The notes under the pieces are model-generated. The model was not told where the DNA came from. It did no database searches and saw only the letters and a list, made by a program, of their open reading frames with translations. A program made the translations under genes and the position numbers. Below, piece after piece: positions 1 through 64,000 of a stretch of DNA of 64,000 nucleotides (positions within the stretch are counted from its first letter, which is position 1; each line of letters starts with the position of its first letter). Source of the DNA: Haloplanus salinarum (GTDB lineage: Archaea > Halobacteriota > Halobacteria > Halobacteriales > Haloferacaceae); assembly GCF_024498175.1 (NCBI RefSeq), contig NZ_CP101823.1, positions 310,001-374,000 of the forward strand, given 5' to 3'.

Positions 1-1372
1 GGCCGAGCCCGCTGTGGGGCGAGGCGATCACCAAGTCGAGTTCGGCGAGGACGTCATCGCCGACCGAGAGGTCGCCGTCGGCGTCGACGTTGGCCTCGAC
101 GCCGTGGAACACCTCGACGTCGGCGTCGGCGGCCGCGTCCGCGACGGCCGCGGTCTGCTCGCGCAGGTCGTCGTCGTCGAGGCCGACGCCCCCGACCATC
201 CCCGGGCCGGTCGCGTGGTCCGTGATGGCGACGTAGTCGTCGCCGCGTTCGGCCGCGGCCGCGATCATCGTCCCGATCGACTCGGTCCCGTCGGACCAGT
301 CGGTGTGGACGTGGAGGTCACCCCGGACGTCGCCGGGTTCGATTAGGGTCGGGAGGCGGCCCTCCCGGGCGGCCTCGATCTCTCCCCGATCCTCGCGGAG
401 CTCCGGCGGGATGGGCGGGAGGTCGAGCGCCTCGTACATCTCGGCCTCGGTCGCGCCGCCGATCCGCCGGCCGGTGCGCTGGCCCTCCTCCCCCTCGTCG
501 GCGACGTCCCCGACGTCGAAGACGCCGTACTCGTTTATCTTCAGGTCGCGCTCGATGGCGAGGTTCCGGAGGTGGACGTTGTGGTCCTTGCTCCCGGTGA
601 AATACTGGAGCGCCGAACCGAACTCGTCGGGGACGACCACCCGACAGTCCACGCGGAGGCCCCGGGCCCGGACGCTCGCTTTCGTCGTCCCCGACTCGAT
701 CACGTCGTCGACGGCCGCCCAGTCGAGGAAGGCGTCGACGGCCGCGGGGGCGTCCTCGCTCGCCACCAACACGTCGACGTCGCCGATAGTCTCGCGCCAC
801 CGGCGGAGCGACCCCGCGACATCGGCGCGCTCGATCGGTGCCGCTCGGCGGAGGCGGTCGAGGACCGTCTCCGCGACCGGGCGGGCGTCGCCGAGGAGTT
901 CCCGCTCCTGGGCCTGGCGGGCGAAGGGGACGTTCTCGAGGATGTTCGCCTCGGTCTTGGCGCCGAACCCCGACACCTCGCGGAGCTCGCCTGCCTCCGC
1001 CGCGGCCTCCAGTTCGTCGAGGGTCGTGATCCCGAGCGCCTCGTGGAGCGTGCCGACCGTCTTCGGGCCGACGCCCTCGACGCTCGTCAACGCCGCCATG
1101 TCGACGGGGAGTTCCTCGCGGAGTTCGGCCAGTTCCTCGATGTCGCCGGTTTCGACGTACTCGACGATCTTATCGGCCAGCGCCTCGCCGACGCCGTCGA
1201 TCCGCTCGACGGCGTCCCGGCCCTCCGCCACGAGGTCCTCGATCGGGGTCGGGTGCTCGCGGACGTTCTCGGCGGCGCGACGGTAGCTCCGGGGTTTGTA
1301 CTCGACGCCCTCGGCTTCGAGCAGGTCGGCCATCTCCTCGAACCGGGTCGCCACCTCCGCGTTCAGGCTCAC
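1..1372 (-). CDS. polX: Family X DNA polymerase with PHP domain (PolX), C-terminus cut by window edge
   Basis: Read on the minus strand from GTG at 1372. Domains in order: an N-terminal helix-hairpin-helix lyase-like region (GVGEALADKI, then GVGPKTVGTL), the Pol X nucleotidyltransferase core with GSLRR followed by DVDVLVAS (metal-binding Asp pair), and a PHP domain starting near GDLHVHTDWSDG and running through ITDHA to SPHSGLG at the edge. The family does gap-filling synthesis in base-excision repair, and its PHP domain can supply 3'-5' exonuclease or phosphoesterase activity. The start overlaps the upstream stop in a GTGA, so the two genes are cotranslated. The last 100 or so residues lie outside the window. 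Confidence 0.93.
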   Translation of the reverse strand, partial: MSLNAEVATRFEEMADLLEAEGVEYKPRSYRRAAENVREHPTPIEDLVAEGRDAVERIDGVGEALADKIVEYVETGDIEELAELREELPVDMAALTSVEGVGPKTVGTLHEALGITTLDELEAAAEAGELREVSGFGAKTEANILENVPFARQAQERELLGDARPVAETVLDRLRRAAPIERADVAGSLRRWRETIGDVDVLVASEDAPAAVDAFLDWAAVDDVIESGTTKASVRARGLRVDCRVVVPDEFGSALQYFTGSKDHNVHLRNLAIERDLKINEYGVFDVGDVADEGEEGQRTGRRIGGATEAEMYEALDLPPIPPELREDRGEIEAAREGRLPTLIEPGDVRGDLHVHTDWSDGTESIGTMIAAAAERGDDYVAITDHATGPGMVGGVGLDDDDLREQTAAVADAAADADVEVFHGVEANVDADGDLSVGDDVLAELDLVIASPHSGLG

Positions 1373-1812
1373 GGGCGCCCCCGGGTGTTGTGGCTCGTGT
1401 CCTCGTTCCCGAGCGCCTTCCGCAGGAACTTCATCCACCGCTTGCGGTCCGCGGCCTCCTGGGCCTCGGCCTCGCGTTCGAGGTCCGCCGGGCCGAGCGC
1501 TTCGAGGGCGTTGAGTGCGCGGTCGATGCCGACGATGCTCTCGGCCAGCCGCTCGCCCTCGGCGTAGCTCACCTCGCCGTCCTCGATGCGCTGGAGTCGT
1601 TCGAGTCGTTCGCGACGGAGGTTCCGCTTCGCTCGCTCGACCCGCTCGCGTTCGCCCGTCGGCACCGTCTCGCGGCGCTTGATCTCGAAGACGAACTCCT
1701 GGAGGTCCACCTCCTCGCCCTGCACCTCGATGGTCTCGGGGATGGCCGCGCCCACCGTCGCGGCCTCGCGGTTGACGCGTTCGAGGAGTTGCTTGCGCTC
1801 GAACTCTTTCAC
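1369..1812 (-). CDS. Small charged haloarchaeal protein (DUF5788-like)
   Basis: This 147-residue protein is rich in Arg and Glu and predicted mostly helical (MKEFERKQLLERVNREAATV, later RRERLERLQRIEDGEV). It has no signal peptide or membrane segment. It resembles the haloarchaeal family I know as DUF5788, found beside polX; that assignment is from memory. Its stop codon overlaps the GTG of polX, so a joint role in repair is possible but inferred only from position. No catalytic motif is visible. Confidence 0.75.
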   Translation of the reverse strand: MKEFERKQLLERVNREAATVGAAIPETIEVQGEEVDLQEFVFEIKRRETVPTGERERVERAKRNLRRERLERLQRIEDGEVSYAEGERLAESIVGIDRALNALEALGPADLEREAEAQEAADRKRWMKFLRKALGNEDTSHNTRGRP

Positions 1813-1833
1813 GCCGGAACGTTCGTGGGCCGC

Positions 1834-2364
1834 TCACTTCGCTCCTTCGCCCGCGTCGGTGTAGGGGTCCTCGATGTCCGGGTCGCCGCCGAGGGCGACC
1901 CCCACCCGCCGGGTGACCAGGTCGAACACGAGGACGACCGGCAGGAGGAGGCGGCCGACGATCCACACCGGCCGTGCCGTCCTGAGCGACCACTCCTCCG
2001 CGTTCCCCAGCCCGTACGCCTTCGGGATGATCTCACCGAACACGAGGACGACGCTGCTGGCGACGACCGTCGTCAGGGCGACGGCGACGCCGCCGGAGAA
2101 CCGTCCAGCGAGGAGGACGGCCAGGATGCTGGAGATGGCGACGTTGACGACGTTGTTGCCCACGAGCAGCGTCACGAGGAGGCGGTGTGGATCGCCCCGG
2201 AGCCGGGCGAGCAGCGACGCCCGGCGGTCGGTGGCGGCGCGTTCGTCGAGCTACGACCCCGACAGCGAGAAGACGGCGATTTCGGTACTGGAGAAGAAGG
2301 CACTCGCCGCGAGCAGGCCGATCAGCGCGACGACGCTCAGCACCGTCGAGTCGAGCGCGGTCAT
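1834..2364 (-). pseudogene. DUF21 (CNNM-type) membrane protein interrupted by an in-frame TAG
   Basis: Starting at ATG 2364 the frame reads MTALDSTVLSVVALIGLLAA, then a SAFFSSTEIAVFSLSGS segment, a TAG at 2253-2251 (codon 38), then LDERAATDRRASLLARLRGD and the typical DUF21 block LLVGNNVVNVAISSILAV and VFGEIIPKAYGL, ending at 1834. All parts share one frame, so a single nonsense codon splits a 176-codon gene. DUF21 proteins are polytopic membrane proteins related to CNNM/CorB Mg2+ transporters; this is the short form without CBS domains. The 3' part (from ATG 2175) could only make the last helices. Either a recent pseudogene or a sequencing error. Confidence 0.8.
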
Positions 2365-2447
2365 GCCCCCCGTCGTGTCAGTGTCGGCAAAAAGGCCCGG
2401 GCCGGCAGACAGAAAGTTCTTGAGCACGGCCCGACCATCCCCGGCAA

Positions 2448-4283
2448 ATGGATCGGCCCCGCGACGCCGCCGGCGTCGAGGTCAGCGTCGTCCTCCCCGC
2501 CTACAACGAGGAGCGGACCATCGAGGACACCGTCGAGACGACCCTCTCGACGCTCGCCTCCTTCCTCCCGCCCGGCTCCTTCGAGGTGCTCGTCGCCGAG
2601 GACGGCTGTGACGACCGCACGCCGGAGATCGCGGACCGACTCGCCGCCGCCGACGACCGCGTCCGCCACGTCCACAGCGACGAACGGCTCGGCCGCGGCG
2701 GCGCGCTCGAACGCGCCTTCGCCGCCGCCGCCGGCGAGACGCTCGTCTACTTCGACACCGACCTCGCGACGGACATGGGGCATCTGTCCGAACTGGTCGA
2801 GCGGGTCCGCTCCGGCGAGGCGGACGTGGCGACCGGTTCACGGTGGATGCCCGGCCAGGTCGCCGACCGCCCGGCCAAACGCGGCGTCCCCTCCCGGGTG
2901 TACAACGGGCTGGTTCGCCTGTTCCTCCGCTCGCCGCTCCGCGACCACCAGTGTGGGTTCAAGGCGCTCAGCCGCGAGGCCTTCGAGCGCCTCCACGACC
3001 GCGTCGAGGACGAACACTGGTTCTGGGACACGGAACTGCTGGTCCGCGCCCAGCGGGCCGGCCTGGAGGTGGCGGAGTTCCCCGTCGAGTGGGAGCCGAA
3101 AGGCGACACGAAAGTCGACCTCGTGCGTGACGTCTTCGGGATGGGGAGTCAGATCCTCCGGCTCTGGTGGCAAGTGTCGGTGAGTCCCCGCATCACCCGT
3201 CGGGTGAGCGTCGGCGCCGGCGCACTCCTGACCGTCCTCGCGCTCGCGCTCATGACGCTGTACCTCGATCCGGGGGCCGTGTTGGCGGAACTGGAGGACG
3301 CGGACCTCGGACTGGTCGCGCTCGCCGGCGTCGTCTACCTCCTCTCCTGGCCGCTCCGCGGCGGCCGCTACCGCGACATCCTCGCCGAACTCGGCTACCA
3401 CGAGCGCCTCGGCTTCCTGACCGGTGCGGTGTTCATCAGCCAGACCGGCAACCTAGTCTTTCCCCTCCGCGCGGGCGACGGCGTGCGTGCGTACGTGATG
3501 AAGGCCCGGCGGGACATCCCGTACCCGACCGGGTTCGCCTCGCTGGCCGTCGAACGGGTGTTCGACCTGCTGACCATCACGGTCCTGGGCGGCGCGGTCC
3601 TCGTCGGCTACGTCCTCACCGGCGCGACCGAGTCGGTGGTGGCGACGCTCTCCGGGAGCGTCCCCGGCATCGACCCGCGGAGCGCCCGGACGGCCCTGAC
3701 GGTGGCGGCGGGGGTCGCCGCGGCGGCCGTCCTCGCTACCGCGGCCATCGTCGTCTCCGCCCGCCGCGACGGCAACCTGATCCGGCGGCTGCTCTCCCGC
3801 GTCAGCTCCGACTCCTACGCCGACTACGTGGCGGGCGTCCTCGAATCGTTCGTCGGCGGCGTGCAGACCGTCGCCGCCGACCGCGGCGCCTTCGCCCGGG
3901 TCGGCGCGAGCAGCCTCGCAATCTGGGGGCTGGACGTGGTGACCGCCATCCTCGTCCTCGCGGCCTTCGACGTCGCGCTGGCGACGCCGACGCTCGTCGC
4001 CGTCGGCTTCTTCGCGGTCAGCGTCGGCAACCTCGCGAAGGTGTTGCCGCTCTCGCCCGGCGGCATCGGGCTCTACGAGGCGGCCTTCACCCTCCTCGTC
4101 GCGGGGCTGACACCCGTGACCGGGCCGACCGCCTTCGGCGCGGCGATCCTGGACCACGCCGTCAAGAACCTCGTCACCGTCGCCGGGGGCGTCGTCTCGA
4201 TGCTCGCGCTCAACGTCTCCTTGACGACGGCCGTCGACGAGACGGGCGCCGGGGATCCCGATCCGGAGCCGGAGGTGGAGTGA
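2448..4283 (+). CDS. aglD: AglD-like glycosyltransferase fused to a UPF0104 flippase-like membrane domain
   Basis: A 611-residue fusion. Residues 10-240 form a GT2 fold of the dolichyl-phosphate sugar synthase type (VSVVLPAYNEERTIEDT, then FDTDLATDMGHL with the DxD-like metal site, then HQCGFKALSREAF). From about residue 245 there are roughly eight membrane helices of the lysylphosphatidylglycerol-synthase/UPF0104 type (LFPLRAGDGVRAYVM, PLSPGGIGLYEAAF). The same architecture is known for Haloferax AglD, which charges dolichol phosphate with the final mannose of the S-layer glycan. ATG 2448 follows a short gap after the divergent DUF21 gene. The substrate cannot be read from sequence. Confidence 0.85.
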   Translation: MDRPRDAAGVEVSVVLPAYNEERTIEDTVETTLSTLASFLPPGSFEVLVAEDGCDDRTPEIADRLAAADDRVRHVHSDERLGRGGALERAFAAAAGETLVYFDTDLATDMGHLSELVERVRSGEADVATGSRWMPGQVADRPAKRGVPSRVYNGLVRLFLRSPLRDHQCGFKALSREAFERLHDRVEDEHWFWDTELLVRAQRAGLEVAEFPVEWEPKGDTKVDLVRDVFGMGSQILRLWWQVSVSPRITRRVSVGAGALLTVLALALMTLYLDPGAVLAELEDADLGLVALAGVVYLLSWPLRGGRYRDILAELGYHERLGFLTGAVFISQTGNLVFPLRAGDGVRAYVMKARRDIPYPTGFASLAVERVFDLLTITVLGGAVLVGYVLTGATESVVATLSGSVPGIDPRSARTALTVAAGVAAAAVLATAAIVVSARRDGNLIRRLLSRVSSDSYADYVAGVLESFVGGVQTVAADRGAFARVGASSLAIWGLDVVTAILVLAAFDVALATPTLVAVGFFAVSVGNLAKVLPLSPGGIGLYEAAFTLLVAGLTPVTGPTAFGAAILDHAVKNLVTVAGGVVSMLALNVSLTTAVDETGAGDPDPEPEVE

Positions 4284-4287
4284 CGCC

Positions 4288-5055
4288 TCACCCCTCGTGA
4301 AACAGGTCGGCCAGGCGGTCGATCCCGTCGAGCAGGTTCGGGCTCGGCTGGTTCAAGAGCGCGTCGTCGACGACGTGGACCGCGGGGTCGACGTCCCAGT
4401 CGCGGTCGGTGATCGTCGCGGGGTCGACGTCCGTCCCCCGGCCACAGAGGTGGAGAACGGCGTGGTCGGGGTCGGCCGCCTCCACCTCCGCACGGGCGAC
4501 GGGCCGGGAGCGCTCGCCCGGGTCGACGAAGGGGTAGCGACCGCCGGCGGCGGCGACGGCCTCGGGCACCCAGTTGCCGGCGGCCATCGGCGGCTCCGCC
4601 CACTCCTCGCAGTAGACGGTCGGCCGCGTCGCGGGCGCCCGGTCGCGGAGGCGGGCCAGTCGCTCGCGGCTGTCGGCGGCGAGTGTCGCGCCCGCGTCGG
4701 GGCGGCCGACGGCCCGGCCGAGTTCGGCGAACCCCTCGACGACGCCGTCGAGCGTCGTGGCGTCGGCGTGGTGGACCGCCAGCCCGCGGTCCCGGATCGC
4801 GTCCCGGACGTCGGCTTGCAGGGCGTCGCCGGTGCAGACGAGGTCCGGATCGAGGGCGTCCAGACGGTCGAGGTCGGGGTTCAGCCAGCCGCCGAGGACC
4901 GCCGGATCGGCGTCGACGCCGGCCAGTTCCCGCGGGCAGTGGCTCGTGACGCCGACGAGGCGGTCGGCGACGCCGAGTTCGCGGAGCGTCGCCGTGGCGG
5001 CCGGCGCGAGCGAGACGATGCGGCGGGGCACGGTCGATCCACGGGAGCGACGCAT
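4288..5055 (-). CDS. BtuF-like helical-backbone metal/cobalamin-binding protein
   Basis: The protein begins IVSLAPAATATLRELGVADR and VGVTSHCPREL, the hallmark of periplasmic binding proteins for cobalamin and siderophores. A second lobe contains YCEEWAEPPMAAGNWV. About 255 residues from ATG 5055; a GTG at 5031 is a possible shorter start that would leave more room for the divergent promoter. No signal peptide or lipobox is visible and no BtuC/BtuD gene is adjacent, so it may act in the cytoplasm or serve a transporter elsewhere. It is convergent with aglD (4-nt gap). Confidence 0.8.
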   Translation of the reverse strand: MRRSRGSTVPRRIVSLAPAATATLRELGVADRLVGVTSHCPRELAGVDADPAVLGGWLNPDLDRLDALDPDLVCTGDALQADVRDAIRDRGLAVHHADATTLDGVVEGFAELGRAVGRPDAGATLAADSRERLARLRDRAPATRPTVYCEEWAEPPMAAGNWVPEAVAAAGGRYPFVDPGERSRPVARAEVEAADPDHAVLHLCGRGTDVDPATITDRDWDVDPAVHVVDDALLNQPSPNLLDGIDRLADLFHEG

Positions 5056-5112
5056 ATGAACGCCGCGCCGCGACCGACACCGATACCTGCCGGGGGCGGC
5101 GACGTGGAGGCG

Positions 5113-6177
5113 ATGCGGACCACACACGAACTCCACGTCGGCGACGCGGCCGCGATGGACGCGGTTGCCGACGGGTCGATCCCGCTGGTCGTCACCTCGC
5201 CACCCTACCCCATGATCGAACTCTGGGACGACCTCTTCGCGGCGCGGGATCCCGACGTGGACGCGGCGCTCGCCGCGGGCGACGGCGACGCCGCCTTCGA
5301 ACTCATGCACGCCCAACTCGACGCCGTCTGGGACGAACTCGACCGCGTCCTGGCGCCCGGGGGCATCGCCTGCATCAACGTCGGCGACGCGACCCGATCC
5401 ATCGGCGGGGAGTTCCAGCAGTTCCCGAACCACGCACGGATCGTCGACGCCCTGCGTTCCCGGGGACTGACCCCGCTTCCCGACGTACTCTGGCGCAAGC
5501 CGACCAACAGCCTCGCGAAGTTCATGGGATCGGGAACCCTCCCGCCGAACGCCTACGTCACCCTCGAACACGAGTACGTCCTCCTCTTCCGGAAGGGTGG
5601 GACCCGCTCGTTCCCGCCCGGCGACGACACCCGGTACGAGAGTGCCTTCTTCTGGGAGGAGCGCAACCGGTGGTTCTCGGACCTGTGGGAGGTGCGCGGC
5701 GAGGAACAGGGCGCGAACGGGGCGACCGAGCGGCGGGAGCGCTCGGCGGCGTTCCCAGTCGAGATACCGCTCCGCCTGATCCGGATGTTCTCGGTGCGGG
5801 GTGATCGGGTGCTCGATCCCTTCGCGGGGACGGGGACGACGGCGCTCGCGGCCATGCTCGCCGCCCGCGACTCGGTCGGCTACGACCTCGACGGCGACCT
5901 CTTCACCGCGCTCGACGACCGGGTGGACGGCCTGCCCGAACGTTCGCGACGGCGCGTCGACGAGCGCCTGACGCGCCACCGGGCGGCGATGGCCGACAGG
6001 GAGGGCGGGTACGAGGCCGAACATTACGACTTCCGCGTCGTCACGAAGGCCGAGCGGCGGATTCGGCTGTACGCCGTCTCCGCGGTGGAAGCGGGGACAC
6101 GGACCGACGGCCGGCGCTACCGGGTGGACCACGACCCCGTCGACGGGAACGACTTTGTTCCGGGTCACGAAGGGTAG
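5113..6177 (+). CDS. zim: Beta-class DNA methyltransferase, probably the haloarchaeal CTAG methylase Zim
   Basis: Motif IV TSPPYPMIELWDDLF lies near the N-terminus and the SAM-binding motif FAGTGTTALAAM near residue 235, the order of beta-class amino-methyltransferases. TSPPY is typical of N4-cytosine enzymes such as M.MthZI (CTAG). No restriction gene is adjacent, so it looks like an orphan modification enzyme. ATG 5113 (MRTTHELHVGDA) is preferred over ATG 5056, because the extra 19 residues look non-conserved and would leave no space for a promoter. The 57 bases 5056-5112 would then hold the divergent promoters. CTAG is visibly rare in this window, which fits. Confidence 0.8.
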   Translation: MRTTHELHVGDAAAMDAVADGSIPLVVTSPPYPMIELWDDLFAARDPDVDAALAAGDGDAAFELMHAQLDAVWDELDRVLAPGGIACINVGDATRSIGGEFQQFPNHARIVDALRSRGLTPLPDVLWRKPTNSLAKFMGSGTLPPNAYVTLEHEYVLLFRKGGTRSFPPGDDTRYESAFFWEERNRWFSDLWEVRGEEQGANGATERRERSAAFPVEIPLRLIRMFSVRGDRVLDPFAGTGTTALAAMLAARDSVGYDLDGDLFTALDDRVDGLPERSRRRVDERLTRHRAAMADREGGYEAEHYDFRVVTKAERRIRLYAVSAVEAGTRTDGRRYRVDHDPVDGNDFVPGHEG

Positions 6178-6180
6178 TCC

Positions 6181-6861
6181 ATGGAGTTCGACTCGCTGAT
6201 CCTCGCGGCGGCGACGGCCGACCTCGACGACGAACCCGCGGCCCGCCCCCACGCCGACGCCGTGGAGTTCCGGATGGACCTCGCGACGGACCCACTGGCC
6301 GCTCTGGACGCCTACGACGGGGACCTGCCGATCATCGCGACGAACCGCGATCCGGCCGAGGGCGGCGAGGCCGAGGGCTCGGAACGGGAGCGTCTCGACG
6401 TCCTGGAGACGGCGAGCGGCTACGACGCGGTGGAAGCGATCGACGTCGAGGTGTCGAGCCTCCGGGGCTCGCCCGGTTCGACCGTGGCGGCGACGGCACG
6501 CGACCGCGGGGTCGCGGTCGTCGCCTCGGTCCACGACTTCGAGGGGACGCCCTCGGAGTCGCGGCTGGACGACCTGCTCGCGACGGCGGCTGAGTTGGGC
6601 GACGTGGGGAAGGCGGCGGTGACGGCCACCGACCGGAACGACGCCCTGACGGTCCTGTCGGCCACCCACGCGGCGACGGCCCGCGGCGACCGGGTGGCGA
6701 CGATGGCGATGGGCGAGGCCGGACGGCACACCCGTGCGGTCGCCCCCCTCTACGGCTCGAAGATCGGATACGCACCGGTCGACCCCGCCGAGGCCACCGC
6801 GCCGGGGCAGTACGACCTGGCGACGCTTTCGACGCTGATCGAACGACTCGGCGGCCGGTGA
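6181..6861 (+). CDS. aroD: 3-dehydroquinate dehydratase, type I
   Basis: Converts 3-dehydroquinate to 3-dehydroshikimate in the shikimate pathway. The 226-residue protein shows the type I signatures: EFRMDLATD near residue 23, the catalytic His in VVASVHDFEGTPS and the Schiff-base Lys in VGKAAVTATD, plus MAMGEAGRHTR near the C-terminus. Length is normal for archaeal AroD. ATG 6181 is four bases after the methylase stop, so the two are probably cotranscribed. Upstream enzymes of the pathway are at 17.4-19.4 kb and AroE at 54.4 kb. Confidence 0.94.
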   Translation: MEFDSLILAAATADLDDEPAARPHADAVEFRMDLATDPLAALDAYDGDLPIIATNRDPAEGGEAEGSERERLDVLETASGYDAVEAIDVEVSSLRGSPGSTVAATARDRGVAVVASVHDFEGTPSESRLDDLLATAAELGDVGKAAVTATDRNDALTVLSATHAATARGDRVATMAMGEAGRHTRAVAPLYGSKIGYAPVDPAEATAPGQYDLATLSTLIERLGGR

Positions 6862-6907
6862 TGCCGGCCGAGAGTATAAACGAGTGGCGCGCCGAGTGCG
6901 GAAGGAG

Positions 6908-7306
6908 ATGATCGACGTGGAACGGCGGACCCTCGTCGCCGTCGCGATCAGCGTCTGTGGCGCCGCCGTCGGCGTCGCCGGGGCGGGCCACGCCTATCTC
7001 CGGGAGTGGGGACGTGCGTTCGCGTGGTTCTCCTTCGTCCTCGGGACGGGGTTGATCCTCGTCGCGGCCTTCGCGGACCCGGAGACGGCGACGCTTTCGA
7101 CGCTGCCGCTCCGGGTGACCGGACCGATCGTCGCGCTCCTCGCGATGAACACGGCCGATACGTACGCCGTCGCGCGCCGGGAGCGGGGACCGACGGCCGT
7201 CGACGCCGACGGGCCGACCGTCCCGTGTCCGTCCTGTGGTCGGGAACTGGACCCGGATCTCTCCTTCTGTCCGTGGTGTGCCGGGTCGCGAACCGAGGAG
7301 GAGTGA
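6908..7306 (+). CDS. Small membrane protein with C-terminal zinc ribbon
   Basis: Two or three hydrophobic segments (RRTLVAVAISVCGAAVGV, AFAWFSFVLGTGLILVAAF, RVTGPIVALLAMN) are followed by a CPSCGRELDPDLSFCPWC zinc ribbon (two CxxC knuckles) at the C-terminus. Function unknown; such proteins are common in haloarchaea. A TATA element at 6875-6880 predicts transcription start near 6902, which favours ATG 6908 (MIDVERRTL) over the in-frame GTG 6884. The stop is directly adjacent to the convergent winged-helix gene. Confidence 0.75.
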   Translation: MIDVERRTLVAVAISVCGAAVGVAGAGHAYLREWGRAFAWFSFVLGTGLILVAAFADPETATLSTLPLRVTGPIVALLAMNTADTYAVARRERGPTAVDADGPTVPCPSCGRELDPDLSFCPWCAGSRTEEE

Positions 7307-7579
7307 CTACGTCCGCAGGAAGTAGACCTGCTTGCGGGCGTCCTTGAAGCTGTACCGGGAGCTGACGATGTCGGACTCCTCCAGCCGGTTCAGCGCGTAC
7401 CGAACCGTCCGGTCGGGGAGCAGCGACTCCTCGGCGAGTTGGCCCTGCGACAGCGGCGAGTCGCTCTCTAGCACCTTGGCGACGAGTTTCGCACTCGGGG
7501 GGAGTTCCCGAAGCCGCTCGCGGTATTCGCTGGTGGTCAGCCGGTCGTCGCCGACGGAGTCTGCCGCAGTGGTGCTCAT
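7307..7579 (-). CDS. MarR-like winged-helix transcriptional regulator
   Basis: A 90-residue single winged-helix protein: KLVAKVLESDSPLSQGQLAE (helix 2), ESLLPDRTVRYALNRLEESD (recognition helix) and a wing with SSRYSFKDARKQVYFLRT. It is conserved in haloarchaea as a one-domain MarR/TrmB-like regulator. ATG 7579 (MSTTAADSV) is preferred over an upstream in-frame start at 7630, whose extra residues look non-coding. It diverges from the methyltransferase gene, with 146 bases between them that hold both promoters. Confidence 0.82.
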   Translation of the reverse strand: MSTTAADSVGDDRLTTSEYRERLRELPPSAKLVAKVLESDSPLSQGQLAEESLLPDRTVRYALNRLEESDIVSSRYSFKDARKQVYFLRT

Positions 7580-7725
7580 ACCCGTTCCTCCCCGTCGGTA
7601 GTGGTAAAGGTTATCTCTATATGCGTGCATATTCCGGAGATACCTTATATGACATTGTTTACCACGGACGACGGTCGCGCCCGCATCCAGTACGGTTTTA
7701 ATCTTCGGGCAAAGAGACGCGGGAC

Positions 7726-8430
7726 GTGAAAGGAGAGGAGTGGTACCAGACGGACGAAGTCGCCCAGGCGTACGAAGCCAAGCGCTTCTCGCGCGGCGGG
7801 CGACTGATCGACCGCCGGGAGAAACGGGCCGTCCTCGAGGCGCTGAGCCCCATCGAGGATCGGCGGGTGCTCGAGATCGCCTGCGGGACGGGGCGGTTCA
7901 CCGTCATGCTGGCCGAGCGCGGGGCGGACATCGTCGGTCTGGACATCTCCTCGGCGATGCTGGCACAGGGGCGGGAGAAGGCCCGGGCGGCGGACGTCGC
8001 CGATCACATCGAGTTCCTGCGCGGCGACGCGGCGCGACTCCCCTTCCCGGACGATCACTTCGACACCGTCTTCGCGATGCGCTTTTTCCACCTCGCCGAC
8101 ACGCCGGCGAAGTTCCTCGCGGAGATGTGTCGCGTCTCGAAAGAGCAAGTGTTCTTCGATACGTTCAACGACCGCAGTACGCGGGTCCTCTACAACTGGC
8201 TGCTCCCGATGGGTTCGCGGCTCTACGGCCGCGAGGAGGTCGAACGACTCATCGACGGGGCGGGACTGGAACTCGCCGACGCGAACCACGACTTCGTCCT
8301 TCCCTACGGGTTCTACCGGAAGATCCCCAACCAGTTGGCCGGCGCCTTCCGGTCCGCGGACACCGCCGTCGGCGACACGCCGATCGGCGACCACCTCGCC
8401 TCGGTCTCCTACTGGAACGCCCACGTCTGA
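7726..8430 (+). CDS. Class I SAM-dependent methyltransferase
   Basis: A 234-residue Rossmann methyltransferase. Motif I is VLEIACGTGRFTVMLAERGA, with the acidic motif II at IVGLDISSAML and motif IV region LPFPDDHFDTVFAMRFFHL, as in the UbiE/COQ5 and small-molecule branch. The start is GTG 7726, about 25 bases after a TTTTAAT element near 7695. The next gene is a GT2 glycosyltransferase, so modification of a sugar or lipid-linked glycan is possible, but no substrate can be named. A strong hairpin follows the stop. Confidence 0.88.
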   Translation: MKGEEWYQTDEVAQAYEAKRFSRGGRLIDRREKRAVLEALSPIEDRRVLEIACGTGRFTVMLAERGADIVGLDISSAMLAQGREKARAADVADHIEFLRGDAARLPFPDDHFDTVFAMRFFHLADTPAKFLAEMCRVSKEQVFFDTFNDRSTRVLYNWLLPMGSRLYGREEVERLIDGAGLELADANHDFVLPYGFYRKIPNQLAGAFRSADTAVGDTPIGDHLASVSYWNAHV

Positions 8431-8451
8431 TACCGATTATTGTAACTGTTC

Positions 8452-8489
8452 ACCGGTGGTTCGCCGGACCGTCCTGGTGAACCACCGGT
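8452..8489. repeat. 14-bp inverted repeat (hairpin) after the methyltransferase gene
   Basis: The arms 8452-8465 and 8476-8489 (ACCGGTGGTTCGCC and GGTGAACCACCGGT) pair over 14 positions with a single G-T wobble around a 10-base loop. It starts 21 bases after the methyltransferase stop and lies about 70 bases before the GT2 start. No T-run follows, so it is not a standard archaeal terminator; it could act as an RNA stability element or a protein-binding site. Confidence 0.75.
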
Positions 8490-8557
8490 ACTGACTTACG
8501 ATAAACAGTATGAGCCGAGTGGGAATCGTTATGGTCTCGGAGGCGGTGTGACCGGAT

Positions 8558-9460
8558 ATGGAGCTCTCGGTAGTGATACCGACACTCAACGGCCGGGACC
8601 ACCTCGCGGCGGGCCTCGACACCCTCGCGGCCCTCGTCCCGGACGCGGAGATCGTCGTCGTCAACGGGCCGTCGACGGACGGCACTACCGGGATGGTTCG
8701 CGACCGCGACGACGTAGACGTCCTCGTCGAGGTGTCGACCCGCACCGAGAACGTCGCCCGCAACGCCGGTCTGGAGGCCGCCACCGGCGACGTCGTCGCC
8801 TTTCTCCGTTACGACCTCGTGGTCGAGTCGTCGTGGCTCGACGGCCTGCGCGACGGCCTGGCCGACGCGCCGGTCGTCACCGGCCCCACCCACCGGACCC
8901 TCGGCGGCGGGATGACGACCGAGGAGTCCGAGCGCCGAACGGTCGGTTCCCGCGAGGTGACGTACTTCAACGGCGGCAACGTCGCGTTCCGGCGACGGGT
9001 CGTCGACGCGCTCGACGGCTTCGACGAGTACCTCGAAACCGGCGGCGACCGCGACGCCGCCCACCGACTGGCAGCCCTCGACTACGACGTCGCCTGGCGT
9101 CCCGGGATGGGCGTCCGGCGGGAGTACTCCGCCGACGGCGGCGTCGCCACCGACGACCGCGGCGCCGAGTTCCGGGCGCTGGCCTACCGCCTCGTGAAGA
9201 ACTACGGGGTCCGGCCGGCCGTGGCGACCGGCACGACCCGCCGCGCCGTCCGGGACGCCGTCTCGGCGGGCCGGGACGTCCTCCGCGGTGACCTCGACCC
9301 GACCGAGTGGTTCGCCACCGGCCGCGCCGTCGTCGGCGGCGTCGCCCGCGGCGCCGCGGACGGGCTGATCGCCCGCGTCAAGGATCGGTCACCCGCCCGC
9401 AACCCCCACGGCGTCTCGGATCGCTCCGACCGCGCCGTCGCGCGATACGACTGGCGCTGA
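8558..9460 (+). CDS. GT2 family glycosyltransferase
   Basis: A 300-residue GT-A enzyme: VVIPTLNGRDHLAAGLDTLA at the N-terminus, VNGPSTDGTTGMVRD, then ARNAGLEAATGDVVAFLRYD where the usual DxD is weak (RYD), and NGGNVAFRRRVVDALDGFDE typical of the acceptor side. There are no membrane helices. The donor and acceptor are unknown; S-layer or lipid-linked glycan synthesis is a reasonable guess for a haloarchaeon. ATG 8558 has a GGAGG 15 bases upstream. Confidence 0.85.
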   Translation: MELSVVIPTLNGRDHLAAGLDTLAALVPDAEIVVVNGPSTDGTTGMVRDRDDVDVLVEVSTRTENVARNAGLEAATGDVVAFLRYDLVVESSWLDGLRDGLADAPVVTGPTHRTLGGGMTTEESERRTVGSREVTYFNGGNVAFRRRVVDALDGFDEYLETGGDRDAAHRLAALDYDVAWRPGMGVRREYSADGGVATDDRGAEFRALAYRLVKNYGVRPAVATGTTRRAVRDAVSAGRDVLRGDLDPTEWFATGRAVVGGVARGAADGLIARVKDRSPARNPHGVSDRSDRAVARYDWR

Positions 9461-9476
9461 GTCCTCGGGCGCTCGA

Positions 9477-10238
9477 TCAGGCGATACGGACCGCGTCGCC
9501 GGCCCCGAGGCCGAACCGTTCGTCCCCCCGTCCCCGGTTCACGTCACACTCCACGTAGCCGTGGCTGCCGACGGTGACGAGCGGATCGCCCGGGGCGACC
9601 GACGCGAACGTCTCCACGGCGGGCACTCGGTCGCCGTTCACCGTCACCGTCTCCCGGCCGTCGAGGAACGTTCCGGGGACGTTCGTGACGACGTTCCCGA
9701 AGTCGTCGACAGCGAGGACCTCCCCCGACGCGTCGCCGGCCTCGACGGTCGCCTCGGGCAGGTCCACGGTCGTCGGGTCGGCCGGCGACAGGCGCTCGTG
9801 GGCGTCGAGTGCACCGATCCCTCGCGACCTGACGACGTCGTGGACGGTCGCCGCGAGCGGCGCGAACACGTCCCGGCCGTGGAACGTACTGGAGGCCGGG
9901 TCGCCGGGGTCGGCGTGGAACCAGTCGACCCCGTCGTCGTCGGCGATCCGCCGCGCGGCGGGGACCAGGAGGCCGTTGTCCGGGCCGACGAACGCGTGGC
10001 CGTTCGCCCGGCCGACCAGGACGCCCCGGTCGGTGCCGACGCCGGGATCGACCACCGCGAGGTGGGTCGCCGGCGGGAAGGTCGGCAGGGTCTCCCGGAG
10101 CCAGAACGCCGACTCCCGGACGGCACCCCGGGGCAGGTCGTGGGTCACGTCGACGAGGCGGGCGCCGCTCCGCCGGCAGATGACCCCCCGCATCGCGGCG
10201 GGGTACGGCGAGCCGAAATCGGAGGCGAGCGTGATCAT
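9477..10238 (-). CDS. SAM hydroxide adenosyltransferase (DUF62, SAM hydrolase)
   Basis: A 253-residue member of the DUF62/duf-62 family, which splits S-adenosylmethionine with hydroxide to adenosine and methionine. Family blocks visible are ASDFGSPYPAAMRG, DVTHDLPRGAVRESAFWL, VVDPGVGTDRGVLV, FVGPDNGLLVPAA and, in the C-terminal barrel, VDDFGNVVTNVP. ATG 10238 overlaps the stop of the NMNAT gene (ATGA), so the pair is translationally coupled; both enzymes handle adenosine-containing cofactors. Confidence 0.9.
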   Translation of the reverse strand: MITLASDFGSPYPAAMRGVICRRSGARLVDVTHDLPRGAVRESAFWLRETLPTFPPATHLAVVDPGVGTDRGVLVGRANGHAFVGPDNGLLVPAARRIADDDGVDWFHADPGDPASSTFHGRDVFAPLAATVHDVVRSRGIGALDAHERLSPADPTTVDLPEATVEAGDASGEVLAVDDFGNVVTNVPGTFLDGRETVTVNGDRVPAVETFASVAPGDPLVTVGSHGYVECDVNRGRGDERFGLGAGDAVRIA

Positions 10239-10750
10239 GCGCCGTTGGCGTCGGTCTCGCTCAGGCGCTGGATCCGCTCGATGCCGTCGACCTCCTCGAT
10301 CACCTCGACCACCGGATCGGGGACGAGGTGGCGCCACTCGCCATCCTCGACCATCCGTTCCCGGAGCTCCGCGCCCTCCAGCACGTCGCGGTTGAACATG
10401 GGCGACTGGCGGACCTCGACGCCGGCTTCGCCGAACAGCTGGATGACCAGCGGGTTGTTGGAGTACGCCACGTCGAAAGAGGGGGACATGCTCTGGACGT
10501 GACTCACCCAGACGGAGTTCCGGTCGAGGTCCTCGATGGGGACGACGTAGCTCGTACAGTCGAACTCCGCGACGGACTTCGTGACCATCATCACGCGTTC
10601 GCCGGCGGTGAAGGGGTTGCGACGCGAGTGGGAGTGGCCGGCGGAGCCGATCCCGAGGACGACTTCGTCCACCTCCGCGACGATCTCTCGGACCATTCGA
10701 TGGTGGCCGTCGTGGTACGGCTGGAACCGGCCGATGTAGAACCCCCGCAT
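10235..10750 (-). CDS. nadM: Nicotinamide-nucleotide adenylyltransferase (archaeal NMNAT)
   Basis: Transfers AMP from ATP to NMN, making NAD+. The archaeal signature is GFYIGRFQPYHDGHHRMV with the HxGH-type site at its end, plus SHSRRNPFTAGERVMMV and the KMSKS-like SMSPSFDVAYSNNPLV region. A TATA box (minus-strand reading of 10773-10780) predicts transcription start near 10751, so ATG 10750 (MRGFYIG) is the likely leaderless start rather than GTG 10765. Confidence 0.92.
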   Translation of the reverse strand: MRGFYIGRFQPYHDGHHRMVREIVAEVDEVVLGIGSAGHSHSRRNPFTAGERVMMVTKSVAEFDCTSYVVPIEDLDRNSVWVSHVQSMSPSFDVAYSNNPLVIQLFGEAGVEVRQSPMFNRDVLEGAELRERMVEDGEWRHLVPDPVVEVIEEVDGIERIQRLSETDANGA

Positions 10751-10772
10751 GGTGACGACGTGCACACGCGCG

Positions 10773-10780
10773 TTTATAAA
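10773..10780 (-). promoter_or_regulatory. TATA box for the nadM-SAM hydrolase pair
   Basis: On the minus strand the bases read TTTATAAA, centred about 26 bases upstream of ATG 10750. This spacing matches leaderless haloarchaeal transcripts and fixes the nadM start. Confidence 0.6.
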
Positions 10781-10869
10781 ATCGACGAGTCGGCGAACGG
10801 GCCGTATTTCGTCCGCAGACGGATTGTCGCGCCGGATCCCCGTACTTCGTCGCTGAGATTGGGGGGAGA

Positions 10870-10878
10870 AAGTATATC
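10870..10878 (+). promoter_or_regulatory. TATA box for lon
   Basis: The AAGTATATC element, preceded by a purine-rich BRE-like AGAA, lies about 42 bases upstream of ATG 10917. Transcription would start near 10900 and leave a leader of under 20 bases. Confidence 0.5.
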
Positions 10879-10916
10879 AGTTGCGCACCCTTCAAATCTA
10901 TCAACGACACCGTTCT

Positions 10917-13184
10917 ATGAACGACGACACGAACACGGACGAGCGCCCCCCCGACGACGAGGAGCGCGGTTCCTCGGACGGTCGGACTGCGTCCGACGAC
11001 GGCGAGGGATCGGAGATCCCTCGGGAAGCCGGCAAAGCCGGCGACGGCGAGGAGCAACGCTCCTCGGGCAACCGGACGCAGTCCGGTGACAGCGAGGACC
11101 GGGTCGATCCGGATCCCTCCCGTAACGAGTCCGGCGGGGCCGACGACTGGGAAGACGACGTCCCTGTCCCGACCGATGGACCGGGATCCGGCAACGGTCA
11201 GGCCGACGCGCCGACCGACGAGTCGGACGAGCGGTCCATCGACGACCTCGGCAGCGACGTCGAGATCGACGCCGAAATCGACGAGGATGCCGAGGAGAGC
11301 CTCCTCGGTGGCCTTCAGATCGATTCGACCGCCGAGATCAAGGTCCCCGATCGCCTCGTCGATCAGGTGATCGGGCAGGAACACGCCCGCGACGTCGTCA
11401 TGAAGGCGGCCAAACAGCGCCGCCACGTCATGATGATCGGCTCGCCCGGGACGGGCAAGTCGATGCTCGCGAAGGCGATGAGCGAACTGCTTCCGAAGGA
11501 GGAACTGCAGGACGTTCTCGTCTACCACAACCCCGACGACGGCAACGAACCGAAGGTACGAACGGTTCCCTCGGGGAAGGGCGATCAGATCGTCGAGGCC
11601 CACAAGGAGGAGGCCCGCAAGCGCAACCAGATGCGCTCCTTCCTGATGTGGATCATCATCGCCATCGTGCTGGGGTACTCCCTCATCATCGCCGGCAACA
11701 TCCTGCTCGGCATTCTCGCGGCGGGGATCATCTACCTCGCCTTCCGCTACGGCTCCCGTGGCTCGGACGCGATGATCCCGAACCTCATCGTGAACACCGC
11801 GGACCAGCAGACGGCGCCCTTCGAGGACGCCACCGGTGCTCACGCCGGCGCGCTCCTGGGCGACGTCCGCCACGACCCGTTCCAGTCCGGCGGCATGGAG
11901 ACGCCGTCCCACGACCGCGTCGAACCCGGTGCCATCCACAAGGCCAACAAGGGCGTGCTGTTCATCGACGAGATCAACACGCTCGACGTCAGGAGCCAAC
12001 AGCACCTCATGACGGCGATCCAGGAGGGCGAGTTCGGCATCACCGGCCAGTCCGAGCGCTCCTCGGGCGCGATGGTCCAGACCGAGCCCGTCCCCTGTGA
12101 TTTCGTCATGATCGCCGCGGGGAACCTCGACGCCATGGAGAACATGCACCCCGCGCTCCGCTCGCGGATCAAGGGGTACGGCTACGAGGTGTACATGGAC
12201 GACACCATCGAGGACACCCCGGAGATGCGTCGGAAGTACGCCCGCTTCATCGCTCAGGAAGTGGAGAAGGACGGCCGCCTGCCCCACTTCACCGACGACG
12301 CCATCGGCGAGGTCATCCTCGAGGCGCGTCGCCGTGCGGGCCGGAAGGGCCACCTCACGCTCAAACTCCGGAACCTCGGCGGACTGGTCCGTGTCGCGGG
12401 TGACATCGCCCGTGCCGAGGACGCCGAGTACACGACCCGGGAGCATATCCTGCAGGCGAAGGGTCGTTCCCGGAGCATCGAACAGCAGCTCGCGGACGAC
12501 TACATCCAGCGGCGCAAGGACTACGAACTCCAGGTCAGCGACGGCTACGTCACGGGTCGCGTCAACGGCCTGGCCGTCATGGGCGAGGACTCCGGTATCG
12601 TCCTCCCGGTGATGGCCGAGGTGACGCCCTCCCAGGGGCCGGGCGAGGTCATCGCCACCGGCCAACTGAAGGAGATGGCCCAGGAGGCGGTGTCGAACGT
12701 CTCGGCCATCATCAAGAAGTTCTCCGACGAGGACATCACCCAGAAGGACATCCACATCCAGTTCGTGCAGGCGGGCGAGGGCGGCGTCGACGGCGACTCC
12801 GCCTCCATCACCGTCGCCACCGCGGTCATCAGCGCCCTCGAAGGCGTGGGTGTCGACCAGTCGCTGGCGATGACCGGATCGCTCTCGGTCCGGGGCGACG
12901 TGCTCCCCGTCGGCGGCGTCACCCACAAGATCGAGGCCGCCGCCAAGACCGGCTGTGACCGGGTCATCATCCCCGAGGCGAACATGCAGGACGTGATGAT
13001 CGAAGACGAGTACGAGGAGATGATCGAGATCATCCCGGTCAGCCACATCAGCGAGGTCCTCGACGTCGCGCTCGAAGGCGAACCCGAGAAGGACTCGCTG
13101 GTCGACCGTCTCAAGACGATCACGGGCTCCGCGCTCGACAAGCAGAGCGTCAGTCAGGGCCCGAGCAGCCCTAGCCCGCAGTAG
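10917..13184 (+). CDS. lonB: Membrane-bound ATP-dependent protease LonB
   Basis: Archaeal Lon degrades misfolded and regulatory proteins at the membrane. The 755-residue protein has an acidic disordered N-terminus (1-125), Walker A GSPGTGKS at 175-182, a two-helix membrane insertion inside the AAA+ domain (about 244-276, the LonB hallmark), Walker B GVLFIDEINTL, and the protease domain with catalytic Ser628 in GVDGDSAS and Lys671 in VTHKIEAAAK, 43 residues apart as in the Lon family. ATG 10917 fits the upstream TATA box. A CPBP protease gene follows two bases after the stop. The N-terminus carries an unusual tandem repeat. Confidence 0.96.
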   Translation: MNDDTNTDERPPDDEERGSSDGRTASDDGEGSEIPREAGKAGDGEEQRSSGNRTQSGDSEDRVDPDPSRNESGGADDWEDDVPVPTDGPGSGNGQADAPTDESDERSIDDLGSDVEIDAEIDEDAEESLLGGLQIDSTAEIKVPDRLVDQVIGQEHARDVVMKAAKQRRHVMMIGSPGTGKSMLAKAMSELLPKEELQDVLVYHNPDDGNEPKVRTVPSGKGDQIVEAHKEEARKRNQMRSFLMWIIIAIVLGYSLIIAGNILLGILAAGIIYLAFRYGSRGSDAMIPNLIVNTADQQTAPFEDATGAHAGALLGDVRHDPFQSGGMETPSHDRVEPGAIHKANKGVLFIDEINTLDVRSQQHLMTAIQEGEFGITGQSERSSGAMVQTEPVPCDFVMIAAGNLDAMENMHPALRSRIKGYGYEVYMDDTIEDTPEMRRKYARFIAQEVEKDGRLPHFTDDAIGEVILEARRRAGRKGHLTLKLRNLGGLVRVAGDIARAEDAEYTTREHILQAKGRSRSIEQQLADDYIQRRKDYELQVSDGYVTGRVNGLAVMGEDSGIVLPVMAEVTPSQGPGEVIATGQLKEMAQEAVSNVSAIIKKFSDEDITQKDIHIQFVQAGEGGVDGDSASITVATAVISALEGVGVDQSLAMTGSLSVRGDVLPVGGVTHKIEAAAKTGCDRVIIPEANMQDVMIEDEYEEMIEIIPVSHISEVLDVALEGEPEKDSLVDRLKTITGSALDKQSVSQGPSSPSPQ
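10962..11096 (+). repeat. Three tandem 45-nt palindromic units inside lonB
   Basis: Units at 10962-11006, 11007-11051 and 11052-11096 are each 45 bases (15 codons) and in frame. Each contains two short hairpins with 3-base loops. The first stem of the second unit is GAGGGATC-GGA-GATCCCTC and of the third CGAGGAGC-AAC-GCTCCTCG; the second stems are GTCGGAC-TGC-GTCCGAC, GCCGGC-AAA-GCCGGC and ACCGGAC-GCA-GTCCGGT. Stem sequences differ between units while pairing is kept. They encode Ser/Gly/Asp/Glu-rich disordered sequence. Confidence 0.85.
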
Positions 13185-13186
13185 AC

Positions 13187-13936
13187 GTGCCCGAGTGGGC
13201 GGCGTTCGCCGGCTTCGTCGGCGTCGTCCTCGTGGGCCTGCTCGTTCTCGCTCGCGCCTCCGCCGACACGCTCGGTGCGCCCGAGTTTCCCGCGACCCTC
13301 ACCGACCGCGTCGTCGAGGCGCCGACCGACCCGCCGCCCAGCGCGACCCTCCGCAGACCCACCGCGCCCTCGACGCCGACGTTGCTCGCGAACGTCGTCC
13401 TCTCGCAGGGCGCCTTCGCGTCGCTTCTGGTGGTCGGCGCGTGGCTGACGGGGGTCCCGGCCGCGGCCGTCGGCCTCGCGGCCGACGCGTTCGCGCGGTC
13501 CGACATACTGGGCGGCATCGCCCTCGGCGTCGCGCTCCACGTCGTCAACGCCGTCGGCTCGCGGCTGACCGACCGGTTCGAACTCGGCGATCCCGAGCGA
13601 CTCAGGCGGGCGATGACCCCCGAGACGACCGTGGGCTGGGTGGGGCTCCTGGGAGTCGTCCTGCCGCTCGTCGCCGGGTTCGAGGAACTCCTCTTCCGGG
13701 GCGTCCTGATCGGCGCCTTCGCGACGGGATTCGAACTCTCCCCGTGGCTGCTCGCTGGCCTCTCCTCGGTCGCGTTCGCCCTCGGCCACGGCGCCCAGGG
13801 CCGACTCGGTATCGTCGTCTCCGGCGCGCTCGGGTTCGTCCTCGCCGTCGCCTTCGTGCTGACCGACAGCCTGGTGACCGTCGTGATCGCCCACTACTTG
13901 GTGAACACGCTGGAGTTCGTCGGCGGCGGTCGGTAG
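13187..13936 (+). CDS. CPBP family intramembrane metalloprotease (CAAX/Abi type)
   Basis: A 249-residue polytopic protein with the CPBP motifs in its C-terminal half: EELLFRG (motif 1, Glu-Glu and Arg), FALGHG (motif 2 His) and the final HYLVNTLEF (motif 3 His). The N-terminus has one membrane helix and a Pro/Thr-rich loop. GTG 13187 starts two bases after the lonB stop, so it is probably cotranscribed with lonB, linking two membrane proteases. Substrate unknown. Confidence 0.88.
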   Translation: MPEWAAFAGFVGVVLVGLLVLARASADTLGAPEFPATLTDRVVEAPTDPPPSATLRRPTAPSTPTLLANVVLSQGAFASLLVVGAWLTGVPAAAVGLAADAFARSDILGGIALGVALHVVNAVGSRLTDRFELGDPERLRRAMTPETTVGWVGLLGVVLPLVAGFEELLFRGVLIGAFATGFELSPWLLAGLSSVAFALGHGAQGRLGIVVSGALGFVLAVAFVLTDSLVTVVIAHYLVNTLEFVGGGR

Positions 13937-13951
13937 CCGTCGGTCGCGCGG

Positions 13952-14392
13952 TCAGGCCTCGACGTCGCGGAGGCGCTCCGCGACCGCCGGCGGCGTCGCG
14001 CCCGGTCCCTCGATCCGGTGGTCGGGGATGAAGAGGGGTACCGGGTTCTCCCGAAGCGCGGCGCGGACGGCCTCGAGATCGTCCGCCTCGTCGTCGAGGC
14101 CGGCCAGTCGCGCCAGCCGCGACACACTGACCGTCTCCCCGTAGGGGACGTTGCGCGCCGCCTCGAGCACCGTCCGTTGCTCGGTCGGGACGGTGAGCGC
14201 CACCTCGACGTCGTCGAAGTGGTCCTCGGCCCCATCGAGGTAGGCGAACACGCGATCGAGCAGCGGGTGGTCCGGATCGGCGTCCGCCGGCACCGTCTCG
14301 GGGAACGAGACGCTGATCACGCGGTCGCCGGCCAGCCCCACCTGGATCGCCCGCCCGAGCGTCGGCGCGTCGCGTGCGTAGAGTCCTTCCAT
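13952..14392 (-). CDS. Alkyltransferase-like (MGMT fold) protein with Asp in place of the active Cys
   Basis: The 146-residue protein has the MGMT DNA-binding domain: helix-turn-helix PYGETVSVSRLARLAGLDDE, then NPVPLFIPDHRIEGPG. In O6-alkylguanine transferases that motif is PCHR; here residue 124 is Asp, so alkyl transfer to Cys is impossible. It therefore resembles alkyltransferase-like proteins that bind damaged DNA and flag it for other repair systems, though their usual replacement is Trp or Ala. ATG 14392 is used; an in-frame ATG lies about 27 bases upstream. Confidence 0.82.
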   Translation of the reverse strand: MEGLYARDAPTLGRAIQVGLAGDRVISVSFPETVPADADPDHPLLDRVFAYLDGAEDHFDDVEVALTVPTEQRTVLEAARNVPYGETVSVSRLARLAGLDDEADDLEAVRAALRENPVPLFIPDHRIEGPGATPPAVAERLRDVEA

Positions 14393-14463
14393 GGTCGATC
14401 GGAGGGCAGCGCGGCCCATATGGGTTGCCGTCGGCGGGCGCCGCCGCCGCCGTGGGACGCAAG

Positions 14464-14494
14464 CCTTATGTGCAAATACGTCCGTTAGTGTACA
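14464..14494 (+). promoter_or_regulatory. trp operon promoter with a TGTACA box at the start site
   Basis: A TATA-like CTTATGT at 14464-14470 sits about 28 bases before ATG 14495. TGTACA at 14489-14494 lies exactly at the expected transcription start, and a one-mismatch copy TGTGCA is at 14469-14474, 20 bases upstream. TGTACA is the TRP box recognised by TrpY in methanogens; whether haloarchaea use it is not known to me. Confidence 0.45.
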
Positions 14495-15253
14495 ATGATG
14501 GACGCTAATGGTGAAGAACTGGCGCCCGCGGTGCGGTCGATCCTGTCGGCCGCCCGCGACCGGGGCGGCGGCGAGGAGCGCGTGTCGGTCGAGGCCCGAT
14601 CCGTCCCGGCGGCCTTCGCGGCCGCCGAGGCCGACGGCCGGGTGCCGGTGATCGCGGAGGTGAAACCGACCAGTCCGACGACCGACGGTCGGCGGGACGA
14701 CGACCCGGTCGACCTCGCGCGAGCGATGGTCGACGGCGGCGCGGCGGCGCTGTCGGTGTTGACCGAACCCGAGCATTTCGGCGGGTCGCCGGCGTCACTG
14801 GAGCGGATCCGGGCGGCGGTCGACGTGCCAGTGCTTCGCAAGGACTTTATCCTGACCGAGGCCCAACTCGACGTCGTGGAGTCGGACGTCGTCCTGCTGA
14901 TCGCGCGGTTCGTCGACGACCTGCCCGCCCTCGTCGCGGCGGCACGGGAGCGTGGCTTCCAGCCGCTGGTCGAGGTCCACACGCGGGCGGAACTCGACCG
15001 GGCGACCTCGGCGGGTGCGGACCTGATCGGGATCAACAACCGCGACCTGGCGCGACTCGAAGTCGACCTCGACACCTTCGAGTCCCTGGCGCCCTCGGTT
15101 CCCGACGACGTGACGCTGATCGCCGAGAGCGGTATCGCGTCGGTCGCGGACGTCCGGCGGATGCGCGAGGCGGGTGCCGACGCCCTGCTGATCGGGAGTG
15201 CGATCATGGACGGTGACGTGACAGCGAACGTGCGGCGATTGACTTCAGCATGA
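14495..15253 (+). CDS. trpC: Indole-3-glycerol-phosphate synthase
   Basis: Closes the indole ring from CdRP in tryptophan synthesis. The 252-residue TIM barrel shows the family strand motifs [13 protein letters not shown] (catalytic Lys), [28 protein letters not shown] (general-acid Lys), [18 protein letters not shown] and IAESGI. Two adjacent ATGs (14495 and 14498) are possible starts. It overlaps trpB by four bases and is the first gene of trpCBA. Confidence 0.95.
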
Positions 15254-16497
15254 GTTCTCACACAGGCAAGTTCGACGAGTACGGTGGACAGTACGTTCCC
15301 GAGGCGTTGATGCCCGCCATCGAGGAACTGGAAGACGCGTACGAGCGGTACGTCCTCGACAACGAGGACGGATTCATGGACGAGTTCCGGCAGCGGCTGG
15401 CCGACTTCGGCGGCCGGCCCACGCCGCTTCAGCGCGCGGATCGGCTCTCGGAGCGCTACGACGCCGAGGTGTACCTCAAACGCGAGGACCTGCTCCACGG
15501 CGGCGCCCACAAACTCAACAACGCGCTCGGTCAGGTCCTCCTCGCGAAGTACATGGGGAAAGACCGGATCATCGCGGAGACGGGCGCCGGGCAACACGGC
15601 ACCGCCACGGCGATGGCGTGTGCCCACTTGGGGATGCCCTGCGAGGTGTACATGGGCCGCCGGGACATCAACCGCCAGCGCCCCAACGTCTTCCGGATGC
15701 GCCTCAACGGCGCCGAGGTGACCCCGGTGACCGTCGGCCGCGGCACGCTGAAGGAGGCCATCAGCGAGACGATGCGCGACTGGGCGGAGAACGTCGAGGA
15801 CACCCACTACGTCATCGGCTCGGTCGTCGGTCCCCACCCCTTCCCGGCGATGGTCCGTGATTTCCAGCGCGTGATCTCCGAGGAGGCACGCGAGCAGACC
15901 CGGGAGAAGGCGGGTCGCCTCCCCGACTCGGTGCTCACCTGCGCGGGCGGCGGGTCGAACACCATGGGCCTGTTCGCCGAGTTCGTCGACGACGAGTCGG
16001 TCGACCTCTACGCCGTCGAGGCCGGCGGCAGCAGTCTGGAGGTCGACGAAGCGGAGGGCGTCGCCCCCAACTCGGCGACGCTCTCGACGGGCACGGAGGG
16101 CATCCTCCACGGCTCCCGCACCCGCATCCTGCAGGACGGGGACGGACAGATCATGGAGTCCCACAGCGTCTCGGCCGGCCTCGACTACGCCGGCGTCGGC
16201 CCCGAACTCGCCGCCCTCGTCGACCGGGACCGGGTCACCGCCGTCAACGTCGGCGACGACGGCGCGCTCGCGGGCTTCCATCGCCTCTCGCAACTCGAGG
16301 GGATCATCCCCGCGCTCGAATCCGCTCACGCCCTCGGCTACGTCGAGGACCACCACGAGGAGTTGGGCGAGGTGATCCTCGTCAACGTCTCGGGTCGCGG
16401 CGACAAGGACCTCGAAACCGTCCTCGAGGAGACCCACGACCGCGACATCGAGGGCGCCCCGGACATGGACACCTTCGAGTCGACGGGGGGGTTCTGA
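15250..16497 (+). CDS. trpB: Tryptophan synthase beta chain
   Basis: Condenses indole with L-serine to tryptophan using PLP. The 415-residue protein is a standard TrpB1: [18 protein letters not shown] with the PLP lysine at residue 88, [12 protein letters not shown], and the phosphate-binding [12 protein letters not shown]. The presence of trpA next door and the short N-terminus ([13 protein letters not shown]) mark it as the alpha-partnered form. It starts inside the trpC stop (ATGA). Confidence 0.97.
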
Positions 16498-17336
16498 TGA
16501 GCCGCATCGCCGAGGCGTTCGCTGACGGCCCCGCGTTCGTCCCCTACCTCGCGGCCGGCGACCCCGACTACGAGTCCTCGCTCGCCTACGTCGAGGCGCT
16601 GGAACGCGGCGGCGCCGACGTCATCGAACTCGGGCTTCCCTTCTCCGAACCCATCGCCGAGGGGCCGACAATCCAGAGCGCCATCGTCCGCGCCCTGGAG
16701 GCCGGTATGACGCCCACCCGCTACTTCGAGTTCGTCGAGGACCTCGCCGTCGACGTGCCGCTGGTCTGTATGACCTACTACAACCTGATCTACCAGTTCG
16801 GCGAGGGCGGCGGCCCCGACGACTTCGTCCGCCGGGCCGCCGAGGCGGGCATCGACGGCTTCGTCGTCCCCGACCTGCCGGCCGAGGAGGCCGAACCGCT
16901 CCGCGAGGCCTGCGACGAACACGGCTGTGAACTCGTCTTCATCGTCGCGCCGACGACCCGGGGCGAACGTCTGGAGCGCATCATGTCCCAGGTGTCGGGC
17001 TACGTCTACGTGCAGGCGCGACTCGGGACGACCGGCGCCCGCACGAACCTCTCGGATCGGGCCGCGGAGAGCCTGGAACGGGTCGCCGAGTGGGACGTCC
17101 CGAAGGCCGTCGGCTTCGGCATCTCGACGGGCGAGCACGCCCAGCGTGTCGTCGAGGCGGGTGCCGACGGCGTCATCGTCGGCTCCGCGCTCGTCGATAT
17201 CGTCGCCCAGGGCGTCGAGCGCGGCGATCCGGCGGTGACCGTCGCGAGCCGCCTGGAGGGCAAGGCCCGCGAACTCAAGGCGGGTGCGCTCCGCGGGGCG
17301 TCGGGGAACGAACGTCCGCATCCGGAACGTACATAA
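16497..17336 (+). CDS. trpA: Tryptophan synthase alpha chain
   Basis: Cleaves indole-3-glycerol phosphate to indole, which is channelled to TrpB. The 279-residue barrel shows [17 protein letters not shown] with the catalytic Glu44; the position equivalent to the bacterial catalytic Asp60 is Glu55. [22 protein letters not shown] and GTTGAR (the loop closing over the site) are present. The ATG overlaps the trpB stop by one base. The C-terminal 20 residues are polar and atypical. Confidence 0.96.
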
Positions 17337-17363
17337 GCGCCACTGGTACAGGGTAACATATCG

Positions 17364-18155
17364 ATGAACACGGGAACACGAGCGCGCCTCCGGCGTATCT
17401 CGACGGACGACCGCTACCTGATCGTCCCCATGGACCACGGCGTCACGATGGGGCCGGTCAAGGGACTGGTCGACATCGAATCGACCATCGACGCGGTCAC
17501 GGACGGCGGGGCTGACGCCGTCCTCACGCAGAAGGGCATCGCCCCCCGCGTCCACGACAGCAAGAACGGATCGGGCTACATCGTCCACCTCAACGGCTCG
17601 ACGAACATCGGCCCGGACGAGTCCGACAAGCGCCGCACCGGTACGGTCGAGGCGGCACTCCGGGCCGGCGCCGACGCCGTCTCCTTCCACATCAACGTCG
17701 GCTCCGAGTACGAACCGGAGCAGATGACCGACCTCGCACGGGTGACCGAACGCGCCGACGAACTCGGCGTGCCGACGCTCGCGATGGCCTACGCCCGCGG
17801 CCCCGATATCGAGGAGGACGACCCCGAGGCGCTGGCCCACGCCGTCCGTCTCGCGGAGGAACTCGGGGCTGACGTGGTCAAGACCGGCTACAGCGGCGAC
17901 GGCGACAGCTTCGCCCCCGTCTGTGCGGGGTCGCGCCTGCCGGTGGTCATCGCCGGCGGGAGCCGCGGCACCGACCGTCAGACCGTCGAGATGGTCCGGG
18001 GCGCGATGGACGGCGGCGCCGCCGGCGTCTCGATGGGTCGCTCCATCTTCCAGCACGACGACCCCGGCGCCATCACGCGCGCCATCGCCGCGGTCATCCA
18101 CGACGACGCGAACGTCGACGAGGCGCTCCGGCGCGGCGGTCTGCTCGAAGCCTAG
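17364..18155 (+). CDS. 2-amino-3,7-dideoxy-D-threo-hept-6-ulosonate (ADTH) synthase
   Basis: A class I aldolase of the FbaB/AroA' type that starts the archaeal shikimate route by making ADTH from aspartate semialdehyde and a 1-deoxyhexosephosphate. The 263-residue protein has IVPMDHGVTMGP, the Schiff-base Lys in GADVVKTGYSGDGDSF, and the phosphate-binding VIAGGSRGTD and GVSMGRSIFQH. It has often been annotated as fructose-bisphosphate aldolase. DHQ synthase II lies immediately downstream, which favours the ADTH assignment. A weak CATAAG element precedes it, so it may have its own promoter besides trp readthrough. Confidence 0.9.
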   Translation: MNTGTRARLRRISTDDRYLIVPMDHGVTMGPVKGLVDIESTIDAVTDGGADAVLTQKGIAPRVHDSKNGSGYIVHLNGSTNIGPDESDKRRTGTVEAALRAGADAVSFHINVGSEYEPEQMTDLARVTERADELGVPTLAMAYARGPDIEEDDPEALAHAVRLAEELGADVVKTGYSGDGDSFAPVCAGSRLPVVIAGGSRGTDRQTVEMVRGAMDGGAAGVSMGRSIFQHDDPGAITRAIAAVIHDDANVDEALRRGGLLEA

Positions 18156-18200
18156 CCCCCAGTCGCCACGTTGAAGCCCGGTCCCGTTCTGGTGGGGGTA

Positions 18201-19376
18201 ATGACACGCAGCGTGTGGTTGAAAGCCGACGGGACGGTCGGCGACTGGGAGTCACGAACGGAACGCATCACCGCCGGCCTCGAGGCCGGCGTCGACTGGG
18301 TGCTCGTCGACGAGACGGACGTGGCGCGGGTCCGCGAACTCGGCGACGTGAACGTGGCGGCCTTCCGCTCGGACGCGGACCTCGTCGAGGACGCCGAGGA
18401 CGAGGGCGCCGTCGCCGACGCCTACGTCGTGGGCAAGAACGGCGAGGGCGACGGCACGGTCGACCTCCCGCCGGACCTCTCGGGTTCGGCCGACCTCTCG
18501 ACGCTTCGCCGCGACGACGGGTCGACGCGGGGCGCCTACGTCCGCATCCTCGGCAAGGAGTACGAGACGTTCGCGGAGGCGGCCGCCGAGGACGCCGACT
18601 ACACCTTCGTCGTCGGCGAGGACTGGACGATCATCCCCCTCGAGAACCTCATCGCCCGCATCGGCGAGGAGACGGAACTGATCGCCGGCGTCACGACCGC
18701 CGAGGAGGCCCAGACGGCCTTCGAGACGCTAGAGATCGGTGCCGACGGCGTCCTGCTGGACTCGGGCGACCCGGACGAGATCCGCGAGACCTGCGAGGTC
18801 CGCGACGCCGCCGACCGCGAACACCTCGACCTGGAGTACGCCGAAGTGACCGACGTCGAGCGGACGGGCATGGCCGACCGCGTCTGTGTCGATACCGGCT
18901 CGCTCATGGAGGGATCCGAGGGGATGCTGGTCGGGTCGATGTCCCGCGGGCTCTTTTTCGTCCACGCGGAGACCGCCGAGTCGCCCTACGTCGCCTCGCG
19001 GCCCTTCCGGGTGAACGCCGGCGCCGTCCACGCGTACGTCCGTACGCCCGGCGGCGGGACGCAGTACCTCTCCGAGCTGGCGAGCGGCGACGAGGTGCAG
19101 GTGGTCGACGTCGAGGGCGACACCCGCGAGGCCGTCGTCGGGCGCGTCAAGATCGAAAAGCGGCCCATGTTCCGCGTGGAGGCCGAAGTCGAGACCGAGG
19201 AGGGCGTCGACCGCGTCGAGACGCTGCTCCAGAACGCCGAGACGATCAAGGTCCACACCCGCGAGGGGCGGACCGCCGTCACCGACCTCGACGCCGGCGA
19301 CGAGATCCTCCTCCACTACGGCGACGGGGCGCGCCACTTCGGCGAGACCGTCGAGGAGAGCATCATCGAGAAGTGA
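18201..19376 (+). CDS. aroB': 3-dehydroquinate synthase II
   Basis: Oxidatively deaminates and cyclises ADTH to 3-dehydroquinate, replacing bacterial AroB. The 391-residue protein is the archaeal family: MTRSVWLKADGTVGDW at the start, GEDWTIIPLENLIA in the middle, then VCVDTGSLMEGSEGMLVGSM and RPFRVNAGAVHAYV. ATG 18201 is chosen because the 10 residues from the upstream in-frame start look unrelated. It directly follows ADTH synthase, so the two entry steps of the pathway are linked. Confidence 0.94.
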   Translation: MTRSVWLKADGTVGDWESRTERITAGLEAGVDWVLVDETDVARVRELGDVNVAAFRSDADLVEDAEDEGAVADAYVVGKNGEGDGTVDLPPDLSGSADLSTLRRDDGSTRGAYVRILGKEYETFAEAAAEDADYTFVVGEDWTIIPLENLIARIGEETELIAGVTTAEEAQTAFETLEIGADGVLLDSGDPDEIRETCEVRDAADREHLDLEYAEVTDVERTGMADRVCVDTGSLMEGSEGMLVGSMSRGLFFVHAETAESPYVASRPFRVNAGAVHAYVRTPGGGTQYLSELASGDEVQVVDVEGDTREAVVGRVKIEKRPMFRVEAEVETEEGVDRVETLLQNAETIKVHTREGRTAVTDLDAGDEILLHYGDGARHFGETVEESIIEK

Positions 19377-19380
19377 CGCC

Positions 19381-20154
19381 GTGACGGTCACGCGGGTCCC
19401 GGTTCCGACGGACACCTCGGCCCCCGGCGGTCGGACGAACGCCTACCTCCTCGACGGGCCGGCCGGCGCGGTCCTCGTCGACCCGGCCGGGCGCACCGAC
19501 GACCTCGACGCCGCCGTCGCCGACCGCGAGGTGACTCACGTCGCGGTCACGCACGCCCACCCCGACCACGTCGGCGGCGTCGCCGCGTACGCCGCCGAGA
19601 CGGGCGCGACCGTCTGGGCCCGCCGCGGGCGCGAGGCGCGGTTCGAGGCCGCGACGGGCCGCGCCCCCGACCGCACGTTCGCCGAGGGTGACCGCGTCGG
19701 CGACGCGACCGTCCTCGACACGCCGGGGCACGCCCCCGACCACGTCGCCTTCGCGACCGGCGCCGGCGTCGTCTCCGGCGACCTCGCCGTCGCCACCGGG
19801 AGCGTCGCCGTCGCCGCCCCCGAGGGCGACCTGCGGGCGTACCTCGTTGCCCTCCGTCGACTCCTCGCCCGCGACCCGCTCCGCCTCTACCCGGGACACG
19901 GCCCGGTGATCGACGATCCGCGGGCGACCCTGACCCGACTCTACTTCCATCGCCTCGACCGCGAGCGACGGATCGAACGCGCCGTCCGCGCCGGCGCCGA
20001 GTCGGTCGACGCGGTGGTGAGCGCGGCCTACGACCGCGAACTCGGCGACTACCGGGACCTCGCGGCCGCCACCGTCCGTGCCCACCTCGACAAACTCGCC
20101 GTCGAGGGCCGGGTTCGGTTCGACGCCGGGACCGACCGGGTCGCCCCCCGGTAG
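19381..20154 (+). CDS. Metallo-beta-lactamase-fold hydrolase (LACTB2-like)
   Basis: The zinc site is clear: THAHPDHVGGVAAY, DTPGHAPDHVAF, VVSGDLAVATG and YPGHGPVIDDP. After about residue 185 a winged-helix-like tail (DAVVSAAYDRELGDYRDLAA) follows, as in LACTB2/endoribonuclease-type members. 257 residues from GTG 19381, four bases after DHQ synthase II. The substrate is unknown; thioester or RNA hydrolysis are the family options. Confidence 0.87.
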   Translation: MTVTRVPVPTDTSAPGGRTNAYLLDGPAGAVLVDPAGRTDDLDAAVADREVTHVAVTHAHPDHVGGVAAYAAETGATVWARRGREARFEAATGRAPDRTFAEGDRVGDATVLDTPGHAPDHVAFATGAGVVSGDLAVATGSVAVAAPEGDLRAYLVALRRLLARDPLRLYPGHGPVIDDPRATLTRLYFHRLDRERRIERAVRAGAESVDAVVSAAYDRELGDYRDLAAATVRAHLDKLAVEGRVRFDAGTDRVAPR

Positions 20155-20190
20155 CGACGACGTTTTTCCCCTCCATCCCCCAGCGGGGGT

Positions 20191-20841
20191 ATGAACCCGC
20201 TCGAAACCGAACTCGAACGGGCGCGGGCCCTCGACGTGAGCGACCTCGCCGACGCCATCGAGTCCATCGGCTTCGAGTGTACCCGGTGTGGCGCGTGCTG
20301 TAAGGCGGACGACGACGACCCACACACCGCGACGGTGTTCCCCGACGAGGTGCGGGATCTGCAGGCGGCGACCGACTACGACTGGCGCGACGTGGCGCGG
20401 CCGATGCCCTACGGGCTCTCCGAGGGGCCGGACGGCCCCGAGGGCGAGACCTTCGAGTGGGCTCTGGCGACCGACGCCTGCGGGGACTGTACGTTCTACG
20501 AGGAGCGCGAGGGCGAGGGGCGGTGTACCGTCCACGGGGACCGGCCGCTGATCTGCGAGACCTACCCGTTCAGCGTCGCGCTCGGCGGGACGAGCCAACC
20601 GATGGGCGAGGCCGTCGACGAGGCGGGGATGGTCCGCGCCCACGAGTGCGAGGGTCTCGGCCGCGACGTCTCGCGTGCGGACGCCGAGGATCTGGCCGCG
20701 GCGCTCAAGGAACGGGCGATCCGCGAACTGACGGAAGCCATCGACGTCCGCGACGCCTACACCCCGGTCGAGACCGGGCCGGGCGAGGTCGTCGTCCACG
20801 ACTCCGAAGGGGCGAAAACGCCCGACGGACGGTCTCGATGA
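20191..20841 (+). CDS. YkgJ-family cysteine-cluster protein
   Basis: A 216-residue protein with the Fe/Zn-chelating pattern CTRCGACCK near residue 30, then CGDCTFYEER, CTVHGDRPLICETYPF and a final HECEGLG. This is the YkgJ/CxxCxxCC family, whose members bind iron-sulfur or zinc; function is not established. ATG 20191 lies about 40 bases after the MBL gene, which is on the same strand. Confidence 0.85.
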   Translation: MNPLETELERARALDVSDLADAIESIGFECTRCGACCKADDDDPHTATVFPDEVRDLQAATDYDWRDVARPMPYGLSEGPDGPEGETFEWALATDACGDCTFYEEREGEGRCTVHGDRPLICETYPFSVALGGTSQPMGEAVDEAGMVRAHECEGLGRDVSRADAEDLAAALKERAIRELTEAIDVRDAYTPVETGPGEVVVHDSEGAKTPDGRSR

Positions 20842-20878
20842 CGGCGATACACCTTTAACGATTCCGCCACAGAACCGC

Positions 20879-20890
20879 ATGGAGGTTTAG
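20879..20890 (+). other. Three-codon mini-ORF carrying the ribosome-binding site of the TRAM gene
   Basis: ATG GAG GTT TAG at 20879-20890 encodes Met-Glu-Val and contains a GGAGGT Shine-Dalgarno sequence eight bases before GTG 20894. An upstream CTTTAAC element near 20853 predicts transcription start close to this ATG, so the mini-ORF may be the leaderless 5' end of the mRNA. Confidence 0.4.
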
Positions 20891-20893
20891 ATT

Positions 20894-21298
20894 GTGGAGA
20901 TCTCAGATAAACTGCTGTGTCTGTTCAGCGAGCGCGTACGGGCGGAGGACGACACGTACGTGATCGAGGTACCGCAACGCGAGATCGAGACGGGGTCGAT
21001 CGACCCCGACGAGACCTACCGTGTCGCACTCATCTCTCGGGAGCGAACGGAGTCGGCCGAAGACGAGGACTCGTCGACCGACGCGCCGTCGTCGGAACCC
21101 CAGCCACCCGTCGAGAGTGGCGAGATCCGGTACGTCGAGATCGAGGACATCGGCAAACAGGGCGACGGCATCGCACGGGTCGAGCGCGGCTACGTCATCA
21201 TCGTCCCCGGGGCCGAGATCGGCGAACGCGTCAAGATCGAGATCACCGAGGTCAAGTCGAACTTCGCGGTCGGCGAGATCATCGACGAGGACTTCTAG
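20894..21298 (+). CDS. TRAM-domain RNA-binding protein
   Basis: A 134-residue protein. The last 60 residues form a TRAM beta-barrel (VEIEDIGKQGDGIARVERGY, VPGAEIGERVKIEITEVKSN), the RNA-binding module also found in MiaB and TrmA. The N-terminal part (EISDKLLCLFSERVRA, then VIEVPQREIETGSIDP) is conserved in haloarchaea, and an acidic Ser/Thr linker joins them. Archaeal TRAM proteins have been implicated as RNA chaperones. Start GTG 20894 follows a strong Shine-Dalgarno sequence. Confidence 0.85.
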   Translation: MEISDKLLCLFSERVRAEDDTYVIEVPQREIETGSIDPDETYRVALISRERTESAEDEDSSTDAPSSEPQPPVESGEIRYVEIEDIGKQGDGIARVERGYVIIVPGAEIGERVKIEITEVKSNFAVGEIIDEDF

Positions 21299-21340
21299 GC
21301 CGACACAAGGCCCTTGTCGCCGCACGGTCGAGAGTCCCGT

Positions 21341-22309
21341 GTGTACCGACGTGCCCTCCTCTCTACCGGTCCGGCGCTCGCGACGGCCGGCTGTTCCGGC
21401 TTCGGCTTCGGCTTCGGCACCGACTGTTCCCGCGGTGCCAGCCTCCGACTGCGACCCGTGACCGACGCCGAGATCGCGGAGCGGGCGAGCGAGCCACTCG
21501 ACACCTTCTCGCCGCCCGAACGGACCGCCGTTCGAGCCGCCCGGCGCGACGAATCGCCGACGATCACCGCCGAAGGCACTCCCTTCTCCGGCTCCGGCGT
21601 CGAGTACGTCGTCGTGGACGGCGCGTACGTCGCCGTCGAGACGCCCGTCGTCGCCACGACCGAACGCACCGGCTACCGCTTCACGCTCGACACCGACGGT
21701 GCGACGGCCGACGGCGCGGAACGCCGGATCGCGGCGTTCGACGACCTGCCCGCCGTCGACCGGGCCGCGCTCTACGCGGGACTGGGCTTCCCGCGCACCC
21801 AGGAGATCGAGCGCTTCGACCGCGCCCGCGCCGTCGGCCTCGGCGGCGTCCTCACGTACCCGGACGACGAGGCCGAGGCGCGGTCCGAACTCGTCCCCGA
21901 CCCCGCGTACGACGTCCTCCGGATCGGTGGTCGCGCGTTCCGGTTCGGTCTGGAGGGCCGGGAGTCGGTCACCGTCGAAACCCGGCGGATCGAGGTGCGC
22001 GAACTCGCGGACGGCCCCGGGGGGTTCGCGTCCGTCGTCCTCGATCGGTACGGAACCGACCTCGACGGCCTCTCGCCCGAACAGCGTGAGATCGTCGAGA
22101 CGGCCATCGACGACGAGTACGAAGAGTGTGCGCCCTACTCCGAGGCCTACGCCGGCGTCCAGCGGGCGCTCGGTCGGCCGCCGACCCGGGTGACGGGCGA
22201 CGGCGACGGCGTCGCGACGACGCCCGACGCCGACACCCCGGAGCGGGTCGACTACGCCAACTACGAGGCCCGGTGGTACGCCGTCGACCTCGGGGAGTAC
22301 GTCGTCTAG
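21341..22309 (+). CDS. Predicted haloarchaeal lipoprotein of unknown function
   Basis: From GTG 21341 the protein starts YRRALLSTGPALATAGCSGF: a short basic region with RR, a weak hydrophobic core, and a lipobox ending in Cys, typical of Tat-exported lipoproteins. The mature part, about 305 residues, is acidic with no recognised domain and is probably extracellular beta-rich. An in-frame TTG at 21314 would add nine residues before the signal and is less likely. The stop shares the palindrome CTAG with the convergent radical SAM gene. Confidence 0.75.
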   Translation: MYRRALLSTGPALATAGCSGFGFGFGTDCSRGASLRLRPVTDAEIAERASEPLDTFSPPERTAVRAARRDESPTITAEGTPFSGSGVEYVVVDGAYVAVETPVVATTERTGYRFTLDTDGATADGAERRIAAFDDLPAVDRAALYAGLGFPRTQEIERFDRARAVGLGGVLTYPDDEAEARSELVPDPAYDVLRIGGRAFRFGLEGRESVTVETRRIEVRELADGPGGFASVVLDRYGTDLDGLSPEQREIVETAIDDEYEECAPYSEAYAGVQRALGRPPTRVTGDGDGVATTPDADTPERVDYANYEARWYAVDLGEYVV

Positions 22310-24027
22310 TCGGCCGACTCCGCGACCGAGGCGAACGCCGAGAGGTCGACCCCGAGTTCGCGGTCCAGATCCGCAATCGAGCCGTAGGGTCGGTTGACGA
22401 CGATGTCGCCCGCGGTCGACTGACCGACCCCCGGCAGCAGTTCGAGTTCGTCCATCGACGCCGCGTTGGGGTCGAGCGGGTGGGGGACGCCGGTCACCGA
22501 CCGGTAGCCGTGATCCACCACGGCGACGTCGAGGGTCGTCCCCAGTTCGCGTTCGCCGGGGACGGCCACGAGCAGTGGGTAGGTGCCGAGCTGTCGGCCG
22601 AAGGTCTTGCCGTCCTGGTGGTACTCCAGGTGGACGTCGGGCAGGACCGTCCCCGCGGGCACGACCCGGCGGAGCATCGGGCGGTCGATCTCCTCGCGCA
22701 CCTCGCGTTTGTACTCCGTGAACAGTTCCTTGTGGTCGCGGGCGATGTCCGCCCCCGTGTCGCTCATCTCCGTCCCCGCGAAGGCCATCACCTGCCGGAT
22801 GTTGATCCGGCGGAGCATCAGCCCCTCGTCGTAGACGCGCTGGAGGAAGCGCTTGTTGTGCTCGAAGGTCTCCCGGCGCTCGCCTTGGAGGCCGTGGACG
22901 AGGTTGATCCCCGGGAGGAGCTTCGGCAGGCGATCCGCCGCCGACTCGCCGACGGTGGGTGCGTCGTCGGGGTCGTCGCCCGGCCGCCAGCCCGCCTCCT
23001 CGTTGACGACGCGAACCGCCTCCAGACACTCGTCGGCCGAGACGAGCAGGTTGTTCTCCTCGCGGACGACGGGATCGGCCGATTCGAGGCCGAAGGCCGC
23101 GGTGTCGCCCGCCGTGTTGTGTTCGGCGATGATCCGGATCGCCTCCCGTGACTTCTCGGGATAGTCGACGATGGTGACCGGGTTCATGTTGTCGAGGTGG
23201 AGCGTCTCCAGGTCGGGGGCGACATCCCGGATGCCCGCGTAGAGCCGGCGGAGCGCGTCGGGGTTCGGCGCCTCGCCGTCGCCGCCGAACGCGAGGATGT
23301 CGGCCTGGCGGCCCAGGCGGAAGTGCCGCACGCCGCGCTCGTACAGCGCCTCGACCTCGCGGACGACCGACTCGGCCGACCGGAAGCCCGGATCGCCGTA
23401 CAGCGGTTCGGTGCAGAAGGAACAGCGGTACGCGCAGCCGCGGGAGGTTTCGAGTTCGGCGATCAGGTAGTCCGGATGATTGGGGTGGTCCTCGACGACG
23501 AACGCCCCCTTCGCGGCCCAGCGGTCCAGTTCCTCGTTGTCGCGCATGCGGTCGCCGAAGCCCTCCAATCCGCTTTCGACGAGGTCGTGGGCCGCCGCCT
23601 CGACGTCGCCCTTGGCGACGAAGTCGTAGTCGAGATCCTTGCGCTCCATCTCCTGGGCGCCGGCGTTCTCCTCGCCGACGCCGAAGCGGACGGGCCCGCC
23701 CATCAGCGTCGTCCCGTCGGCGGTCCAGGCCAGTTCCCGCACCTCGTCGGGTTCGGCGGGCGTCCCGCCGACGTACTTCCCGGGGACGGTCATGCCGCCG
23801 AGGTAGATCACCAGGTCGGCGTCGGCGACGTCGGCCCACTTCCGCCGCTCGTCGCGGAGTTCGTCGATGGTGTGGTACGTGATCGATCCGGCGGGCACGC
23901 CGGCATCGACCAGCGCCCCCGCGGTGAAGCGGGGGTACGTCGAGACGTACGGCGGGACCCCGAAGTGTGCGGGTTCGTCGACGTAGCCGTCGACGACGGT
24001 GACGGTGAGATCAGCGGGGTCGGTCAT
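22306..24027 (-). CDS. Radical SAM protein with N-terminal B12-like and C-terminal HhH regions
   Basis: A 573-residue protein. The radical SAM cluster motif is ETSRGCAYRCSFCTEP near residue 200 (CxxxCxxC). The first 150 residues (VTVVDGYVDEPAHFGVPPYV, LVIYLGGMTVPGKYVGG) resemble the cobalamin-binding-type N-terminus of B12-dependent radical SAM enzymes. The last 60 residues contain LELLPGVGQSTAGDIVVNRP, a helix-hairpin-helix. This archaeal family is widespread but its reaction is unknown. ATG 24027. Confidence 0.88.
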   Translation of the reverse strand: MTDPADLTVTVVDGYVDEPAHFGVPPYVSTYPRFTAGALVDAGVPAGSITYHTIDELRDERRKWADVADADLVIYLGGMTVPGKYVGGTPAEPDEVRELAWTADGTTLMGGPVRFGVGEENAGAQEMERKDLDYDFVAKGDVEAAAHDLVESGLEGFGDRMRDNEELDRWAAKGAFVVEDHPNHPDYLIAELETSRGCAYRCSFCTEPLYGDPGFRSAESVVREVEALYERGVRHFRLGRQADILAFGGDGEAPNPDALRRLYAGIRDVAPDLETLHLDNMNPVTIVDYPEKSREAIRIIAEHNTAGDTAAFGLESADPVVREENNLLVSADECLEAVRVVNEEAGWRPGDDPDDAPTVGESAADRLPKLLPGINLVHGLQGERRETFEHNKRFLQRVYDEGLMLRRINIRQVMAFAGTEMSDTGADIARDHKELFTEYKREVREEIDRPMLRRVVPAGTVLPDVHLEYHQDGKTFGRQLGTYPLLVAVPGERELGTTLDVAVVDHGYRSVTGVPHPLDPNAASMDELELLPGVGQSTAGDIVVNRPYGSIADLDRELGVDLSAFASVAESAD

Positions 24028-24110
24028 AGGGGCGAGTTGGCGGCCGACGCGTAAAACCGTGTTCGTGTCCGGCGCCGGATTTAAGGCGTCACTCGCGGGT
24101 GATATTCCTC

Positions 24111-24472
24111 ATGCGACTCGTGTCGGATCGGGTGCAGTTCGGGGTGGCGACGGTCGTGGCGGTGGTGGGGTGGCTCGCGGTCACGTTGATCTTCGATTTA
24201 CGCCCGTTCATGCCGATGCTCGCCGCCGGCTTCTCGTCCGTCTCTGGGTCGCTTTCGACTGGCGCCGGTCCCTGCGGGGCGCCGTTACCCTCTCCTGTGT
24301 CCTGCTCGGCCTCTTGGTGATTCTGTCTTCCTTCCTGTATCGTCCATCCACCTTCTTTTATACGTCTCCGAGTGCCGAATCCCTAGTCGTCCTCGCGGCG
24401 ACGGAGAAGGCCGACCGCCACGAGTCGGTGCTCTACCTCCGGGACGCGTTCCGGGACCTGGCCGACCGCTGA
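24111..24472 (+). pseudogene. Two-helix membrane protein gene with an apparent one-base frameshift
   Basis: From ATG 24111 the frame reads MRLVSDRVQFGVATVVAVVG, WLAVTLIFDLRPFMPMLAAG and then loses sense. In the frame one base earlier, from about 24233, a plausible continuation begins (LVRLWVAFDWRRSLRGAVTL, SCVLLGLLVILSSFLYRP) and runs to a stop at 24472. Joined, they give a protein of about 120 residues with two hydrophobic helices and a soluble tail. A TTTAAG promoter element at 24080 fits ATG 24111. A single-base deletion near 24228-24235, or an assembly error, explains the break. Function unknown. Confidence 0.6.
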
Positions 24473-24530
24473 TCGCCGGCCCGCCCCCGCCTCCACGCCA
24501 CTTATGCCGGTCGCGGCACTACCTCCGGCC

Positions 24531-24689
24531 ATGCCCGCCACGAAGGAGCTCGAGTGTACCAGCGACGACTGTGAACTCGACATGTTCGAGAACCACTACA
24601 CCTACGACATCGCCGACGACCACACCGTCGCCGACCTCTCCTGTCCGCTCTGTGGGGGGACCGACTGTCTGGAAGAGATCGAACTATGA
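24531..24689 (+). CDS. 52-residue zinc-knuckle protein (DUF7559-like)
   Basis: The tiny protein has two Cys pairs: LECTSDDCELDMFENHYTYD and SCPLCGGTDCLEEIEL, a probable zinc site. It matches a haloarchaeal small-protein family that I recall as DUF7559. A CTTATG element near 24501 supports leaderless initiation at ATG 24531, nine codons after an upstream in-frame ATG. It overlaps the Hsp20 gene by four bases. Confidence 0.75.
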   Translation: MPATKELECTSDDCELDMFENHYTYDIADDHTVADLSCPLCGGTDCLEEIEL

Positions 24690-25240
24690 CCGGGTTCAAG
24701 GAGTTCGGCAAGTCGGCGGCGAACGCCGTCCTCGAACGGGTGGGACGTGGCGTCGGGAAGGTCCAGGAGCGCCGACCGCTCTCCTACGACGTGCTCGAAT
24801 CCGAGGACGCCTACCTCGTCGTCTTCGACGCGCCGGGCGTCACCCGGAGCGACGTGCAGGTGCGCTACGTCGAGGGCGAGGTGCAGGTTCGTCTCGACCG
24901 GTTCCGCGACTTCCACGAGGGCTTCGAGATGCGGTTCCCGGGGCGGGGCCTCTCGCTCGACGGTCGTGCGCGCCTGCCGCCGGACGCCGACGTCGACGCC
25001 GGCGAGGCGTCGGCGACGCTGAGCGACAGCGGAACGCTCCGCGTCGAGGTGCCGAAGCGGGCACACGGGACGGACGTGGCGGTCCGGTCGGAGGCGGAGG
25101 CGGAGGAAACGGACGCCGCCGACGAAACGGACGCCGCCGGCGAAACGGACGAAGCCGACGGAGCGGACGCCGCCGACGAAACGGACGAAGCCGACGAAAC
25201 GGACGCCGCCGACGAAACGGACGACGCAGAGGACGAGTGA
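24686..25240 (+). CDS. Hsp20/alpha-crystallin-like small heat-shock protein with acidic repeat tail
   Basis: Residues 30-130 form an alpha-crystallin-like beta-sandwich (PLSYDVLESEDAYLVVFDAP, GVTRSDVQVRYVEGEVQVRL, ending TLRVEVPKR). The N-terminus is amphipathic. The last 45 residues are seven near-identical hexapeptides of the ETDAAD type. It starts in an ATGA overlap with the zinc-knuckle gene. The family are ATP-independent chaperones; the canonical C-terminal I-x-I motif is absent and replaced by the acidic tail. Confidence 0.8.
   Translation: MTGFKEFGKSAANAVLERVGRGVGKVQERRPLSYDVLESEDAYLVVFDAPGVTRSDVQVRYVEGEVQVRLDRFRDFHEGFEMRFPGRGLSLDGRARLPPDADVDAGEASATLSDSGTLRVEVPKRAHGTDVAVRSEAEAEETDAADETDAAGETDEADGADAADETDEADETDAADETDDAEDE
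25106..25231 (+). repeat. Seven tandem 18-nt repeats encoding the acidic Hsp20 tail
   Basis: Seven consecutive 18-base units, consensus GAAACGGACGCCGCCGAC, encode ETDAAD, ETDAAG, ETDEAD, GADAAD, ETDEAD, ETDAAD and ETDDAE. The high identity suggests recent expansion by slippage or unequal recombination, so copy number probably differs between strains. Confidence 0.9.
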
Positions 25241-25250
25241 GGGTCGGCGG

Positions 25251-25856
25251 TCAGACCGGAAAGTCGGCGTCGGGGCCGACGACCCGGTCGACGTCGGGTG
25301 GCATCTCCCAGTCGGTCGCGAGTTCCAGCAACTGGACGAGCATCCGGCCGGTCGCGCCCCAGACGGTGTAGTCGTCGACCCGGAAGAAGTGGAGACGGAT
25401 CTCCCCGTAGTGGGGATGATCCCGGCGTTCGGATGCGTAGTTGTCGAGATCGGTGAGCTCCGCGACCGGTAGGATCGCGATTTCGGCGACCTCCCGTTCG
25501 TCGGGGACGTACGTGCGATCCGGCACCCGCGAGACGAACGGGCGGACGGCGTACTCGCTGACGGTCGGGATGTCGTCGAGACGGCCGACGACGTCGATCT
25601 CGCCGGGTTCGAGACCGATCTCCTCGTTGGCCTCGCGACGGGCGGTCGCCTCGAGGTCGGCGTCGCTCGGTTCGCGACCGCCGCCGGGGAAACTCATCTG
25701 TCCCGCGTGCTCGCCGAGGTGGTCGGCGCGCTTGGTGAACAGGAGGGCGTCGCCGTCGCTCCGGTCGACGACGGGCGCGACGACCGCGGCCTCGCGCCCG
25801 GCGCCGTCGATGGTCTGCGGGGCGTGGTCGGCGACGGCTGACAGGTCCATGCGCAT
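25251..25856 (-). CDS. Nudix hydrolase, CoA pyrophosphatase type
   Basis: A 201-residue Nudix protein. The box reads GGGREPSDADLEATARREAN followed by EEIGLEPGEI, with the upstream SFPGGG and the extended UPF0035 pattern (LLFTKRADHLGEHAGQMSFP) characteristic of CoA diphosphatases such as NudL. It would cleave CoA or a related nucleotide diphosphate. Two ATGs (25856 and 25850) are possible starts. Convergent with Hsp20. Confidence 0.88.
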   Translation of the reverse strand: MRMDLSAVADHAPQTIDGAGREAAVVAPVVDRSDGDALLFTKRADHLGEHAGQMSFPGGGREPSDADLEATARREANEEIGLEPGEIDVVGRLDDIPTVSEYAVRPFVSRVPDRTYVPDEREVAEIAILPVAELTDLDNYASERRDHPHYGEIRLHFFRVDDYTVWGATGRMLVQLLELATDWEMPPDVDRVVGPDADFPV

Positions 25857-25930
25857 GGTGATGGGTCGTGTGGTGTGTCTCTATCGTGGGTTCCGGCTGC
25901 TCACCCCCACCTACGCCCGGAGGGGTGGTT

Positions 25931-26416
25931 TCAGTTGTGGTTCGCCGCCGCGTCGTCGAGACGAGCGCGGACGTCGCCGACGTCCACCCCGCCCCACGTC
26001 TCCAGATCGTAGCTCACGTCGAGGAGCCGTTCGATCCGCTCGGCGTCGCCGTCGTCGACCGCACCGGCGGCGTCGGCACGCAACCGACGCTCCGCGGCCT
26101 CGACGAGCGACTCCCGGTCCGGCTCCCGGTCGGGGATATCGAGGATGTGTGGCAGATCCTCGGCCCCCTCGGGGAGCGCGGGGAACGCCGCGGGCCCCGG
26201 CGCGAGCAGCGGCGGCTCGTCCCCTTCGCGTTCGAGGGCGACGAGGTAGTAGTTCTCGACGGCGGCGTCGACGGCGTCGGTCGCCGCGTCGTCGTCGACC
26301 GTCTCCCCACGCTTGAAAGCGAGTTCGCCGAGCGCGCACTCGAGTTCCGCGCGGGTCACCGCCCCGAAGAGGTCCGCGACGCCGGCGAGTTCGTCGCCGG
26401 TGTCGGTCGGGATCAT
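25931..26416 (-). CDS. Haloarchaeal conserved protein (DUF7109-like)
   Basis: From ATG 26416 the 161-residue acidic protein begins MIPTDTGDELAGVADLFGAV and TRAELECALGELAFKRGETV, suggesting a helical winged-helix-like N-terminal half, then YYLVALEREGDEPPLLAPGP. I associate it with haloarchaeal DUF7109, unverified. It overlaps the upstream GT81-like gene by four bases, so they are coupled. No catalytic motif seen. Confidence 0.72.
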   Translation of the reverse strand: MIPTDTGDELAGVADLFGAVTRAELECALGELAFKRGETVDDDAATDAVDAAVENYYLVALEREGDEPPLLAPGPAAFPALPEGAEDLPHILDIPDREPDRESLVEAAERRLRADAAGAVDDGDAERIERLLDVSYDLETWGGVDVGDVRARLDDAAANHN

Positions 26417-27504
26417 CGGGCCGCCTCCAGGTCGGCCTCGGCGGCTTCCGCCACGGTCGCCGGCGATATCGGCGCGTCGGCCCACGCCGGGAGCCGGCGG
26501 TCCGGTCCCGGTGGTTCGATGGCCGCCGCGTAGGTCTCCACCTGTTCGAGTTCGTCCCCCCGGTCGTACCCGAGCCCGTTGAACCCTGCGTCGAGTTCGT
26601 AGCTCCGGACGAGCGAGCGGGCGGCCTCGCAGTAGCGGTCGGGCAGCGACCCGTAGTCGGGATCGACGCCGTGGTCGGCGACCGCTCGGAAGAGCGCCGC
26701 GCCGACGTGGCGGCTCATATCCGAGAGGCCGGTCGGGCCGCTCACCGCACGGTGGTCGTGTTCGTACGTCCCGAGGTCGACCTGTGCGCTCCCCGCGAAG
26801 CCGGCGTGTTCGAAGGCGTCACCGAGGGTCCCGACTTCGAGCCCCCACGACCGCTGGGTGCGCAGGCGCTCCGCCAGCGCCGTCGTCGCCGCGAATTCCC
26901 CGGCCAGCGCGTACCGAAACGACGCCAGGTACCGCAACACGGCCGCGTCCCGTCTCCCCTGGAGCGCACGCACCAGCGGGACGAAAAAGAGCCGGAACAG
27001 GCGGCCGTAGAGCCGGCCGTTCTCGACCCGCGCGTAGTATCCCTTCGAGAAGTCGTAGCCCTCGGCGAGCGGGTAGAGGAGGCGAGCCACGTCCGCCCGG
27101 GAGTAGCTCTTCGTGTCGGCGTCGTGGACGACGACGTACTTCCCGTCGAGGGCCTGTCCCAGTCCAAGCCAGACGTCCCGGCCCTTCCCGGCCTCGCCGT
27201 CGAGGCCGTGGTCGTCGAGCAGCCCCTCCAGTCGCGGCCCGTTGCACCAGAGGACCGACAGCGTGAGGTCGTAGTCGGCGAGCCAGTCCGCAAAGGGGCC
27301 GACCCGGTCGCCCGGCGCTCGGAGCGGGACGACGACCCGCGCCGGATCGACCCGCTCCAGTTCCGAGAGGACGCGATCAGGTGCCAGCCCGGCGTACTCG
27401 CGTTCGGTCATCGGGACGACCACCGTCGCCCGGTCCGTCGGCGCCGCCGGCGTCGGGTCGGTCAGGTCGTGGAGCGTCGTCACGCGTTCCTGGACGTACT
27501 CCAT
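26413..27504 (-). CDS. GT81-like glycosyltransferase (glucosyl-3-phosphoglycerate synthase type)
   Basis: A 363-residue GT-A protein: TVVVPMTEREYAGLAPDRVL, then GKGRDVWLGLGQALDGKYVV and VHDADTKSYSRADVARLLYP, where DAD is the metal-binding site. The KGRDVWLG stretch and later EVGTLGDAFEHAGF resemble glucosyl- and mannosyl-3-phosphoglycerate synthases, which make the osmolytes glucosylglycerate and mannosylglycerate. No phosphatase partner gene is adjacent. ATG 27504 is chosen because the 50 residues upstream read as promoter and antisense sequence. Confidence 0.78.
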   Translation of the reverse strand: MEYVQERVTTLHDLTDPTPAAPTDRATVVVPMTEREYAGLAPDRVLSELERVDPARVVVPLRAPGDRVGPFADWLADYDLTLSVLWCNGPRLEGLLDDHGLDGEAGKGRDVWLGLGQALDGKYVVVHDADTKSYSRADVARLLYPLAEGYDFSKGYYARVENGRLYGRLFRLFFVPLVRALQGRRDAAVLRYLASFRYALAGEFAATTALAERLRTQRSWGLEVGTLGDAFEHAGFAGSAQVDLGTYEHDHRAVSGPTGLSDMSRHVGAALFRAVADHGVDPDYGSLPDRYCEAARSLVRSYELDAGFNGLGYDRGDELEQVETYAAAIEPPGPDRRLPAWADAPISPATVAEAAEADLEAAR

Positions 27505-27604
27505 CACCCGCGTCTCGGAACGGCGTGGACAAAAGCCCGCGGGTGTCGTGACACCCACGGGGTGGCCGGATCGTTTTTTAAACAGGGGACTCCAAGGTTG
27601 GGAC

Positions 27605-27775
27605 ATGAAATCGACCCGGAAGGGGCTCCGTGACGGCGAACTCGTCAAGGACACCTACGAGCGGCTCACCTGCGCGGAGTGCGAGAAGGTGTTGAAAAAG
27701 CGGGACGATCCGGACGAGGTGTTCGCCGTCCGGTCCTGTCCCGAGTGTGGGCGGGAGTGGAAGGACCTGCGGTAG
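27605..27775 (+). CDS. HVO_0758-family small zinc-finger protein
   Basis: 56 residues, MKSTRKGLRDGELVKDTYER then CAECEKVLKKRDDPDEVFAV and CPECGREWKDL, with two CxxC knuckles. It closely matches the haloarchaeal small zinc-finger family named after Haloferax HVO_0758. Many such micro-proteins affect motility, biofilm or stress phenotypes; the molecular role is unknown. A TTTTTTAAA element about 30 bases before ATG 27605 is a good promoter. Confidence 0.85.
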   Translation: MKSTRKGLRDGELVKDTYERLTCAECEKVLKKRDDPDEVFAVRSCPECGREWKDLR

Positions 27776-27823
27776 TCACGCGGTCCTCGCCCCCCGTTCC
27801 GGATCGATCCCCTGCCGACTCCC

Positions 27824-28912
27824 TCACTCGAAGACGGCGTCGAACGCTCGCGCACCGAGCGGATCGAACGTACCCGCGGCGACGTTCTCGGCGACGTGGT
27901 CCCGATCGCTCGTCCCGACGAGCGCACAGGTCACGCCGGGAGCGCTCCGTGCGAAGTTGATCGCCCGCTGGGCGGGCGTGTCGCCGCCCAGTTCGGCGTC
28001 GACGCCCGCCGGCAGTCCGCGCACCAGGTCGCCCTGTGCGAGGCTGGCGCTGGTGAAGACGTCGACGTCGAGTGCGTGTGCCACCGACAGGGCCGACCGT
28101 CGCTCCCCCTCGAACTCGTGGGCCGGCGTCGTGAACGCGTCCGCCATGACGGCGCTGAAGGGCAGTTGGATCGCCACGAACCCACACTCCTCCCGCCCGA
28201 CCGTCTCCGCGGCGCGGCGAGCGCGTTCGATCACCGTCGGGAGCGACAGGTGGCTGTCGTGGTCCGGCGGTCGGCGGAACGCCTCCCAGGTCGCCACGCC
28301 GTACCCCCCGATGTCGCCGTCATCGACCCGTCGTTCCAGCCGTTCGAACGTCGCTTCGAGCTGGTCGTACACCCCTTCGCGCGAGCGGATCCGGAGCTGT
28401 GTCTCGGGGTTGTGGACGTAGTAGCAGTCGACCGTCTCGACGCCGAGTCGGTCGAGCGAACGGTCGACCATCGTGTCGACGAACTCGGGGGCGATGCAGT
28501 GCTGGCCGGCCGCGAGGTCCGCGGGGTCGACCGGGCCGTCGTCCACGAACCGCTCCCTGAGGTAGCCGGCCGGGTCGTCGGGTCGGGCGCCGTCGAAGGG
28601 GAGGAACCCCCCCTTGGTCGCGACGACGACGGTCGATCGGTCGACGTCGGCCCGCTCCAGCGCCTGCCCGACCACGCGCTCGCTCCGCCCGCACCGGTAG
28701 TTCGACGCGGTGTCGACGACGTTGCACCCGCCCTCCAGGCCGGCGACCAGCGCCCGCTCGTACTCCCCGTCGACGGTCTCGGTCGGATCGCCGAGATAGG
28801 TGCCGAGACCGACGCTCGAGACGACGCCGGGGCCGAACCGGCGGAAGTAGGTCCGGCCGAAATCGTCGCCGAAGCGGTCCCGATACCCCCAGGTGCCGCG
28901 TGCAGTCGCCAT
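27824..28912 (-). CDS. Aldo/keto reductase
   Basis: A 362-residue (beta/alpha)8 oxidoreductase. Family motifs are VDTASNYRCGRSERVVGQAL (catalytic Asp and Tyr), VVVATKGGFLPFD (Lys), ETVDCYYVHNPETQLR (His) and the C-terminal NADPH-binding INFARSAPGVTCALVGTSDR. Longer than typical AKRs through insertions near residues 110-140. Substrate unknown. Convergent with the HVO_0758-like gene. Confidence 0.9.
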   Translation of the reverse strand: MATARGTWGYRDRFGDDFGRTYFRRFGPGVVSSVGLGTYLGDPTETVDGEYERALVAGLEGGCNVVDTASNYRCGRSERVVGQALERADVDRSTVVVATKGGFLPFDGARPDDPAGYLRERFVDDGPVDPADLAAGQHCIAPEFVDTMVDRSLDRLGVETVDCYYVHNPETQLRIRSREGVYDQLEATFERLERRVDDGDIGGYGVATWEAFRRPPDHDSHLSLPTVIERARRAAETVGREECGFVAIQLPFSAVMADAFTTPAHEFEGERRSALSVAHALDVDVFTSASLAQGDLVRGLPAGVDAELGGDTPAQRAINFARSAPGVTCALVGTSDRDHVAENVAAGTFDPLGARAFDAVFE

Positions 28913-28951
28913 GCGCCCGCTACGCGCGACCGGAACAAAAGGGGCGGGCCA

Positions 28952-30109
28952 TCACACGTCGCCTTCGAGCGCCCGCCGCAGGCGGTCGGTGAGCGTCGCC
29001 CGTCGCGCCGGCCAGACGAAGTCGCCGTCGTCGATGGGTACCTGCCCCCCGCCCATGCGGGCGTGGCCGCCGCCCGTCGCACCGGGGACGTCGTTCAGTG
29101 CGGCTTTGATGGCCCGGCCCATGTGGACCCGGTCGTCCCGGGACCGTCCGGAGAGATAGAGCGTGCCGTTGCGGATGCCACAGACGATGGCGGCGGTGAC
29201 CCCTTCGAGGCGGATGAGTTCGTCGGCCGCCTGCGGGATCGCGTCCACGTTCGAGACGGTCCCGACGTCGCTGATCGCGAAGGCACCGCTGACCTCGCGC
29301 TCCTCGATGGCGGTCGCCTTGATCTCCAACACCTCCGCGCTCACCTGGGGGTTCGCGATGCGGTCGAGCAGGTTCTCGTCGACGCCCGGCGACAGGTAGG
29401 AACTCGCGTCGAAGTCGGCCGGAATGGTCCCGTTCGTGAGTCGTCCGGTGTCGGTGAGGACGCCGAAAAAGAGGCCGGTCGCCACCCGCGAGGGCACCAC
29501 GTACGACGCGTCCACCTCGCTCTCGTGGTTATCGGGTGGGATCGGTGTCGCGTCGAGGTCCCGGAAGTACTCCGCGATCACGCTCGAACAGGCGCCGTAC
29601 TCGGTCCGGACGTCGGTGAACGAGTCGCCGCGGCCGTCGCCGGGGTGGTGGTCGATGACCGCGAGCGGTCGAACCCCCTCCGCGCCCGTGAACCCCCGCG
29701 GGCGGTTGTGATCGACGAGGATGACCGCCTCCGAGTCGAGATCATCCACCCGCTCGATCGGTTCGAGATCAACGTCCAGCACGTTCCGGAACGTGCGGTT
29801 CTCCTGGTGGCGGATCTGCCCCGGGAACCGGATGGTCGCTTCCGTGTCCACCTGTTCGGCGAGCGAGGCGACGCCCATCGCCGCCGCCATCGCGTCCGGG
29901 TCCGGGTTCGGATGCGTGAGCACCACCACGTCGTCGCGGTCGGACAGCAGGGATGCGAACCGGACGCCGGCGGACCGGGTGAGGCGATGGAGGAGGTATC
30001 CCCCGCCGACTAGCACGGCGACGACGACCAGTAGTGTGGCCAGCAACTCCGGGTGGGACCGCGCGAACGCCACCGCTCGCTCGACGACCTCCGCGGGTGC
30101 GACCGACAT
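28952..30109 (-). CDS. Membrane-anchored DHH/DHHA1 phosphoesterase
   Basis: A 385-residue protein. One N-terminal membrane helix (LLATLLVVVAVLVGGGYLL, about 25-43) is followed by a DHH phosphoesterase domain (VVVLTHPNPDPDAMAAAMGV, ILVDHN, AVIDHHPGDGRGD) and the DHHA1 substrate domain with GGGHARMGGGQ. DHH proteins include nanoRNases, RecJ-like nucleases and cyclic-dinucleotide phosphodiesterases; membrane tethering recalls GdpP, but the GGDEF/PAS parts are missing. ATG 30109 is preferred to 30136. Confidence 0.88.
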   Translation of the reverse strand: MSVAPAEVVERAVAFARSHPELLATLLVVVAVLVGGGYLLHRLTRSAGVRFASLLSDRDDVVVLTHPNPDPDAMAAAMGVASLAEQVDTEATIRFPGQIRHQENRTFRNVLDVDLEPIERVDDLDSEAVILVDHNRPRGFTGAEGVRPLAVIDHHPGDGRGDSFTDVRTEYGACSSVIAEYFRDLDATPIPPDNHESEVDASYVVPSRVATGLFFGVLTDTGRLTNGTIPADFDASSYLSPGVDENLLDRIANPQVSAEVLEIKATAIEEREVSGAFAISDVGTVSNVDAIPQAADELIRLEGVTAAIVCGIRNGTLYLSGRSRDDRVHMGRAIKAALNDVPGATGGGHARMGGGQVPIDDGDFVWPARRATLTDRLRRALEGDV

Positions 30110-30187
30110 ACCCTCTCCGACAGAGTCGAATGACAAGAGTATTCTCCTATTGTGTCGGATCGCTCCCGACTCGATCCGGGGGACCGT

Positions 30188-31069
30188 TCACTCCCCGCGG
30201 AACGCCCGAATCGCCGGCCGGAAGCCGTCCCGAACGGTCGGATAGCGGAAATCGTAGCCGAGTTCGTGGAGTCGGTCGTTGGCACACCGCTTGTTGGCCC
30301 GGGCGCGACGGCTCACCGACCCTTCCGCCGCCGCCCGCTCCGCGACGGTCCACTTCTCGGGCGGCGAGACGCCACACTCCTCGGCCAGCCAGTCGGCGAA
30401 CTCCCACTTCGAGACCGGCTCGTCGTCGACGGCGAGTACCACCTCGCCGCGGGCCACGTCCGCCGTCAGGAGGTGGGCCACGGCGCCCGCCGCGTCGTCA
30501 CCGTGGATCGAGTTGAGGTAGCCGTCGGTCACCGGGCCGTCGAGGTAGCGGTCCATCCGGTACCGATCCGGACCGTAGAGCCCGCCGAATCTGACGACCG
30601 TCCCGTCGATTCCCCGGTCGGCCGCCTCCGATAGGGCGATCCGCTCGGCCTCCAGCAGGACGCGCTGTCGCTCCGTGGCCGGGTCGGGCGTCGTCGACTC
30701 GTCGACCCAGTCGCCCTCGTGATCGCCGTACACGCCGGTGCTCGACGTGTACACCAGTCGATCCGGTGACGACGCACGGTCGCCGAAGGTCTCGACGACC
30801 GTTCGTAGCCCGTCGACGTACGCCGTCCGTGCGGCGTCGGCGCCGCGACCGCCCGCGCTCGCGGCGTACACCAGCCAGTCGGCATCGGGGACCGACGCGA
30901 GCGACGCCGCGTCCGTCAGGTCGGCACGGACTGCCTCGAATCCCGCGTCCTCGATGGCAGCGAGGCCGTCGTCCGAGCGGCGGACACCGACCACGTCGTG
31001 ACCCGCGTCGGTCAGCCGGCGGCCGAGGCGGAGCCCGACGTATCCACACCCGAGGATGGCGACTCGCAC
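30188..31069 (-). CDS. Extended SDR, NAD-dependent epimerase/dehydratase-like (YeeZ type)
   Basis: 293 residues with an N-terminal Rossmann motif MRVAILGCGYVGLRLGRRLT, VYAASAGGRGAD, then RLVYTSSTGVYGDHEGDWVD and FGGLYGPDRYRMDRYL. The Tyr-x-x-x-Lys pair of classical SDRs is not evident, as in YeeZ-like members. Function unknown. It is five bases from the DUF5791-like gene and may be the tail of the pilus-like operon transcript. Confidence 0.85.
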   Translation of the reverse strand: MRVAILGCGYVGLRLGRRLTDAGHDVVGVRRSDDGLAAIEDAGFEAVRADLTDAASLASVPDADWLVYAASAGGRGADAARTAYVDGLRTVVETFGDRASSPDRLVYTSSTGVYGDHEGDWVDESTTPDPATERQRVLLEAERIALSEAADRGIDGTVVRFGGLYGPDRYRMDRYLDGPVTDGYLNSIHGDDAAGAVAHLLTADVARGEVVLAVDDEPVSKWEFADWLAEECGVSPPEKWTVAERAAAEGSVSRRARANKRCANDRLHELGYDFRYPTVRDGFRPAIRAFRGE

Positions 31070-31074
31070 GGCGA

Positions 31075-31506
31075 TCAGGGGCCCGACCGCCCCGCCACGT
31101 AGCCGTGGATCGATGCGAGTTCGTCGAGCGTCATCCGGATCCGACCCTCGATCGCTTGTTGGATCTCCTGACCCGAGAGGTCGAGGTCGACGTTCGAGGC
31201 GATGGTGTCGACGTCGAGGACACCCGTCGTCATCCCCATCAGCAGGTAGTCGCGGACCTCTTGGACGATCACGTCCGCGTCCCGGCCCTCGGAGTCGACT
31301 GCGAGGATGGCCGCCGCTTCCGACAGCGTCATCGACGGCGACTCCCCACTCGCGAGCGCGGCGACCGACTCGGTCGGGAGGTCGGCCGCCGTGGCGACCC
31401 GTTCGATCCCCTGGGCATCGATTACGGCACGGAGTTCGGCGTCGTAGGCCTCGCGGAGTTGTTGTGGCGACAGCGTCTCGGGTTCGTCGACCGCTTCGTG
31501 GAGCAT
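31075..31506 (-). CDS. DUF5791-like haloarchaeal protein with HTH features
   Basis: A 143-residue acidic protein: MLHEAVDEPETLSPQQLREA, then GIERVATAADLPTESVAALA, which looks like a helix-turn-helix, and MTLSEAAAILAVDSEGRDAD. I associate it with DUF5791, from memory. It lies 32 bases downstream of the large pilus-cluster protein on the same strand. It may be a small regulator of that operon, which is an inference from position. ATG 31506. Confidence 0.78.
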   Translation of the reverse strand: MLHEAVDEPETLSPQQLREAYDAELRAVIDAQGIERVATAADLPTESVAALASGESPSMTLSEAAAILAVDSEGRDADVIVQEVRDYLLMGMTTGVLDVDTIASNVDLDLSGQEIQQAIEGRIRMTLDELASIHGYVAGRSGP

Positions 31507-31538
31507 ACGTTCGATGGGCGCCCCGTGATCAAAAGGCT

Positions 31539-34500
31539 TCACTCCGAGGCGGGACAGGCGTCGGCCGCCCAGGACGTACAACCGGGATCCGGCCAGCTTC
31601 CCCCTCGCTCGTCGGCGTCGCCGTCGACGTCGCCCACGCCGTTCCGGTACGGGGGAACCGCGACGGCGACGACCGTCCGCGTCCGGAAGTCGATCCGCTC
31701 GTCGCGGCCGAGCCGTTCGTCCCGTCCGTCGCCGTCCACGTCCAGTCGGACGGTCGAGCCGTCGCGGACGTACCGGCTCGCTCCCCCGGGCGTCGGCGCA
31801 CCACGCCGGGTTCGAAGCGTGAACCGCGCGTAGGCGCCCCGCACCTGCACCTCCCAGACGTTGACCGTCGCGTACCAGTACCCCGGAACGGGGGCGACCG
31901 GGATCCCGGCGGGTACCGCGCCGAGCGTCTCGTTCAAGCGCCCGCGGGCCAGCCGCTCCGTCGCCGCCTCGCTCGCCCGCTCCAGCGACCGGTCTCGCAT
32001 CCGAGTCAGCGTCTCCGACACCAGGTCCTCCGCGACGGTCGTCGTGTCGGTTCGCAGGCTGTCGGCGACCGCCGTGTCGAGTCGCCGCTCCAGTCGATCC
32101 ACACGCTCCGGTTGCGGGGACGCAGCCCTGCGGTCCGCGGCGACGGCTATCGCCCCGGCGAGCGAGCCGTTGGCCGCGGCGAGCGCCCGTCGCCCGGGAT
32201 CCGGCCACCGATCGAAGGCGGCCGCGACCGCCGCCTCGGCCTCGGGCCGGGTGAGCCGCGTGCCGTTCCGGACGGCGCGGCGCGCCCGCCCCCGCAATCC
32301 GTCGAGCGACGCCGCGACGGCCCGCGAGAGCGCCCGCCGTCGGTCGCGAACGGAGCCGTTCGCGACCGGTTCGGACGCGACGAGAACCCGTGCGGCGGTC
32401 CGAAGCCTGACCCGCGACGGATCGGCCGTCACCGACGCCGACACCGCGTCCGCGGCGTCGCCGTACGGCGCCGCGAACAGGTTGACGTTCCTCGTCGCGA
32501 GGGGACGGTACGGACGCGACGGCGGCACGCCCCGCGCCCGTTCGTGACTCACCGACTCGACGGTGAGGTACGCGGGCGAACCGTCGGGGACGACGCCGAC
32601 GGGACCGCCGGGCGGACTGCCGGCGATCCGATCCCGTGGACTCACGACCGGCGTCCGCCGCGTTTCGACGATCCGCCGGAGGGTCCGTGGCGATTCGACG
32701 CCCACGCGCCCGAGGACGTCGCCGAACGTCTCCCGTGTCCGTTCGTGCGTCCGCGCACGCCGTTCCAGTCGGTCGATCGTCGCATCGAGCAACGCCACCC
32801 GCGCGTTGACGCGGGCCCGGTCCGCCGCTCCCCGATACTGCTCCGGTGGGTCGACCAACGCCGCCCGCCGCTCGCGGAGCGTGGCCGCCAGTTTCGCCGG
32901 CGGGTTGACCGTGTAGGTCGCCACTCGGCCCGCACGAACCTCGACCGAGCGGTCCGCGAGCTGCTCCCGAAGCCGCGTCAGGTCGTCGTACGTCCACGAC
33001 CGGAGGTCGGACGGCCGATCACCGTACACCGCCGCCTCGGTCGTGCCGAGGCTCGCGTTGGCGACGGCCGCCGCCACGGCGTCCCGTCCGCCCTGTCGCT
33101 CCACCAGCCGTGTCTCCACCTTCTCGGGTACGTCCGCGAGGTTCGGCCCGTCGAGTGCTCCGCCGCGCTCGAAGCGCGGCGCAGTCGGGCGGTCGGGCGC
33201 CGAGCCGTTCGGCGCGTAGGACCCCACGACGGCCACGCCGACCCGGTAGCGCTCGGTCCACGTCCCGCCCGTCGTTAGCGTGTCGTTGCCGCGCTCCCAG
33301 GTCCACCTGATCCGCCGGTCGAGGACCACGTGCCGGGAGAACGAGTCGAACTGTCGTTCGCCGTCCCCGGCCGTCGGCGCCATCCCGACGCTCGACTGCA
33401 CCTCCGGGTCGGTCGAGACGCTCGTGTCGGTCAGGCGCCACTCCGGGCCGGGTGGGTCCGGCTCCGGCCGCGGTTCGTGGTAGGTTCGATCGCGGCTCGT
33501 CCGGAGCGCCGCCTCGACGCGGTAGGCGGCACGGAGCGCGGCGTCGAGCGACCGGTTCGAAGGCACCGACTCGATCCGTAGCCCCGCCAACGCACGTCCG
33601 GCCAGCGGCCCCACGTCGACGTCGAGCCGGCGGTCCGGCGAGGGGGCCGACGCTCCACGGCGGCCGGGAAGTTCCCCCGACATGTTCGCCCGCCGGTTCG
33701 GCCGCGGGAGGACGCGTTTCGCCCGCTGCCCGTCGACCGACGACGCCGCCGTCACGTCCTCGACGCCGAGTTCCAGCGTCGCCCGTCGCATCGCCCGGCG
33801 TCCGGCGGGGTCGCTCCGCCCGAACACCGCCCGCTGGGTTTCGAGCAACGCCCCGTTGGTCGTCGTCTCCACGTGTCGGGTGCCGACGACGTTGGCGATG
33901 GGGAGACCCCCGTACTGGGCGTACCCCCGTGCCCAGGCGACCGGGTAGAGCCGTGCGGTCAGCCGTCGGCCCAGCCCCGGGCCCTCCAGCGGACGCCGGT
34001 TCAGCCGCGTCTCGAAGGCCGACGCACGGTCGTGGAGCGCGAGGACGGGTGTCGAGACGGTCACGGTCCGGGTTCGATTCTCCCGGGCGACGAGACGCTC
34101 CCCGTCACGAACCGTCAGCGTCAGGTTCCGCACCGTCACCCGGAGCGCCGTTCCGTTCTCGACGCGGGTCACCGTCACTTGATCCATGGCGCGGCGGAGT
34201 TCCGCCGGCGTCGTGGCCGCGGGAACCGACGCGACGGCCGTCACCGACCCCCGCCGGTAGCGGGTCGCGTCCAAGCGCTCGCGCAGACGGAGGTAGATCC
34301 GGAGCCGGAGCGCGTCACGGAACGGACGCCGGTCGGAAAGCAGCCGCCCGTACGGCGTCGCGGCGGGGTCGGTGACGGGCTCGGCGGCGGCCGCCCGCGC
34401 CGCCTCGCCGACGGCCGATCGCAGGGCCGCCGTCGACCCGGCCGACGCGCGGTCCATCGCCGCTGCGGCCCCGCGGTCCACCCGGCTCGGTCCCTGCGTG

Positions 34501-34604
34501 GTCACCGCCGCCGCGTACGTCGACGCCCCGACCAGCAACAGGACGCCGAGCAGGGCAAAGGGGACGCGCGCCCGCCGATCCTCGGCCAACCGGGTCACGG
34601 CCAC
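31539..34604 (-). CDS. Large single-pass extracellular protein of the pilus-like cluster (DUF7286-like)
   Basis: 1021 residues. One N-terminal membrane segment (RVPFALLGVLLLVGASTYAA, about 14-33) is followed by a very long Arg/Ala/Asp-rich extracellular region with several N-glycosylation sequons (NGT, NLT, NRT, NAS, NGS). A YWYATVNVWEVQVRGAYARF block and DGDGRDERLGRDERID lie near the C-terminus. No enzyme motif is seen. Its place after the ATPase, TadC-like and pilin-like genes (10-base overlap with the previous gene) suggests an assembly, tip or scaffold component. I recall homologues under DUF7286; the number is unverified. Confidence 0.82.
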   Translation of the reverse strand: MAVTRLAEDRRARVPFALLGVLLLVGASTYAAAVTTQGPSRVDRGAAAAMDRASAGSTAALRSAVGEAARAAAAEPVTDPAATPYGRLLSDRRPFRDALRLRIYLRLRERLDATRYRRGSVTAVASVPAATTPAELRRAMDQVTVTRVENGTALRVTVRNLTLTVRDGERLVARENRTRTVTVSTPVLALHDRASAFETRLNRRPLEGPGLGRRLTARLYPVAWARGYAQYGGLPIANVVGTRHVETTTNGALLETQRAVFGRSDPAGRRAMRRATLELGVEDVTAASSVDGQRAKRVLPRPNRRANMSGELPGRRGASAPSPDRRLDVDVGPLAGRALAGLRIESVPSNRSLDAALRAAYRVEAALRTSRDRTYHEPRPEPDPPGPEWRLTDTSVSTDPEVQSSVGMAPTAGDGERQFDSFSRHVVLDRRIRWTWERGNDTLTTGGTWTERYRVGVAVVGSYAPNGSAPDRPTAPRFERGGALDGPNLADVPEKVETRLVERQGGRDAVAAAVANASLGTTEAAVYGDRPSDLRSWTYDDLTRLREQLADRSVEVRAGRVATYTVNPPAKLAATLRERRAALVDPPEQYRGAADRARVNARVALLDATIDRLERRARTHERTRETFGDVLGRVGVESPRTLRRIVETRRTPVVSPRDRIAGSPPGGPVGVVPDGSPAYLTVESVSHERARGVPPSRPYRPLATRNVNLFAAPYGDAADAVSASVTADPSRVRLRTAARVLVASEPVANGSVRDRRRALSRAVAASLDGLRGRARRAVRNGTRLTRPEAEAAVAAAFDRWPDPGRRALAAANGSLAGAIAVAADRRAASPQPERVDRLERRLDTAVADSLRTDTTTVAEDLVSETLTRMRDRSLERASEAATERLARGRLNETLGAVPAGIPVAPVPGYWYATVNVWEVQVRGAYARFTLRTRRGAPTPGGASRYVRDGSTVRLDVDGDGRDERLGRDERIDFRTRTVVAVAVPPYRNGVGDVDGDADERGGSWPDPGCTSWAADACPASE

Positions 34605-35446
34605 GTCCTCACGACGATTCGTACGCGGCCGACGCCGACGCGTTCGGCGGCCGCCGACGCGGACGCGTTCGAGCCACGCAGGTCCCGGGCCACCCGCTCG
34701 GAGAGCGCGGCGGCGAGGCGGTCGTTCGCGTCGTCGACGTCGCCGTCGGCCGGGGTCGCGCGTCCGTCGGCGCCGAATCGACGCTCGGCGAGCCGATACC
34801 GGTGGCGGACGAGCGAAGACGCCCGTCCGCCGGCCGCCTGACGGGTCCGCGTCGGCGGGAACAGTCCATCGACGACTCCGGCCGCGACGGCGTCGGCGAC
34901 GCCCGCCATGCCGTTCGTCGCCGCGGCCGTCCGCGCGTCGGCCCGCGTCGCGGGGAGGCCACTCGGCACCGTGAGCGTCGCCGCGTGGACCGACACGTCC
35001 GGCGGTGGCCGACTCCCGACGGCGATCCGTCCGGTCACCGACGCGTTCGGATACGGTCGCCAGACCGCAGTGATCCGCGTGTTGTTGGTCCGAGCGGCCG
35101 CTTCGACGGCCCGGACGACGGCTCGAGAGAGGCCCGCCCGCTCGTGTGACAACGGCCGGCCGCCGACTGTCAGTTCCCCCACCGCCGCCCGCGCCAGGAG
35201 TTCCGCCAGCGTCCCGTGGGCCGTCCGGCCGAACGCGTCGTCGTCCTCCGTCCCCTCGACGTCGGTTAGTTCGGTCCGCGGCGTGAGCGTGTAGTTCACG
35301 GTCGCCGTCGACGTCGCCAACGTCGACGCGACGTCGGCCGCGCGTCCCTCGCCCGCCGGCTCCCGCGGCGTCGCCGTCGTCACCGTCACCACCGCGGCGC
35401 TGATCAACAGCAGGCAGAACACTCCGTCGAGGACGGTACTCGTCAC
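34595..35446 (-). CDS. Pilin-like single-pass protein (DUF7284-like)
   Basis: From GTG 35446 (overlapping the previous stop as GTGA) the protein reads MTSTVLDGVFCLLLISAAVV then TVTTATP. A short N-terminus ending in Gly is followed at once by a hydrophobic helix, as in prepilins and pseudopilins. The remaining 250 residues are extracellular and Ala/Thr/Arg-rich, with sequons NNT, NAS. About 283 residues. Likely a minor pilin or anchored partner of the large protein. No enzyme motif. Confidence 0.75.
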   Translation of the reverse strand: MTSTVLDGVFCLLLISAAVVTVTTATPREPAGEGRAADVASTLATSTATVNYTLTPRTELTDVEGTEDDDAFGRTAHGTLAELLARAAVGELTVGGRPLSHERAGLSRAVVRAVEAAARTNNTRITAVWRPYPNASVTGRIAVGSRPPPDVSVHAATLTVPSGLPATRADARTAAATNGMAGVADAVAAGVVDGLFPPTRTRQAAGGRASSLVRHRYRLAERRFGADGRATPADGDVDDANDRLAAALSERVARDLRGSNASASAAAERVGVGRVRIVVRTWP

Positions 35447-35841
35447 GACCACACCTCCACGCGGACGCGCCCGGGTCGCACCCGTCCCGGGCCCAGACGG
35501 ACGCCCACGGACCGACTCGCCGCGTCGGTCGTCGCGCCCGGCGACGGGGTCGCCCCCGCGTGCCACCGCCGGCCGGCCGCGGCGACGGTCACGTTCACCC
35601 GGTATCCGTCCGGGCCGGCGCGGTGGGCCCGCGCCGTCCGTGTCGGGTCGGCGACCCCGCCGGTCACGAGGACGTCGGTGACCCGGTCGAGGGTCGGTCC
35701 GGCGAGTTCCCGTTCGTCGCGGCGCTCGGCGCCGACGTCGTCGAGCGCGACGGCGTACGCCGAGACGGCGCTCGACACCGCCAGCAGGACCGCGAGGGCG
35801 GCGACCGGTTCGACCTGCCCCCTAGCCGACGAGCGTGACAT
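35443..35841 (-). CDS. Small pilin-like protein with class III-type signal (DUF7285-like)
   Basis: 132 residues beginning MSRSSARGQVEPVAALAVLL then AVSSAVSAYAVAL. The basic stretch ending RG, followed by Q-V-E-P and an uninterrupted hydrophobic helix, resembles an archaeal prepilin-peptidase site, with cleavage after Gly8 and a Glu near the start of the mature helix. The rest is extracellular. It overlaps the previous gene by 20 bases. ATG 35841 is chosen because the 31 residues upstream lie inside the neighbour. Confidence 0.75.
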   Translation of the reverse strand: MSRSSARGQVEPVAALAVLLAVSSAVSAYAVALDDVGAERRDERELAGPTLDRVTDVLVTGGVADPTRTARAHRAGPDGYRVNVTVAAAGRRWHAGATPSPGATTDAASRSVGVRLGPGRVRPGRVRVEVWS

Positions 35842-36289
35842 CACACCCCTCCCAGACGACGCGTCGGACGAGCAGTGGGCCGTCGACCGGCCGCCACCGC
35901 GCGGCGCGGTCGCGTGCGCTCGCCGCGGCGTCACAGAGCGCCTCGGGCGAGTCGAAACGCGACGACGGCGGCGCCCCCCGGAGGACGTCGGTCAGCGCCG
36001 CCGCTCGCGCCGCTGGCGTCACCGGACCGAACGCGAACGTCGCGTGAGTGGTGCCGGCGTCGTTCCGGAGGCCGAGTCGGTTCGGCGCGATTCGAACCGC
36101 CCGCGCGTCGAGCGGGTGTTCGGCCGTGACGGGGGCCGAGGCGCTCGCCGCCCGGTCGACCGTGTCGGCGGCGTCGGCCGCGGCCGGCGGCGGAGCGGTC
36201 GGCAACGATGCGCCGACGCCGAACAGCGCGGCGCTCGCCAGCGATAGCCCGAGCCAGGTGTACCACGCGTCGACCGGAACGTCGAACAT
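35822..36289 (-). CDS. Small single-pass protein of the pilus-like cluster (DUF7283-like)
   Basis: From ATG 36289: MFDVPVDAWYTWLGLSLASA then ALFGVGASLP gives one N-terminal helix of about 20 residues, followed by a 120-residue extracellular domain with a single pair of Cys (ALCDAAAS and WEGCDVTLVG), which could form a disulfide. 155 residues. It lies 34 bases after the TadC-like gene on the same strand. No homologous function is known to me. Confidence 0.75.
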   Translation of the reverse strand: MFDVPVDAWYTWLGLSLASAALFGVGASLPTAPPPAAADAADTVDRAASASAPVTAEHPLDARAVRIAPNRLGLRNDAGTTHATFAFGPVTPAARAAALTDVLRGAPPSSRFDSPEALCDAAASARDRAARWRPVDGPLLVRRVVWEGCDVTLVG

Positions 36290-36323
36290 GGCACGCGGTG
36301 GCCGCGTCACCGCACTTGAACCT

Positions 36324-38051
36324 TCACAGGAAGACGCCGGCCCCGACGTACGCCGCGAGGTAAGCGACGGTCGCGAGCCAGAGCGCGGCGCCGACGCGGT
36401 AGCCGACGAGCGTCCGGTCGAGTCCGTGTGTCAGTCCCGTCGAGAGGGTCGTGAGCGCGGCCGCGAGCCAGAGCACGTACGCACCCACCGCGACGCCCAG
36501 GGAGCCGGTCGGGAGGGGCGCGGCACCGAACCCGGCGCTCGTCCCGGTGTGTGCGACGCGGGCCGAGAGGGCCACCGTCGCGCCGCCGACCAGTGGACCG
36601 AAGACGGCTGCGGTGTTGGCGAGCGTGTCGGTCACCTTCGAAAGCTGCCGCCGGGCCGTGCGCTCCACCCGGCCGAGTTCCTCGACGTGTTCCGCCGTCG
36701 CGACCAACGCCTCGCCCGCCGGCTCCCCCTCGGTCGCCGCGAGGCCGACGAGGGTCACCATCTCCTCGGTTCGACGGCTCGGCAGGTCGTTCGAGGGTCC
36801 TCCGTCGCCACGAAAGGCGGCCGTCACCGTGAGGCCCAGCCGCCGCTGTCGGCGTACCGCCTCGTCGAGCAGGTCGCCGGTCGAACCCTCGATCCGTCGT
36901 GCCGCCCCGTCGAGCGCCGACTCGACGGCCTCTCCGGCTGCTACCCGTCGGCCGATCAGATACAGCGCGTCGTCGAGCTCCGACTCGACCGCGCGCACCC
37001 GCTTTCTGACCTCGTTGGCGGCGTGAAAGCGGACCACGAGCACAGTGCCGACGCCGAGTCCGACCCCGGCTATCGGGGCCGCCCACGGTGCCACCACCCG
37101 CGTGGCGACGACGCCGCCGCCCGCGCCGGCCACGACGCCCGCCGCGAGTGCGGGCACGGGACCGTCGGGCGTCTCGGGATGGGACGCGTCGATCCGCGGC
37201 GGCGGGAAGGCGACCGGGCGGCGGGCAAGCAGCCACGCCCCGGCCCCGACCATGACGACCGGGAGGACGACGTCGTAGAGGGCGACGATCACGGCCAACG
37301 GGATGCGTGCGCCCGTCGCCCGCGCCGCGGGAAGCACACCTACGAGGGCCAGCGGGAGCAGGACGCCGAAGGCGTACAGCCCCGTGACGGGGCCGCGGAT
37401 CTCGCTCGCGAACGCCGCCAGCTCCTCCCGGGCGCCGTCGAGCGCCGCCGAAACGGCTCGGTCGAGGTGGCGCTCCCGTTCGTCGGGGGGCGCCGCCGCC
37501 GCGGCCTCTAAGCGCGAGACCGCACGCGAGAGCGCCGGGAAGGACTCGCTCCATTCCTCGTCGAAGCCGTCGAACCCGTTCCGGGGCGTGCCCGCGGCCC
37601 GTGCCACGTGGCCGTCGAGGCTGCGGGCGAGCACGCCGCGTCCGGTCCGTGCGGCGAACGCGGCCGCCCGTTCGACCGTCGGATCGATCCGCAGGCACAT
37701 CGCCGCCCGGCCGACGAGCGCCGCGGCCGACCCGAGCGCCCGCGTCCGTGCCAGACGCGCCGCCAGTCGGGGGCCGCGGTTCGCGGCGAGGGGGACGCCG
37801 GCGCCGACGGCGACGCCCGTAGCCGCGGCCACGACCCCCCATCGTGGCGTCGTCGCGACGCCCACCACCACTCCGAGGACCGCGACGACGACACCGACGA
37901 GCGTCCCCGCGACCCGCGCTGCCCGTTCGAGCGCCGGGGCGTCGACGGGCGCACGGAGGTACGCGAGCGCCCCCTCGAGGGCCGGATCGGCGGGCGTGGG
38001 CCACGGCCATCGCTGGGCGAGGGTCTCGACGACCACCGTGCCTTCGATCAT
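36324..38051 (-). CDS. TadC/GspF-like pilus assembly membrane protein
   Basis: 575 residues with a duplicated type II secretion F domain, as in archaeal PilC/TadC proteins. Several hydrophobic segments are visible (VVVAVLGVVVGVATT, LLPLALVGVLPAA, IPLAVIVALYDVVLPVVMVG, and three more at the C-terminus). Cytoplasmic helices are RVRAVESELDDALYLIGRRV and AAGEAVESALDGAARRI. The F protein couples the ATPase to subunit assembly at the membrane. It overlaps the ATPase gene by four bases. Confidence 0.85.
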   Translation of the reverse strand: MIEGTVVVETLAQRWPWPTPADPALEGALAYLRAPVDAPALERAARVAGTLVGVVVAVLGVVVGVATTPRWGVVAAATGVAVGAGVPLAANRGPRLAARLARTRALGSAAALVGRAAMCLRIDPTVERAAAFAARTGRGVLARSLDGHVARAAGTPRNGFDGFDEEWSESFPALSRAVSRLEAAAAAPPDERERHLDRAVSAALDGAREELAAFASEIRGPVTGLYAFGVLLPLALVGVLPAARATGARIPLAVIVALYDVVLPVVMVGAGAWLLARRPVAFPPPRIDASHPETPDGPVPALAAGVVAGAGGGVVATRVVAPWAAPIAGVGLGVGTVLVVRFHAANEVRKRVRAVESELDDALYLIGRRVAAGEAVESALDGAARRIEGSTGDLLDEAVRRQRRLGLTVTAAFRGDGGPSNDLPSRRTEEMVTLVGLAATEGEPAGEALVATAEHVEELGRVERTARRQLSKVTDTLANTAAVFGPLVGGATVALSARVAHTGTSAGFGAAPLPTGSLGVAVGAYVLWLAAALTTLSTGLTHGLDRTLVGYRVGAALWLATVAYLAAYVGAGVFL

Positions 38052-39955
38052 TCGGCCACCCGTTCCCGGTGGACCGCGTCGACCGCCGCCGGATCGGTTC
38101 GCTCCGTCCCCGCGAGGTTGGCGAGCAGCGAGGCCCGTTCGTCGATGACGCCGAGCACGTCGGCGTAGGACTCGCCCGGCCGCGCCAGCGACGCGACGAG
38201 ACGGCTGTTTCCACGGTCGACGACGCCGGTCGCCTCGGTGCCGTCCCCGACGGGTTCGAACAGCGATTCGAACGCGACGCCGTCCCCGGTGTCGCGCACT
38301 TCCTCGACGCTCGAAACGGTGCGTCGCTCGCCGGCCGAGAGCGTGACGAGGAAGTCCGTCGCCCCAAAGGAGGACGCGGGGACCTCGAGGTCGGACACCA
38401 CCCGTTCGAACACCGCGTCGGCGCCGTCGCCGTGGATCGTACCGAGGACGGCACTGCTCGCGGCCCCGACGCGCATCGCCTCGTAGAGCGTCGCCGCCTC
38501 CTCGCCCCGAACCTCGCCGACGACCAGCGCCCCCTCGCCGAGGCGGAGCGCGGTCCGAAGCGCCTCAGTCGGCGAGAGCGCCGGACCGTCGCCGGACTCG
38601 ACGCGGACGGTCTGGACGTCCCGGCCGGCCTCTTGGAGTCTCGCCGCCGGAAGTTCGGGCGTGTCCTCGACGACGACGGCGCGCGTCGACGGCGGGAGTT
38701 CCCACAGGAGCGCCGAGAGGAGCGTCGTCTTCCCGGCACCACGCGGTCCGGCGATCAGCCCCGCGCCGGCGCGCTCGACGGCGACCGAGCAGAGCGCCGC
38801 GGCGTCGACCGGGAGCGTCCCGTTGGCGACGAGCGCCGGGAGCGTCCACGCCTCCCGTCCGCCGGTGCGAAAGACGAACGCGTAACCGTCGCTCGCCGGG
38901 TCGGCGACGCCGGCCACGCGGACCCGCCCGTTACGGGTTCGTGTCGTCGCGTCGAGGGTCGGCGCCGCCCGCGAGAAGGCACGTCCGCTCTCCCGTCGGA
39001 ACCGGGAGGCCAGCGCTTCGGCCCCGCGACGGGTCAGGTGGACGTTCGTCGGCACCCGCTCGCCGTCGACGGCGACGCGAACCGGGTTGTCGGTGACCGG
39101 CGCCGTCACCAGCACCTCAGACACTCGCGGATCGGCGAACAGGTCCTCCAAGACGCCGTGCCCGCGGGTGTGGCGCCGGAGAACGCGCTCCACCGTCGCC
39201 ACCGACATCGATCCGTCGGCCGGCGCCACCGTCCGGACGGCACGCGAAACCGCCGCCGCGTCGTCCCCGGTCGTCGTGTCGGCGAGCCGGTCGTACGCGT
39301 CGGCGAGCGTCGTCAGTTCCGCCGCGTCCAGCCTCCACCCCGGCGGATCGAGCAGGTAGCGGTCGCTCGCCTCCGTGCGGTACCGCCGCACCGTCGCGCC
39401 CGTGCCGAGTTCGCGGCGAGCGACCAGCGTCGCGTCGCGTGGCGGGCACCGATCCAGGCGCGTGTCGGCGACCGTCGGTCCCGTCCGCGCCCCGAACGCC
39501 GCCTCGTAGCCGTCGACCCGGTCGGCGCCGGCGGCCAACCCCGTACTCGCGGCCAGCGTCGACGCGGGACCCGCGCGGCCGGTCGCGGCTCGGGCCGCCC
39601 CCAGCGGGTCGCGACGTGCCCGCTCGGCCAGTCGTTCGTCGTGGACGGCCACCCGGGCGGCGAACCGACCCGCCGCGACCAACAACCCGACCGCTCCGTC
39701 GTCGTACACCCGTTCGCGGCCACCCGCCCTGACGTGGACGGCGTCGACCCCACTGCCCGCGAGCGCGTCGACGACCGTCGCTCGACAGTCGGGGCTCGCG
39801 ACCAGGTCACCCCTCGCTGGACAGCCGTCGGCCGCCACGACGAGCGTGCCGGACCGGTCGGGGTCGTTTCCGCGGGGCGACCGAACCGCCGGGTCGCAGC
39901 CACAGCCGTCGTCAGTCTCGTCGTCCCCCTCCCGCAGTCGGTCCAGTAGACGCAT
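38048..39955 (-). CDS. Type II/IV secretion ATPase (PilB/TadA-like) with Cys-rich N-terminus
   Basis: 635 residues. The ATPase core has Walker A AGPRGAGKTTLLSALL, the Asp box VVVEDTPELP, Walker B-like ALVVGEVRGEE and the His box VLGTIHGDGADAVFERV. The N-terminal third is specific to this family and carries Cys18, Cys20, Cys45 and Cys57, unusual in a haloarchaeal protein and a possible zinc site. It powers pilin polymerisation or secretion with the TadC-like partner. ATG 39955 (MRLLDRL) is favoured over the in-frame ATG at 39979. Confidence 0.9.
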   Translation of the reverse strand: MRLLDRLREGDDETDDGCGCDPAVRSPRGNDPDRSGTLVVAADGCPARGDLVASPDCRATVVDALAGSGVDAVHVRAGGRERVYDDGAVGLLVAAGRFAARVAVHDERLAERARRDPLGAARAATGRAGPASTLAASTGLAAGADRVDGYEAAFGARTGPTVADTRLDRCPPRDATLVARRELGTGATVRRYRTEASDRYLLDPPGWRLDAAELTTLADAYDRLADTTTGDDAAAVSRAVRTVAPADGSMSVATVERVLRRHTRGHGVLEDLFADPRVSEVLVTAPVTDNPVRVAVDGERVPTNVHLTRRGAEALASRFRRESGRAFSRAAPTLDATTRTRNGRVRVAGVADPASDGYAFVFRTGGREAWTLPALVANGTLPVDAAALCSVAVERAGAGLIAGPRGAGKTTLLSALLWELPPSTRAVVVEDTPELPAARLQEAGRDVQTVRVESGDGPALSPTEALRTALRLGEGALVVGEVRGEEAATLYEAMRVGAASSAVLGTIHGDGADAVFERVVSDLEVPASSFGATDFLVTLSAGERRTVSSVEEVRDTGDGVAFESLFEPVGDGTEATGVVDRGNSRLVASLARPGESYADVLGVIDERASLLANLAGTERTDPAAVDAVHRERVAE

Positions 39956-39994
39956 GGGACGCCGTGGCCCCCCGATCACTCTTGAACCTCGGCC

Positions 39995-40429
39995 TCACCC
40001 TCGGGCGATCACGACTCCGACGCCCCGGTCCCGGACGAGCGAGACGACGAGCCGGTGTCGCCCCGGTCGTTCGAGGACGACCGGTCCCGCTGGCGTCCGG
40101 AGGTCGATTCCTCGGAGTGTCGTCCAGCGTGGCGGCCGGCCGTCGAGTCGGTAGCCGACGCGGTCCTCATCCCCCTCGATTCGCAGGCTCGCCCCCGCGG
40201 CGCTCCAGGAACGGGCCGGGAGGGAAACACGGACGATGCGTCGTGCGCCCGATACCGACGGGCGGGTGGGATCCTCGTGGGCGCGCAGCGAGTGGACCGT
40301 CCGTTCGATCCGGTCGGTGACGCCGTCGAGGTGTGTCGCCGTCCGCGACCGGCGAGCCTCGTCGATACCCGGGACGACGGCGGCGAACAGGGCGACCGAC
40401 AGCAGGACCGCGAGGACCGCGCGGATCAC
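39995..40429 (-). CDS. Small membrane-anchored protein upstream of the secretion ATPase (DUF7311-like)
   Basis: 144 residues: MIRAVLAVLLSVALFAAVVP forms an N-terminal hydrophobic helix directly followed by GIDEARRSRTATHLDGVTDR, an alpha-helical stalk like that of pseudopilins. A beta-rich domain ends with HRLVVSLVRDRGVGVVIARG. Its start overlaps the coiled-coil gene stop by four bases and it lies 39 bases before the ATPase. Probably a minor pilin or anchor; DUF number from memory. Confidence 0.75.
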   Translation of the reverse strand: MIRAVLAVLLSVALFAAVVPGIDEARRSRTATHLDGVTDRIERTVHSLRAHEDPTRPSVSGARRIVRVSLPARSWSAAGASLRIEGDEDRVGYRLDGRPPRWTTLRGIDLRTPAGPVVLERPGRHRLVVSLVRDRGVGVVIARG

Positions 40430-41127
40430 AGCAGTCGGCGGATCCGGTCGGCGAGCGTCGCGTCCGTCGTTTCGTCCTCTTCCGCCGACGCGTCCGGTCC
40501 CGTCGCCAGTTCCGTCCGGGCGGTGTCGGCCGCCGCCGCGGCGAGCGTCGAGGCGGACCGATTGCCCGCCTCCGCACGTCTTCCTGCGGCCGAACGGCAG
40601 CGTCCTTCGTCGTTCCGACCCGCGTCGGCGTCCGGGCCGGATCCGCCGGCGCGACGGCCCCGTTCGCCGTCGGCGTTCGTGGCGGACGCGCCGTTCGCGA
40701 CGCCGTCGGCCGGACGTTCGCCGTCACGCAGTGGACGGGCCATCCCCCGCCCGCTCGCGCTGTCTCGTCCCGACACCCGAGCGGCGGTGTCGCCGCCGCC
40801 CCGTCCCGAATCGGTCCCTGTCGTCCGTCCACCGTCCGTCGTCTCCCGGAGTTCGGCTTCGAGCCGTTCGACCCGGGCGATTGCGGCGTTCGCCCGACGC
40901 TCGACCGCCTCGTCGACGGCGTCGACGCCGCCGGCAAAGCCCCGGAGGGCTTGGACCGCCGCCTCCAGTTCCGTCACCCGGTCGTCCACGGCTTCGACGG
41001 TGGCCTCGACGTCGTCGAGGCGTTCCTCCAGTTCCGCCGCCTGGGGGAGGCCGTCCCAGTCGGTGGTCCGTCCGTCGGTGAGCGCCCGTTCCAGCGCGTC
41101 GACACGTTGCTCCAGGGTGTCGCTCAT
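40426..41127 (-). CDS. Coiled-coil protein, first gene of the pilus-like operon (DUF7310-like)
   Basis: 233 residues. Residues 1-100 are heptad-rich coiled coil (LEQRVDALERALTDGRTTDW, ELEERLDDVEATVEAVDDRV, TELEAAVQAL). A disordered Gly/Arg/Ser/Asp-rich linker follows, then a short C-terminal helix DATLADRIRRLL. No membrane segment, so it is cytoplasmic and could bridge the ATPase to another structure. ATG 41127 is the first gene start of the block; CetZ diverges 154 bases away. Confidence 0.75.
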   Translation of the reverse strand: MSDTLEQRVDALERALTDGRTTDWDGLPQAAELEERLDDVEATVEAVDDRVTELEAAVQALRGFAGGVDAVDEAVERRANAAIARVERLEAELRETTDGGRTTGTDSGRGGGDTAARVSGRDSASGRGMARPLRDGERPADGVANGASATNADGERGRRAGGSGPDADAGRNDEGRCRSAAGRRAEAGNRSASTLAAAAADTARTELATGPDASAEEDETTDATLADRIRRLL

Positions 41128-41280
41128 GGCCCGCGGTGGGCGCGGCATCCTTCCTAAAGTCTCGGCCGTTGGGGACGGGACGCCGTCGGGCCCGTGCCCG
41201 TGTCGTGTCGGCGGACCGGCGGCCTGCACGCTCCGAGACTCGTCGATGAATTGAAGGTCCGCAAGACGCACGTCGGACGC

Positions 41281-42363
41281 ATGAAGTCCGTCCTGATCGG
41301 TGTCGGACAGGCCGGCGGCAAGGTCGTCGACGCCCTGTCCGATTTCGACGCGCGGAACGGGTTCGGTGCGGTCACCGGTTCCCTCGCGGTCAACAGCGCC
41401 CGCTCCGACCTGCAGTCCCTCCCTCTCGATACGGTCCTGATCGGCGGGGCCGAGGTGAACGGCCACGGGGTCGGCGGTGACAACGAACTCGGCACGAAAG
41501 TGATGCGAGACGACGTACAGGAGGTGCTCGGCGCCATCGACGGCCGGGTGACCGCCCGCGCCGAGGCCATCTTCGTCGTCGCCGGCCTCGGCGGCGGCAC
41601 CGGGAGCGGCGGCGCCCCCTACCTCGTCAAGGAGCTCCAACGGATCTACGACGTGCCGGTCTACGGCCTCGGGATCCTCCCGGGCCGTGACGAGGGGGCG
41701 CTCTACCAGGTGAACGCCGGGCGGTCGCTGAAGACGCTGACCCGGGAGGCCGACGCGACCCTGCTGGTCGACAACGACGCCTGGCGATCAGCCGGCGAGA
41801 GCCTCGAATCGGGCTACGAGGCGATCAACGAACGCATCGCCCGTCGGGTCGGCCTGTTGCTCGCGGCCGGCGAGTCCGTCGACGGCGTCGGCGAGTCCGT
41901 CGTCGACAGCTCCGAGGTCATCAACACCCTCCGTGAAACGGGCGTCGCGACGCTCGGCTACGCCGCCGCCGAGTCGTCGTCGGACGCGGCAGCGAACGTG
42001 AACGTTGTCACGAGCACCACACGTCGGGCGATCCGGTCGGGGCTGAGCCTCCCCGATACGACCAGCGCCGAACGCGGACTGCTGGTCGTCGCCGGCCGTC
42101 CCGAGACCATCTCCCGGAAGGGCGTGGAGCGCGCCCGCTCCTGGCTGGAGACCGAACTCGACACGATGGAGGTTCGCGGCGGCGACTTCCCGCTCTCGGA
42201 CGACCGCCTCGCGGCGCTCGTCCTGCTCGGCGGGGTGGCGGACTCCGACCGCCTCGACGACTTCCTCGAACGGGCACGGCGGGCCGTCGAGGAGGAAAAC
42301 GAGCGGGACGACGAGGACGCCGCGTCGGCGCTCGAAGACGAACGGATCGACGGGCTCCTCTAG
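41281..42363 (+). CDS. CetZ family tubulin/FtsZ-like GTPase
   Basis: 360 residues with tubulin-superfamily motifs: VLIGVGQAGGKVVDAL at the N-terminus, GHGVGGDNELGTKVM, and the T4 loop [20 protein letters not shown]. It belongs to the euryarchaeal CetZ branch, which controls cell shape and motility, rather than FtsZ1/2. The C-terminus (EEENERDDEDAASALEDERI, then a short DGLL peptide) is a disordered tail typical of these proteins. ATG 41281 matches the conserved N-terminus. It diverges from the pilus-like operon. Confidence 0.9.
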   Translation: MKSVLIGVGQAGGKVVDALSDFDARNGFGAVTGSLAVNSARSDLQSLPLDTVLIGGAEVNGHGVGGDNELGTKVMRDDVQEVLGAIDGRVTARAEAIFVVAGLGGGTGSGGAPYLVKELQRIYDVPVYGLGILPGRDEGALYQVNAGRSLKTLTREADATLLVDNDAWRSAGESLESGYEAINERIARRVGLLLAAGESVDGVGESVVDSSEVINTLRETGVATLGYAAAESSSDAAANVNVVTSTTRRAIRSGLSLPDTTSAERGLLVVAGRPETISRKGVERARSWLETELDTMEVRGGDFPLSDDRLAALVLLGGVADSDRLDDFLERARRAVEEENERDDEDAASALEDERIDGLL

Positions 42364-42364
42364 G

Positions 42365-43717
42365 CTATTTCGACGTGACGAGGCTGCCGCCGTCGAAGTC
42401 GGTGCGTCCGTAGTCGACGTCCATCAGGTCGAGGATGGTCGGCGCGATGTCGAACAGGTCCGCGTCCGTCACCGACGCCGAGGGGTCGTCGACGAAGAGC
42501 GTCGCGTTGTCGAAGCTGTGCATGCCGTTCCGGGGGCCGACGCCGAACACCTCGTCGTGGCCCTTGAACCCGGACTTGAGGTCGAACCCGTGGTTGGGGA
42601 TGGCCACGAGGTCCGGCGCGATGTCGTCGTGGTCCCCCCGGAAGGCGTCCTCCTTCTCGACGACGCGTTCGCAGACCGGGTTCCCGTCCGGCCCCTCCAG
42701 GTCCTCCAGTGCCGTCTTCAGTTCGTCGCGGGTCGACTCGTACTCCTCCTGGGGTACCGAACCGCGCGGTTCCCGCCCCTCGAGGTTGATGTAGAAGCGC
42801 CCGGGGATGAGCGAGTACGCGCGGGACTCCTCGGCGATGTCGGTCAGGTCGTCGTGGTCGTCGTCCTCGAAGGAGAGCCAGCCCTCCTCCTGGAGCCACG
42901 CGTTGCAGTGCACCTCGTAATCGAGGGAGGTGAACCCGTGGTCGCTGGCGACGACGAGCGTCACGTCGTCGTCGAGTCCCTCGCGGATCTGCCCGATGTA
43001 GTCGTCGACCTTCCGGTAGAACTCCATGAACGCCTCCTCGTTCGGGCCGTCGCGCTCGTAATCCTTGAACAGGAAGTGGTTGACCCGGTCGGTGGTCATG
43101 AAGACGCCGAAAAACAGGTCCCAGTCGTCGCGTTCGAGGTAGTGAGAGAAGGCCTCGAAGCGCGTGTCGATGGTGTCGTGGGCGTCCTCCACGAAATCGC
43201 TTTTGTCCTCCCTGTGTCCGAGTTTGGCGTTCACGTCGATGGCGTAGTCGATAGACTGCAGGTAGTCCCGGAGTTCGTCGGGGTGGGCCGCCTTGTCGAC
43301 GCCGGGCGAGAGGAAGCCCGACACCATCCGCGTGACGTTCCGCTGTGGCGGGAACGTGACGGGGACGTTCAACACCGTCGCGGTGCGATCCTGTTCCTCC
43401 AGCCGGTCCCAGATGCGCGGTGCCTGCACGTCCTGTCCCATCGGGACGTAGGTGTCGTAGGAGCCGGCTTCGCGGTCCTGAAAGCCGTAAACCCCCGTCT
43501 CGCCGGGGTTGACGCCGGTCGTGAGCGCCGGCCAACAGGCACTCGACTCCGGCGGCACGATGCTGTCGATGGCGCCCGCGCTCCCCTCCGACGCCAGCGC
43601 CGCGAAGTTGGGGAACTCCTCGGGATGGTCGTCGAGAAGGCTAAACGGCACCCCGTCGATGCCGATGAACGCGACACGCGGGTGGTCCTCTCCGCGCAGT
43701 CTATCGAACAGACCCAT
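42365..43717 (-). CDS. Type I phosphodiesterase/nucleotide pyrophosphatase-like (alkaline phosphatase superfamily) protein
   Basis: 450 residues. FIGIDGVPFSLLDDHPEEFP provides the first metal ligand (GxDG), PPESSACWPALTTGVNPGE carries the nucleophile region (Ser/Thr before the TG), and VVASDHGFTSLDYEVHCNAW gives the SDHG metal site; GMHSFDNATLFVDDP holds a late His. This is the AP0/phosphonoacetate-type family common in archaea beside S-layer and glycan genes; substrate unknown. ATG 43717. Its stop is directly adjacent to the convergent cetZ stop. Confidence 0.87.
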   Translation of the reverse strand: MGLFDRLRGEDHPRVAFIGIDGVPFSLLDDHPEEFPNFAALASEGSAGAIDSIVPPESSACWPALTTGVNPGETGVYGFQDREAGSYDTYVPMGQDVQAPRIWDRLEEQDRTATVLNVPVTFPPQRNVTRMVSGFLSPGVDKAAHPDELRDYLQSIDYAIDVNAKLGHREDKSDFVEDAHDTIDTRFEAFSHYLERDDWDLFFGVFMTTDRVNHFLFKDYERDGPNEEAFMEFYRKVDDYIGQIREGLDDDVTLVVASDHGFTSLDYEVHCNAWLQEEGWLSFEDDDHDDLTDIAEESRAYSLIPGRFYINLEGREPRGSVPQEEYESTRDELKTALEDLEGPDGNPVCERVVEKEDAFRGDHDDIAPDLVAIPNHGFDLKSGFKGHDEVFGVGPRNGMHSFDNATLFVDDPSASVTDADLFDIAPTILDLMDVDYGRTDFDGGSLVTSK

Positions 43718-43947
43718 ACCACCGCATATCCGGGACGCCAATAAGAACCTTCGTTTCCGGCGGGTACGGGCGGTTTCTGCGACACGGTGCTGTGCCCCGT
43801 CGACGTCCGACGCCTGTTAGGTAACCGTACCTCCCCGTCCGCTCAGGGGCCACTTCGACCCCCGTGGTGGTCGGATAATCGGCAGACGGGACGGTGTTAA
43901 CCGTCCGTACCAAACCCCCTATTATCGACGGTCCCCACCGTACGGGT

Positions 43948-44184
43948 ATGAGCACGAGTGCCGCCGGCAACGACCTCACCGACAAACAGCGTCGCATCCT
44001 CGCGTACCTGCGTGAACACGCCACGGACGAGACGTACTTCAAGTCCCGACTCATCGCGTCGGAACTCGGCATGACTGCCAAGGAGGTCGGGGCGAACATG
44101 ACCGCTATCCGAACCGGCGAGTTCGACGTGACCGTCGAGAAGTGGGGGTACTCCTCGGGGACGACCTGGAAGGTCGACGTTTAG
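43948..44184 (+). CDS. Small winged-helix protein (DUF7123-like)
   Basis: 78 residues: DLTDKQRRILAYLREHATDE, TYFKSRLIASELGMTAKEVG and a C-terminal EKWGYSSGTTWKVDV. This is a compact winged-helix likely to bind DNA. It matches the haloarchaeal family I recall as DUF7123. ATG 43948 follows a GTACGG spacer. A 230-base gap separates it from the divergent phosphodiesterase gene and holds the promoters of both. Confidence 0.8.
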   Translation: MSTSAAGNDLTDKQRRILAYLREHATDETYFKSRLIASELGMTAKEVGANMTAIRTGEFDVTVEKWGYSSGTTWKVDV

Positions 44185-44840
44185 GGATCGTACCGGACCA
44201 GGTCGTCGGCCTCGGCCGCGAACGCGCGTACCTCGGCGTCGAAGGAGTCCGCGTACCGCACCAGGAGCGTGATGATCGTCTCCGGGCGCGCGACGACGTA
44301 GCCGTCGTCACGGGCGAGCAGTCCGGCGTCCACGAGCTCCGAGGCGTACGTGCTCACCGTCGCCCGCGACACCCCGATGGCGTCGGCCACCGCGCTTCCG
44401 GTCGCGTCGGGGTGACGAAGTAGCGTCAGCAACATCCCCCGGGGAGTCTCCCGGCGCAGGTAGCCGAGCGCCACCTGCTCGAACGTCGAGAACCGGCCGG
44501 CGACGAAGAAGCGACGGTAGTCGCCGTCGCGCCGCGAGACGATGGCGGGGTCCTCGGACCGCCGGCCGGCCGCGTCGCCGTCGTCCAGCAGTCGGCGCAG
44601 GTGGTGTTGTGTCTCCCCCGTCCCCAACTGTAGGTCGTCGCGGAGTTTCGAGAAGTGCGCTCCGGGAGTCGTGCTCACGTAGCCGAGGATGGCGTCCCGA
44701 ACGTCGGAGCCGTCGGCCGACGACCGCGCGGCCGCCTCGCCGCTCCCCAGTCCAGCGAGCGGCGTCGCCGCTCCCAGCGCGGCGAACCGCCGCAACGTGG
44801 AGCGTTTGTCCTCGTCGACTCCCCGGTCCCCGTTGGGCAT
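44181..44840 (-). CDS. Two-domain winged-helix protein with a Tat-signal-like N-terminus
   Basis: 219 residues from ATG 44840. Residues 13-35 read DKRSTLRRFAALGAATPLAG, which looks like a twin-arginine or membrane-anchoring signal. Two winged-helix domains follow: ILGYVSTTPGAHFSKLRDDL with TQHHLRRLLDDGDA, then LLTLLRHPDATGSAVADAIG with VSRATVSTYASELVDAGLL. A DNA-binding protein with an apparent export signal is odd; it may be a membrane-tethered regulator. Its stop overlaps the DUF7123-like stop by four bases. Confidence 0.75.
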   Translation of the reverse strand: MPNGDRGVDEDKRSTLRRFAALGAATPLAGLGSGEAAARSSADGSDVRDAILGYVSTTPGAHFSKLRDDLQLGTGETQHHLRRLLDDGDAAGRRSEDPAIVSRRDGDYRRFFVAGRFSTFEQVALGYLRRETPRGMLLTLLRHPDATGSAVADAIGVSRATVSTYASELVDAGLLARDDGYVVARPETIITLLVRYADSFDAEVRAFAAEADDLVRYDP

Positions 44841-44896
44841 CCACTCGCACACTCGGCTGCTGGCGACTAAAGGGTACCGCCCCGGCGGTCAGCGGG

Positions 44897-46042
44897 TCAT
44901 TCCGTCTCGGGTTCGGGCTCCGCCCCCGAGCCGGCGACCTCCGCGTCCTCGGCGTCCTCGACCACCTCGTCCGGGCTCTTGATGTCGGTCCCCGCGCCCG
45001 ACTTGATCGCTTCGGCCTCCTGCTCCAGCTCCTCGATGTCCATCTCCGCGGCCTCGTCGATCTGGCCGAGGATCTCCTCGATGTCGTCGAGGCCGATCAG
45101 CTCGCGGGTCTCCGCGTCGAAGTCGAGCGAGTCGAGGCCCTCGGTGTCCTGAACGTCGCTGCCGGTCAACTGCTTGCCGTACCGGCCGACCAGCGACGTG
45201 AGTTCCTGCGGGAGGACGAACGTCGTCGACTCGCCCTGACCGATGCCCTCCAGCGTCTCCATCCCCTTCTCGATGATGGCGCGCTCGCCCATCGACTCGG
45301 CGGATTTCGCGCGCAGCACGGTCGAGATGGCGTCACCCTGCGCTTCGAGGATCTGGCTCTGTTTCTCACCCTGGGCGCGGATGATGTTCGACTGCTTTTC
45401 CCCCTGGGCGGTCTCGACGGCGCTCCGCCGTTCCCCCTGGGCTTCGAGGATCATCGCCCGGCGGCGACGCTCCGCGGAGGTCTGCTGTTCCATCGCCTGC
45501 TGGACGTCCTTCGAGGGGTTCACTTCCCGCACTTCGACGGACTCGACCCGGACGCCCCACTCGTCGGTCGGCTCGTCGAGTTCCTTCCGGATGCGGGCGT
45601 TGATCTCCTGACGTTTGTTCAGCGTGTCGTCGAGTTCCATGTCGCCGAGCACCGCGCGCAGGGTCGTCTGGGCGAGGTTCGACACCGCCATCTTGTAGTC
45701 GTCGACCTCGAGGAACGCCTTCTTGGCGTCCATCACCTTGATGTAGACGACGGCGTCGGCGGTCACCGGCGAGTTGTCGCGGGTGATCGCCTCCTGGCGC
45801 GGCACGTCGAGGGTCTGGGTCCGCATGTCGAAGGCGTAGGTCCGTGAGACGAACGGAGGGATGAACGTGATCCCCGGTTCGAGCAGTCGGCGGTACTCGC
45901 CGAACACGGTGAGTGCTTTCTTTTCGTAGGCGTCCACGATCTCGACCATCTGGTAGACCGTGACGATGGCGAGCAACAGGACGAGCACGCCGACGAGGAG
46001 CGGTCCGAGGCCTGGGATCAACTGCAGTGCGACGGGGGCCAT
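44897..46042 (-). CDS. SPFH/Band 7 (stomatin/prohibitin-like) membrane protein
   Basis: 381 residues. One N-terminal helix (LLVGVLVLLLAIVTVYQMVE) is followed by the SPFH domain (EYRRLLEPGITFIPPFVSRT, MRTQTLDVPRQEAITRDNSP, VDDYKMAVSNLAQTTLRAVL), a helical flotillin-type stalk with AQGEKQSQILEAQG repeats, and an acidic tail. Such proteins form membrane microdomain rings and often accompany NfeD or FtsH; no NfeD partner is adjacent here. ATG 46042 is chosen over an upstream in-frame ATG at 46096. Confidence 0.9.
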   Translation of the reverse strand: MAPVALQLIPGLGPLLVGVLVLLLAIVTVYQMVEIVDAYEKKALTVFGEYRRLLEPGITFIPPFVSRTYAFDMRTQTLDVPRQEAITRDNSPVTADAVVYIKVMDAKKAFLEVDDYKMAVSNLAQTTLRAVLGDMELDDTLNKRQEINARIRKELDEPTDEWGVRVESVEVREVNPSKDVQQAMEQQTSAERRRRAMILEAQGERRSAVETAQGEKQSNIIRAQGEKQSQILEAQGDAISTVLRAKSAESMGERAIIEKGMETLEGIGQGESTTFVLPQELTSLVGRYGKQLTGSDVQDTEGLDSLDFDAETRELIGLDDIEEILGQIDEAAEMDIEELEQEAEAIKSGAGTDIKSPDEVVEDAEDAEVAGSGAEPEPETE

Positions 46043-46137
46043 GGCATCGAGTTGGGGTGACGTCGGCAAAAGGGTTCGCACGGTACCCCTCGACACCCAT
46101 CGAAGCGATTAAATCCGGACTGTCCGAAGCGACGCCC

Positions 46138-46395
46138 ATGCAACAGCTCATCGTCAGGGGCGACCCCGGCATCCGCAAGGACGCCGTCATCGAGTACGAC
46201 GGCGAGGAGCAGGTCTGTTTCTCGATCCAGCGGCAGGGCGACTACCACGGCCCCGACGAGGTACAGCTCTGGTGTACCATCGGCACGCCCGACGAGCGGG
46301 AGGCTTTCGCGAAGCGCCAGTATGTCCCCCACTGGCTCGACGTCGACTCCGTCGACGCCGACGCCCTCGACGTGGTCTCTCGGGGTCGCGACTGA
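46138..46395 (+). CDS. HAH_0734-family small conserved protein
   Basis: 85 residues: MQQLIVRGDPGIRKDAVIEY, CFSIQRQGDYHGPDEVQLWC, then REAFAKRQYVPHWLDVDSVD. It matches the haloarchaeal HAH_0734 family; function unknown. A GATTAAATC promoter element lies about 30 bases before ATG 46138. It diverges from the SPFH gene and is adjacent to the convergent DUF2298 stop. Confidence 0.82.
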   Translation: MQQLIVRGDPGIRKDAVIEYDGEEQVCFSIQRQGDYHGPDEVQLWCTIGTPDEREAFAKRQYVPHWLDVDSVDADALDVVSRGRD

Positions 46396-48711
46396 TCAGG
46401 CGACGCCCAGTTCCGCCGAGTCGATCCGGTAGATCGTCACCGCCTGGTTCTCGAACACCGGCGTCACCCCCGAGACGTCGGTGAAGGACACCTCGCCGTA
46501 GCGCTCTCGCTCGGCCGGCCCGACCCAGACGTAGTCGACGCCGTAGCGTTCGAGCACGGCGACCGTCCGCTCGGGCGGCCCGGTGTAGGCGTCGTCGACG
46601 GCCCGGACCCGCGTGAGGTACGGCTCCCGGCCGCGATAGCCGACCTCGTGGTGCCAGCCCGCGACGGTCGGGACGCCGGTGAGGCTGGCCGCCGGGCTCG
46701 ACTGCCAGCCGTACATCCCGGGCGGCGCCGGCGAGTCGCGCTCCGGCCCGGGGTACCGGCTCGTCGCCGGCGCCGACAGCAGGGTCGGCTGTCCCGACAG
46801 GCCGTCGACGTAGGCGATGGCGCGGGCCTCCTCGGGGTGTTCCCGCTCGACGAATCGGGTGGCCTCGAGCGTCGGCTCGGCCGCCCCGTCGAAGTGCGCG
46901 GAGAGCGCCAGCCCCGCGTAGGGCACCGTCGCGAGGACGACGACGACGGCGAGCCCCGCGCGCAGCCAGCGGCTGCGGGTCCCGGGCACCGAGACGCCGC
47001 CGGGCCACCGGACGAACGCCGGCAGGGCGACGCCGGCGGCGACCCCCCACAGCACCCACACCTGCGCGTACGTCTTGAACACCGTGTTCATCCGGAGGGG
47101 GCCGGCGAGTTCACGGACGTACACGAGTTCGACGAGGCCGACCAGCCCCGCGCCGGCGACGATCAACACCGTCTCGAACCCGACCGGACGGTCGGTGCGG
47201 CAGGCGGCCCAGCCGAAGATCAGGAGGGGGCCGACGACCAGGGCGACGGCGAGGTCGGCGGTCAGCGCGAGGACGCCGAGGGCGACGAGGCCGACCAGCG
47301 GCGCCAGCACCCGGTCGACGGACAGCCGATCCAGCAGGTACGCGAGGAAGACGGCGACGAAGGCGCCGTGGACCAGGAGGAGCGCCGGGAGGCTGGAGCG
47401 CTCCGCGGCCGGCAGGAGCGCCACCGACCGGCCGCCGGCAGCCCCGAGCAGGAAGGGGAGCGCGAGGAGGCCGCCGAGGGCGCCGGCGACCCCGGCGACG
47501 GCGAGGGCGCCCGCGAGGTGCTCGAGTTCGGCCGTCGCCGGGTCGGCGTCGCGGGCGGCACGCCACCGGGCCACCCGCGCCGAGAGGACGCTCCACGGCT
47601 CGGCGCGTCCGAGCGCGAGCGCGAGGAAGAGCAGGCCGAAGAGGGAGGGAAAACTCCAGGTGTCGACGACGGCCTGGAACCCCGCCAGGATCGGCACGGC
47701 GACGAACGCGAGGACGCGACGCCGCCGCAGGTCGGCGGCCGGCGTCCGGTAGAGCGCGAACGCGAGTGCGGCACCCAACAGGAGGAAGGGCGTGCCCATC
47801 ATGTGGGCGTGGAGGTCGCCGTTCAGCCAGCCGAAGAGGGGAAACTCGTTGATCGTCCCCGGGATGACGCGGCTGGCGGTCCAGTAGGAGAAGGAGTCCA
47901 GCCCGGCGAGGACGGCGTCGGTCGAGTAGCGAGTCCGGGCGGCGACGACGCCAGCGACGTCGGCCCGCAGGGGGGCGGGGAGTGCGCCGACGAGGAGGCG
48001 GGACGCCGTGACGAGGTTGCTCGCGAGGCCGACGAAGAAGGCAGCGGCGAGACCCGCGAGCCGCCACGATTCGGCCCGTTCGCGGGCGATGGCGCCGGCG
48101 AGGCCGTACGCCGCGGTGACCAGCGTGGCGTAGAAGCCCGCGAGCGAGAGGTTGTAGGCGTAGCGGGGGGCGGTGCCCGTGAGGTCGGCGAGCGTCGCCG
48201 TCAGGAGGTGGCCGCCGTAGTAGTAGGCGACCGGTTCGCCCGCGAACCACATATCCTGGGGCGGGAGCCGAGTCGTGCGGTCGAGCGACTTCAGCAGGCC
48301 GAAATCGAGGAACTTCTCGCCGCCGACGGGGTAGACCGCCGGGTCGACCGCCCGGACGGCGAGCAGGAGGGCGAAGGCGACCACGAAGACGGCCGCTGCC
48401 GCCCGCCACTCGCGTCCGGGACGGACGCCGTCGGCGAGTTCGAGTCGGCGGTCGGCGAACGCGTCGCGGTCCAGCCCCGCGAGTAGGGCGAGACCGGCGA
48501 GAACGGCGACGGCGGCGGCGAGGGTCAGAGGGGTGAACGCGAGGTGGCCGAGCCAGTAGACGGTGATTCCGAGGACGGCAAGCGCCGTCGGGAGGCTCAG
48601 CCCGACCCCGCGGCCGGGGAGCGTCGAGAACAGGCGGGCGGCGAGCGGGCGGCCGAGCGCCGCGAGGACGCCGTAGAGGACCAGCCAGCGGAGGACGAGC
48701 CCGTACTCCAT
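46396..48711 (-). CDS. DUF2298 (YYY-domain) polytopic membrane protein, glycosyltransferase-like
   Basis: 771 residues with about 14 membrane helices. The family block MWFAGEPVAYYYGGHLLTAT contains the YYY signature, and TINEFPLFGWLNGDLHAHMM is the conserved extracellular segment. DUF2298 proteins resemble GT-C type dolichol-sugar-dependent transferases and are found in archaea and Chloroflexi; the activity is unproven. It diverges from the GT2-GtrA pair at 48.8 kb, consistent with a role in surface glycan assembly. Confidence 0.87.
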   Translation of the reverse strand: MEYGLVLRWLVLYGVLAALGRPLAARLFSTLPGRGVGLSLPTALAVLGITVYWLGHLAFTPLTLAAAVAVLAGLALLAGLDRDAFADRRLELADGVRPGREWRAAAAVFVVAFALLLAVRAVDPAVYPVGGEKFLDFGLLKSLDRTTRLPPQDMWFAGEPVAYYYGGHLLTATLADLTGTAPRYAYNLSLAGFYATLVTAAYGLAGAIARERAESWRLAGLAAAFFVGLASNLVTASRLLVGALPAPLRADVAGVVAARTRYSTDAVLAGLDSFSYWTASRVIPGTINEFPLFGWLNGDLHAHMMGTPFLLLGAALAFALYRTPAADLRRRRVLAFVAVPILAGFQAVVDTWSFPSLFGLLFLALALGRAEPWSVLSARVARWRAARDADPATAELEHLAGALAVAGVAGALGGLLALPFLLGAAGGRSVALLPAAERSSLPALLLVHGAFVAVFLAYLLDRLSVDRVLAPLVGLVALGVLALTADLAVALVVGPLLIFGWAACRTDRPVGFETVLIVAGAGLVGLVELVYVRELAGPLRMNTVFKTYAQVWVLWGVAAGVALPAFVRWPGGVSVPGTRSRWLRAGLAVVVVLATVPYAGLALSAHFDGAAEPTLEATRFVEREHPEEARAIAYVDGLSGQPTLLSAPATSRYPGPERDSPAPPGMYGWQSSPAASLTGVPTVAGWHHEVGYRGREPYLTRVRAVDDAYTGPPERTVAVLERYGVDYVWVGPAERERYGEVSFTDVSGVTPVFENQAVTIYRIDSAELGVA

Positions 48712-48807
48712 CTACCCGGAGTCGAGTCAGCGACGATAAACCGTTTGTGGTGTGGGCCGGGAGTCGAAGTCGTTCGCTTTTTTACGCCCGTCGCGAAAGG
48801 GCTCCCC

Positions 48808-49578
48808 ATGTCCCGATCCGTCGGGGTGGTGATCCCCGCCTACCACCCGGACGTCGACCGTCTCGAACGCTACGTCGACGCCCTCCGAGAGACGGTCGCT
48901 CCCGAAACGATTCGCGTCGAACTCGACGCCCCCGGCCCCGGCGTGCTGGACCGGATCGACGCCCTTCCGGTCACCGTCGGCGAGTCGCCCTCCCGCCGGG
49001 GCAAGGGTGCGGCGATCACCGCCGGGTTCGAGGCGCTCTCGACGGACGTGGTGGCCTTCGCCGACGCCGACGGCAGTACGCCCGCGACGTCCGTCGCCGA
49101 CGTGATCCGGCCGGTCGCGACGGGCGAGACCGACCTCGCCGCCGGGTCGCGCCGACACCCCGACGCGACCGTCGAGTCCCACCAGACGGTTGCGCGCCGG
49201 TACCTCGGCGACGGCTTCGCGTGGCTGGCCCGCCGGCTCCTCGACGTCCACCTCTACGACTACCAGTGTGGCGCGAAGGCGCTGACGCGGGAGGCCTGGA
49301 CGCGGATCCGGCCCCACCTCCACGAACCCGGCTTCGCGTGGGATATCGAACTACTGGCCGTCGCCGACGCGGTCGATTGCCGGATCGCCGAGGTGCCGGT
49401 CGTCTGGGAGGATCGTCCGGAGTCGACCGTCTCCCCCGTCGGCACGACGCTCCGGCTGGCGCGGGGACTCCTCGTCGCCCGCCACCGGGCGCGCCTCCTC
49501 CGGAACGACCGCCTGCACGAGATGCTCGACCGGTCACGGGACTCGGCGCCCGCACTCGTCGACCGGGATCACCGATGA
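48808..49578 (+). CDS. GT2 polyprenyl-phosphate sugar synthase-like glycosyltransferase
   Basis: 256 residues: SVGVVIPAYHPDVDRLERYV, RRGKGAAITAGFEALSTDVV, AFADADGSTPATSVADVIRP with the DADG metal site, and LYDYQCGAKALTREAWTRIR, which is the DPM1-type signature. It would load a hexose onto dolichol phosphate. The paired GtrA gene overlaps by three bases and probably encodes the flippase. ATG 48808 follows a TTTTTTACG promoter element. Confidence 0.87.
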   Translation: MSRSVGVVIPAYHPDVDRLERYVDALRETVAPETIRVELDAPGPGVLDRIDALPVTVGESPSRRGKGAAITAGFEALSTDVVAFADADGSTPATSVADVIRPVATGETDLAAGSRRHPDATVESHQTVARRYLGDGFAWLARRLLDVHLYDYQCGAKALTREAWTRIRPHLHEPGFAWDIELLAVADAVDCRIAEVPVVWEDRPESTVSPVGTTLRLARGLLVARHRARLLRNDRLHEMLDRSRDSAPALVDRDHR

Positions 49579-50033
49579 ACGGCGGCTTGGGCAAACTGGA
49601 GGAGCTCTATTCCGGGATCCGGTTCGGACAGTTCGCCTCCGTGGGCGCGGTGGGCGCCACCGCCGAGACGGTCGTCGTCGCGGTCCTGACGGCCGGATAC
49701 GGCGTCCTCCCGCAGCTGGCCAAGGCCGTCGGGGCCGAGGTGTCGATCACGCTGATGTTCCTGATCAACGACCGGTGGACCTTCGCGGAGGCCGGGGCGG
49801 CCGGGTGGCTCCCCCGCGGCCGCCGCTACCTGAAATCCCACCTGGTGCGAGCGGGCGGCCTGTTCGTCGGGTTCGCCGTCCTGACGGCGCTGACGTCGTG
49901 GACGGACGTCACGCTCGTCGTCGCCGGCGCGGACCTCTGGCCGACGGTGGCCAACGCCATCGGCATCGGCTGTGGGATGCTACTCAACTACCTCACCGAG
50001 GGGCTGTTCACGTGGCGTGTCGGTGCCGACTGA
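49575..50033 (+). CDS. GtrA-like membrane protein
   Basis: 152 residues with four membrane helices: RFGQFASVGAVGATAETVVV, GAEVSITLMFLINDRWTFAE, HLVRAGGLFVGFAVLTALTS and NAIGIGCGMLLNYLTEGLFT. The NDRWTF and NYL motifs are characteristic of GtrA, which is thought to flip polyprenyl-phosphate-linked sugars. The ATG lies in an ATGA overlap with the GT2 gene, so the synthase and presumed flippase are coupled. Confidence 0.9.
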   Translation: MNGGLGKLEELYSGIRFGQFASVGAVGATAETVVVAVLTAGYGVLPQLAKAVGAEVSITLMFLINDRWTFAEAGAAGWLPRGRRYLKSHLVRAGGLFVGFAVLTALTSWTDVTLVVAGADLWPTVANAIGIGCGMLLNYLTEGLFTWRVGAD

Positions 50034-50148
50034 TCGCCGTCACCGTCCCCCGGCGGTCGCCGACCGGCGTGCCGTCGACCGGCGGACCCGACTTCCGACG
50101 GTGCGTATGGGGCGCCGAGAATCCCCGTCCGGCACGCGAATCACAACC

Positions 50149-50155
50149 CTTAATG
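50149..50155 (+). promoter_or_regulatory. TATA-like element of the initiator tRNA gene
   Basis: A CTTAAT sequence lies about 27 bases before the tRNA 5' end, the normal distance for an archaeal promoter with a start at or just before the mature end. Confidence 0.4.
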
Positions 50156-50178
50156 CCGCGACCGGACTCGAATTCGAT

Positions 50179-50253
50179 AGCGGGATGGGATAGCCAGGAG
50201 ATTCCGCCGGGCTCATAACCCGGAGATCGGTAGTTCAAATCTACCTCCCGCTA
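50179..50253 (+). tRNA. Initiator tRNA-Met (CAU)
   Basis: 75 bases folding into a full cloverleaf: acceptor stem AGCGGGA/TCCCGCT, anticodon loop CTCATAA (CAU) on a CCGGG/CCCGG stem, and T-arm GGTAG-TTCAAAT-CTACC with discriminator A. The A1-U72 pair and three consecutive G-C pairs at the base of the anticodon loop mark it as the initiator. No intron and no encoded CCA. The following TTTTT at 50254-50258 is the terminator. Confidence 0.92.
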
Positions 50254-50258
50254 TTTTT
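50254..50258 (+). terminator. T-run terminator of the tRNA
   Basis: TTTTT directly after the mature 3' end; oligo-T runs end transcription in archaea. Confidence 0.6.
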
Positions 50259-50481
50259 GGCCGGCACCTGCGACCGAGGAACGGACGCCGCGCGCCGATT
50301 CCATCCCCATCGTCCGCTCGAAGGCCCAGTACGGGTTCTTCGCCGACAGGGTTCCCGCCAACTCCCGCGGAGCCCGTCTCTAAACGGCGTTTCAGAGGTA
50401 CTGGTACGTCTCGTAGATCCGATCCACGTCGTGGGACGGACACAGTGCGAAGCCGTACCCGGAGGGAGTTCTCGACGACAT
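50254..50481 (-). pseudogene. Decayed, truncated polysaccharide-deacetylase-like gene
   Basis: From ATG 50481 the minus strand reads MSSRTPSGYGFALCPSHDVD, RIYETYQYL, a TGA (50396-50394), NAV, a TAG, RRAPRELAGTLSAKNPYWAF, ERTMGMESARGVRSS and then runs into the tRNA. HDVDR and NPYWAFE with GVRSS match the N-terminal part of haloarchaeal NodB-like deacetylases (family recognised from memory). Two nonsense codons lie in one frame, and everything after residue 75 is missing at the tRNA boundary. 50482-50639, upstream of it, holds only a possible promoter (AATAAAG, minus strand) and no other gene. Confidence 0.7.
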
Positions 50482-50639
50482 TCGGGCTGATCCAACAGAC
50501 AGAACTCTGATCGTTATGACGTGTTTACCGGCTTCGGTGCGGGTGTAGGCTTTATTTGGACGGTCCCCTCCCGCCCCGGTCGAGTCTTTCCTTCCCCCCT
50601 CCGAAGACCATCGCGGGTCGGGGCGTCGACCGAATCGCG

Positions 50640-51866
50640 TCACCGGAGTTCGTACACCGACGACCCCGCGGCGACGAACACGCGGTCCTCGACGAGCGCC
50701 AGGCCGCCGACGCCCGGCGTCTCGAACCGGTGGGTCCACAGCCGCTCGCCCCCGGCGCGGTCGTAGGCCCGCACCACGCCGGCGACGACGTCGCCGTCCT
50801 CCCGGTCCTCGCCCGCGACGACGAGCGTGTCGCCGCCGACGGCGGGGGCGACGGCGTGCCACCCGACCGCGTCGCGCCAGTCGGCCTCGCCGGTCCGCAG
50901 GTCGAGCGCCGCGACGAGTCCGGCCCGTCGGTCGTCGGTGCCGGCGGCGACGTAGCCGCGAGCGCCGACGACGGCCGGCGTGGCGACGTCGACGCCGAGC
51001 GGCCGGGGTTCCCACAGGGACTCGCCGGAGTCGGCGTCCAGGGCGGCGACCACGCCGCCGCCCTCCGCGTAGGTGCCGACGACGAGGCGCCCGTCGGCGA
51101 CGGCGGGGGCGTGGACGAAGCCGGATACGGGGCCGGCGCTCCAGGCCCGTTGCGGCCCCGGCCGGAGGTACCGGTCGCGGCCCGTGCGCTCCGCGTAGGC
51201 GACGGTTCCATCGAGGGGCGCGTCCGCGGCGTACAGCCGGCCGTCGACGAGGGCGGGCATCGCACCGTCGACCTGCCAGCGTCGGCCACCGCCGGCGTCG
51301 ATGCCGTGGAGCGTCCCGCTCCCGGTGCCGAGGTACACCTCGTCCGCACCGACCGTCAGGCCACGGGGGTCGTCGGTGTCGACCGGGCTGCGAGAGGTCT
51401 CTTGCAGGTCGGCGCCGTCGTAGCCGACGACGGCTACGGGATCGGTGGCGGTGCCCGAGTCGAGGCTGACCGCGTGGAGGCGGCCGTCGGGGCCGAACCC
51501 GGCGCGGGGCGTCGCGGCCTCGACGGTGCGGGCCGCCGTGCCGTCCTCGCGGGCGTAGGCCGCGAGCCCCGACCCGTAGACGACGACGTGGTCGGGGCCG
51601 ACGAGCGGCGAGAGCGAGGGGCGTCCGGCAGCCGTCGGGAGCGCGGTGAACTCGCGGCGCGCGGGTCGCTCCCGCGGCGGCGTCGCGCTCGGGTTGTGCG
51701 CGGTGTTCGCGGGGTCGTACCGGCGGAGCGGCCACGTTCCGGGGGCTGGCGTCCAAGTGTCGAACGTCGCCGCGGCCGCACCGCGGTGCAGGCGGTAAGC
51801 GCCGTAGCCGCCGACCGCGAGGGCGACGCTTCCCCCGAGGAGTCGGCGGCGCGTGATGGAGGGCAT
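50640..51866 (-). CDS. Tat-exported PQQ-like beta-propeller protein
   Basis: 408 residues from ATG 51866. The signal ITRRRLLGGSVALAVGGYGA is a clear twin-arginine leader. The mature protein repeats blades of the PQQ/BamB type: GSGLAAYAREDGTAARTVEA, GTGSGTLHGIDAGGGRRWQV, VVAALDADSGESLWEPRPLG, VAALDLRTGEADWRDAVGWH, VRAYDRAGGERLWTHRFETP. No calcium or PQQ ligands are evident, so it may be a scaffold rather than a dehydrogenase. Extracellular or membrane-surface location inferred. Confidence 0.85.
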   Translation of the reverse strand: MPSITRRRLLGGSVALAVGGYGAYRLHRGAAAATFDTWTPAPGTWPLRRYDPANTAHNPSATPPRERPARREFTALPTAAGRPSLSPLVGPDHVVVYGSGLAAYAREDGTAARTVEAATPRAGFGPDGRLHAVSLDSGTATDPVAVVGYDGADLQETSRSPVDTDDPRGLTVGADEVYLGTGSGTLHGIDAGGGRRWQVDGAMPALVDGRLYAADAPLDGTVAYAERTGRDRYLRPGPQRAWSAGPVSGFVHAPAVADGRLVVGTYAEGGGVVAALDADSGESLWEPRPLGVDVATPAVVGARGYVAAGTDDRRAGLVAALDLRTGEADWRDAVGWHAVAPAVGGDTLVVAGEDREDGDVVAGVVRAYDRAGGERLWTHRFETPGVGGLALVEDRVFVAAGSSVYELR

Positions 51867-51929
51867 CGGACCGTACGTCCCACTCGGGGACAAAAAAGGT
51901 GGGACAGTCGTCGCGTGCCGGGAGCCGAG

Positions 51930-52376
51930 TCAGAGCGTCACGTCCGGCTGCTCGGCCGTCGTCCGTCCCGCCCGGAAGCTACGGAGGCCGGCGGCGACGG
52001 AGAGCAGGAGCGCGAACGGGGCGACCGCTACCCCACCGGCCGTGGGCGTGAGCACGGCGACGACGGCGGCCGTTCCGGCGAGCGACCACACCAGCCACCG
52101 GCGGCGGCTCCAGAGCGCGTAGCCCGCGAGCAGCGAACAGCCGAGGACGAGCACCGCCCACGCGAGGGGACGCGCCAGCGGGGCGTACGGCGGGACAGCC
52201 CGTCCGACGGCGACGACTGCGTGCAGGCGGTCGACGGCGGCGGGGAGCGCCCCCCGGTCGCCGAGGAGCGTCAGCGAGCCGACAACGCCCGCGAGGACGG
52301 CGAGTGCGTCGACGAGGGGGGCGATACGCCTGACGGTGGCGGGGACCGTGGAGGGGAGGGGGGACCGGGCGGACAT
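51930..52376 (-). CDS. Small four-helix membrane protein
   Basis: 148 residues from ATG 52376 with four hydrophobic segments (VDALAVLAGVVGSLTLLGD, PLAWAVLVLGCSLLAGYALW, RRWLVWSLAGTAAVVAVLTP, VAVAPFALLLSVAAGLRSF). No family recognised. It lies 63 bases upstream of the PQQ-like gene on the same strand and could be cotranscribed with it. Confidence 0.65.
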   Translation of the reverse strand: MSARSPLPSTVPATVRRIAPLVDALAVLAGVVGSLTLLGDRGALPAAVDRLHAVVAVGRAVPPYAPLARPLAWAVLVLGCSLLAGYALWSRRRWLVWSLAGTAAVVAVLTPTAGGVAVAPFALLLSVAAGLRSFRAGRTTAEQPDVTL

Positions 52377-52425
52377 GGATAGGGGTGCGACCGGTAGCGA
52401 CAAAAGTCCTTGCCGGCGTCGTCGG

Positions 52426-52842
52426 TCAGAACTCCACGTTCGACGACGAGGCTGGGCCGCCGTCGTCGAGCGATCCGGTCGTGACGAAGGCGTAGTCGTC
52501 GTCGGTCAGGTAGACGGCCCCGTCGTCGACGGTCACGTCGACGGCTTCGAGGGTGGCGCCCTCACAGGGACCGAACGTGCAGTAGCCGGAGTCGGCCTCG
52601 AAGTAGGCGCCGTGGTTCGCACAGACGAGTTCGCCGTCGCGCATCGGGGCTCCGGAGCCCTTGTCCAGGCGCACGTCCAACAGGTGTCGACAGTAGTTCA
52701 GCCAGCCGCGCACCTCCCCGTCGGCGACGCGGACCAGCACCGCCTCGCGCTCCTCGCCGGTGTCGAGACGACGGAGGGTGACGAGGAAGGTGGTGTCGTC
52801 GGGGACCGAATCGAGCGACGTCATCCGTCGGTCGGCGTCCAT
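52426..52842 (-). CDS. Rieske [2Fe-2S] protein
   Basis: 138 residues. The cluster ligands are NYCRHLLDV (C-x-H) and LVCANHGAYF (C-x-x-H), separated by a short loop, with a Rieske beta-fold around them. It resembles stand-alone ferredoxin-type Rieske proteins of haloarchaea, not the membrane cytochrome bc type, since there is no signal helix. A TATAAAT box (minus strand, 52867-52873) predicts start near 52845, favouring ATG 52842 and a leaderless mRNA. Confidence 0.85.
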   Translation of the reverse strand: MDADRRMTSLDSVPDDTTFLVTLRRLDTGEEREAVLVRVADGEVRGWLNYCRHLLDVRLDKGSGAPMRDGELVCANHGAYFEADSGYCTFGPCEGATLEAVDVTVDDGAVYLTDDDYAFVTTGSLDDGGPASSSNVEF

Positions 52843-52866
52843 CGACTCCGGATATCGACCGCCGGA

Positions 52867-52873
52867 ATTTATA
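52867..52873 (-). promoter_or_regulatory. TATA box of the Rieske gene
   Basis: The minus strand reads TATAAAT, about 27 bases before ATG 52842, a textbook haloarchaeal distance. Confidence 0.6.
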
Positions 52874-52894
52874 CCTCACGTCGCCGGGACGGCG

Positions 52895-53836
52895 TCAGCC
52901 ACGGGTCGCCGCGACACGCTCCGCGAACAGTCGGGAGAGCAGGTCGGTGACGGGGCCGCCGCCGACGGCGACGCCGTCGAGTCGGGCGACCGGACGGACG
53001 CCCGCGCTGGGTTCCGCGACGAAGGCCTCCTCGGCCTCGCGGACGTCGGCGGGCGTGTAGCTGCCGGTCACGACGGGGAGGTCCTCCGCCGCGGCGAGTT
53101 CGCGGACGACCGACCGGGTGCCGGTCCGGGCCGGTCGGTCGCCGAGCGCCGGCAGTCGGACGGCGTCGCCGTCGACGAAAAGGGGGTCGCTCGCCGTCCC
53201 GCCCACGACGTGTCCCTCTGCGTCGAGCAGGAGGGCTTCGTCCGCCGGGCCGCCGTCGGGGGGCGCCGCCCGCCGGAGTTCGGCCTGTGCGCGGACCGCG
53301 TCGAGTCGGTTGTGCGTGAGCGGCGCCGCCGGCACCGCGTCGGGCGCGATGGCGCGGGTGCGGACGGTCTGGAGGGTCAGCGGCGCCGCCTCGGTCCCCG
53401 CGTCCGCCGACGGGGCCGGCGTCGCCGTCACGACCACGGTCGGGTCGGGGTCGGCCGGGGGGCGTAGGCGGTCGGCGTCCGGCAACACGGAGCCGGCCCT
53501 CCGGCCGTCGCCGTCCGCCGTGTTCCCGTCCCCGATTTCGCGTCCGGCGCCCCCGCGACCACGCGTGATCGAGACCCGAACCAGCGCGTCGTCGAGCCCG
53601 GCGGCGGCGAGCGTCTCCTCGACGCGCGCACGGAGGGTGGCGGCGTCGACGCCGGGGTCGAACCCGTGGCGCTCGCAGGCGCCGAACAGGCGGTCGACGT
53701 GGGGTCGCCACGCGAAGGGCGTCCCGTCGTAGACCCGCAGGGTGTCGGTCACGGCGTCGCCGAGAGCGACCCCGCGGTCGTCGAGCGGGAGCGTCGCGTC
53801 GTCGGGGTCGACGAGGCGGCCGTCGACGTGGTACAT
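52895..53836 (-). CDS. Class IV aminotransferase-fold protein lacking the PLP lysine (PabC/BCAT-like)
   Basis: 313 residues with the fold-type IV framework: DDRGVALGDAVTDTLRVYDG (substrate entry), RVSITRGRGG, PAAPLTHNRLDAVRAQAELR and a C-terminal EAFVAEPSAGVRPVARLDGV. In active 4-amino-4-deoxychorismate lyases the third block carries Lys just before Thr-His-Asn; here that position is Leu173, and the whole protein contains no lysine. The cofactor-contacting E-G-x-x-S-N motif is also altered (GGTASD, 212-217). An acidic insertion occupies 100-130. Probably not a PLP enzyme. No pabA/pabB genes are nearby. Confidence 0.85.
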   Translation of the reverse strand: MYHVDGRLVDPDDATLPLDDRGVALGDAVTDTLRVYDGTPFAWRPHVDRLFGACERHGFDPGVDAATLRARVEETLAAAGLDDALVRVSITRGRGGAGREIGDGNTADGDGRRAGSVLPDADRLRPPADPDPTVVVTATPAPSADAGTEAAPLTLQTVRTRAIAPDAVPAAPLTHNRLDAVRAQAELRRAAPPDGGPADEALLLDAEGHVVGGTASDPLFVDGDAVRLPALGDRPARTGTRSVVRELAAAEDLPVVTGSYTPADVREAEEAFVAEPSAGVRPVARLDGVAVGGGPVTDLLSRLFAERVAATRG

Positions 53837-53842
53837 CGCCGG

Positions 53843-54352
53843 TCAGCGGTCCTTCGCGCGGTCGATCCAGCGGCCGACCCGCTTCGCCGAGAGGTCGACC
53901 TTCGGCGCGAGTTCCTCGGCGTCCGCGGCCGCGAGGTCGGCCACCGACTCCACGCCGGCCGCCGAGAGCCGTTCGGCGTAGGCGGGACCGATGCCCTTGA
54001 TGACCTCGACCGATTCCCCGGTCGTCGCCGGCTCCCCGTCGTGTTCGCCGGTCGTCTCGCCGGCGGATTCGGCCGCCGCCGTGTCGAGTTCCGTCTCGGT
54101 GTCGCTCGCGTCGGGCCCTGCCGCCTCGGCGGGTTCGGCGGCGTCGGCGTCCTCGTCGACCAGCGAGTCCGTCGACGCCGCGGCCTCCGTCCCGGCGGCG
54201 GCCTCGTCGGCGGAGTCCGTGCCCTTGACGGCCGCTTCGGAATCGGTCTCTACCCGGTCGCGTTCGACGCTGACGGTCGTCTCCCGTGGCTCGTCGTTCG
54301 ACGACGACCCGTCCAGTCCGAGCAGCGACAGCAGCGTGTCCAGAATTCCCAT
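53843..54352 (-). CDS. Helix-hairpin-helix protein with amphipathic N-terminus and acidic linker
   Basis: 169 residues from ATG 54352. MGILDTLLSLLGLDG is amphipathic, residues 20-110 are a disordered Asp/Glu/Ala/Thr-rich linker, and the C-terminus carries VIKGIGPAYAERLSAAGVES and VADLAAADAEELAPKVDLSA, a Rad51/Pol-like HhH (DUF4332-type) domain. It could bind DNA non-specifically. It lies six bases upstream of the class IV-fold gene. Confidence 0.8.
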   Translation of the reverse strand: MGILDTLLSLLGLDGSSSNDEPRETTVSVERDRVETDSEAAVKGTDSADEAAAGTEAAASTDSLVDEDADAAEPAEAAGPDASDTETELDTAAAESAGETTGEHDGEPATTGESVEVIKGIGPAYAERLSAAGVESVADLAAADAEELAPKVDLSAKRVGRWIDRAKDR

Positions 54353-54397
54353 TGAAGACACGTATGGCCGCCCGATATTTAAAAACCGGCGAGGCGG

Positions 54398-55216
54398 TCA
54401 GAGGCGTGATCTGAGCGCGTCGTTCATCGCGCCGACGGGCGCGTCCCGACCGGTCCAGCGCTCGAAGGCGGCGACGCCCTGGAACAGGAGCATCCACGCG
54501 CCGTCGATGGTCGTCGCACCCGCCTCGGCAGCCGTCCGGAGCAGGCGCGTCTCGATCGGCGAGTACACCGCGTCGAGGACGGCCAGGTCGGCGTGGAGCA
54601 GGGCCGCCGGCACCGGGGTGGCGTCCTCCTCCATCCCGACGCTCGTCGCGTTGACCAGCAGATCGGCCGCGGGCACTCGGTCCCCGAGGGTGTCCAGTCC
54701 GCCCGCCGTCACGGTGGCGTCCGGGTCGCCCGCCCGGACGTCGGCCGCGAGTTCCGCCGCTCGCTCGACGGTCCGGTTCGCGACGTGGACCGCCTCGCAG
54801 GCCTCGGCGAGGGTGATGGCGACGGCGCGGCCGGCGCCGCCGGCGCCCACGACGACGGCTTCGGCGCCGGCGAGCGGGACGCCGTGGTGTTCGAAGGCGC
54901 GGCGGACGCCCGCGGCGTCGGTGTTGTATCCGCGGGGCGGCGACGTGGAGAAGTCGACGGTGTTGACCGCGCCGATCCGTGCCGCGAGGTCGTCCGGGTC
55001 GACGTGTTCGAGGACGTCCTGCTTGAACGGGATGGTGACATTGAGGCCGTCGATGCCGAGTGCCGCCGCCCCGTCGAGGGCGCGGGCGACGTCGTCGGGG
55101 GCGGGTTCGAACGTGACGTAGCGGGCGTCCATGTCGAGTTCGCGGTAGGCCGCCTCGTGCATCGGCGGCGAGAGCGAGTGGCCGACCGGGTTGCCGATCA
55201 GTCCGTAGACGTGCAT
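54398..55216 (-). CDS. aroE: Shikimate dehydrogenase
   Basis: Reduces 3-dehydroshikimate to shikimate with NADPH. 272 residues: [20 protein letters not shown] (shikimate binding), [17 protein letters not shown] with the catalytic Lys, GAVNTVDF, the NADP motif [27 protein letters not shown] and [22 protein letters not shown] 55216 ([10 protein letters not shown]) is the conserved start. With aroD, DHQ synthase II and ADTH synthase it completes four consecutive shikimate steps in the window. Confidence 0.95.
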
Positions 55217-55314
55217 CGGCGACGGCTTCGTCGCGGGGGGAGAAAAGCCCCCGCGTCCGACGCGCCAGCACGGCCGCCGATTTATTGGGTCACCCCCGCG
55301 TACGTCCGCCCGGT

Positions 55315-55509
55315 ATGTCAACCGCACCGCGGTTCGAACTGTATCAGGACAAGGCCGGCGAGTGGCGGTGGCGACTCGTCGTCGCCAACGGGAACATCAT
55401 CGCCGACAGCGGCGAGGGGTACGCGTCGAAACAGGGGGCAAAACGGGGCATCGGGAGCGTAAAATCGAGCGCCCCCGAGGCAGCGGTCGTGGCGACGGAC
55501 GCGGAGTGA
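55315..55509 (+). CDS. HVO_2922-type UPF0339 (DUF1508) small protein
   Basis: 64 residues: [40 protein letters not shown]. This is a single UPF0339/YegP repeat, found in bacteria mostly as tandem copies. Function unknown, possibly stress-related. A GATTTATTG element near 55279 sits at promoter distance from ATG 55315. Confidence 0.85.
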
Positions 55510-55734
55510 TACCGTCGACTGGCTCCGGTTCGACCGATTCGCCGCCCCGAACCCGGCTCTCTCGGCCTGAAACGGCTGAATTCGGCGCCGAGCGGATCCC
55601 TACCGAACGTTCACACGGTTCCCCGCTTCTCGCCGCATCGGCCGTCGAGGGCGCTTCTACCTCCGGATATCGGGCGTGTCGCGGACAACTTGTGTTTTAT
55701 TAGCCGGGGGCGTGGTATCGACAGACACGACTCC

Positions 55735-55797
55735 ATGATTCGGACACCCGACACGGGACGTCCCGTCGCGTCCCGGGATGGCGGAGGCGAACCATGA
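55735..55797 (+). CDS. 20-codon leader ORF overlapping the exchanger start
   Basis: ATG 55735 opens MIRTPDTGRPVASRDGGGEP and stops at TGA 55795-55797, overlapping the ATG of the Na+/Ca2+ exchanger (ATGA). A TTTTATTA promoter element at about 55695 puts transcription start near 55722. The 14-base perfect palindrome ACGGGACGTCCCGT (55753-55766) lies inside. A GGAGG at 55783-55787 serves the exchanger. This arrangement suggests translational coupling or attenuation; expression is unproven. The rest of 55510-55734 shows no feature. Confidence 0.45.
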   Translation: MIRTPDTGRPVASRDGGGEP

Positions 55798-57122
55798 ACC
55801 GACAGGCTTTCGGTGCGCTCGGCGGCGCGTTCGCACTGACGCTCCCGTGGATCGTCAGTTACCTGACTGGGACGGCCCACGGGTTCTCGACCGGGGTGAC
55901 GGTCCTCGTGAGCGGGCTCTCGGTACTCGGCGCGTCCTTCCTGCTCGCGTGGGGAGCCGAAACCGCGGAGAAGGACGTCCCCCGGGCCTTCGCCATCGCC
56001 GTCCTCGCGGTGCTGGCGGTCGCCCCGGAGTACGCGGTCGACGCGCTGTACGCCTGGAACGCCGGCGTGTTCGCGGGGACGGAACGCGGGGTCGAGGCGG
56101 GCAACCTCGCCGTCGCCAACATGACCGGTGCGAACCGCATCCTCATCGGCATCGGCTGGGCCGGCGTCGCCCTCTTTACCGTCTTCCGCCACGGATCGGC
56201 GGAGGACCCCGCGGTGAGAAGCCGGGACGGCTTTCTCGCCGACGCCGTCTCGCTGGACCGCGACATCGGCCTCGAAATCGTCTTCCTCTTTCTCGCCACG
56301 CTGTGGGCCTTCCTCGTCCCCCTCGGCGGCGGGATCGACATCCTCGACATGGCGGTTCTCGTGGGACTCTACGTCGCGTACATCGCCATCGTCCTCAAGG
56401 GCGACGTCGAGGCCGACGAGGCACACGTGGGCGTGCCGGCCTACCTCCAGACGTTCCCGAAACCCTACCGCGCGGCGACGGTCCTCGGCCTCTTTGCCTA
56501 CTCAGGGTTGATGATCTTCACCGCCGTCGAGCCGTTCGCTCACGGGCTCGAACAACTGGGGCAGAGCATCGGCGTCCCCTCCTTCTTCATGATCCAGTGG
56601 ATCGCCCCCCTGGCCTCCGAGTCGCCGGAACTCATCGTCGTCGTCTATCTGGTGAACAAGGCGCGGTCGACCGCGGGATTCAACGCGCTCATCTCCTCGA
56701 AGCTCAACCAGTGGACACTCCTGATCGGGACGCTCGTTCTGGTCTACTCCCTCGCACTCGGCCAGTACGGCGCGCTCCCGTTCGACCAGAAGCAGTCCGG
56801 CGAGATCTGGCTGACCGCCGCGCAGTCCTTCTTCGCCATCTCCCTCCTGATCAACTTCGAGATATCGGTCCGCGAGGCCGTCGTGTTGCTCGTCCTCTTC
56901 CTCTCGCAGGTGCTCTCCGAGTTCCTGCTCATCCGGGGGGTCCTCGTGATTCCCATCTCCGATTACGAACTCCTACTCGTGTTCACGGGCATCTACCTCG
57001 TCCTCGGGACGGGGCTGTTCGTCGCCCGGCGGCGGGCGCTCAAGGGGATCCTCACACAGACCGCCGGGACGGTGAGAAATGCCTTTTCGACCGGCAGCGA
57101 CCGACCACGGGGGGCAGACTGA
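55794..57122 (+). CDS. Na+/Ca2+ exchanger family membrane antiporter
   Basis: 442 residues with about 10-11 helices arranged as two Na_Ca_ex repeats. The alpha-repeats read VAPEYAVDALYAWNAGVFAG with GNLAVANMTGANRILIGIGW, and IAPLASESPELIVVVYLVNK with FNALISSKLNQWTLLIGTLV. The acidic E in PEY and SPE are expected ion ligands. It likely exports Ca2+ or another cation in exchange for Na+ or H+. UspA follows two bases after the stop, and a leader ORF precedes it. Confidence 0.88.
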   Translation: MNRQAFGALGGAFALTLPWIVSYLTGTAHGFSTGVTVLVSGLSVLGASFLLAWGAETAEKDVPRAFAIAVLAVLAVAPEYAVDALYAWNAGVFAGTERGVEAGNLAVANMTGANRILIGIGWAGVALFTVFRHGSAEDPAVRSRDGFLADAVSLDRDIGLEIVFLFLATLWAFLVPLGGGIDILDMAVLVGLYVAYIAIVLKGDVEADEAHVGVPAYLQTFPKPYRAATVLGLFAYSGLMIFTAVEPFAHGLEQLGQSIGVPSFFMIQWIAPLASESPELIVVVYLVNKARSTAGFNALISSKLNQWTLLIGTLVLVYSLALGQYGALPFDQKQSGEIWLTAAQSFFAISLLINFEISVREAVVLLVLFLSQVLSEFLLIRGVLVIPISDYELLLVFTGIYLVLGTGLFVARRRALKGILTQTAGTVRNAFSTGSDRPRGAD

Positions 57123-57123
57123 T

Positions 57124-57957
57124 ATGTTCGATACGATCCTGATCGCGGTCGACGGCAGCGACTGTGCGCACAGAGCGGCCAAACACGGCCTCGAACTCGC
57201 GGCCCGGTACGACGCCGCGGTCGACGTCGTCACCGTCTACGGCGGCGAGACCGAGCGGGGGAACGCGACCCTCGACGAGGCCACCGACCTGGCGGCCGAC
57301 GTGGGCGTGACCGTCGAGACGGACCTGCTCTCGGGCAAGCCGGCCGGGGCCATCGCCGAGTACGCGGCGGAACGGGGGACGGACCTCGTCGTCGTCGGGC
57401 GCCGTGGGCGCTCCGGCGTCCGGGCGCGACTGCTCGGGAGCGTCACCGAACGCGTCCTGCGCCGCAGTCCCGCGCCCGTGCTGACCGTCCCACCCGGCGA
57501 CGTCGACGACGGGACGGGAGCCGCCTACGGGGACGTCCTCGTGACCACCGACGGCAGCGAGGTGGCCGCGGAGGCGGCCCCCTACGGTGCCGATCTGGCC
57601 CGTCGCTTCGGCGCGGCGTTCCACGCGCTCAACGTGGTGGACGTCCAGGCCGAGGCCGGCGTCTTCGACGCCGGCGGGGTCGACAGCGAGTACATCGAGC
57701 GCCTCGAAACGCGGGGGCATCAGGCGGTCGACGAACTCGTCGCGGCGGTCGACGTCTCGGATCTCGACGTCCGACGGTCGGTCGTCCGCGGGCGGCCACA
57801 CGAGGCCATCGACGAGTACGTCCGCGAGGACGACGTCGACTTGGTCGTCATGTCCTCCGAGGGGCAGTCGAACCTCGCCGGCCAGCAACTGGGGACCGTC
57901 GCGGGGCGCGTCCTGCGGACGGTCGACCGGCCGGTTCTGGTCGTCACCGCGAACTGA
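57124..57957 (+). CDS. Tandem universal stress protein (UspA)
   Basis: 277 residues with two UspA domains. The first has ILIAVDGSDCAHRAAKHGLE and VVVGRRGRSGVRARLLGSVT, the ATP-binding G-x-x-G-x(9)-G[ST] motif; the second has VLVTTDGSEVAAEAAPYGAD and a weaker VVMSSEGQSNLAGQQLGTVA. Domain one probably binds ATP. The start is one base after the exchanger stop, so the two are cotranscribed; in haloarchaea UspA proteins often regulate adjacent transporters. Confidence 0.9.
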   Translation: MFDTILIAVDGSDCAHRAAKHGLELAARYDAAVDVVTVYGGETERGNATLDEATDLAADVGVTVETDLLSGKPAGAIAEYAAERGTDLVVVGRRGRSGVRARLLGSVTERVLRRSPAPVLTVPPGDVDDGTGAAYGDVLVTTDGSEVAAEAAPYGADLARRFGAAFHALNVVDVQAEAGVFDAGGVDSEYIERLETRGHQAVDELVAAVDVSDLDVRRSVVRGRPHEAIDEYVREDDVDLVVMSSEGQSNLAGQQLGTVAGRVLRTVDRPVLVVTAN

Positions 57958-58069
57958 TTCGCGCCAGGGGACTGTCGCCGGCGACTGCGCCGGTGGCGAC
58001 GACCGACGGTCCGGCCGGGGGACCGGCCGGGACCGATCCGGTTTTGGGGATCGACGGCGAGGTTCCGCC

Positions 58070-59431
58070 GTGATCGCCATCGTCGTCAGCCGCGCCGACA
58101 GCGCCTCCGAACGCATCGGCGAAGCCTTGCTTGATCTCGCCGACTGGACCGAACGACGCGACGAGCGCCGCCCCGACGGCGAGGGGGGCGGCACCTACTA
58201 CCACACCGAGGGCTTCGAACTGCGGACCTTCGACGACCTGCACATCCACCTCGACCGCCCGGACGCCGCCTTCGACGACCCCGACCTCCTGGTCGTCGTC
58301 TCCCGGCACTCGGGGGAGACGGGGCCGCTCCTGACCGCCCACTTCACCGGCAACTTCGGCGAGGCGGAGTACGGCGGGACGGCCGGGGCGTTCGCCCGGG
58401 CCTGCCCCAACGCGGCGGCCGTCGCCGTCTCGGCGCTCGAAGCACACGCCCCGCCGGCGTACGAGGTGGGCACCGAATGCACCCACCACGGCCCGACGGC
58501 CGTGGGCGTCCCCTCGATGTTCGTCGAACTCGGGAGCGACGAGGCCCAGTGGTCCGATCCGGCGGGGGCCCGCGCCGTCGCGCGGGCCGTCCTCGACCTG
58601 CGCGGTGTCGACGCCGACCGCGAGAAACAGATCGCGGGCTTCGGCGGCGGCCACTACGCGCCGCGGTTCGGCCGAATCGTCCGCGAGACGGCGTGGGCGG
58701 TGGGTCACGTCGCCGCCGACTGGGGCCTGGAGGCGATGGGCAACCCCGCGGCGAACCGCGAGGTCCTCCGCCGAGCGGTCGAGGAAAGCGGCGCCGACCA
58801 CGTCCTCGTCGAGGGCGGGCGCTCGGGACTCGCGGACGTCCTCGCCGACCTGGGCTACCGGGTCGTGACCGAGACGTGGCTCCGGGAGACGAGCGCCCAT
58901 CCCCTCCCGGTCGTCGCCGCCGTCGAGGAGCGACTCGACCCCGTGGCCGAGGGACTCCGGTTCGGCGAGGTGGTGCCGCGGGTCGAGGGCGACGCGGCCG
59001 ACGCCGTCGTCGTCGCGGCCCTGCCGACGGAACTGGTCGACGCCGCGAGCGCCGTCGACATCGAGGCGACGCGGGCCGCCGTCGCCGACGTCGCCGTCGC
59101 CTTCGAGACGACCGAGGGTGGGACGCGGCCCCGGGGACAGGTCGCCCTGTCGGCCGACGACCCCGGGGCGGCCGCCGAGGCGCTGACCGACGCGTTGGCG
59201 GCGATCCTGCGGACGGACTACGACGACGTGAGCCGGCGGGACGGCGAGGTGGTCGCCCGGACGGAGACGTTCGACCCGGCGGCCGCGCGCACCCTCGGCG
59301 TCCCCGAGGGGCCGGCGTTCGGGCGCCTCGCCGACGGCGAGGCCGTCGAGGTGGACGGCGAGCGGATCGATCCCGACGTCGTCCGCACCGAGCAGGTGGA
59401 CCGTTTCCCCGTCGTCGCGCCGCCGGAATAG
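58070..59431 (+). CDS. dtdA: D-aminoacyl-tRNA deacylase, archaeal type
   Basis: 453 residues from GTG 58070 (IAIVVSRADSASERIGEALL). DtdA removes D-amino acids from mischarged tRNAs. Family blocks: SRHSGETGPLLTAHFTGNFG, ECTHHGPTAVGVPSMFVELG, FGGGHYAPRF. The C-terminal 180 residues are a haloarchaeal extension of unknown role. A shorter ATG start is not available. The 112 bases before it hold no other gene. Confidence 0.92.
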   Translation: MIAIVVSRADSASERIGEALLDLADWTERRDERRPDGEGGGTYYHTEGFELRTFDDLHIHLDRPDAAFDDPDLLVVVSRHSGETGPLLTAHFTGNFGEAEYGGTAGAFARACPNAAAVAVSALEAHAPPAYEVGTECTHHGPTAVGVPSMFVELGSDEAQWSDPAGARAVARAVLDLRGVDADREKQIAGFGGGHYAPRFGRIVRETAWAVGHVAADWGLEAMGNPAANREVLRRAVEESGADHVLVEGGRSGLADVLADLGYRVVTETWLRETSAHPLPVVAAVEERLDPVAEGLRFGEVVPRVEGDAADAVVVAALPTELVDAASAVDIEATRAAVADVAVAFETTEGGTRPRGQVALSADDPGAAAEALTDALAAILRTDYDDVSRRDGEVVARTETFDPAAARTLGVPEGPAFGRLADGEAVEVDGERIDPDVVRTEQVDRFPVVAPPE

Positions 59432-59447
59432 TTTCTAATCTGATCAT

Positions 59448-59514
59448 TGTCTGACGCACGCGTGACGCGTTCAACACGTCGATTCCGCGGAGCGTCAGAC
59501 GCGTGCGTGACAAC
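59448..59514. promoter_or_regulatory. Inverted repeat upstream of ftsZ1
   Basis: Arms at 59448-59471 and 59491-59514 share the inverted core CGCACGCGT/ACGCGTGCG plus outer TTGT/ACAA bases, with a 19-base spacer. The pair sits 10-75 bases before the TATA-like GATAAT at 59524 and about 50 bases before ATG 59560, the position expected for an operator. Candidate site for a cell-division regulator; the protein is not identified. Confidence 0.5.
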
Positions 59515-59559
59515 GGGCGGAAAGATAATGTGGCTGCCTTCGAAACGCGTTGGCGTACT

Positions 59560-60729
59560 ATGGACTCCATCGTGGAGGATGCAATCGAGGAAGCCGAGGA
59601 GCCGGGGGATGGGGCCGCGGCCGACGTCAGTGCCGACCGGGAGCCCGCGACCGACACGTCCGCCGACACGGAGAACCGAACCGGGAAGATGACCGACGAG
59701 GAACTGGAAGACGTCCTGAAGGACCTCCAGACGGACATCACCGTCGTCGGCTGTGGGGGCGCCGGCGGCAACACGGTCAACCGGATGGCCGAGGAGGGGA
59801 TCAAGGGCGCGAACCTCGTCGCCGCCAACACCGACGTCCAACACCTCGTCGACGTGGAGGCCGACACGAAGATCCTGATGGGTGAGGAGAAGACCGGCGG
59901 GCGGGGGGCGGGGTCGCTCCCGCAGGTCGGCGAGGAGGCCGCCATCGAGAGCCAGGAGGACATCTACGGCGCCATCGAGGGTTCCGACATGGTGTTCGTC
60001 ACCGCCGGGCTGGGCGGGGGTACCGGCACCGGGTCGGCGCCCGTCGTCGCGGAGGCGGCCCGCGAGTCCGGCGCGCTCACCATCGCCATCGTGACCACGC
60101 CCTTCACCGCCGAGGGCGAGGTCCGGCGGACCAACGCCGAGGCGGGCCTGGAACGACTGCGCGACGTGGCCGACACCGTCATCGTCGTGCCCAACGACCG
60201 CCTGCTCGACTCCGTCGGGAAGCTTCCGGTCCGGCAGGCGTTCAAGGTATCCGACGAGGTGCTCATGCGCTCGGTGAAGGGGATCACCGAACTCATCACC
60301 AAGCCCGGGCTGGTCAACCTGGACTTCGCCGACGTGAAGACGGTCATGGAGAAAGGCGGCGTCGCCATGATCGGCCTCGGCGAGAGCGACTCCGAGCAGA
60401 AGGCTCAGGACTCGGTGCGCTCCGCCCTGCGATCGCCCCTGCTCGACGTCGACATCTCCGGGGCCAACTCGGCGCTCGTCAACGTCACCGGCGGCACCGA
60501 CATGGCCATCGAGGAGGCCGAGGGCGTCGTCGAGGAGATCTACGACCGGATCGACCCCGACGCCCGCATCATCTGGGGCACCTCCATCGACGAGGAACTC
60601 GACGGGAAGATGCGGACGATGATCGTCGTCACGGGCGTCGAGTCGCCACAGATCTACGGCCGCGGCGACGACGCGCCCGCGCCGGAGCCGACGAGCGGCG
60701 GTGGCGACGACATCGACTACGTGGAGTAG
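59560..60729 (+). CDS. ftsZ1: Cell-division GTPase FtsZ1
   Basis: 389 residues. Motifs: [30 protein letters not shown], the T4 loop [40 protein letters not shown] and the T7 loop [12 protein letters not shown]. An acidic disordered N-terminal arm (1-45) and a C-terminal tail ending [10 protein letters not shown] are typical of haloarchaeal FtsZ1, which scaffolds the division ring with FtsZ2. The secE and nusG genes downstream confirm the FtsZ1 locus. ATG 59560 fits the GATAAT element. Confidence 0.96.
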
Positions 60730-60788
60730 CCGCCGACCGCGCTCGGCTTATCAATAGATAGAAAAAGCCGGCTCGCATATCGCCCGGT

Positions 60789-60962
60789 ATGGACGTCAAA
60801 TACGATCTCTCAAGCTACGTCCGCGTGCTCAAGATGGCGAGCACGCCGTCGTGGAACGAATTCTCGCAGATCGCCAAGGTCGCGGGGGCGGGAATCTTTC
60901 TCGTCGGCCTCCTCGGATTCGTCATCTTCGCGGTCATGACCTTCATCCCCGGAGGCGGGTAG
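60789..60962 (+). CDS. secE: SecE (Sec61 gamma) translocase subunit
   Basis: 57 residues, too short for most gene finders: [54 protein letters not shown]. It has the amphipathic clamp helix followed by one membrane helix typical of archaeal SecE. It sits between ftsZ1 and nusG, the conserved haloarchaeal order. ATG 60789 has a TATC-rich promoter-like stretch about 40 bases upstream. Confidence 0.93.
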
Positions 60963-60963
60963 C

Positions 60964-61401
60964 ATGGGTATCTTCGCCGTCAAGACCACCGCGAGCCAGG
61001 AGCGCACGGTCGCGGACATGATCGCCAGCCGCGAGGAGGACGAGGTGCACGCGGTGCTGGCACCCGACTCCCTGACGAGTTACGTGATGGTCGAGGCGGA
61101 CAACAGCGCCGTCCTCGAACGCGTCATGGACGAGATTCCCCACGCCCGATCGATCGTTCCCGGCACCTCCTCGCTCACCGAGGTGGAACATTTCCTCTCG
61201 CCCACCCCGGACGTCGAGGGCATCGCCGAGGGCGACATCGTCGAACTCATCGCCGGCCCGTTCAAAGGCGAGAAGGCCCGCGTCCAGCGGATCGACGAGG
61301 GCAAGGACCAGGTGACCGTCGAACTGTACGAGGCGACGGTGCCCATCCCCGTCACCGTCCGCGGCGACCAGATCCGCGTCCTCGACTCGGACGAACGGTA
61401 A
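60964..61401 (+). CDS. spt5: Transcription elongation factor Spt5 (NusG)
   Basis: 145 residues. The NGN domain starts [20 protein letters not shown], and the KOW domain is [28 protein letters not shown] (residues 82-109). It binds the RNA polymerase clamp with Spt4 for processive elongation. ATG is one base after the secE stop, so the two are cotranslated. Confidence 0.95.
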
Positions 61402-61477
61402 CGCACTCCTTTCATCGAGTCGACACTCCGTCTTCCGAATAGCAACCCCTAACTGCGCCGTCCGTTCAGGTGTTCCC

Positions 61478-62242
61478 GTGACGTCGGCAGGGCCGACCCG
61501 GATCGACATGCACGTGAAGGTGCTCGACGAGGACGTCGTCGAGCGGGCGAAAGCCCGCGACATCGACGCACTCGTCTACGCGCCACATTTCACGCGCCTC
61601 CCGACCATCCGCGAGCGGGCCGCGCGGTTTTCGGACGACGAACTCCTGGTCGTGCCCGCACGGGAGGTGTTCACCGGACCGTGGTACGCCCGCCGCCACC
61701 TCCTCGCCATCGGCCTCGAGGATCCGGTCCCCGATTTCGTCAGTTTCGAGGGGGCGCTGGCGGCCTTCGACCGACAGGACGCCGCCGTCCTCGTGCCTCA
61801 CCCCGAGATGCTGAACGTCAGTTGCTCCCGGGCGGAGGTGGCCGCCCACGCCGACGCCGTCCACGCCGTCGAGACGTACAACGCGAAATGTCTGCCGCCA
61901 CAGAACCGGCGGTGTCGGGCGGTCGCCCGCGAGACCGGCCTCCCGGGGTTCGGATCGTCGTACGCCCACCTCCGGCGGACCGTCGGCGAGGTGTGGACGA
62001 GGTTCGAGGATCCCCTCGACTCGGAGGCGGCCCTCGTCGAGGCGCTGCGGACGGGGGCGCCGCGGCGCGTCGTCCACCGGGGCGGCGCCGACCACCACCT
62101 TCGCGGCCTCGCGGAGTTCGCTCACCTCGGCGTCGAGAACACGTGGGGGAAGCTGGATCGACTCTTCCTCTCGGGCACCGAGCCGACCCACCCCCGACAC
62201 ATCGCGTACGACGGTCGGTTCGACGACGTGGCCGTCTACTGA
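61478..62242 (+). CDS. PHP-like metallo-phosphoesterase domain protein
   Basis: 254 residues from GTG 61478. The PHP pattern is present but altered: RIDMHVKVLDEDVVERAKAR carries HVK instead of HxH, then VYAPHFTRLP, VVPAREVFTG, VLVPHPEMLNVSCS and VETYNAKCLPPQNRRCR. Several metal ligands remain (His in APHF, HPE, late H), so a two-metal site is possible. It is conserved downstream of nusG in related haloarchaea as far as I recall. Substrate unknown. Confidence 0.8.
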   Translation: MTSAGPTRIDMHVKVLDEDVVERAKARDIDALVYAPHFTRLPTIRERAARFSDDELLVVPAREVFTGPWYARRHLLAIGLEDPVPDFVSFEGALAAFDRQDAAVLVPHPEMLNVSCSRAEVAAHADAVHAVETYNAKCLPPQNRRCRAVARETGLPGFGSSYAHLRRTVGEVWTRFEDPLDSEAALVEALRTGAPRRVVHRGGADHHLRGLAEFAHLGVENTWGKLDRLFLSGTEPTHPRHIAYDGRFDDVAVY

Positions 62243-62246
62243 CCGG

Positions 62247-62753
62247 TCACGCCAGGAGGGCGTTCATCGTGGCCGCCGTCTCCCCCAGGGGCACCACGTA
62301 GACGTGCACGGCCGCGAGGACGGCGATCTCGAGTCCCGTGACGACGACCGTCACGAGGTCCGCGTACTTGCTGCTGGTCGTCACGCCGCTGGGGAGTCCC
62401 CACTCCTGGCTCGTCAGCGGGTAGAAGAGGGCGATCCCTCGACGGCTCCCGACCACGTCGAGGAGGTAGTGGGTCGCGATGCCGATCCAGACGAACTGGA
62501 GGTTCCCGAAGACGACGGGGAAGGCGGCGACGACCCCCAGGACGAACAGGTTGTGGAGCGTCTTGCGGTGCTTGCCGAAAGCGGTGTCGACGTCGGGGAA
62601 GAGCGCCCCGAGGACCACGGGCACGGAGAGTTCGGCGATCGTTTCGGCGACGGCGAGTGCGTCGGCCGCCGTGAGCGCCGTCGGCGCCGCGAGGACGACC
62701 CCCAAGCCGACGCTCAACAGCGCGGCGTTGAGCACGTGTCCTTTCTTGTTCAC
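62247..62753 (-). CDS. YdjM-like membrane-bound metal-dependent hydrolase
   Basis: 168 residues from GTG 62753: KKGHVLNAALLSVGLGVVLA, LPV-type helix VPVVLGALFPDVDTAFGKHR with FPDxD, KTLHNLFVLGVVAAFPVVFG, and THYLLDVVGSRRGIALFYPL. This matches the LexA-regulated/YdjM family, with conserved His and Asp of a membrane metal site. Function unclear. Convergent with the PHP-like gene (4-base gap). Confidence 0.83.
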   Translation of the reverse strand: MNKKGHVLNAALLSVGLGVVLAAPTALTAADALAVAETIAELSVPVVLGALFPDVDTAFGKHRKTLHNLFVLGVVAAFPVVFGNLQFVWIGIATHYLLDVVGSRRGIALFYPLTSQEWGLPSGVTTSSKYADLVTVVVTGLEIAVLAAVHVYVVPLGETAATMNALLA

Positions 62754-62837
62754 GTCGGCGACTTTGGCGCCCCCCGACACAAGCGTGTCGGCACGGGAGA
62801 GCGAAAGAAGGATTTGACGCCCGTCCGGAGGGCGGGC

Positions 62838-63938
62838 ATGGACTACGACACGCCGCTGTTCTTTCACGTCATGCAGTACGCGGCCGCCGCCGACCGCGAC
62901 GTGATCGACCTGGTGAGCGGGGGGCCGGACTGGGAGCCGCCGGCCCCCCTCCGTGAGGGCCTCCGGGAGTTCGCCGACGCCGACCCCGCGGAGTTTCAGT
63001 ATCCGCCGAGCGACGGCCTGCGCGCCCTCCGGGAGGAGATCGCCGCCCGCCGTGGCGTCGACGTCGACCGCGTGGTCGTCACGAACGGTGCGGGCGAGGC
63101 GAACTACCTCGCGATGGCGGGCGCGCTCGAACGCGACGCCGGCAACGAGATACTGCTGACCGATCCCGTCTACCCCTACTACCCGGGCAAGGCGCGGATG
63201 CTCGGGGCGGACGTGCGTCTCGTCCCCGTCGCCGAGGACGGCGGCCTCGACGTGGCGGCGATGCGCGAGGCGGCGAGTGCCGACACCGCCGCCGTCCTCG
63301 TCAACACGCCCAACAACCCGACCGGGGCGGTCTACGACGCCGACACGATGGCCGCGGTCGCCGACCTCGCGGCCGAGCACGACGCCGTCCTGATCTCCGA
63401 CGAGGTGTACGACCACTACGACTTCTCCGGACGCTTCGAGAGCGCCCTGTCGGTCGACGGCGACCGCGCGGTCGTCACCAACTCCTTCTCGAAGTCGATG
63501 GCAGTGACCGGCCTCCGGGTGGGGTACGGGATCTTCCCCCCGGAACTCGCCGACGCCGCCCGCACGCGACACATGCTCGTGAACGTGACGGGCGCCCGCC
63601 CCTCGCAGGCCGCCGTCCTCCGGGCGCTCCGGGAGACCGGCCCCGAGTATTACGAGGCCTCGCGTGACCTGTTGCGCGAGCGCATCGACGCCTTCACCGA
63701 CGCACTGGACGCCGCGGGCGCGGAGTACGTCGTCCCGGAGGGTGCGTTCTACGTCTTCGCTCGCTTCGAGGGGTTCCCCGGCACCTTGGAGAACGTCGAA
63801 CGCCTCGTCGACGAGGCGGGCGTCGCCTGCATGCCCGGCGACACGTTCGGGAGCTACGACGAGTGGGTCCGCTTCGCGCTCGTCAGCCCGCGGGCCGAGG
63901 AGGCCGCCGAACGCCTGGCCGACTACGACGGGTTCTAG
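62838..63938 (+). CDS. PLP-dependent class I/II aminotransferase
   Basis: 366 residues. The PLP lysine is in VVTNSFSKSMAVTGLRVGYG, with VLVNTPNNPTGAVYDADTMA and LISDEVYDHYDFSGRFESAL supplying the Asn and Asp/Tyr contacts. It is of the AspC/AAT-I family; substrate (aspartate, aromatic or other) cannot be read from sequence. ATG 62838 follows the conserved N-terminus DYDTPLFFHVMQYAAAADRD. Confidence 0.9.
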   Translation: MDYDTPLFFHVMQYAAAADRDVIDLVSGGPDWEPPAPLREGLREFADADPAEFQYPPSDGLRALREEIAARRGVDVDRVVVTNGAGEANYLAMAGALERDAGNEILLTDPVYPYYPGKARMLGADVRLVPVAEDGGLDVAAMREAASADTAAVLVNTPNNPTGAVYDADTMAAVADLAAEHDAVLISDEVYDHYDFSGRFESALSVDGDRAVVTNSFSKSMAVTGLRVGYGIFPPELADAARTRHMLVNVTGARPSQAAVLRALRETGPEYYEASRDLLRERIDAFTDALDAAGAEYVVPEGAFYVFARFEGFPGTLENVERLVDEAGVACMPGDTFGSYDEWVRFALVSPRAEEAAERLADYDGF

Positions 63939-63946
63939 GCGGTGGC

Positions 63947-64000
63947 CTAACAGACGACGACGCTCGCACGATAGTAGGTTCCCTCGTGGACGACGACGTC
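63947..64000 (-). CDS. C-terminal end of a minus-strand gene cut by the window edge
   Basis: The last 18 codons before TAG (63949-63947) read DVVVHEGTYYRASVVVC, ending in Cys. The codon bias looks coding and the frame continues past the edge. Family not recognisable from so little. It converges with the aminotransferase. Confidence 0.5.
   Translation of the reverse strand, partial: DVVVHEGTYYRASVVVC

Follow-up and report, generated by a model that had tools for sequence, protein, structure and literature searches.

The PilB2/PilC2 type IV pilus regulon beside cetZ2 in Haloplanus salinarum and its large, possibly pilin-like protein DUF7286

Introduction

Ten genes packed on one strand next to a tubulin-like gene of Haloplanus salinarum raise the question of what they build, and of what part is played in it by one product of 1021 residues. 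They lie in a stretch of 64,000 nt (positions 310001–374000 of contig NZ_CP101823.1), here called the window, within a genome of 3.45 Mb. An earlier note on this DNA regarded them as a poorly characterised surface appendage or protein-secretion machine, whose cargo might be the large protein.

Related gene sets are on record in haloarchaea. The pil-2 regulon was described by Losensky 2015 (PMC4292770), Makarova 2016 (PMC4858521) and Brown & Duggin 2023 (PMC9856176). In Hbt. salinarum, pil-2 (pilB2 of arCOG01818) is one transcript encoding three FlaFind-positive prepilins, and pilB2 is induced 8.5-fold in adherent Halobacterium salinarum, at a low absolute level (PMC4292770). One of the systems listed by Makarova 2016 is halobacterial and includes a unique coiled-coil protein together with a large one that is S-layer-like (PMC4858521). 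Brown & Duggin 2023 placed cetZ2 beside the pilB2/C2 type IV pilus regulon (arCOG01818), and found arCOG04674, a predicted transcription factor, and the epimerase arCOG03095 to be conserved with or without the pilus genes, which they suggested to be a recently acquired mobile element (PMC9856176). No pilB2 knockout study was found in the papers searched.

Gene content and layout of the locus

The ten minus-strand genes at 30188–41127 are all intact and, as had been claimed for them, mostly overlap or are separated by near-zero gaps. Pfam families were matched above cut-off by nine of the ten products, seven of these families being DUFs. The first gene specifies a coiled-coil protein, DUF7310 (40426–41127; PF23991, E = 1.1e-26), and overlaps by 4 nt that of DUF7311 (39995–40429; PF23993, E = 2.4e-41), a small protein with an N-terminal hydrophobic helix (TM-like at residues 1–25). 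After a gap of 15 nt comes a PilB2-type extension ATPase of the T2SSE/VirB11/TadA superfamily (38048–39979), overlapping by 4 nt the gene of a polytopic, PilC2/TadC-like platform protein of 575 aa (36324–38051). Beyond a 34 nt gap lie three genes of a small pilin set, DUF7283 (35822–36289; PF23954, E = 4.3e-53), DUF7285 (35443–35841; PF23956, E = 7.2e-36) and the pilin-like DUF7284 (34595–35446; PF23955, E = 3e-89), with overlaps of 20 nt between the first two and 4 nt between the last two. DUF7284 overlaps by 10 nt the gene of the 1021-residue protein, DUF7286 (31539–34604), which covers the full PF23957 model with 1190 bits. The run ends, after gaps of 32 and 5 nt, with a DUF5791 gene (31075–31506; PF19104, E = 2.2e-47) and an SDR or NAD-dependent epimerase gene (30188–31069; PF01370, E = 2.8e-15). 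DUF7286 is 80% identical to its counterpart in Haloplanus ruber.

The ATPase matches PF00437 with 61.1 bits (E = 9.5e-17; cut-off 24.9) and contains the motifs quoted in the earlier note. Its best match among solved structures is 2oap ('Type II secretion system protein', E = 1.5e-24), followed by CpaF and FlaI. It scores far below the cut-off of the TadA family (TIGR03819, 125.8 bits against 373.15) and below that of the archaellum motor ATPase (NF058587, 69.6 bits against 550). The platform protein gave no Pfam match, T2SSF included, at E ≤ 1; it has at least seven TM-like segments, orthologues in 76/79 loci, and a gene adjoining that of the ATPase in nearly all of them.

The divergent neighbour on the plus strand (41194–42363, PF21011) encodes a CetZ protein that scored 487 bits to 4b45 and 321 bits to 4b46, which we take to be CetZ2 and CetZ1 of Haloferax volcanii, respectively. 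It was assigned to CetZ2 because it is much closer to 4b45 than to 4b46. The match to 4b45 begins at residue 30, and the true start is probably near 41281. Between cetZ2 and the pilus operon lies a divergent promoter region of 153 nt (41128–41280). Across 51 loci, a TATA-like TTYA was found at -30/-31 of the DUF7310 ATG in 38 and GRCCA at -13/-14 in 28; GRCCA occurred within 26 bp in 29 loci, against 5.8 expected from shuffles. Together these elements fit a conserved leaderless promoter, and they support 41127 as the likely operon start.

Identity of the system and its relatives

With this content and these neighbours, the locus can be identified with great confidence as the haloarchaeal PilB2/PilC2 type IV pilus regulon, pil-2. 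It shares with the published regulon (PMC9856176, PMC4858521) the ATPase, several pilin-like proteins, a large surface protein and a coiled coil, together with CetZ2 next door, DUF5791-type and epimerase genes at the far end and, beside the ATPase gene, that of a platform-like membrane protein; no difference between the two was found. What the present analysis contributes is a pilin-type reading of the large protein and signs that the genes were repeatedly lost. By position and published description, DUF5791 matches arCOG04674, and the epimerase stands in the place of arCOG03095. DUF7310 is likely to be arCOG07564, the coiled-coil component in Makarova 2016, a match made by description; it and the large surface protein DUF7286 are both present in the window and in orthologous loci, so that the locus fits the halobacterial system of that survey (PMC4858521). 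It apparently corresponds to the system of subclade 4F, an arCOG01818/4F placement that rests on synteny and published names.

The system is thus not new: the regulon had already been catalogued. The claim of a surface appendage is supported, the locus being a recognised type IV pilus regulon. 'Poorly characterised' holds for function, but the locus itself has been catalogued, shown to be one transcript and found to be more strongly expressed in adherent cells of Halobacterium salinarum (PMC4292770, PMC4858521, PMC9856176). A candidate 'new secretion machine' is struck off the list and given a precise name.

The pil-2 locus of Hbt. salinarum R1 (OE1347R–OE1332R) likewise has PilB2 of arCOG01818, PilC2 and three predicted prepilins on one transcript; it was reported as seven genes in 6.9 kb (PMC4292770). 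A full DUF7286 would seem not to fit in that length, so the Hbt. salinarum lineage may have truncated the giant subunit or be able to dispense with it. The adhesion pili of Haloferax volcanii, PilB3-PilC3/PilA and PilB1-PilC1, likewise combine core machinery with PibD-processed pilins, but use a different PilB-C paralogue and pilin set, the PilB3 locus being without pilins (PMC6491452). The bacterial Tad (type IVc) pilus likewise has a CpaF/TadA-type ATPase and an operon in which a very large pilin accompanies small ones (PMC12075869), but it has TadB plus TadC where the window has a single fused platform protein. Among the ten window genes there was no match to a Flp-type pilin or an RcpA-type secretin, nor, by Pfam, to archaellin or FlaH.

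Conservation across haloarchaea

Besides the window, a collection scan yielded 78 named loci from haloarchaea, from which profiles were built. Nearly everywhere the order is DUF7310, DUF7311, PilB, PilC, DUF7283, DUF7285, DUF7284, DUF7286, then DUF5791 and the epimerase; the gene set and order are conserved in the 78 other loci and are therefore far beyond chance. Local inversions or splits affect a few loci (L107, L112), and in the 18 kb retrieved for one locus (L157, family f4) the pilus cassette is complete but has neither cetZ2 nor DUF5791 nor the epimerase as neighbours. Apparent gene-order swaps proved to be artefacts of stop-to-stop ORF ends. An apparent absence of PilB/PilC, seen in three loci, was disproved in both genomes searched: in the halophilic archaeon LT46, PilB2 is found, in two frames, immediately outside the retrieved stretch, and in the second it sits on another contig. 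Haloglomus irregulare is the third locus seemingly without PilB/PilC in the stretch examined.

DUF7286 itself was found in 299/391 sampled genomes of the class, representing 66/86 genera. The coiled coil and the large protein had been called specific to this block, which is true within the genome, where they are single copies, but not across the class. A DUF7286 match was also seen in the Methanosarcina acetivorans control.

DUF7286 and the putative small pilins

The most conserved 15-mer of DUF7286 is residues 11–25, R-x-R-[VI]-P-F-A-L-x-G-V-L-L-L-V, with a mean majority fraction of 0.93 against 0.58 overall in an alignment of 26 sequences (orthologues 39–80% identical to the window protein), and divergent homologues from other families keep it as well. 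The pattern [KR][GA].[VIL]P occurs in 75/79 N-termini against 27/1580 internal segments. In the same genome, PilA-type pilins read RAVSPVIGVILMV, with the proline spaced as in the DUF7286 motif (+3). At +1, directly following the putative cleavage site, DUF7286 has Arg, which is atypical, not being small or hydrophobic. Predictions of large class III proteins, longer than 1000 residues, exist already (PMC4371748), and a large pilin, TadG, forms the tip backbone of bacterial Tad pili (PMC12075869). We consider it fairly likely, judging by the N-terminal motif, that DUF7286 is a giant pilin-like subunit. By analogy with TadG it probably sits at the filament tip, a point on which we are less sure than on the subunit role.

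Structure has little to say on the matter. The DUF7286 sequence gave zero matches to solved structures at E ≤ 1, and its AlphaFold model (mean pLDDT 77.6, helix at 16–33) found no Foldseek match at E ≤ 0.001, the best VIA Z being 5.5, on fragments. The N-terminal hydrophobic helix is mostly below pLDDT 50. The predicted fold neither supports nor refutes the giant-pilin reading. Near the C-terminus, a DxDxDG motif with D955, D957, D959 and G960 invariant in the 26 sequences suggests bound calcium.

The small proteins were examined in the same way. DUF7285 has N-termini of the form R[GA]/Q.[ES]P..AL in most of the 79 loci, the slash marking the putative cleavage point (RGQVEP in the window), and [KR][GA]..[ESDA]P in 69/79. 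R[GA]/Q.[ES]P is similar to RAQI, the site at which methanogen EppA pilins are processed, and to their glutamine at +1 (PMC4371748). The view that the operon has no main pilin is hence wrong or at least incomplete, as DUF7285 carries a class III prepilin motif. One PibD-type prepilin peptidase match was found in the whole genome, and DUF7285 is probably a prepilin processed by this single detected enzyme. Its AlphaFold model (mean pLDDT 85.2) combines a beta-sheet head with an N-terminal helix (residues 12–36); it gave no significant PDB match (Foldseek; VIA Z below 8), and no pilin was listed, which does not exclude one. The best matches, alpha/beta pieces of the ribosomal protein uS3 kind (Z 7.8), were taken to reflect a common arrangement. 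For DUF7284, R[GA].ST..D is present in 34/79 orthologues, the window copy not among them, and for DUF7283 a comparison of N-termini, which are moderately hydrophobic, found no clear prepilin motif. The three are best read as small (minor) pilins. Homology among DUF7283, DUF7284, DUF7285, DUF7286, DUF7310 and DUF7311 was unsupported, with hhalign probabilities of at most 18%. In both the window and Haloplanus ruber, the DUF7311 frame is hit by the DUF7285 profile. Elsewhere in the genome there are eight Pilin_N matches, seven above cut-off, and these proteins could be a source of shaft pilin in trans.

A pilus model and its alternatives

As a whole, the locus is best explained as a type IV pilus regulon beside cetZ2 with DUF7286 as a giant pilin-like subunit, most likely at the tip, an account that we hold to be reasonably probable. 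PilB2 would hydrolyse ATP and, with the membrane platform PilC2, drive pilin-like subunits into a filament, with the DUF7285 prepilin being cut by the prepilin peptidase of the cell. The hydrophobic helix of DUF7286 would pack in the filament or its base and carry an extracellular head of nearly 1000 residues, most likely at the tip, where it could act as adhesin and primer, much as TadG is the backbone of TadE/F/G tip complexes in bacterial Tad pili. The shaft may be built from DUF7285, or from PilA-type pilins encoded elsewhere, and the expected role of such a pilus is surface attachment or cell-cell contact. The processing, the tip position, the adhesion and the identity of the major pilin are parts of this account that we infer.

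The alternative that survives best, one that we consider rather unlikely, places DUF7286 outside the filament, as an envelope or S-layer-like protein anchored in the membrane and forming a collar or scaffold around the pilus base. The basic residues before its helix and the Arg at +1 would allow an uncleaved signal-anchor topology, and the large protein of such systems was labelled 'S-layer like protein' by Makarova 2016 (PMC4858521). However, a plain anchor needs no extreme conservation of its helix, as seen in R-x-R-[VI]-P-F-A-L-x-G with a proline at +3 as in PilA of the same genome. More improbable is a type II-like secretion machine, in which ATPase, platform and small pilins would act as a piston and DUF7286 would be the released cargo; that the large protein may be cargo was a suggestion of the earlier note. 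Type II secretion pseudopili do share the core machinery (PMC10191384), and a large exported protein is encoded within the operon, but DUF7286 keeps a near-invariant pilin-type hydrophobic segment, unlike released substrates. Pfam found no secretin-like gene among the ten, but an archaeal cell without an outer membrane needs none. The giant pilin-like subunit is favoured over secreted cargo because the pilin-type H-domain is the most conserved stretch of DUF7286, which fits a built-in filament subunit better, and cargo was dropped as the main reading. In a last alternative the regulon would be redundant or in decay and would matter little, adhesion pili coming from other PilB-PilC pairs. This would agree with six PF00437 matches above cut-off in the genome and with repeated loss of the regulon in other lineages, but has a slim chance given ten intact frames, DUF7286 in 299/391 genomes and strong residue conservation.

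Repeated loss or recent gain

The giant-subunit pilus so described may be an old possession of these organisms. In 23 genomes with no DUF7286 or only a truncated one, the DUF5791 locus was examined, and in five of them, three (G012, G067 and G235) belonging to one genus and thus perhaps sharing one loss, remnants of the cassette lie between cetZ2 (or PDE) and DUF5791. They comprise DUF7286 757–1012 in G012; DUF7310 3–119, DUF7311 1–69 and DUF7286 968–1014 in G125; DUF7310, DUF7311 and DUF7286 814–1012 in G235; DUF7310 and DUF7286 769–1012 in G067; and DUF7286 947–1016 in G380. In each of the five, the truncated piece is the sole DUF7286 match reported in the class survey. A sixth genome, G316, has PilB in several frames, and several others have an empty site, with cetZ2 and DUF5791 about 100 nt apart. 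In most genomes without pilus genes, DUF5791 is still beside CetZ.

Trees of the pilus genes (PilB, PilC, DUF7286 and DUF7284) and of their neighbours (CetZ, epimerase, DUF5791 and DHH) were compared over 46 loci, chosen for having both parts with all genes present, and gave a distance correlation of 0.86, with 0/999 permutations as high; 32/43 splits were shared, and one supported pilus split conflicts. Because of the remnant pieces at the site and the matching trees, the evidence points to vertical descent and repeated loss rather than to the recent acquisition suggested in 2023 (PMC9856176). This reading is new here and would be compatible with an ancient gain.

Conclusions

A bolder proposal, to be taken as tentative and as having somewhat less than an even chance, is that DUF7286, with its roughly 1000 residues and a new fold, is a giant type IV pilin and the archaeal counterpart of a TadG-like Tad tip subunit, which primes and caps a CetZ2-linked pilus common to most haloarchaeal genera and repeatedly lost from the same spot. 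Its standing as a pilus tip subunit is now a testable question, as is whether the pilus is ancestral and repeatedly lost or was recently acquired. The deletion scars are natural knockouts with which attachment behaviour could be compared. If the proposal is true, DUF7286 would be a lineage-wide tip for contact or adhesion, and its loss would mark changes of lifestyle among the haloarchaea.

The giant pilin-like protein of the pilus operon, DUF7286 (31539-34604), carries a calcium-type DxDxDG motif close to its C-terminus, at residues about 955-963. The motif is invariant across 26 aligned sequences, and a pattern search recovered it at 55 of 79 loci. Upstream of the first gene of the operon, DUF7310, two short elements are conserved both in the window (41128-41160) and at orthologous loci: TTYA, at -30/-31 from the start, and GRCCA, at -13/-14, the latter of which may be an operator or an initiator.

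The small-protein frame DUF7311 (39995-40429) is matched by the profile of the prepilin DUF7285 (E=1.3e-13), as is its counterpart in Haloplanus ruber (L038:4116-4607, E=2.2e-6). Despite these matches, family-level profile comparison gave no support for homology between DUF7285 and DUF7311. Across the whole genome (G000), six PF00437 ATPase matches, including that of the pilus operon, lie above the cut-off and a seventh lies below it. The sole tRNA gene of the window is a tRNA-Met with a CAT anticodon (50178-50254).

In one examined genome of family f4 (G005, locus L157) the pilus cassette is complete and located apart from cetZ2, DUF5791 and the epimerase gene, and the middle of its DUF7286 has diverged. 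At six orthologous sites in other genomes (L156, L158, L170, L172, L176 and L178), cassette remnants adjoin DUF5791, consisting of truncated DUF7310, DUF7311 and/or DUF7286 pieces, or of a frame-broken PilB; these remnants are the deletion scars of lost pilus genes.

Follow-up and report, generated by a model that had tools for sequence, protein, structure and literature searches.

A lysine-less class IV aminotransferase homologue at the ancestral pabC position in Haloplanus: a probable PLP-free descendant of PabC

Introduction

A class IV aminotransferase-type protein without the catalytic Lys is already known from a solved structure (PDB entry 7z79). This entry and 9j32, both entitled 'Aminotransferase, class 4', presumably come from Variovorax paradoxus and represent what we take to be a fold type IV protein described as lacking the catalytic Lys. 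According to the accessible part of a paper on fold type IV transaminases (PMC12429042), these enzymes hold PLP by a Lys (Schiff base), a Glu (N1), a Tyr (O3′) and, at the phosphate, an Arg and two Thr residues. For haloarchaea, the accessible part of PMC8305020 gives Haloferax volcanii HVO_0708 as the proposed PabC (aminodeoxychorismate lyase), without experimental confirmation. Our search of the literature on Lys-less class IV proteins, on 7z79 and 9j32 and on haloarchaeal PABA genes, with most subscription papers outside its scope, found no description of the family reported here.

The gene under study lies in a stretch of 64,000 nucleotides from Haloplanus salinarum (the window), which belongs to a genome of 3.45 Mb in one contig (G000; Haloferacaceae). 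It encodes a class IV aminotransferase homologue in which the PLP site has largely been replaced (Table 1). We favor, with a probability of roughly 0.5, the reading that this protein is a retained PLP-free pseudoenzyme, an in-place descendant of pabC whose remodelled former active-site region would bind a ligand or a partner.

Table 1. Features of the Lys-less gene and its locus, in window positions.
Feature	Position	Strand	Basis
Rieske [2Fe-2S] domain protein, downstream of the Lys-less gene, ancestral cluster	52426..52842	-	Profile, synteny
Lys-less class IV aminotransferase homologue, PabC-derived, 313 residues	52895..53836	-	ORF, profile match, orthologues
Pro276 codon, second phosphate-binding Thr site, lost	53009..53011	-	Column set by this alignment
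Thr240 codon, phosphate-binding Thr, kept in Haloplanus	53117..53119	-	Column set by this alignment
Gly212 codon, site of the Glu contacting PLP N1	53201..53203	-	Alignment; site role from PMC12429042 (accessible part)
Residues 174-204, THxRLDAVRAQAELRRAAPPDxxPADEALLL, most conserved block, insertion relative to PabC	53225..53317	-	Alignment
Arg177 codon, site of the Tyr contacting PLP O3′	53306..53308	-	Alignment; site role from PMC12429042 (accessible part)
Leu173 codon, PLP Schiff-base Lys site	53318..53320	-	Alignment with PabC
Arg49 codon, phosphate-binding Arg site, kept	53690..53692	-	Column set by this alignment
Helix-hairpin-helix (HHH) protein, 6 bp upstream of the Lys-less gene, ancestral cluster	53843..54361	-	Profile, synteny
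aroE, shikimate dehydrogenase, ancestral cluster	54398..55219	-	Profile, synteny
Na/Ca exchanger family protein, divergent from aroE, outer marker of the ancestral locus	55794..57122	+	Profile, synteny

The protein and its PLP site

The protein begins with an ATG, in agreement with the starts of its orthologues, and none of its 313 residues is a Lys. It matches Pfam PF01063 (Aminotran_4) over residues 29-285 with an E value of 4.4e-28 and a score of 99.1 bits (cut-off 28.5), which places it in the class IV superfamily, and its closest relative within that class is PabC. Its matches to the NCBIfam lyase and aminotransferase models all lie far below the cut-offs; the best aminodeoxychorismate lyase equivalog model reached 83.2 bits against a cut-off of 260, in a scan that left out the intact PabC. 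The structure predicted from three sequences has a mean pLDDT of 42.6, too low for the pocket to be read.

In the alignment with PabC, the column of Leu173 is Lys in all 41 comparator PabC sequences and is occupied by Leu (four), Ala (three), Val (two) or Thr (one) in the ten Haloplanus orthologues. Since the replacing residue varies, this position carries no conserved new role. The Tyr site is Arg in 10/10 orthologues and in all 17 Lys-less sequences of the two genera considered below. The Gly212 column is Glu in 41/41 comparators and Gly or Ser in 10/10 Haloplanus orthologues, and the region of the E-G-x-x-S-N motif reads VVGGTASD in the present protein. At the phosphate site, Arg49 and Thr240 are kept throughout the ten sequences and the third residue is always Pro. 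The six PLP-contact columns of the Haloplanus group are thus L/A/V/T, G/S, Arg, Arg, Thr and Pro, with two of six contacts retained. Residues 94 and 123 are both Arg, each in 16 of the 17 Lys-less sequences from both genera.

A preliminary description, made from the window alone, had proposed a class IV aminotransferase homologue devoid of Lys, with Leu173 at the Schiff-base position and GGTASD in place of E-G-x-x-S-N, that could not work by the normal PLP mechanism. The profile match, the composition and the alignment bear out the first three points, and the loss of PLP contacts besides the Lys lends support to the last; function as a PLP enzyme by the known route is not expected. Two of its other arguments fared less well. 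Four of the 33 ORFs of at least 250 residues in the window (crude gene calls), this one included, contain no Lys, and the neighboring PQQ propeller and TM157 genes are Lys-free in four of four genomes each; because of this the Lys-free chain is mostly a matter of composition, and it is the loss at the catalytic site that is specific. At the rate of the window, the chance of zero Lys in 313 residues is about 0.02. A chain free of Lys, common in this G+C-rich genome, was therefore rejected as a sign of function. The inference from an intact frame of more than 900 bases to a gene that is not decaying is weak as to the frame, as overlapping ORFs of up to 800 residues occur in the window at this G+C; what speaks for it is a dN/dS well below 1 (see below). 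Elsewhere in the window, positions 31539-40429 hold a run of minus-strand ORFs (crude gene calls) with a G+C of about 75% and almost no Lys.

The locus and its history in Haloplanus

The gene order aroE-HHH-pabB-pabA-pabC was found in 14 of the 20 loci read and additionally in L108. A Rieske gene comes next after pabC in most loci of this order, and a divergent Na/Ca exchanger gene precedes aroE in several. The Haloplanus order is aroE-HHH-[Lys-less protein]-Rieske, with pabB and pabA absent from the locus. Because the gene holds the slot of pabC between these neighbors, it descends in place, as judged from synteny, from the ancestral haloarchaeal pabC, whose neighbors pabB and pabA have been lost. 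In many genera the HHH and Rieske genes remain next to pabC or to what has descended from it.

When 99 genomes of the family were searched, orthologues were present in seven of the eight that belong to Haloplanus. A search across the genus showed that 10 of 12 genomes encode this third PF01063 protein and that two, G096 and G102, do not. All ten proteins lack a Lys both at the catalytic site and anywhere in the chain, their frames are open with no internal stops, and the other nine are 62-80% identical to the H. salinarum protein. As all ten agree, the Lys loss is not a one-genome error, and a sequencing error, which the preliminary description had named as a possible refutation, is ruled out. 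G096 and G102 do have aroE, HHH and Rieske; the gap from HHH to Rieske measures about 155 and 118 bases, respectively, and no remnant of the gene was found at an E value of 1e-3. The Lys-less gene is dispensable in Haloplanus, since these two of the 12 genomes do without it though HHH and Rieske are kept.

The genome of H. salinarum encodes three PF01063 proteins: the present one, a branched-chain type enzyme that retains the Lys, and a PabC with the motifs AAKTHNYLDG and EGATSN. The last of these is encoded in a complete pabB-pabA-pabC operon at about 2.38 Mb, 2 Mb from the Lys-less gene; the second, intact pabC that was sought in the genome therefore exists, which rules out the Lys-less gene as its sole PabC. 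The two proteins are about 43% identical over 311 aligned residues. Each of the 12 Haloplanus genomes encodes a PabC-type protein that has the Lys. The complete operon of Haloplanus (L001, on G000:C1) sits away from the ancestral aroE locus and may have come there by transfer or by relocation.

A second Lys-less lineage and orphaned PabC

Seven genomes of a second haloarchaeal genus (g14; G038, G057, G089, G113, G116, G125 and G135) have a Lys-less protein in the same locus arrangement with pabB and pabA gone; the stretch from G125 stops short of aroE, and G113 has no HHH match among those listed. The Lys site is Thr in six of the seven and Ala in one, and Tyr is again replaced by Arg and Glu by Gly. 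The PLP columns of this group (T/A, Gly, Arg, Arg, A/V with Thr in one, and Ala) retain one of six contacts, or two in the single sequence with Thr, Thr240 being lost in the other six. These proteins carry two to four Lys residues elsewhere and do not have the APPD insertion. No other PabC was found in the six of seven genomes covered, in which the sole other PF01063 match scores like the branched-chain enzyme.

Chorismate-binding genes number two in six of the seven second-group genomes and three in G113, compared with three in 4/4 relatives with intact PabC; three were also counted in 5/5 Haloplanus genomes. From the count of two against three in relatives with intact PabC it follows that pabB is gone from the second-group genomes. 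Two of the matches in G113, on contigs C21 and C22, have identical scores and are probably an assembly duplicate. All 19 genomes tested have a dihydropteroate synthase-type gene (PF00809). A second Pterin_bind match in G136 (C1:1597626-1598323) is split, with an in-frame TAG, and is probably a broken gene.

Orphaned PabC proteins that keep the Lys occur in G019, G033 and G053 (loci L107, L133 and L027); each of these genomes has two chorismate-binding genes and no pabB-type gene. All six PLP contacts are intact in G033; Tyr has become His in G053; and in G019 Glu has become Gly and one Thr has become Ala. Across 293 genomes of the order, the known Lys-less members scored 455-474 bits and the next match 383 bits; further Lys-less lineages may exist among the matches below this gap.

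In a PabC tree of 62 sequences, each Lys-less group forms one side of a branch (100/100). The neighbor of the second group is intact PabC from the same genus (86/99, which is below the mark of the tool for firm support), and the Haloplanus group is set apart by a long branch (1.26 changes per site). This tree does not reject a union of the two groups (p-AU = 0.353) and leaves undecided a sister relationship of the Haloplanus group to the second PabC of its own genus (p-AU = 0.30). In the trees of both flanking genes, aroE and Rieske, the second group clusters with its own genus, and a union of the groups is rejected by Rieske (p = 4e-7) and marginally by aroE (p = 0.049). The flanking genes and synteny thus favor two independent in-place conversions, which is the simpler history. 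One shared origin is disfavored by the Rieske and aroE trees, though the PabC tree allows it, and the gene alone may have been transferred from one genus to the other.

Selection and retention

Simple pairwise Nei-Gojobori estimates, made on genes with G+C-biased third positions, gave a median dN/dS of 0.354 for the Haloplanus group (range 0.180-0.499; 45 pairs from ten genomes; median 0.392 for the 16 of 45 pairs with dS < 0.6), compared with 0.261 for PabC from the same ten genomes. The corresponding values in the second genus are 0.315 for the Lys-less group and 0.163 for ten intact PabC sequences. Mean divergence in the Haloplanus group is 0.19, 0.18 and 0.40 at codon positions 1, 2 and 3, and the G+C of the codon positions keeps the coding pattern. 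A dN/dS near 1, the second refutation that had been envisaged, is thus not what the orthologues give; over all 45 pairs, and with ten unbroken frames, the values are not those of a pseudogene. The estimates speak against neutrality and indicate purifying selection, which is somewhat relaxed since dN/dS exceeds that of intact PabC.

Conservation in the Haloplanus group is highest in residues 174-204, where 22 of 31 columns are invariant compared with 84 of 254 elsewhere (p = 5.7e-5, which is descriptive only because the block was chosen after the alignment had been viewed). The corresponding block of intact PabC from the same genomes has 15 of 25 invariant columns, compared with 147 of 260 elsewhere (p = 0.45).

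The main rival to retained function is a slow relic: loss of pabA and pabB would have removed the substrate, the active site would have eroded, and the constraint would be residual (for example, avoidance of misfolding). Such decay would fit the coincidence of the active-site change with pabBA loss, the relaxation of dN/dS in both genera, the absence of the gene from two Haloplanus genomes and the graded degeneration of the orphaned PabC in G019 and G053; it would also fit G011, G026 and G037, which have no PabC match and two chorismate-binding genes each (three rows read as two in G037). We nevertheless consider it unlikely, in view of ten open frames among proteins this divergent, of third-position changes twice as frequent as those at positions 1 and 2, and of conservation that is not spread over the chain but centered on a single block, in which the orthologues share an insertion. 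The Lys-less protein does not behave like a neutral pseudogene, and a PLP-free role near the former active site is the most likely reading.

Possible function

The reading as a retained pseudoenzyme starts from what the sequences show. The aroE-HHH-pabB-pabA-pabC-Rieske locus has lost pabB and pabA, and the descendant of pabC is still in place. Residues that hold or activate PLP are gone, with Lys replaced by Leu, Ala, Val or Thr, Tyr by Arg, Glu by Gly or Ser and one phosphate Thr by Pro. Purifying selection has maintained the gene through the divergence of Haloplanus, and the second pabBAC operon carries the intact PabC. The cleft, with Arg49 and Thr240 kept and Arg177 gained, might bind an anionic ligand or a protein partner, and the role would be sensing, regulatory or scaffolding, PLP-free and on the class IV fold.

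That both haloarchaeal lineages have gained an Arg in place of the Tyr (17/17), and that 7z79 has Arg there as well, would also suit a new enzyme in which the Arg177 pocket converts an anionic substrate, chorismate-like or other, without PLP. We regard this as improbable, more so than a relic: among the gains that the groups share we recognised neither a new cofactor motif nor an obvious catalytic residue, and the aroE/HHH/Rieske neighborhood is ancestral and points to no new pathway. In serine palmitoyltransferase, LCB1 is the regulating subunit for LCB2. A non-catalytic partner that forms a comparable regulatory heterodimer with intact PabC would accord with the presence of a Lys-bearing PabC throughout Haloplanus and with the dimeric state of fold type IV transaminases, whose active sites are formed from both subunits (PMC12429042, accessible part), but is the least probable of the alternatives, as the Lys-less protein of the second lineage is kept in genomes where no other PabC was found and the two Haloplanus genomes without the Lys-less gene still keep PabC.

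If two genera converted their PabC independently, the proteins would constitute a PLP-independent family that is new and of convergent origin, and whose ligand or partner is conserved. One archaeal family offers a natural series from intact pabBAC through orphaned, Lys-bearing PabC to two conserved Lys-less lineages, in which the change from a PLP enzyme to a non-PLP protein and the recurrence of pocket changes can be tested. The locus also holds a warning for annotation: a protein labelled 'aminotransferase' or PabC here cannot be counted toward PABA synthesis. An external supply of PABA is a predicted requirement of haloarchaea that lack pabB but keep a dihydropteroate synthase-type gene.

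Comparison with known systems

The present protein belongs to the same family as haloarchaeal PabC, which by position would be its ancestor. It differs in the absence of the Lys, the Tyr, the Glu and one phosphate Thr, in insertions of its own and in having no adjacent pabA or pabB. The Lys-less PabC of the second genus resembles it in its locus, in the loss of pabBA and Lys and in the changes of Tyr to Arg and Glu to Gly, and differs in having some Lys elsewhere, no APPD insertion and no other PabC-like protein found in its genomes. We tentatively propose, as a possibility that falls short of even odds, that a PabC orphaned by the loss of pabA and pabB can turn into a PLP-free protein and that two genera independently reached this same pocket, with a possible third instance in bacteria (7z79).

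The best PDB matches of the family profile are 7z79 and 9j32 (E of about 3.5e-33). In the profile alignment, the Lys, Tyr and Glu columns are occupied in 7z79 by Asn, Arg and Ser, respectively, whereas 9j32 has Lys in the first of them; the two entries may represent the wild type and a mutant of one protein. The relationship is distant (118 bits), and 7z79 retains Thr where the present family has Pro276. The pattern of 7z79, with the Lys replaced, Tyr changed to Arg and Glu changed to a small residue, is found in the Haloplanus family, and its occurrence in both 7z79 and the haloarchaeal groups may be convergent.
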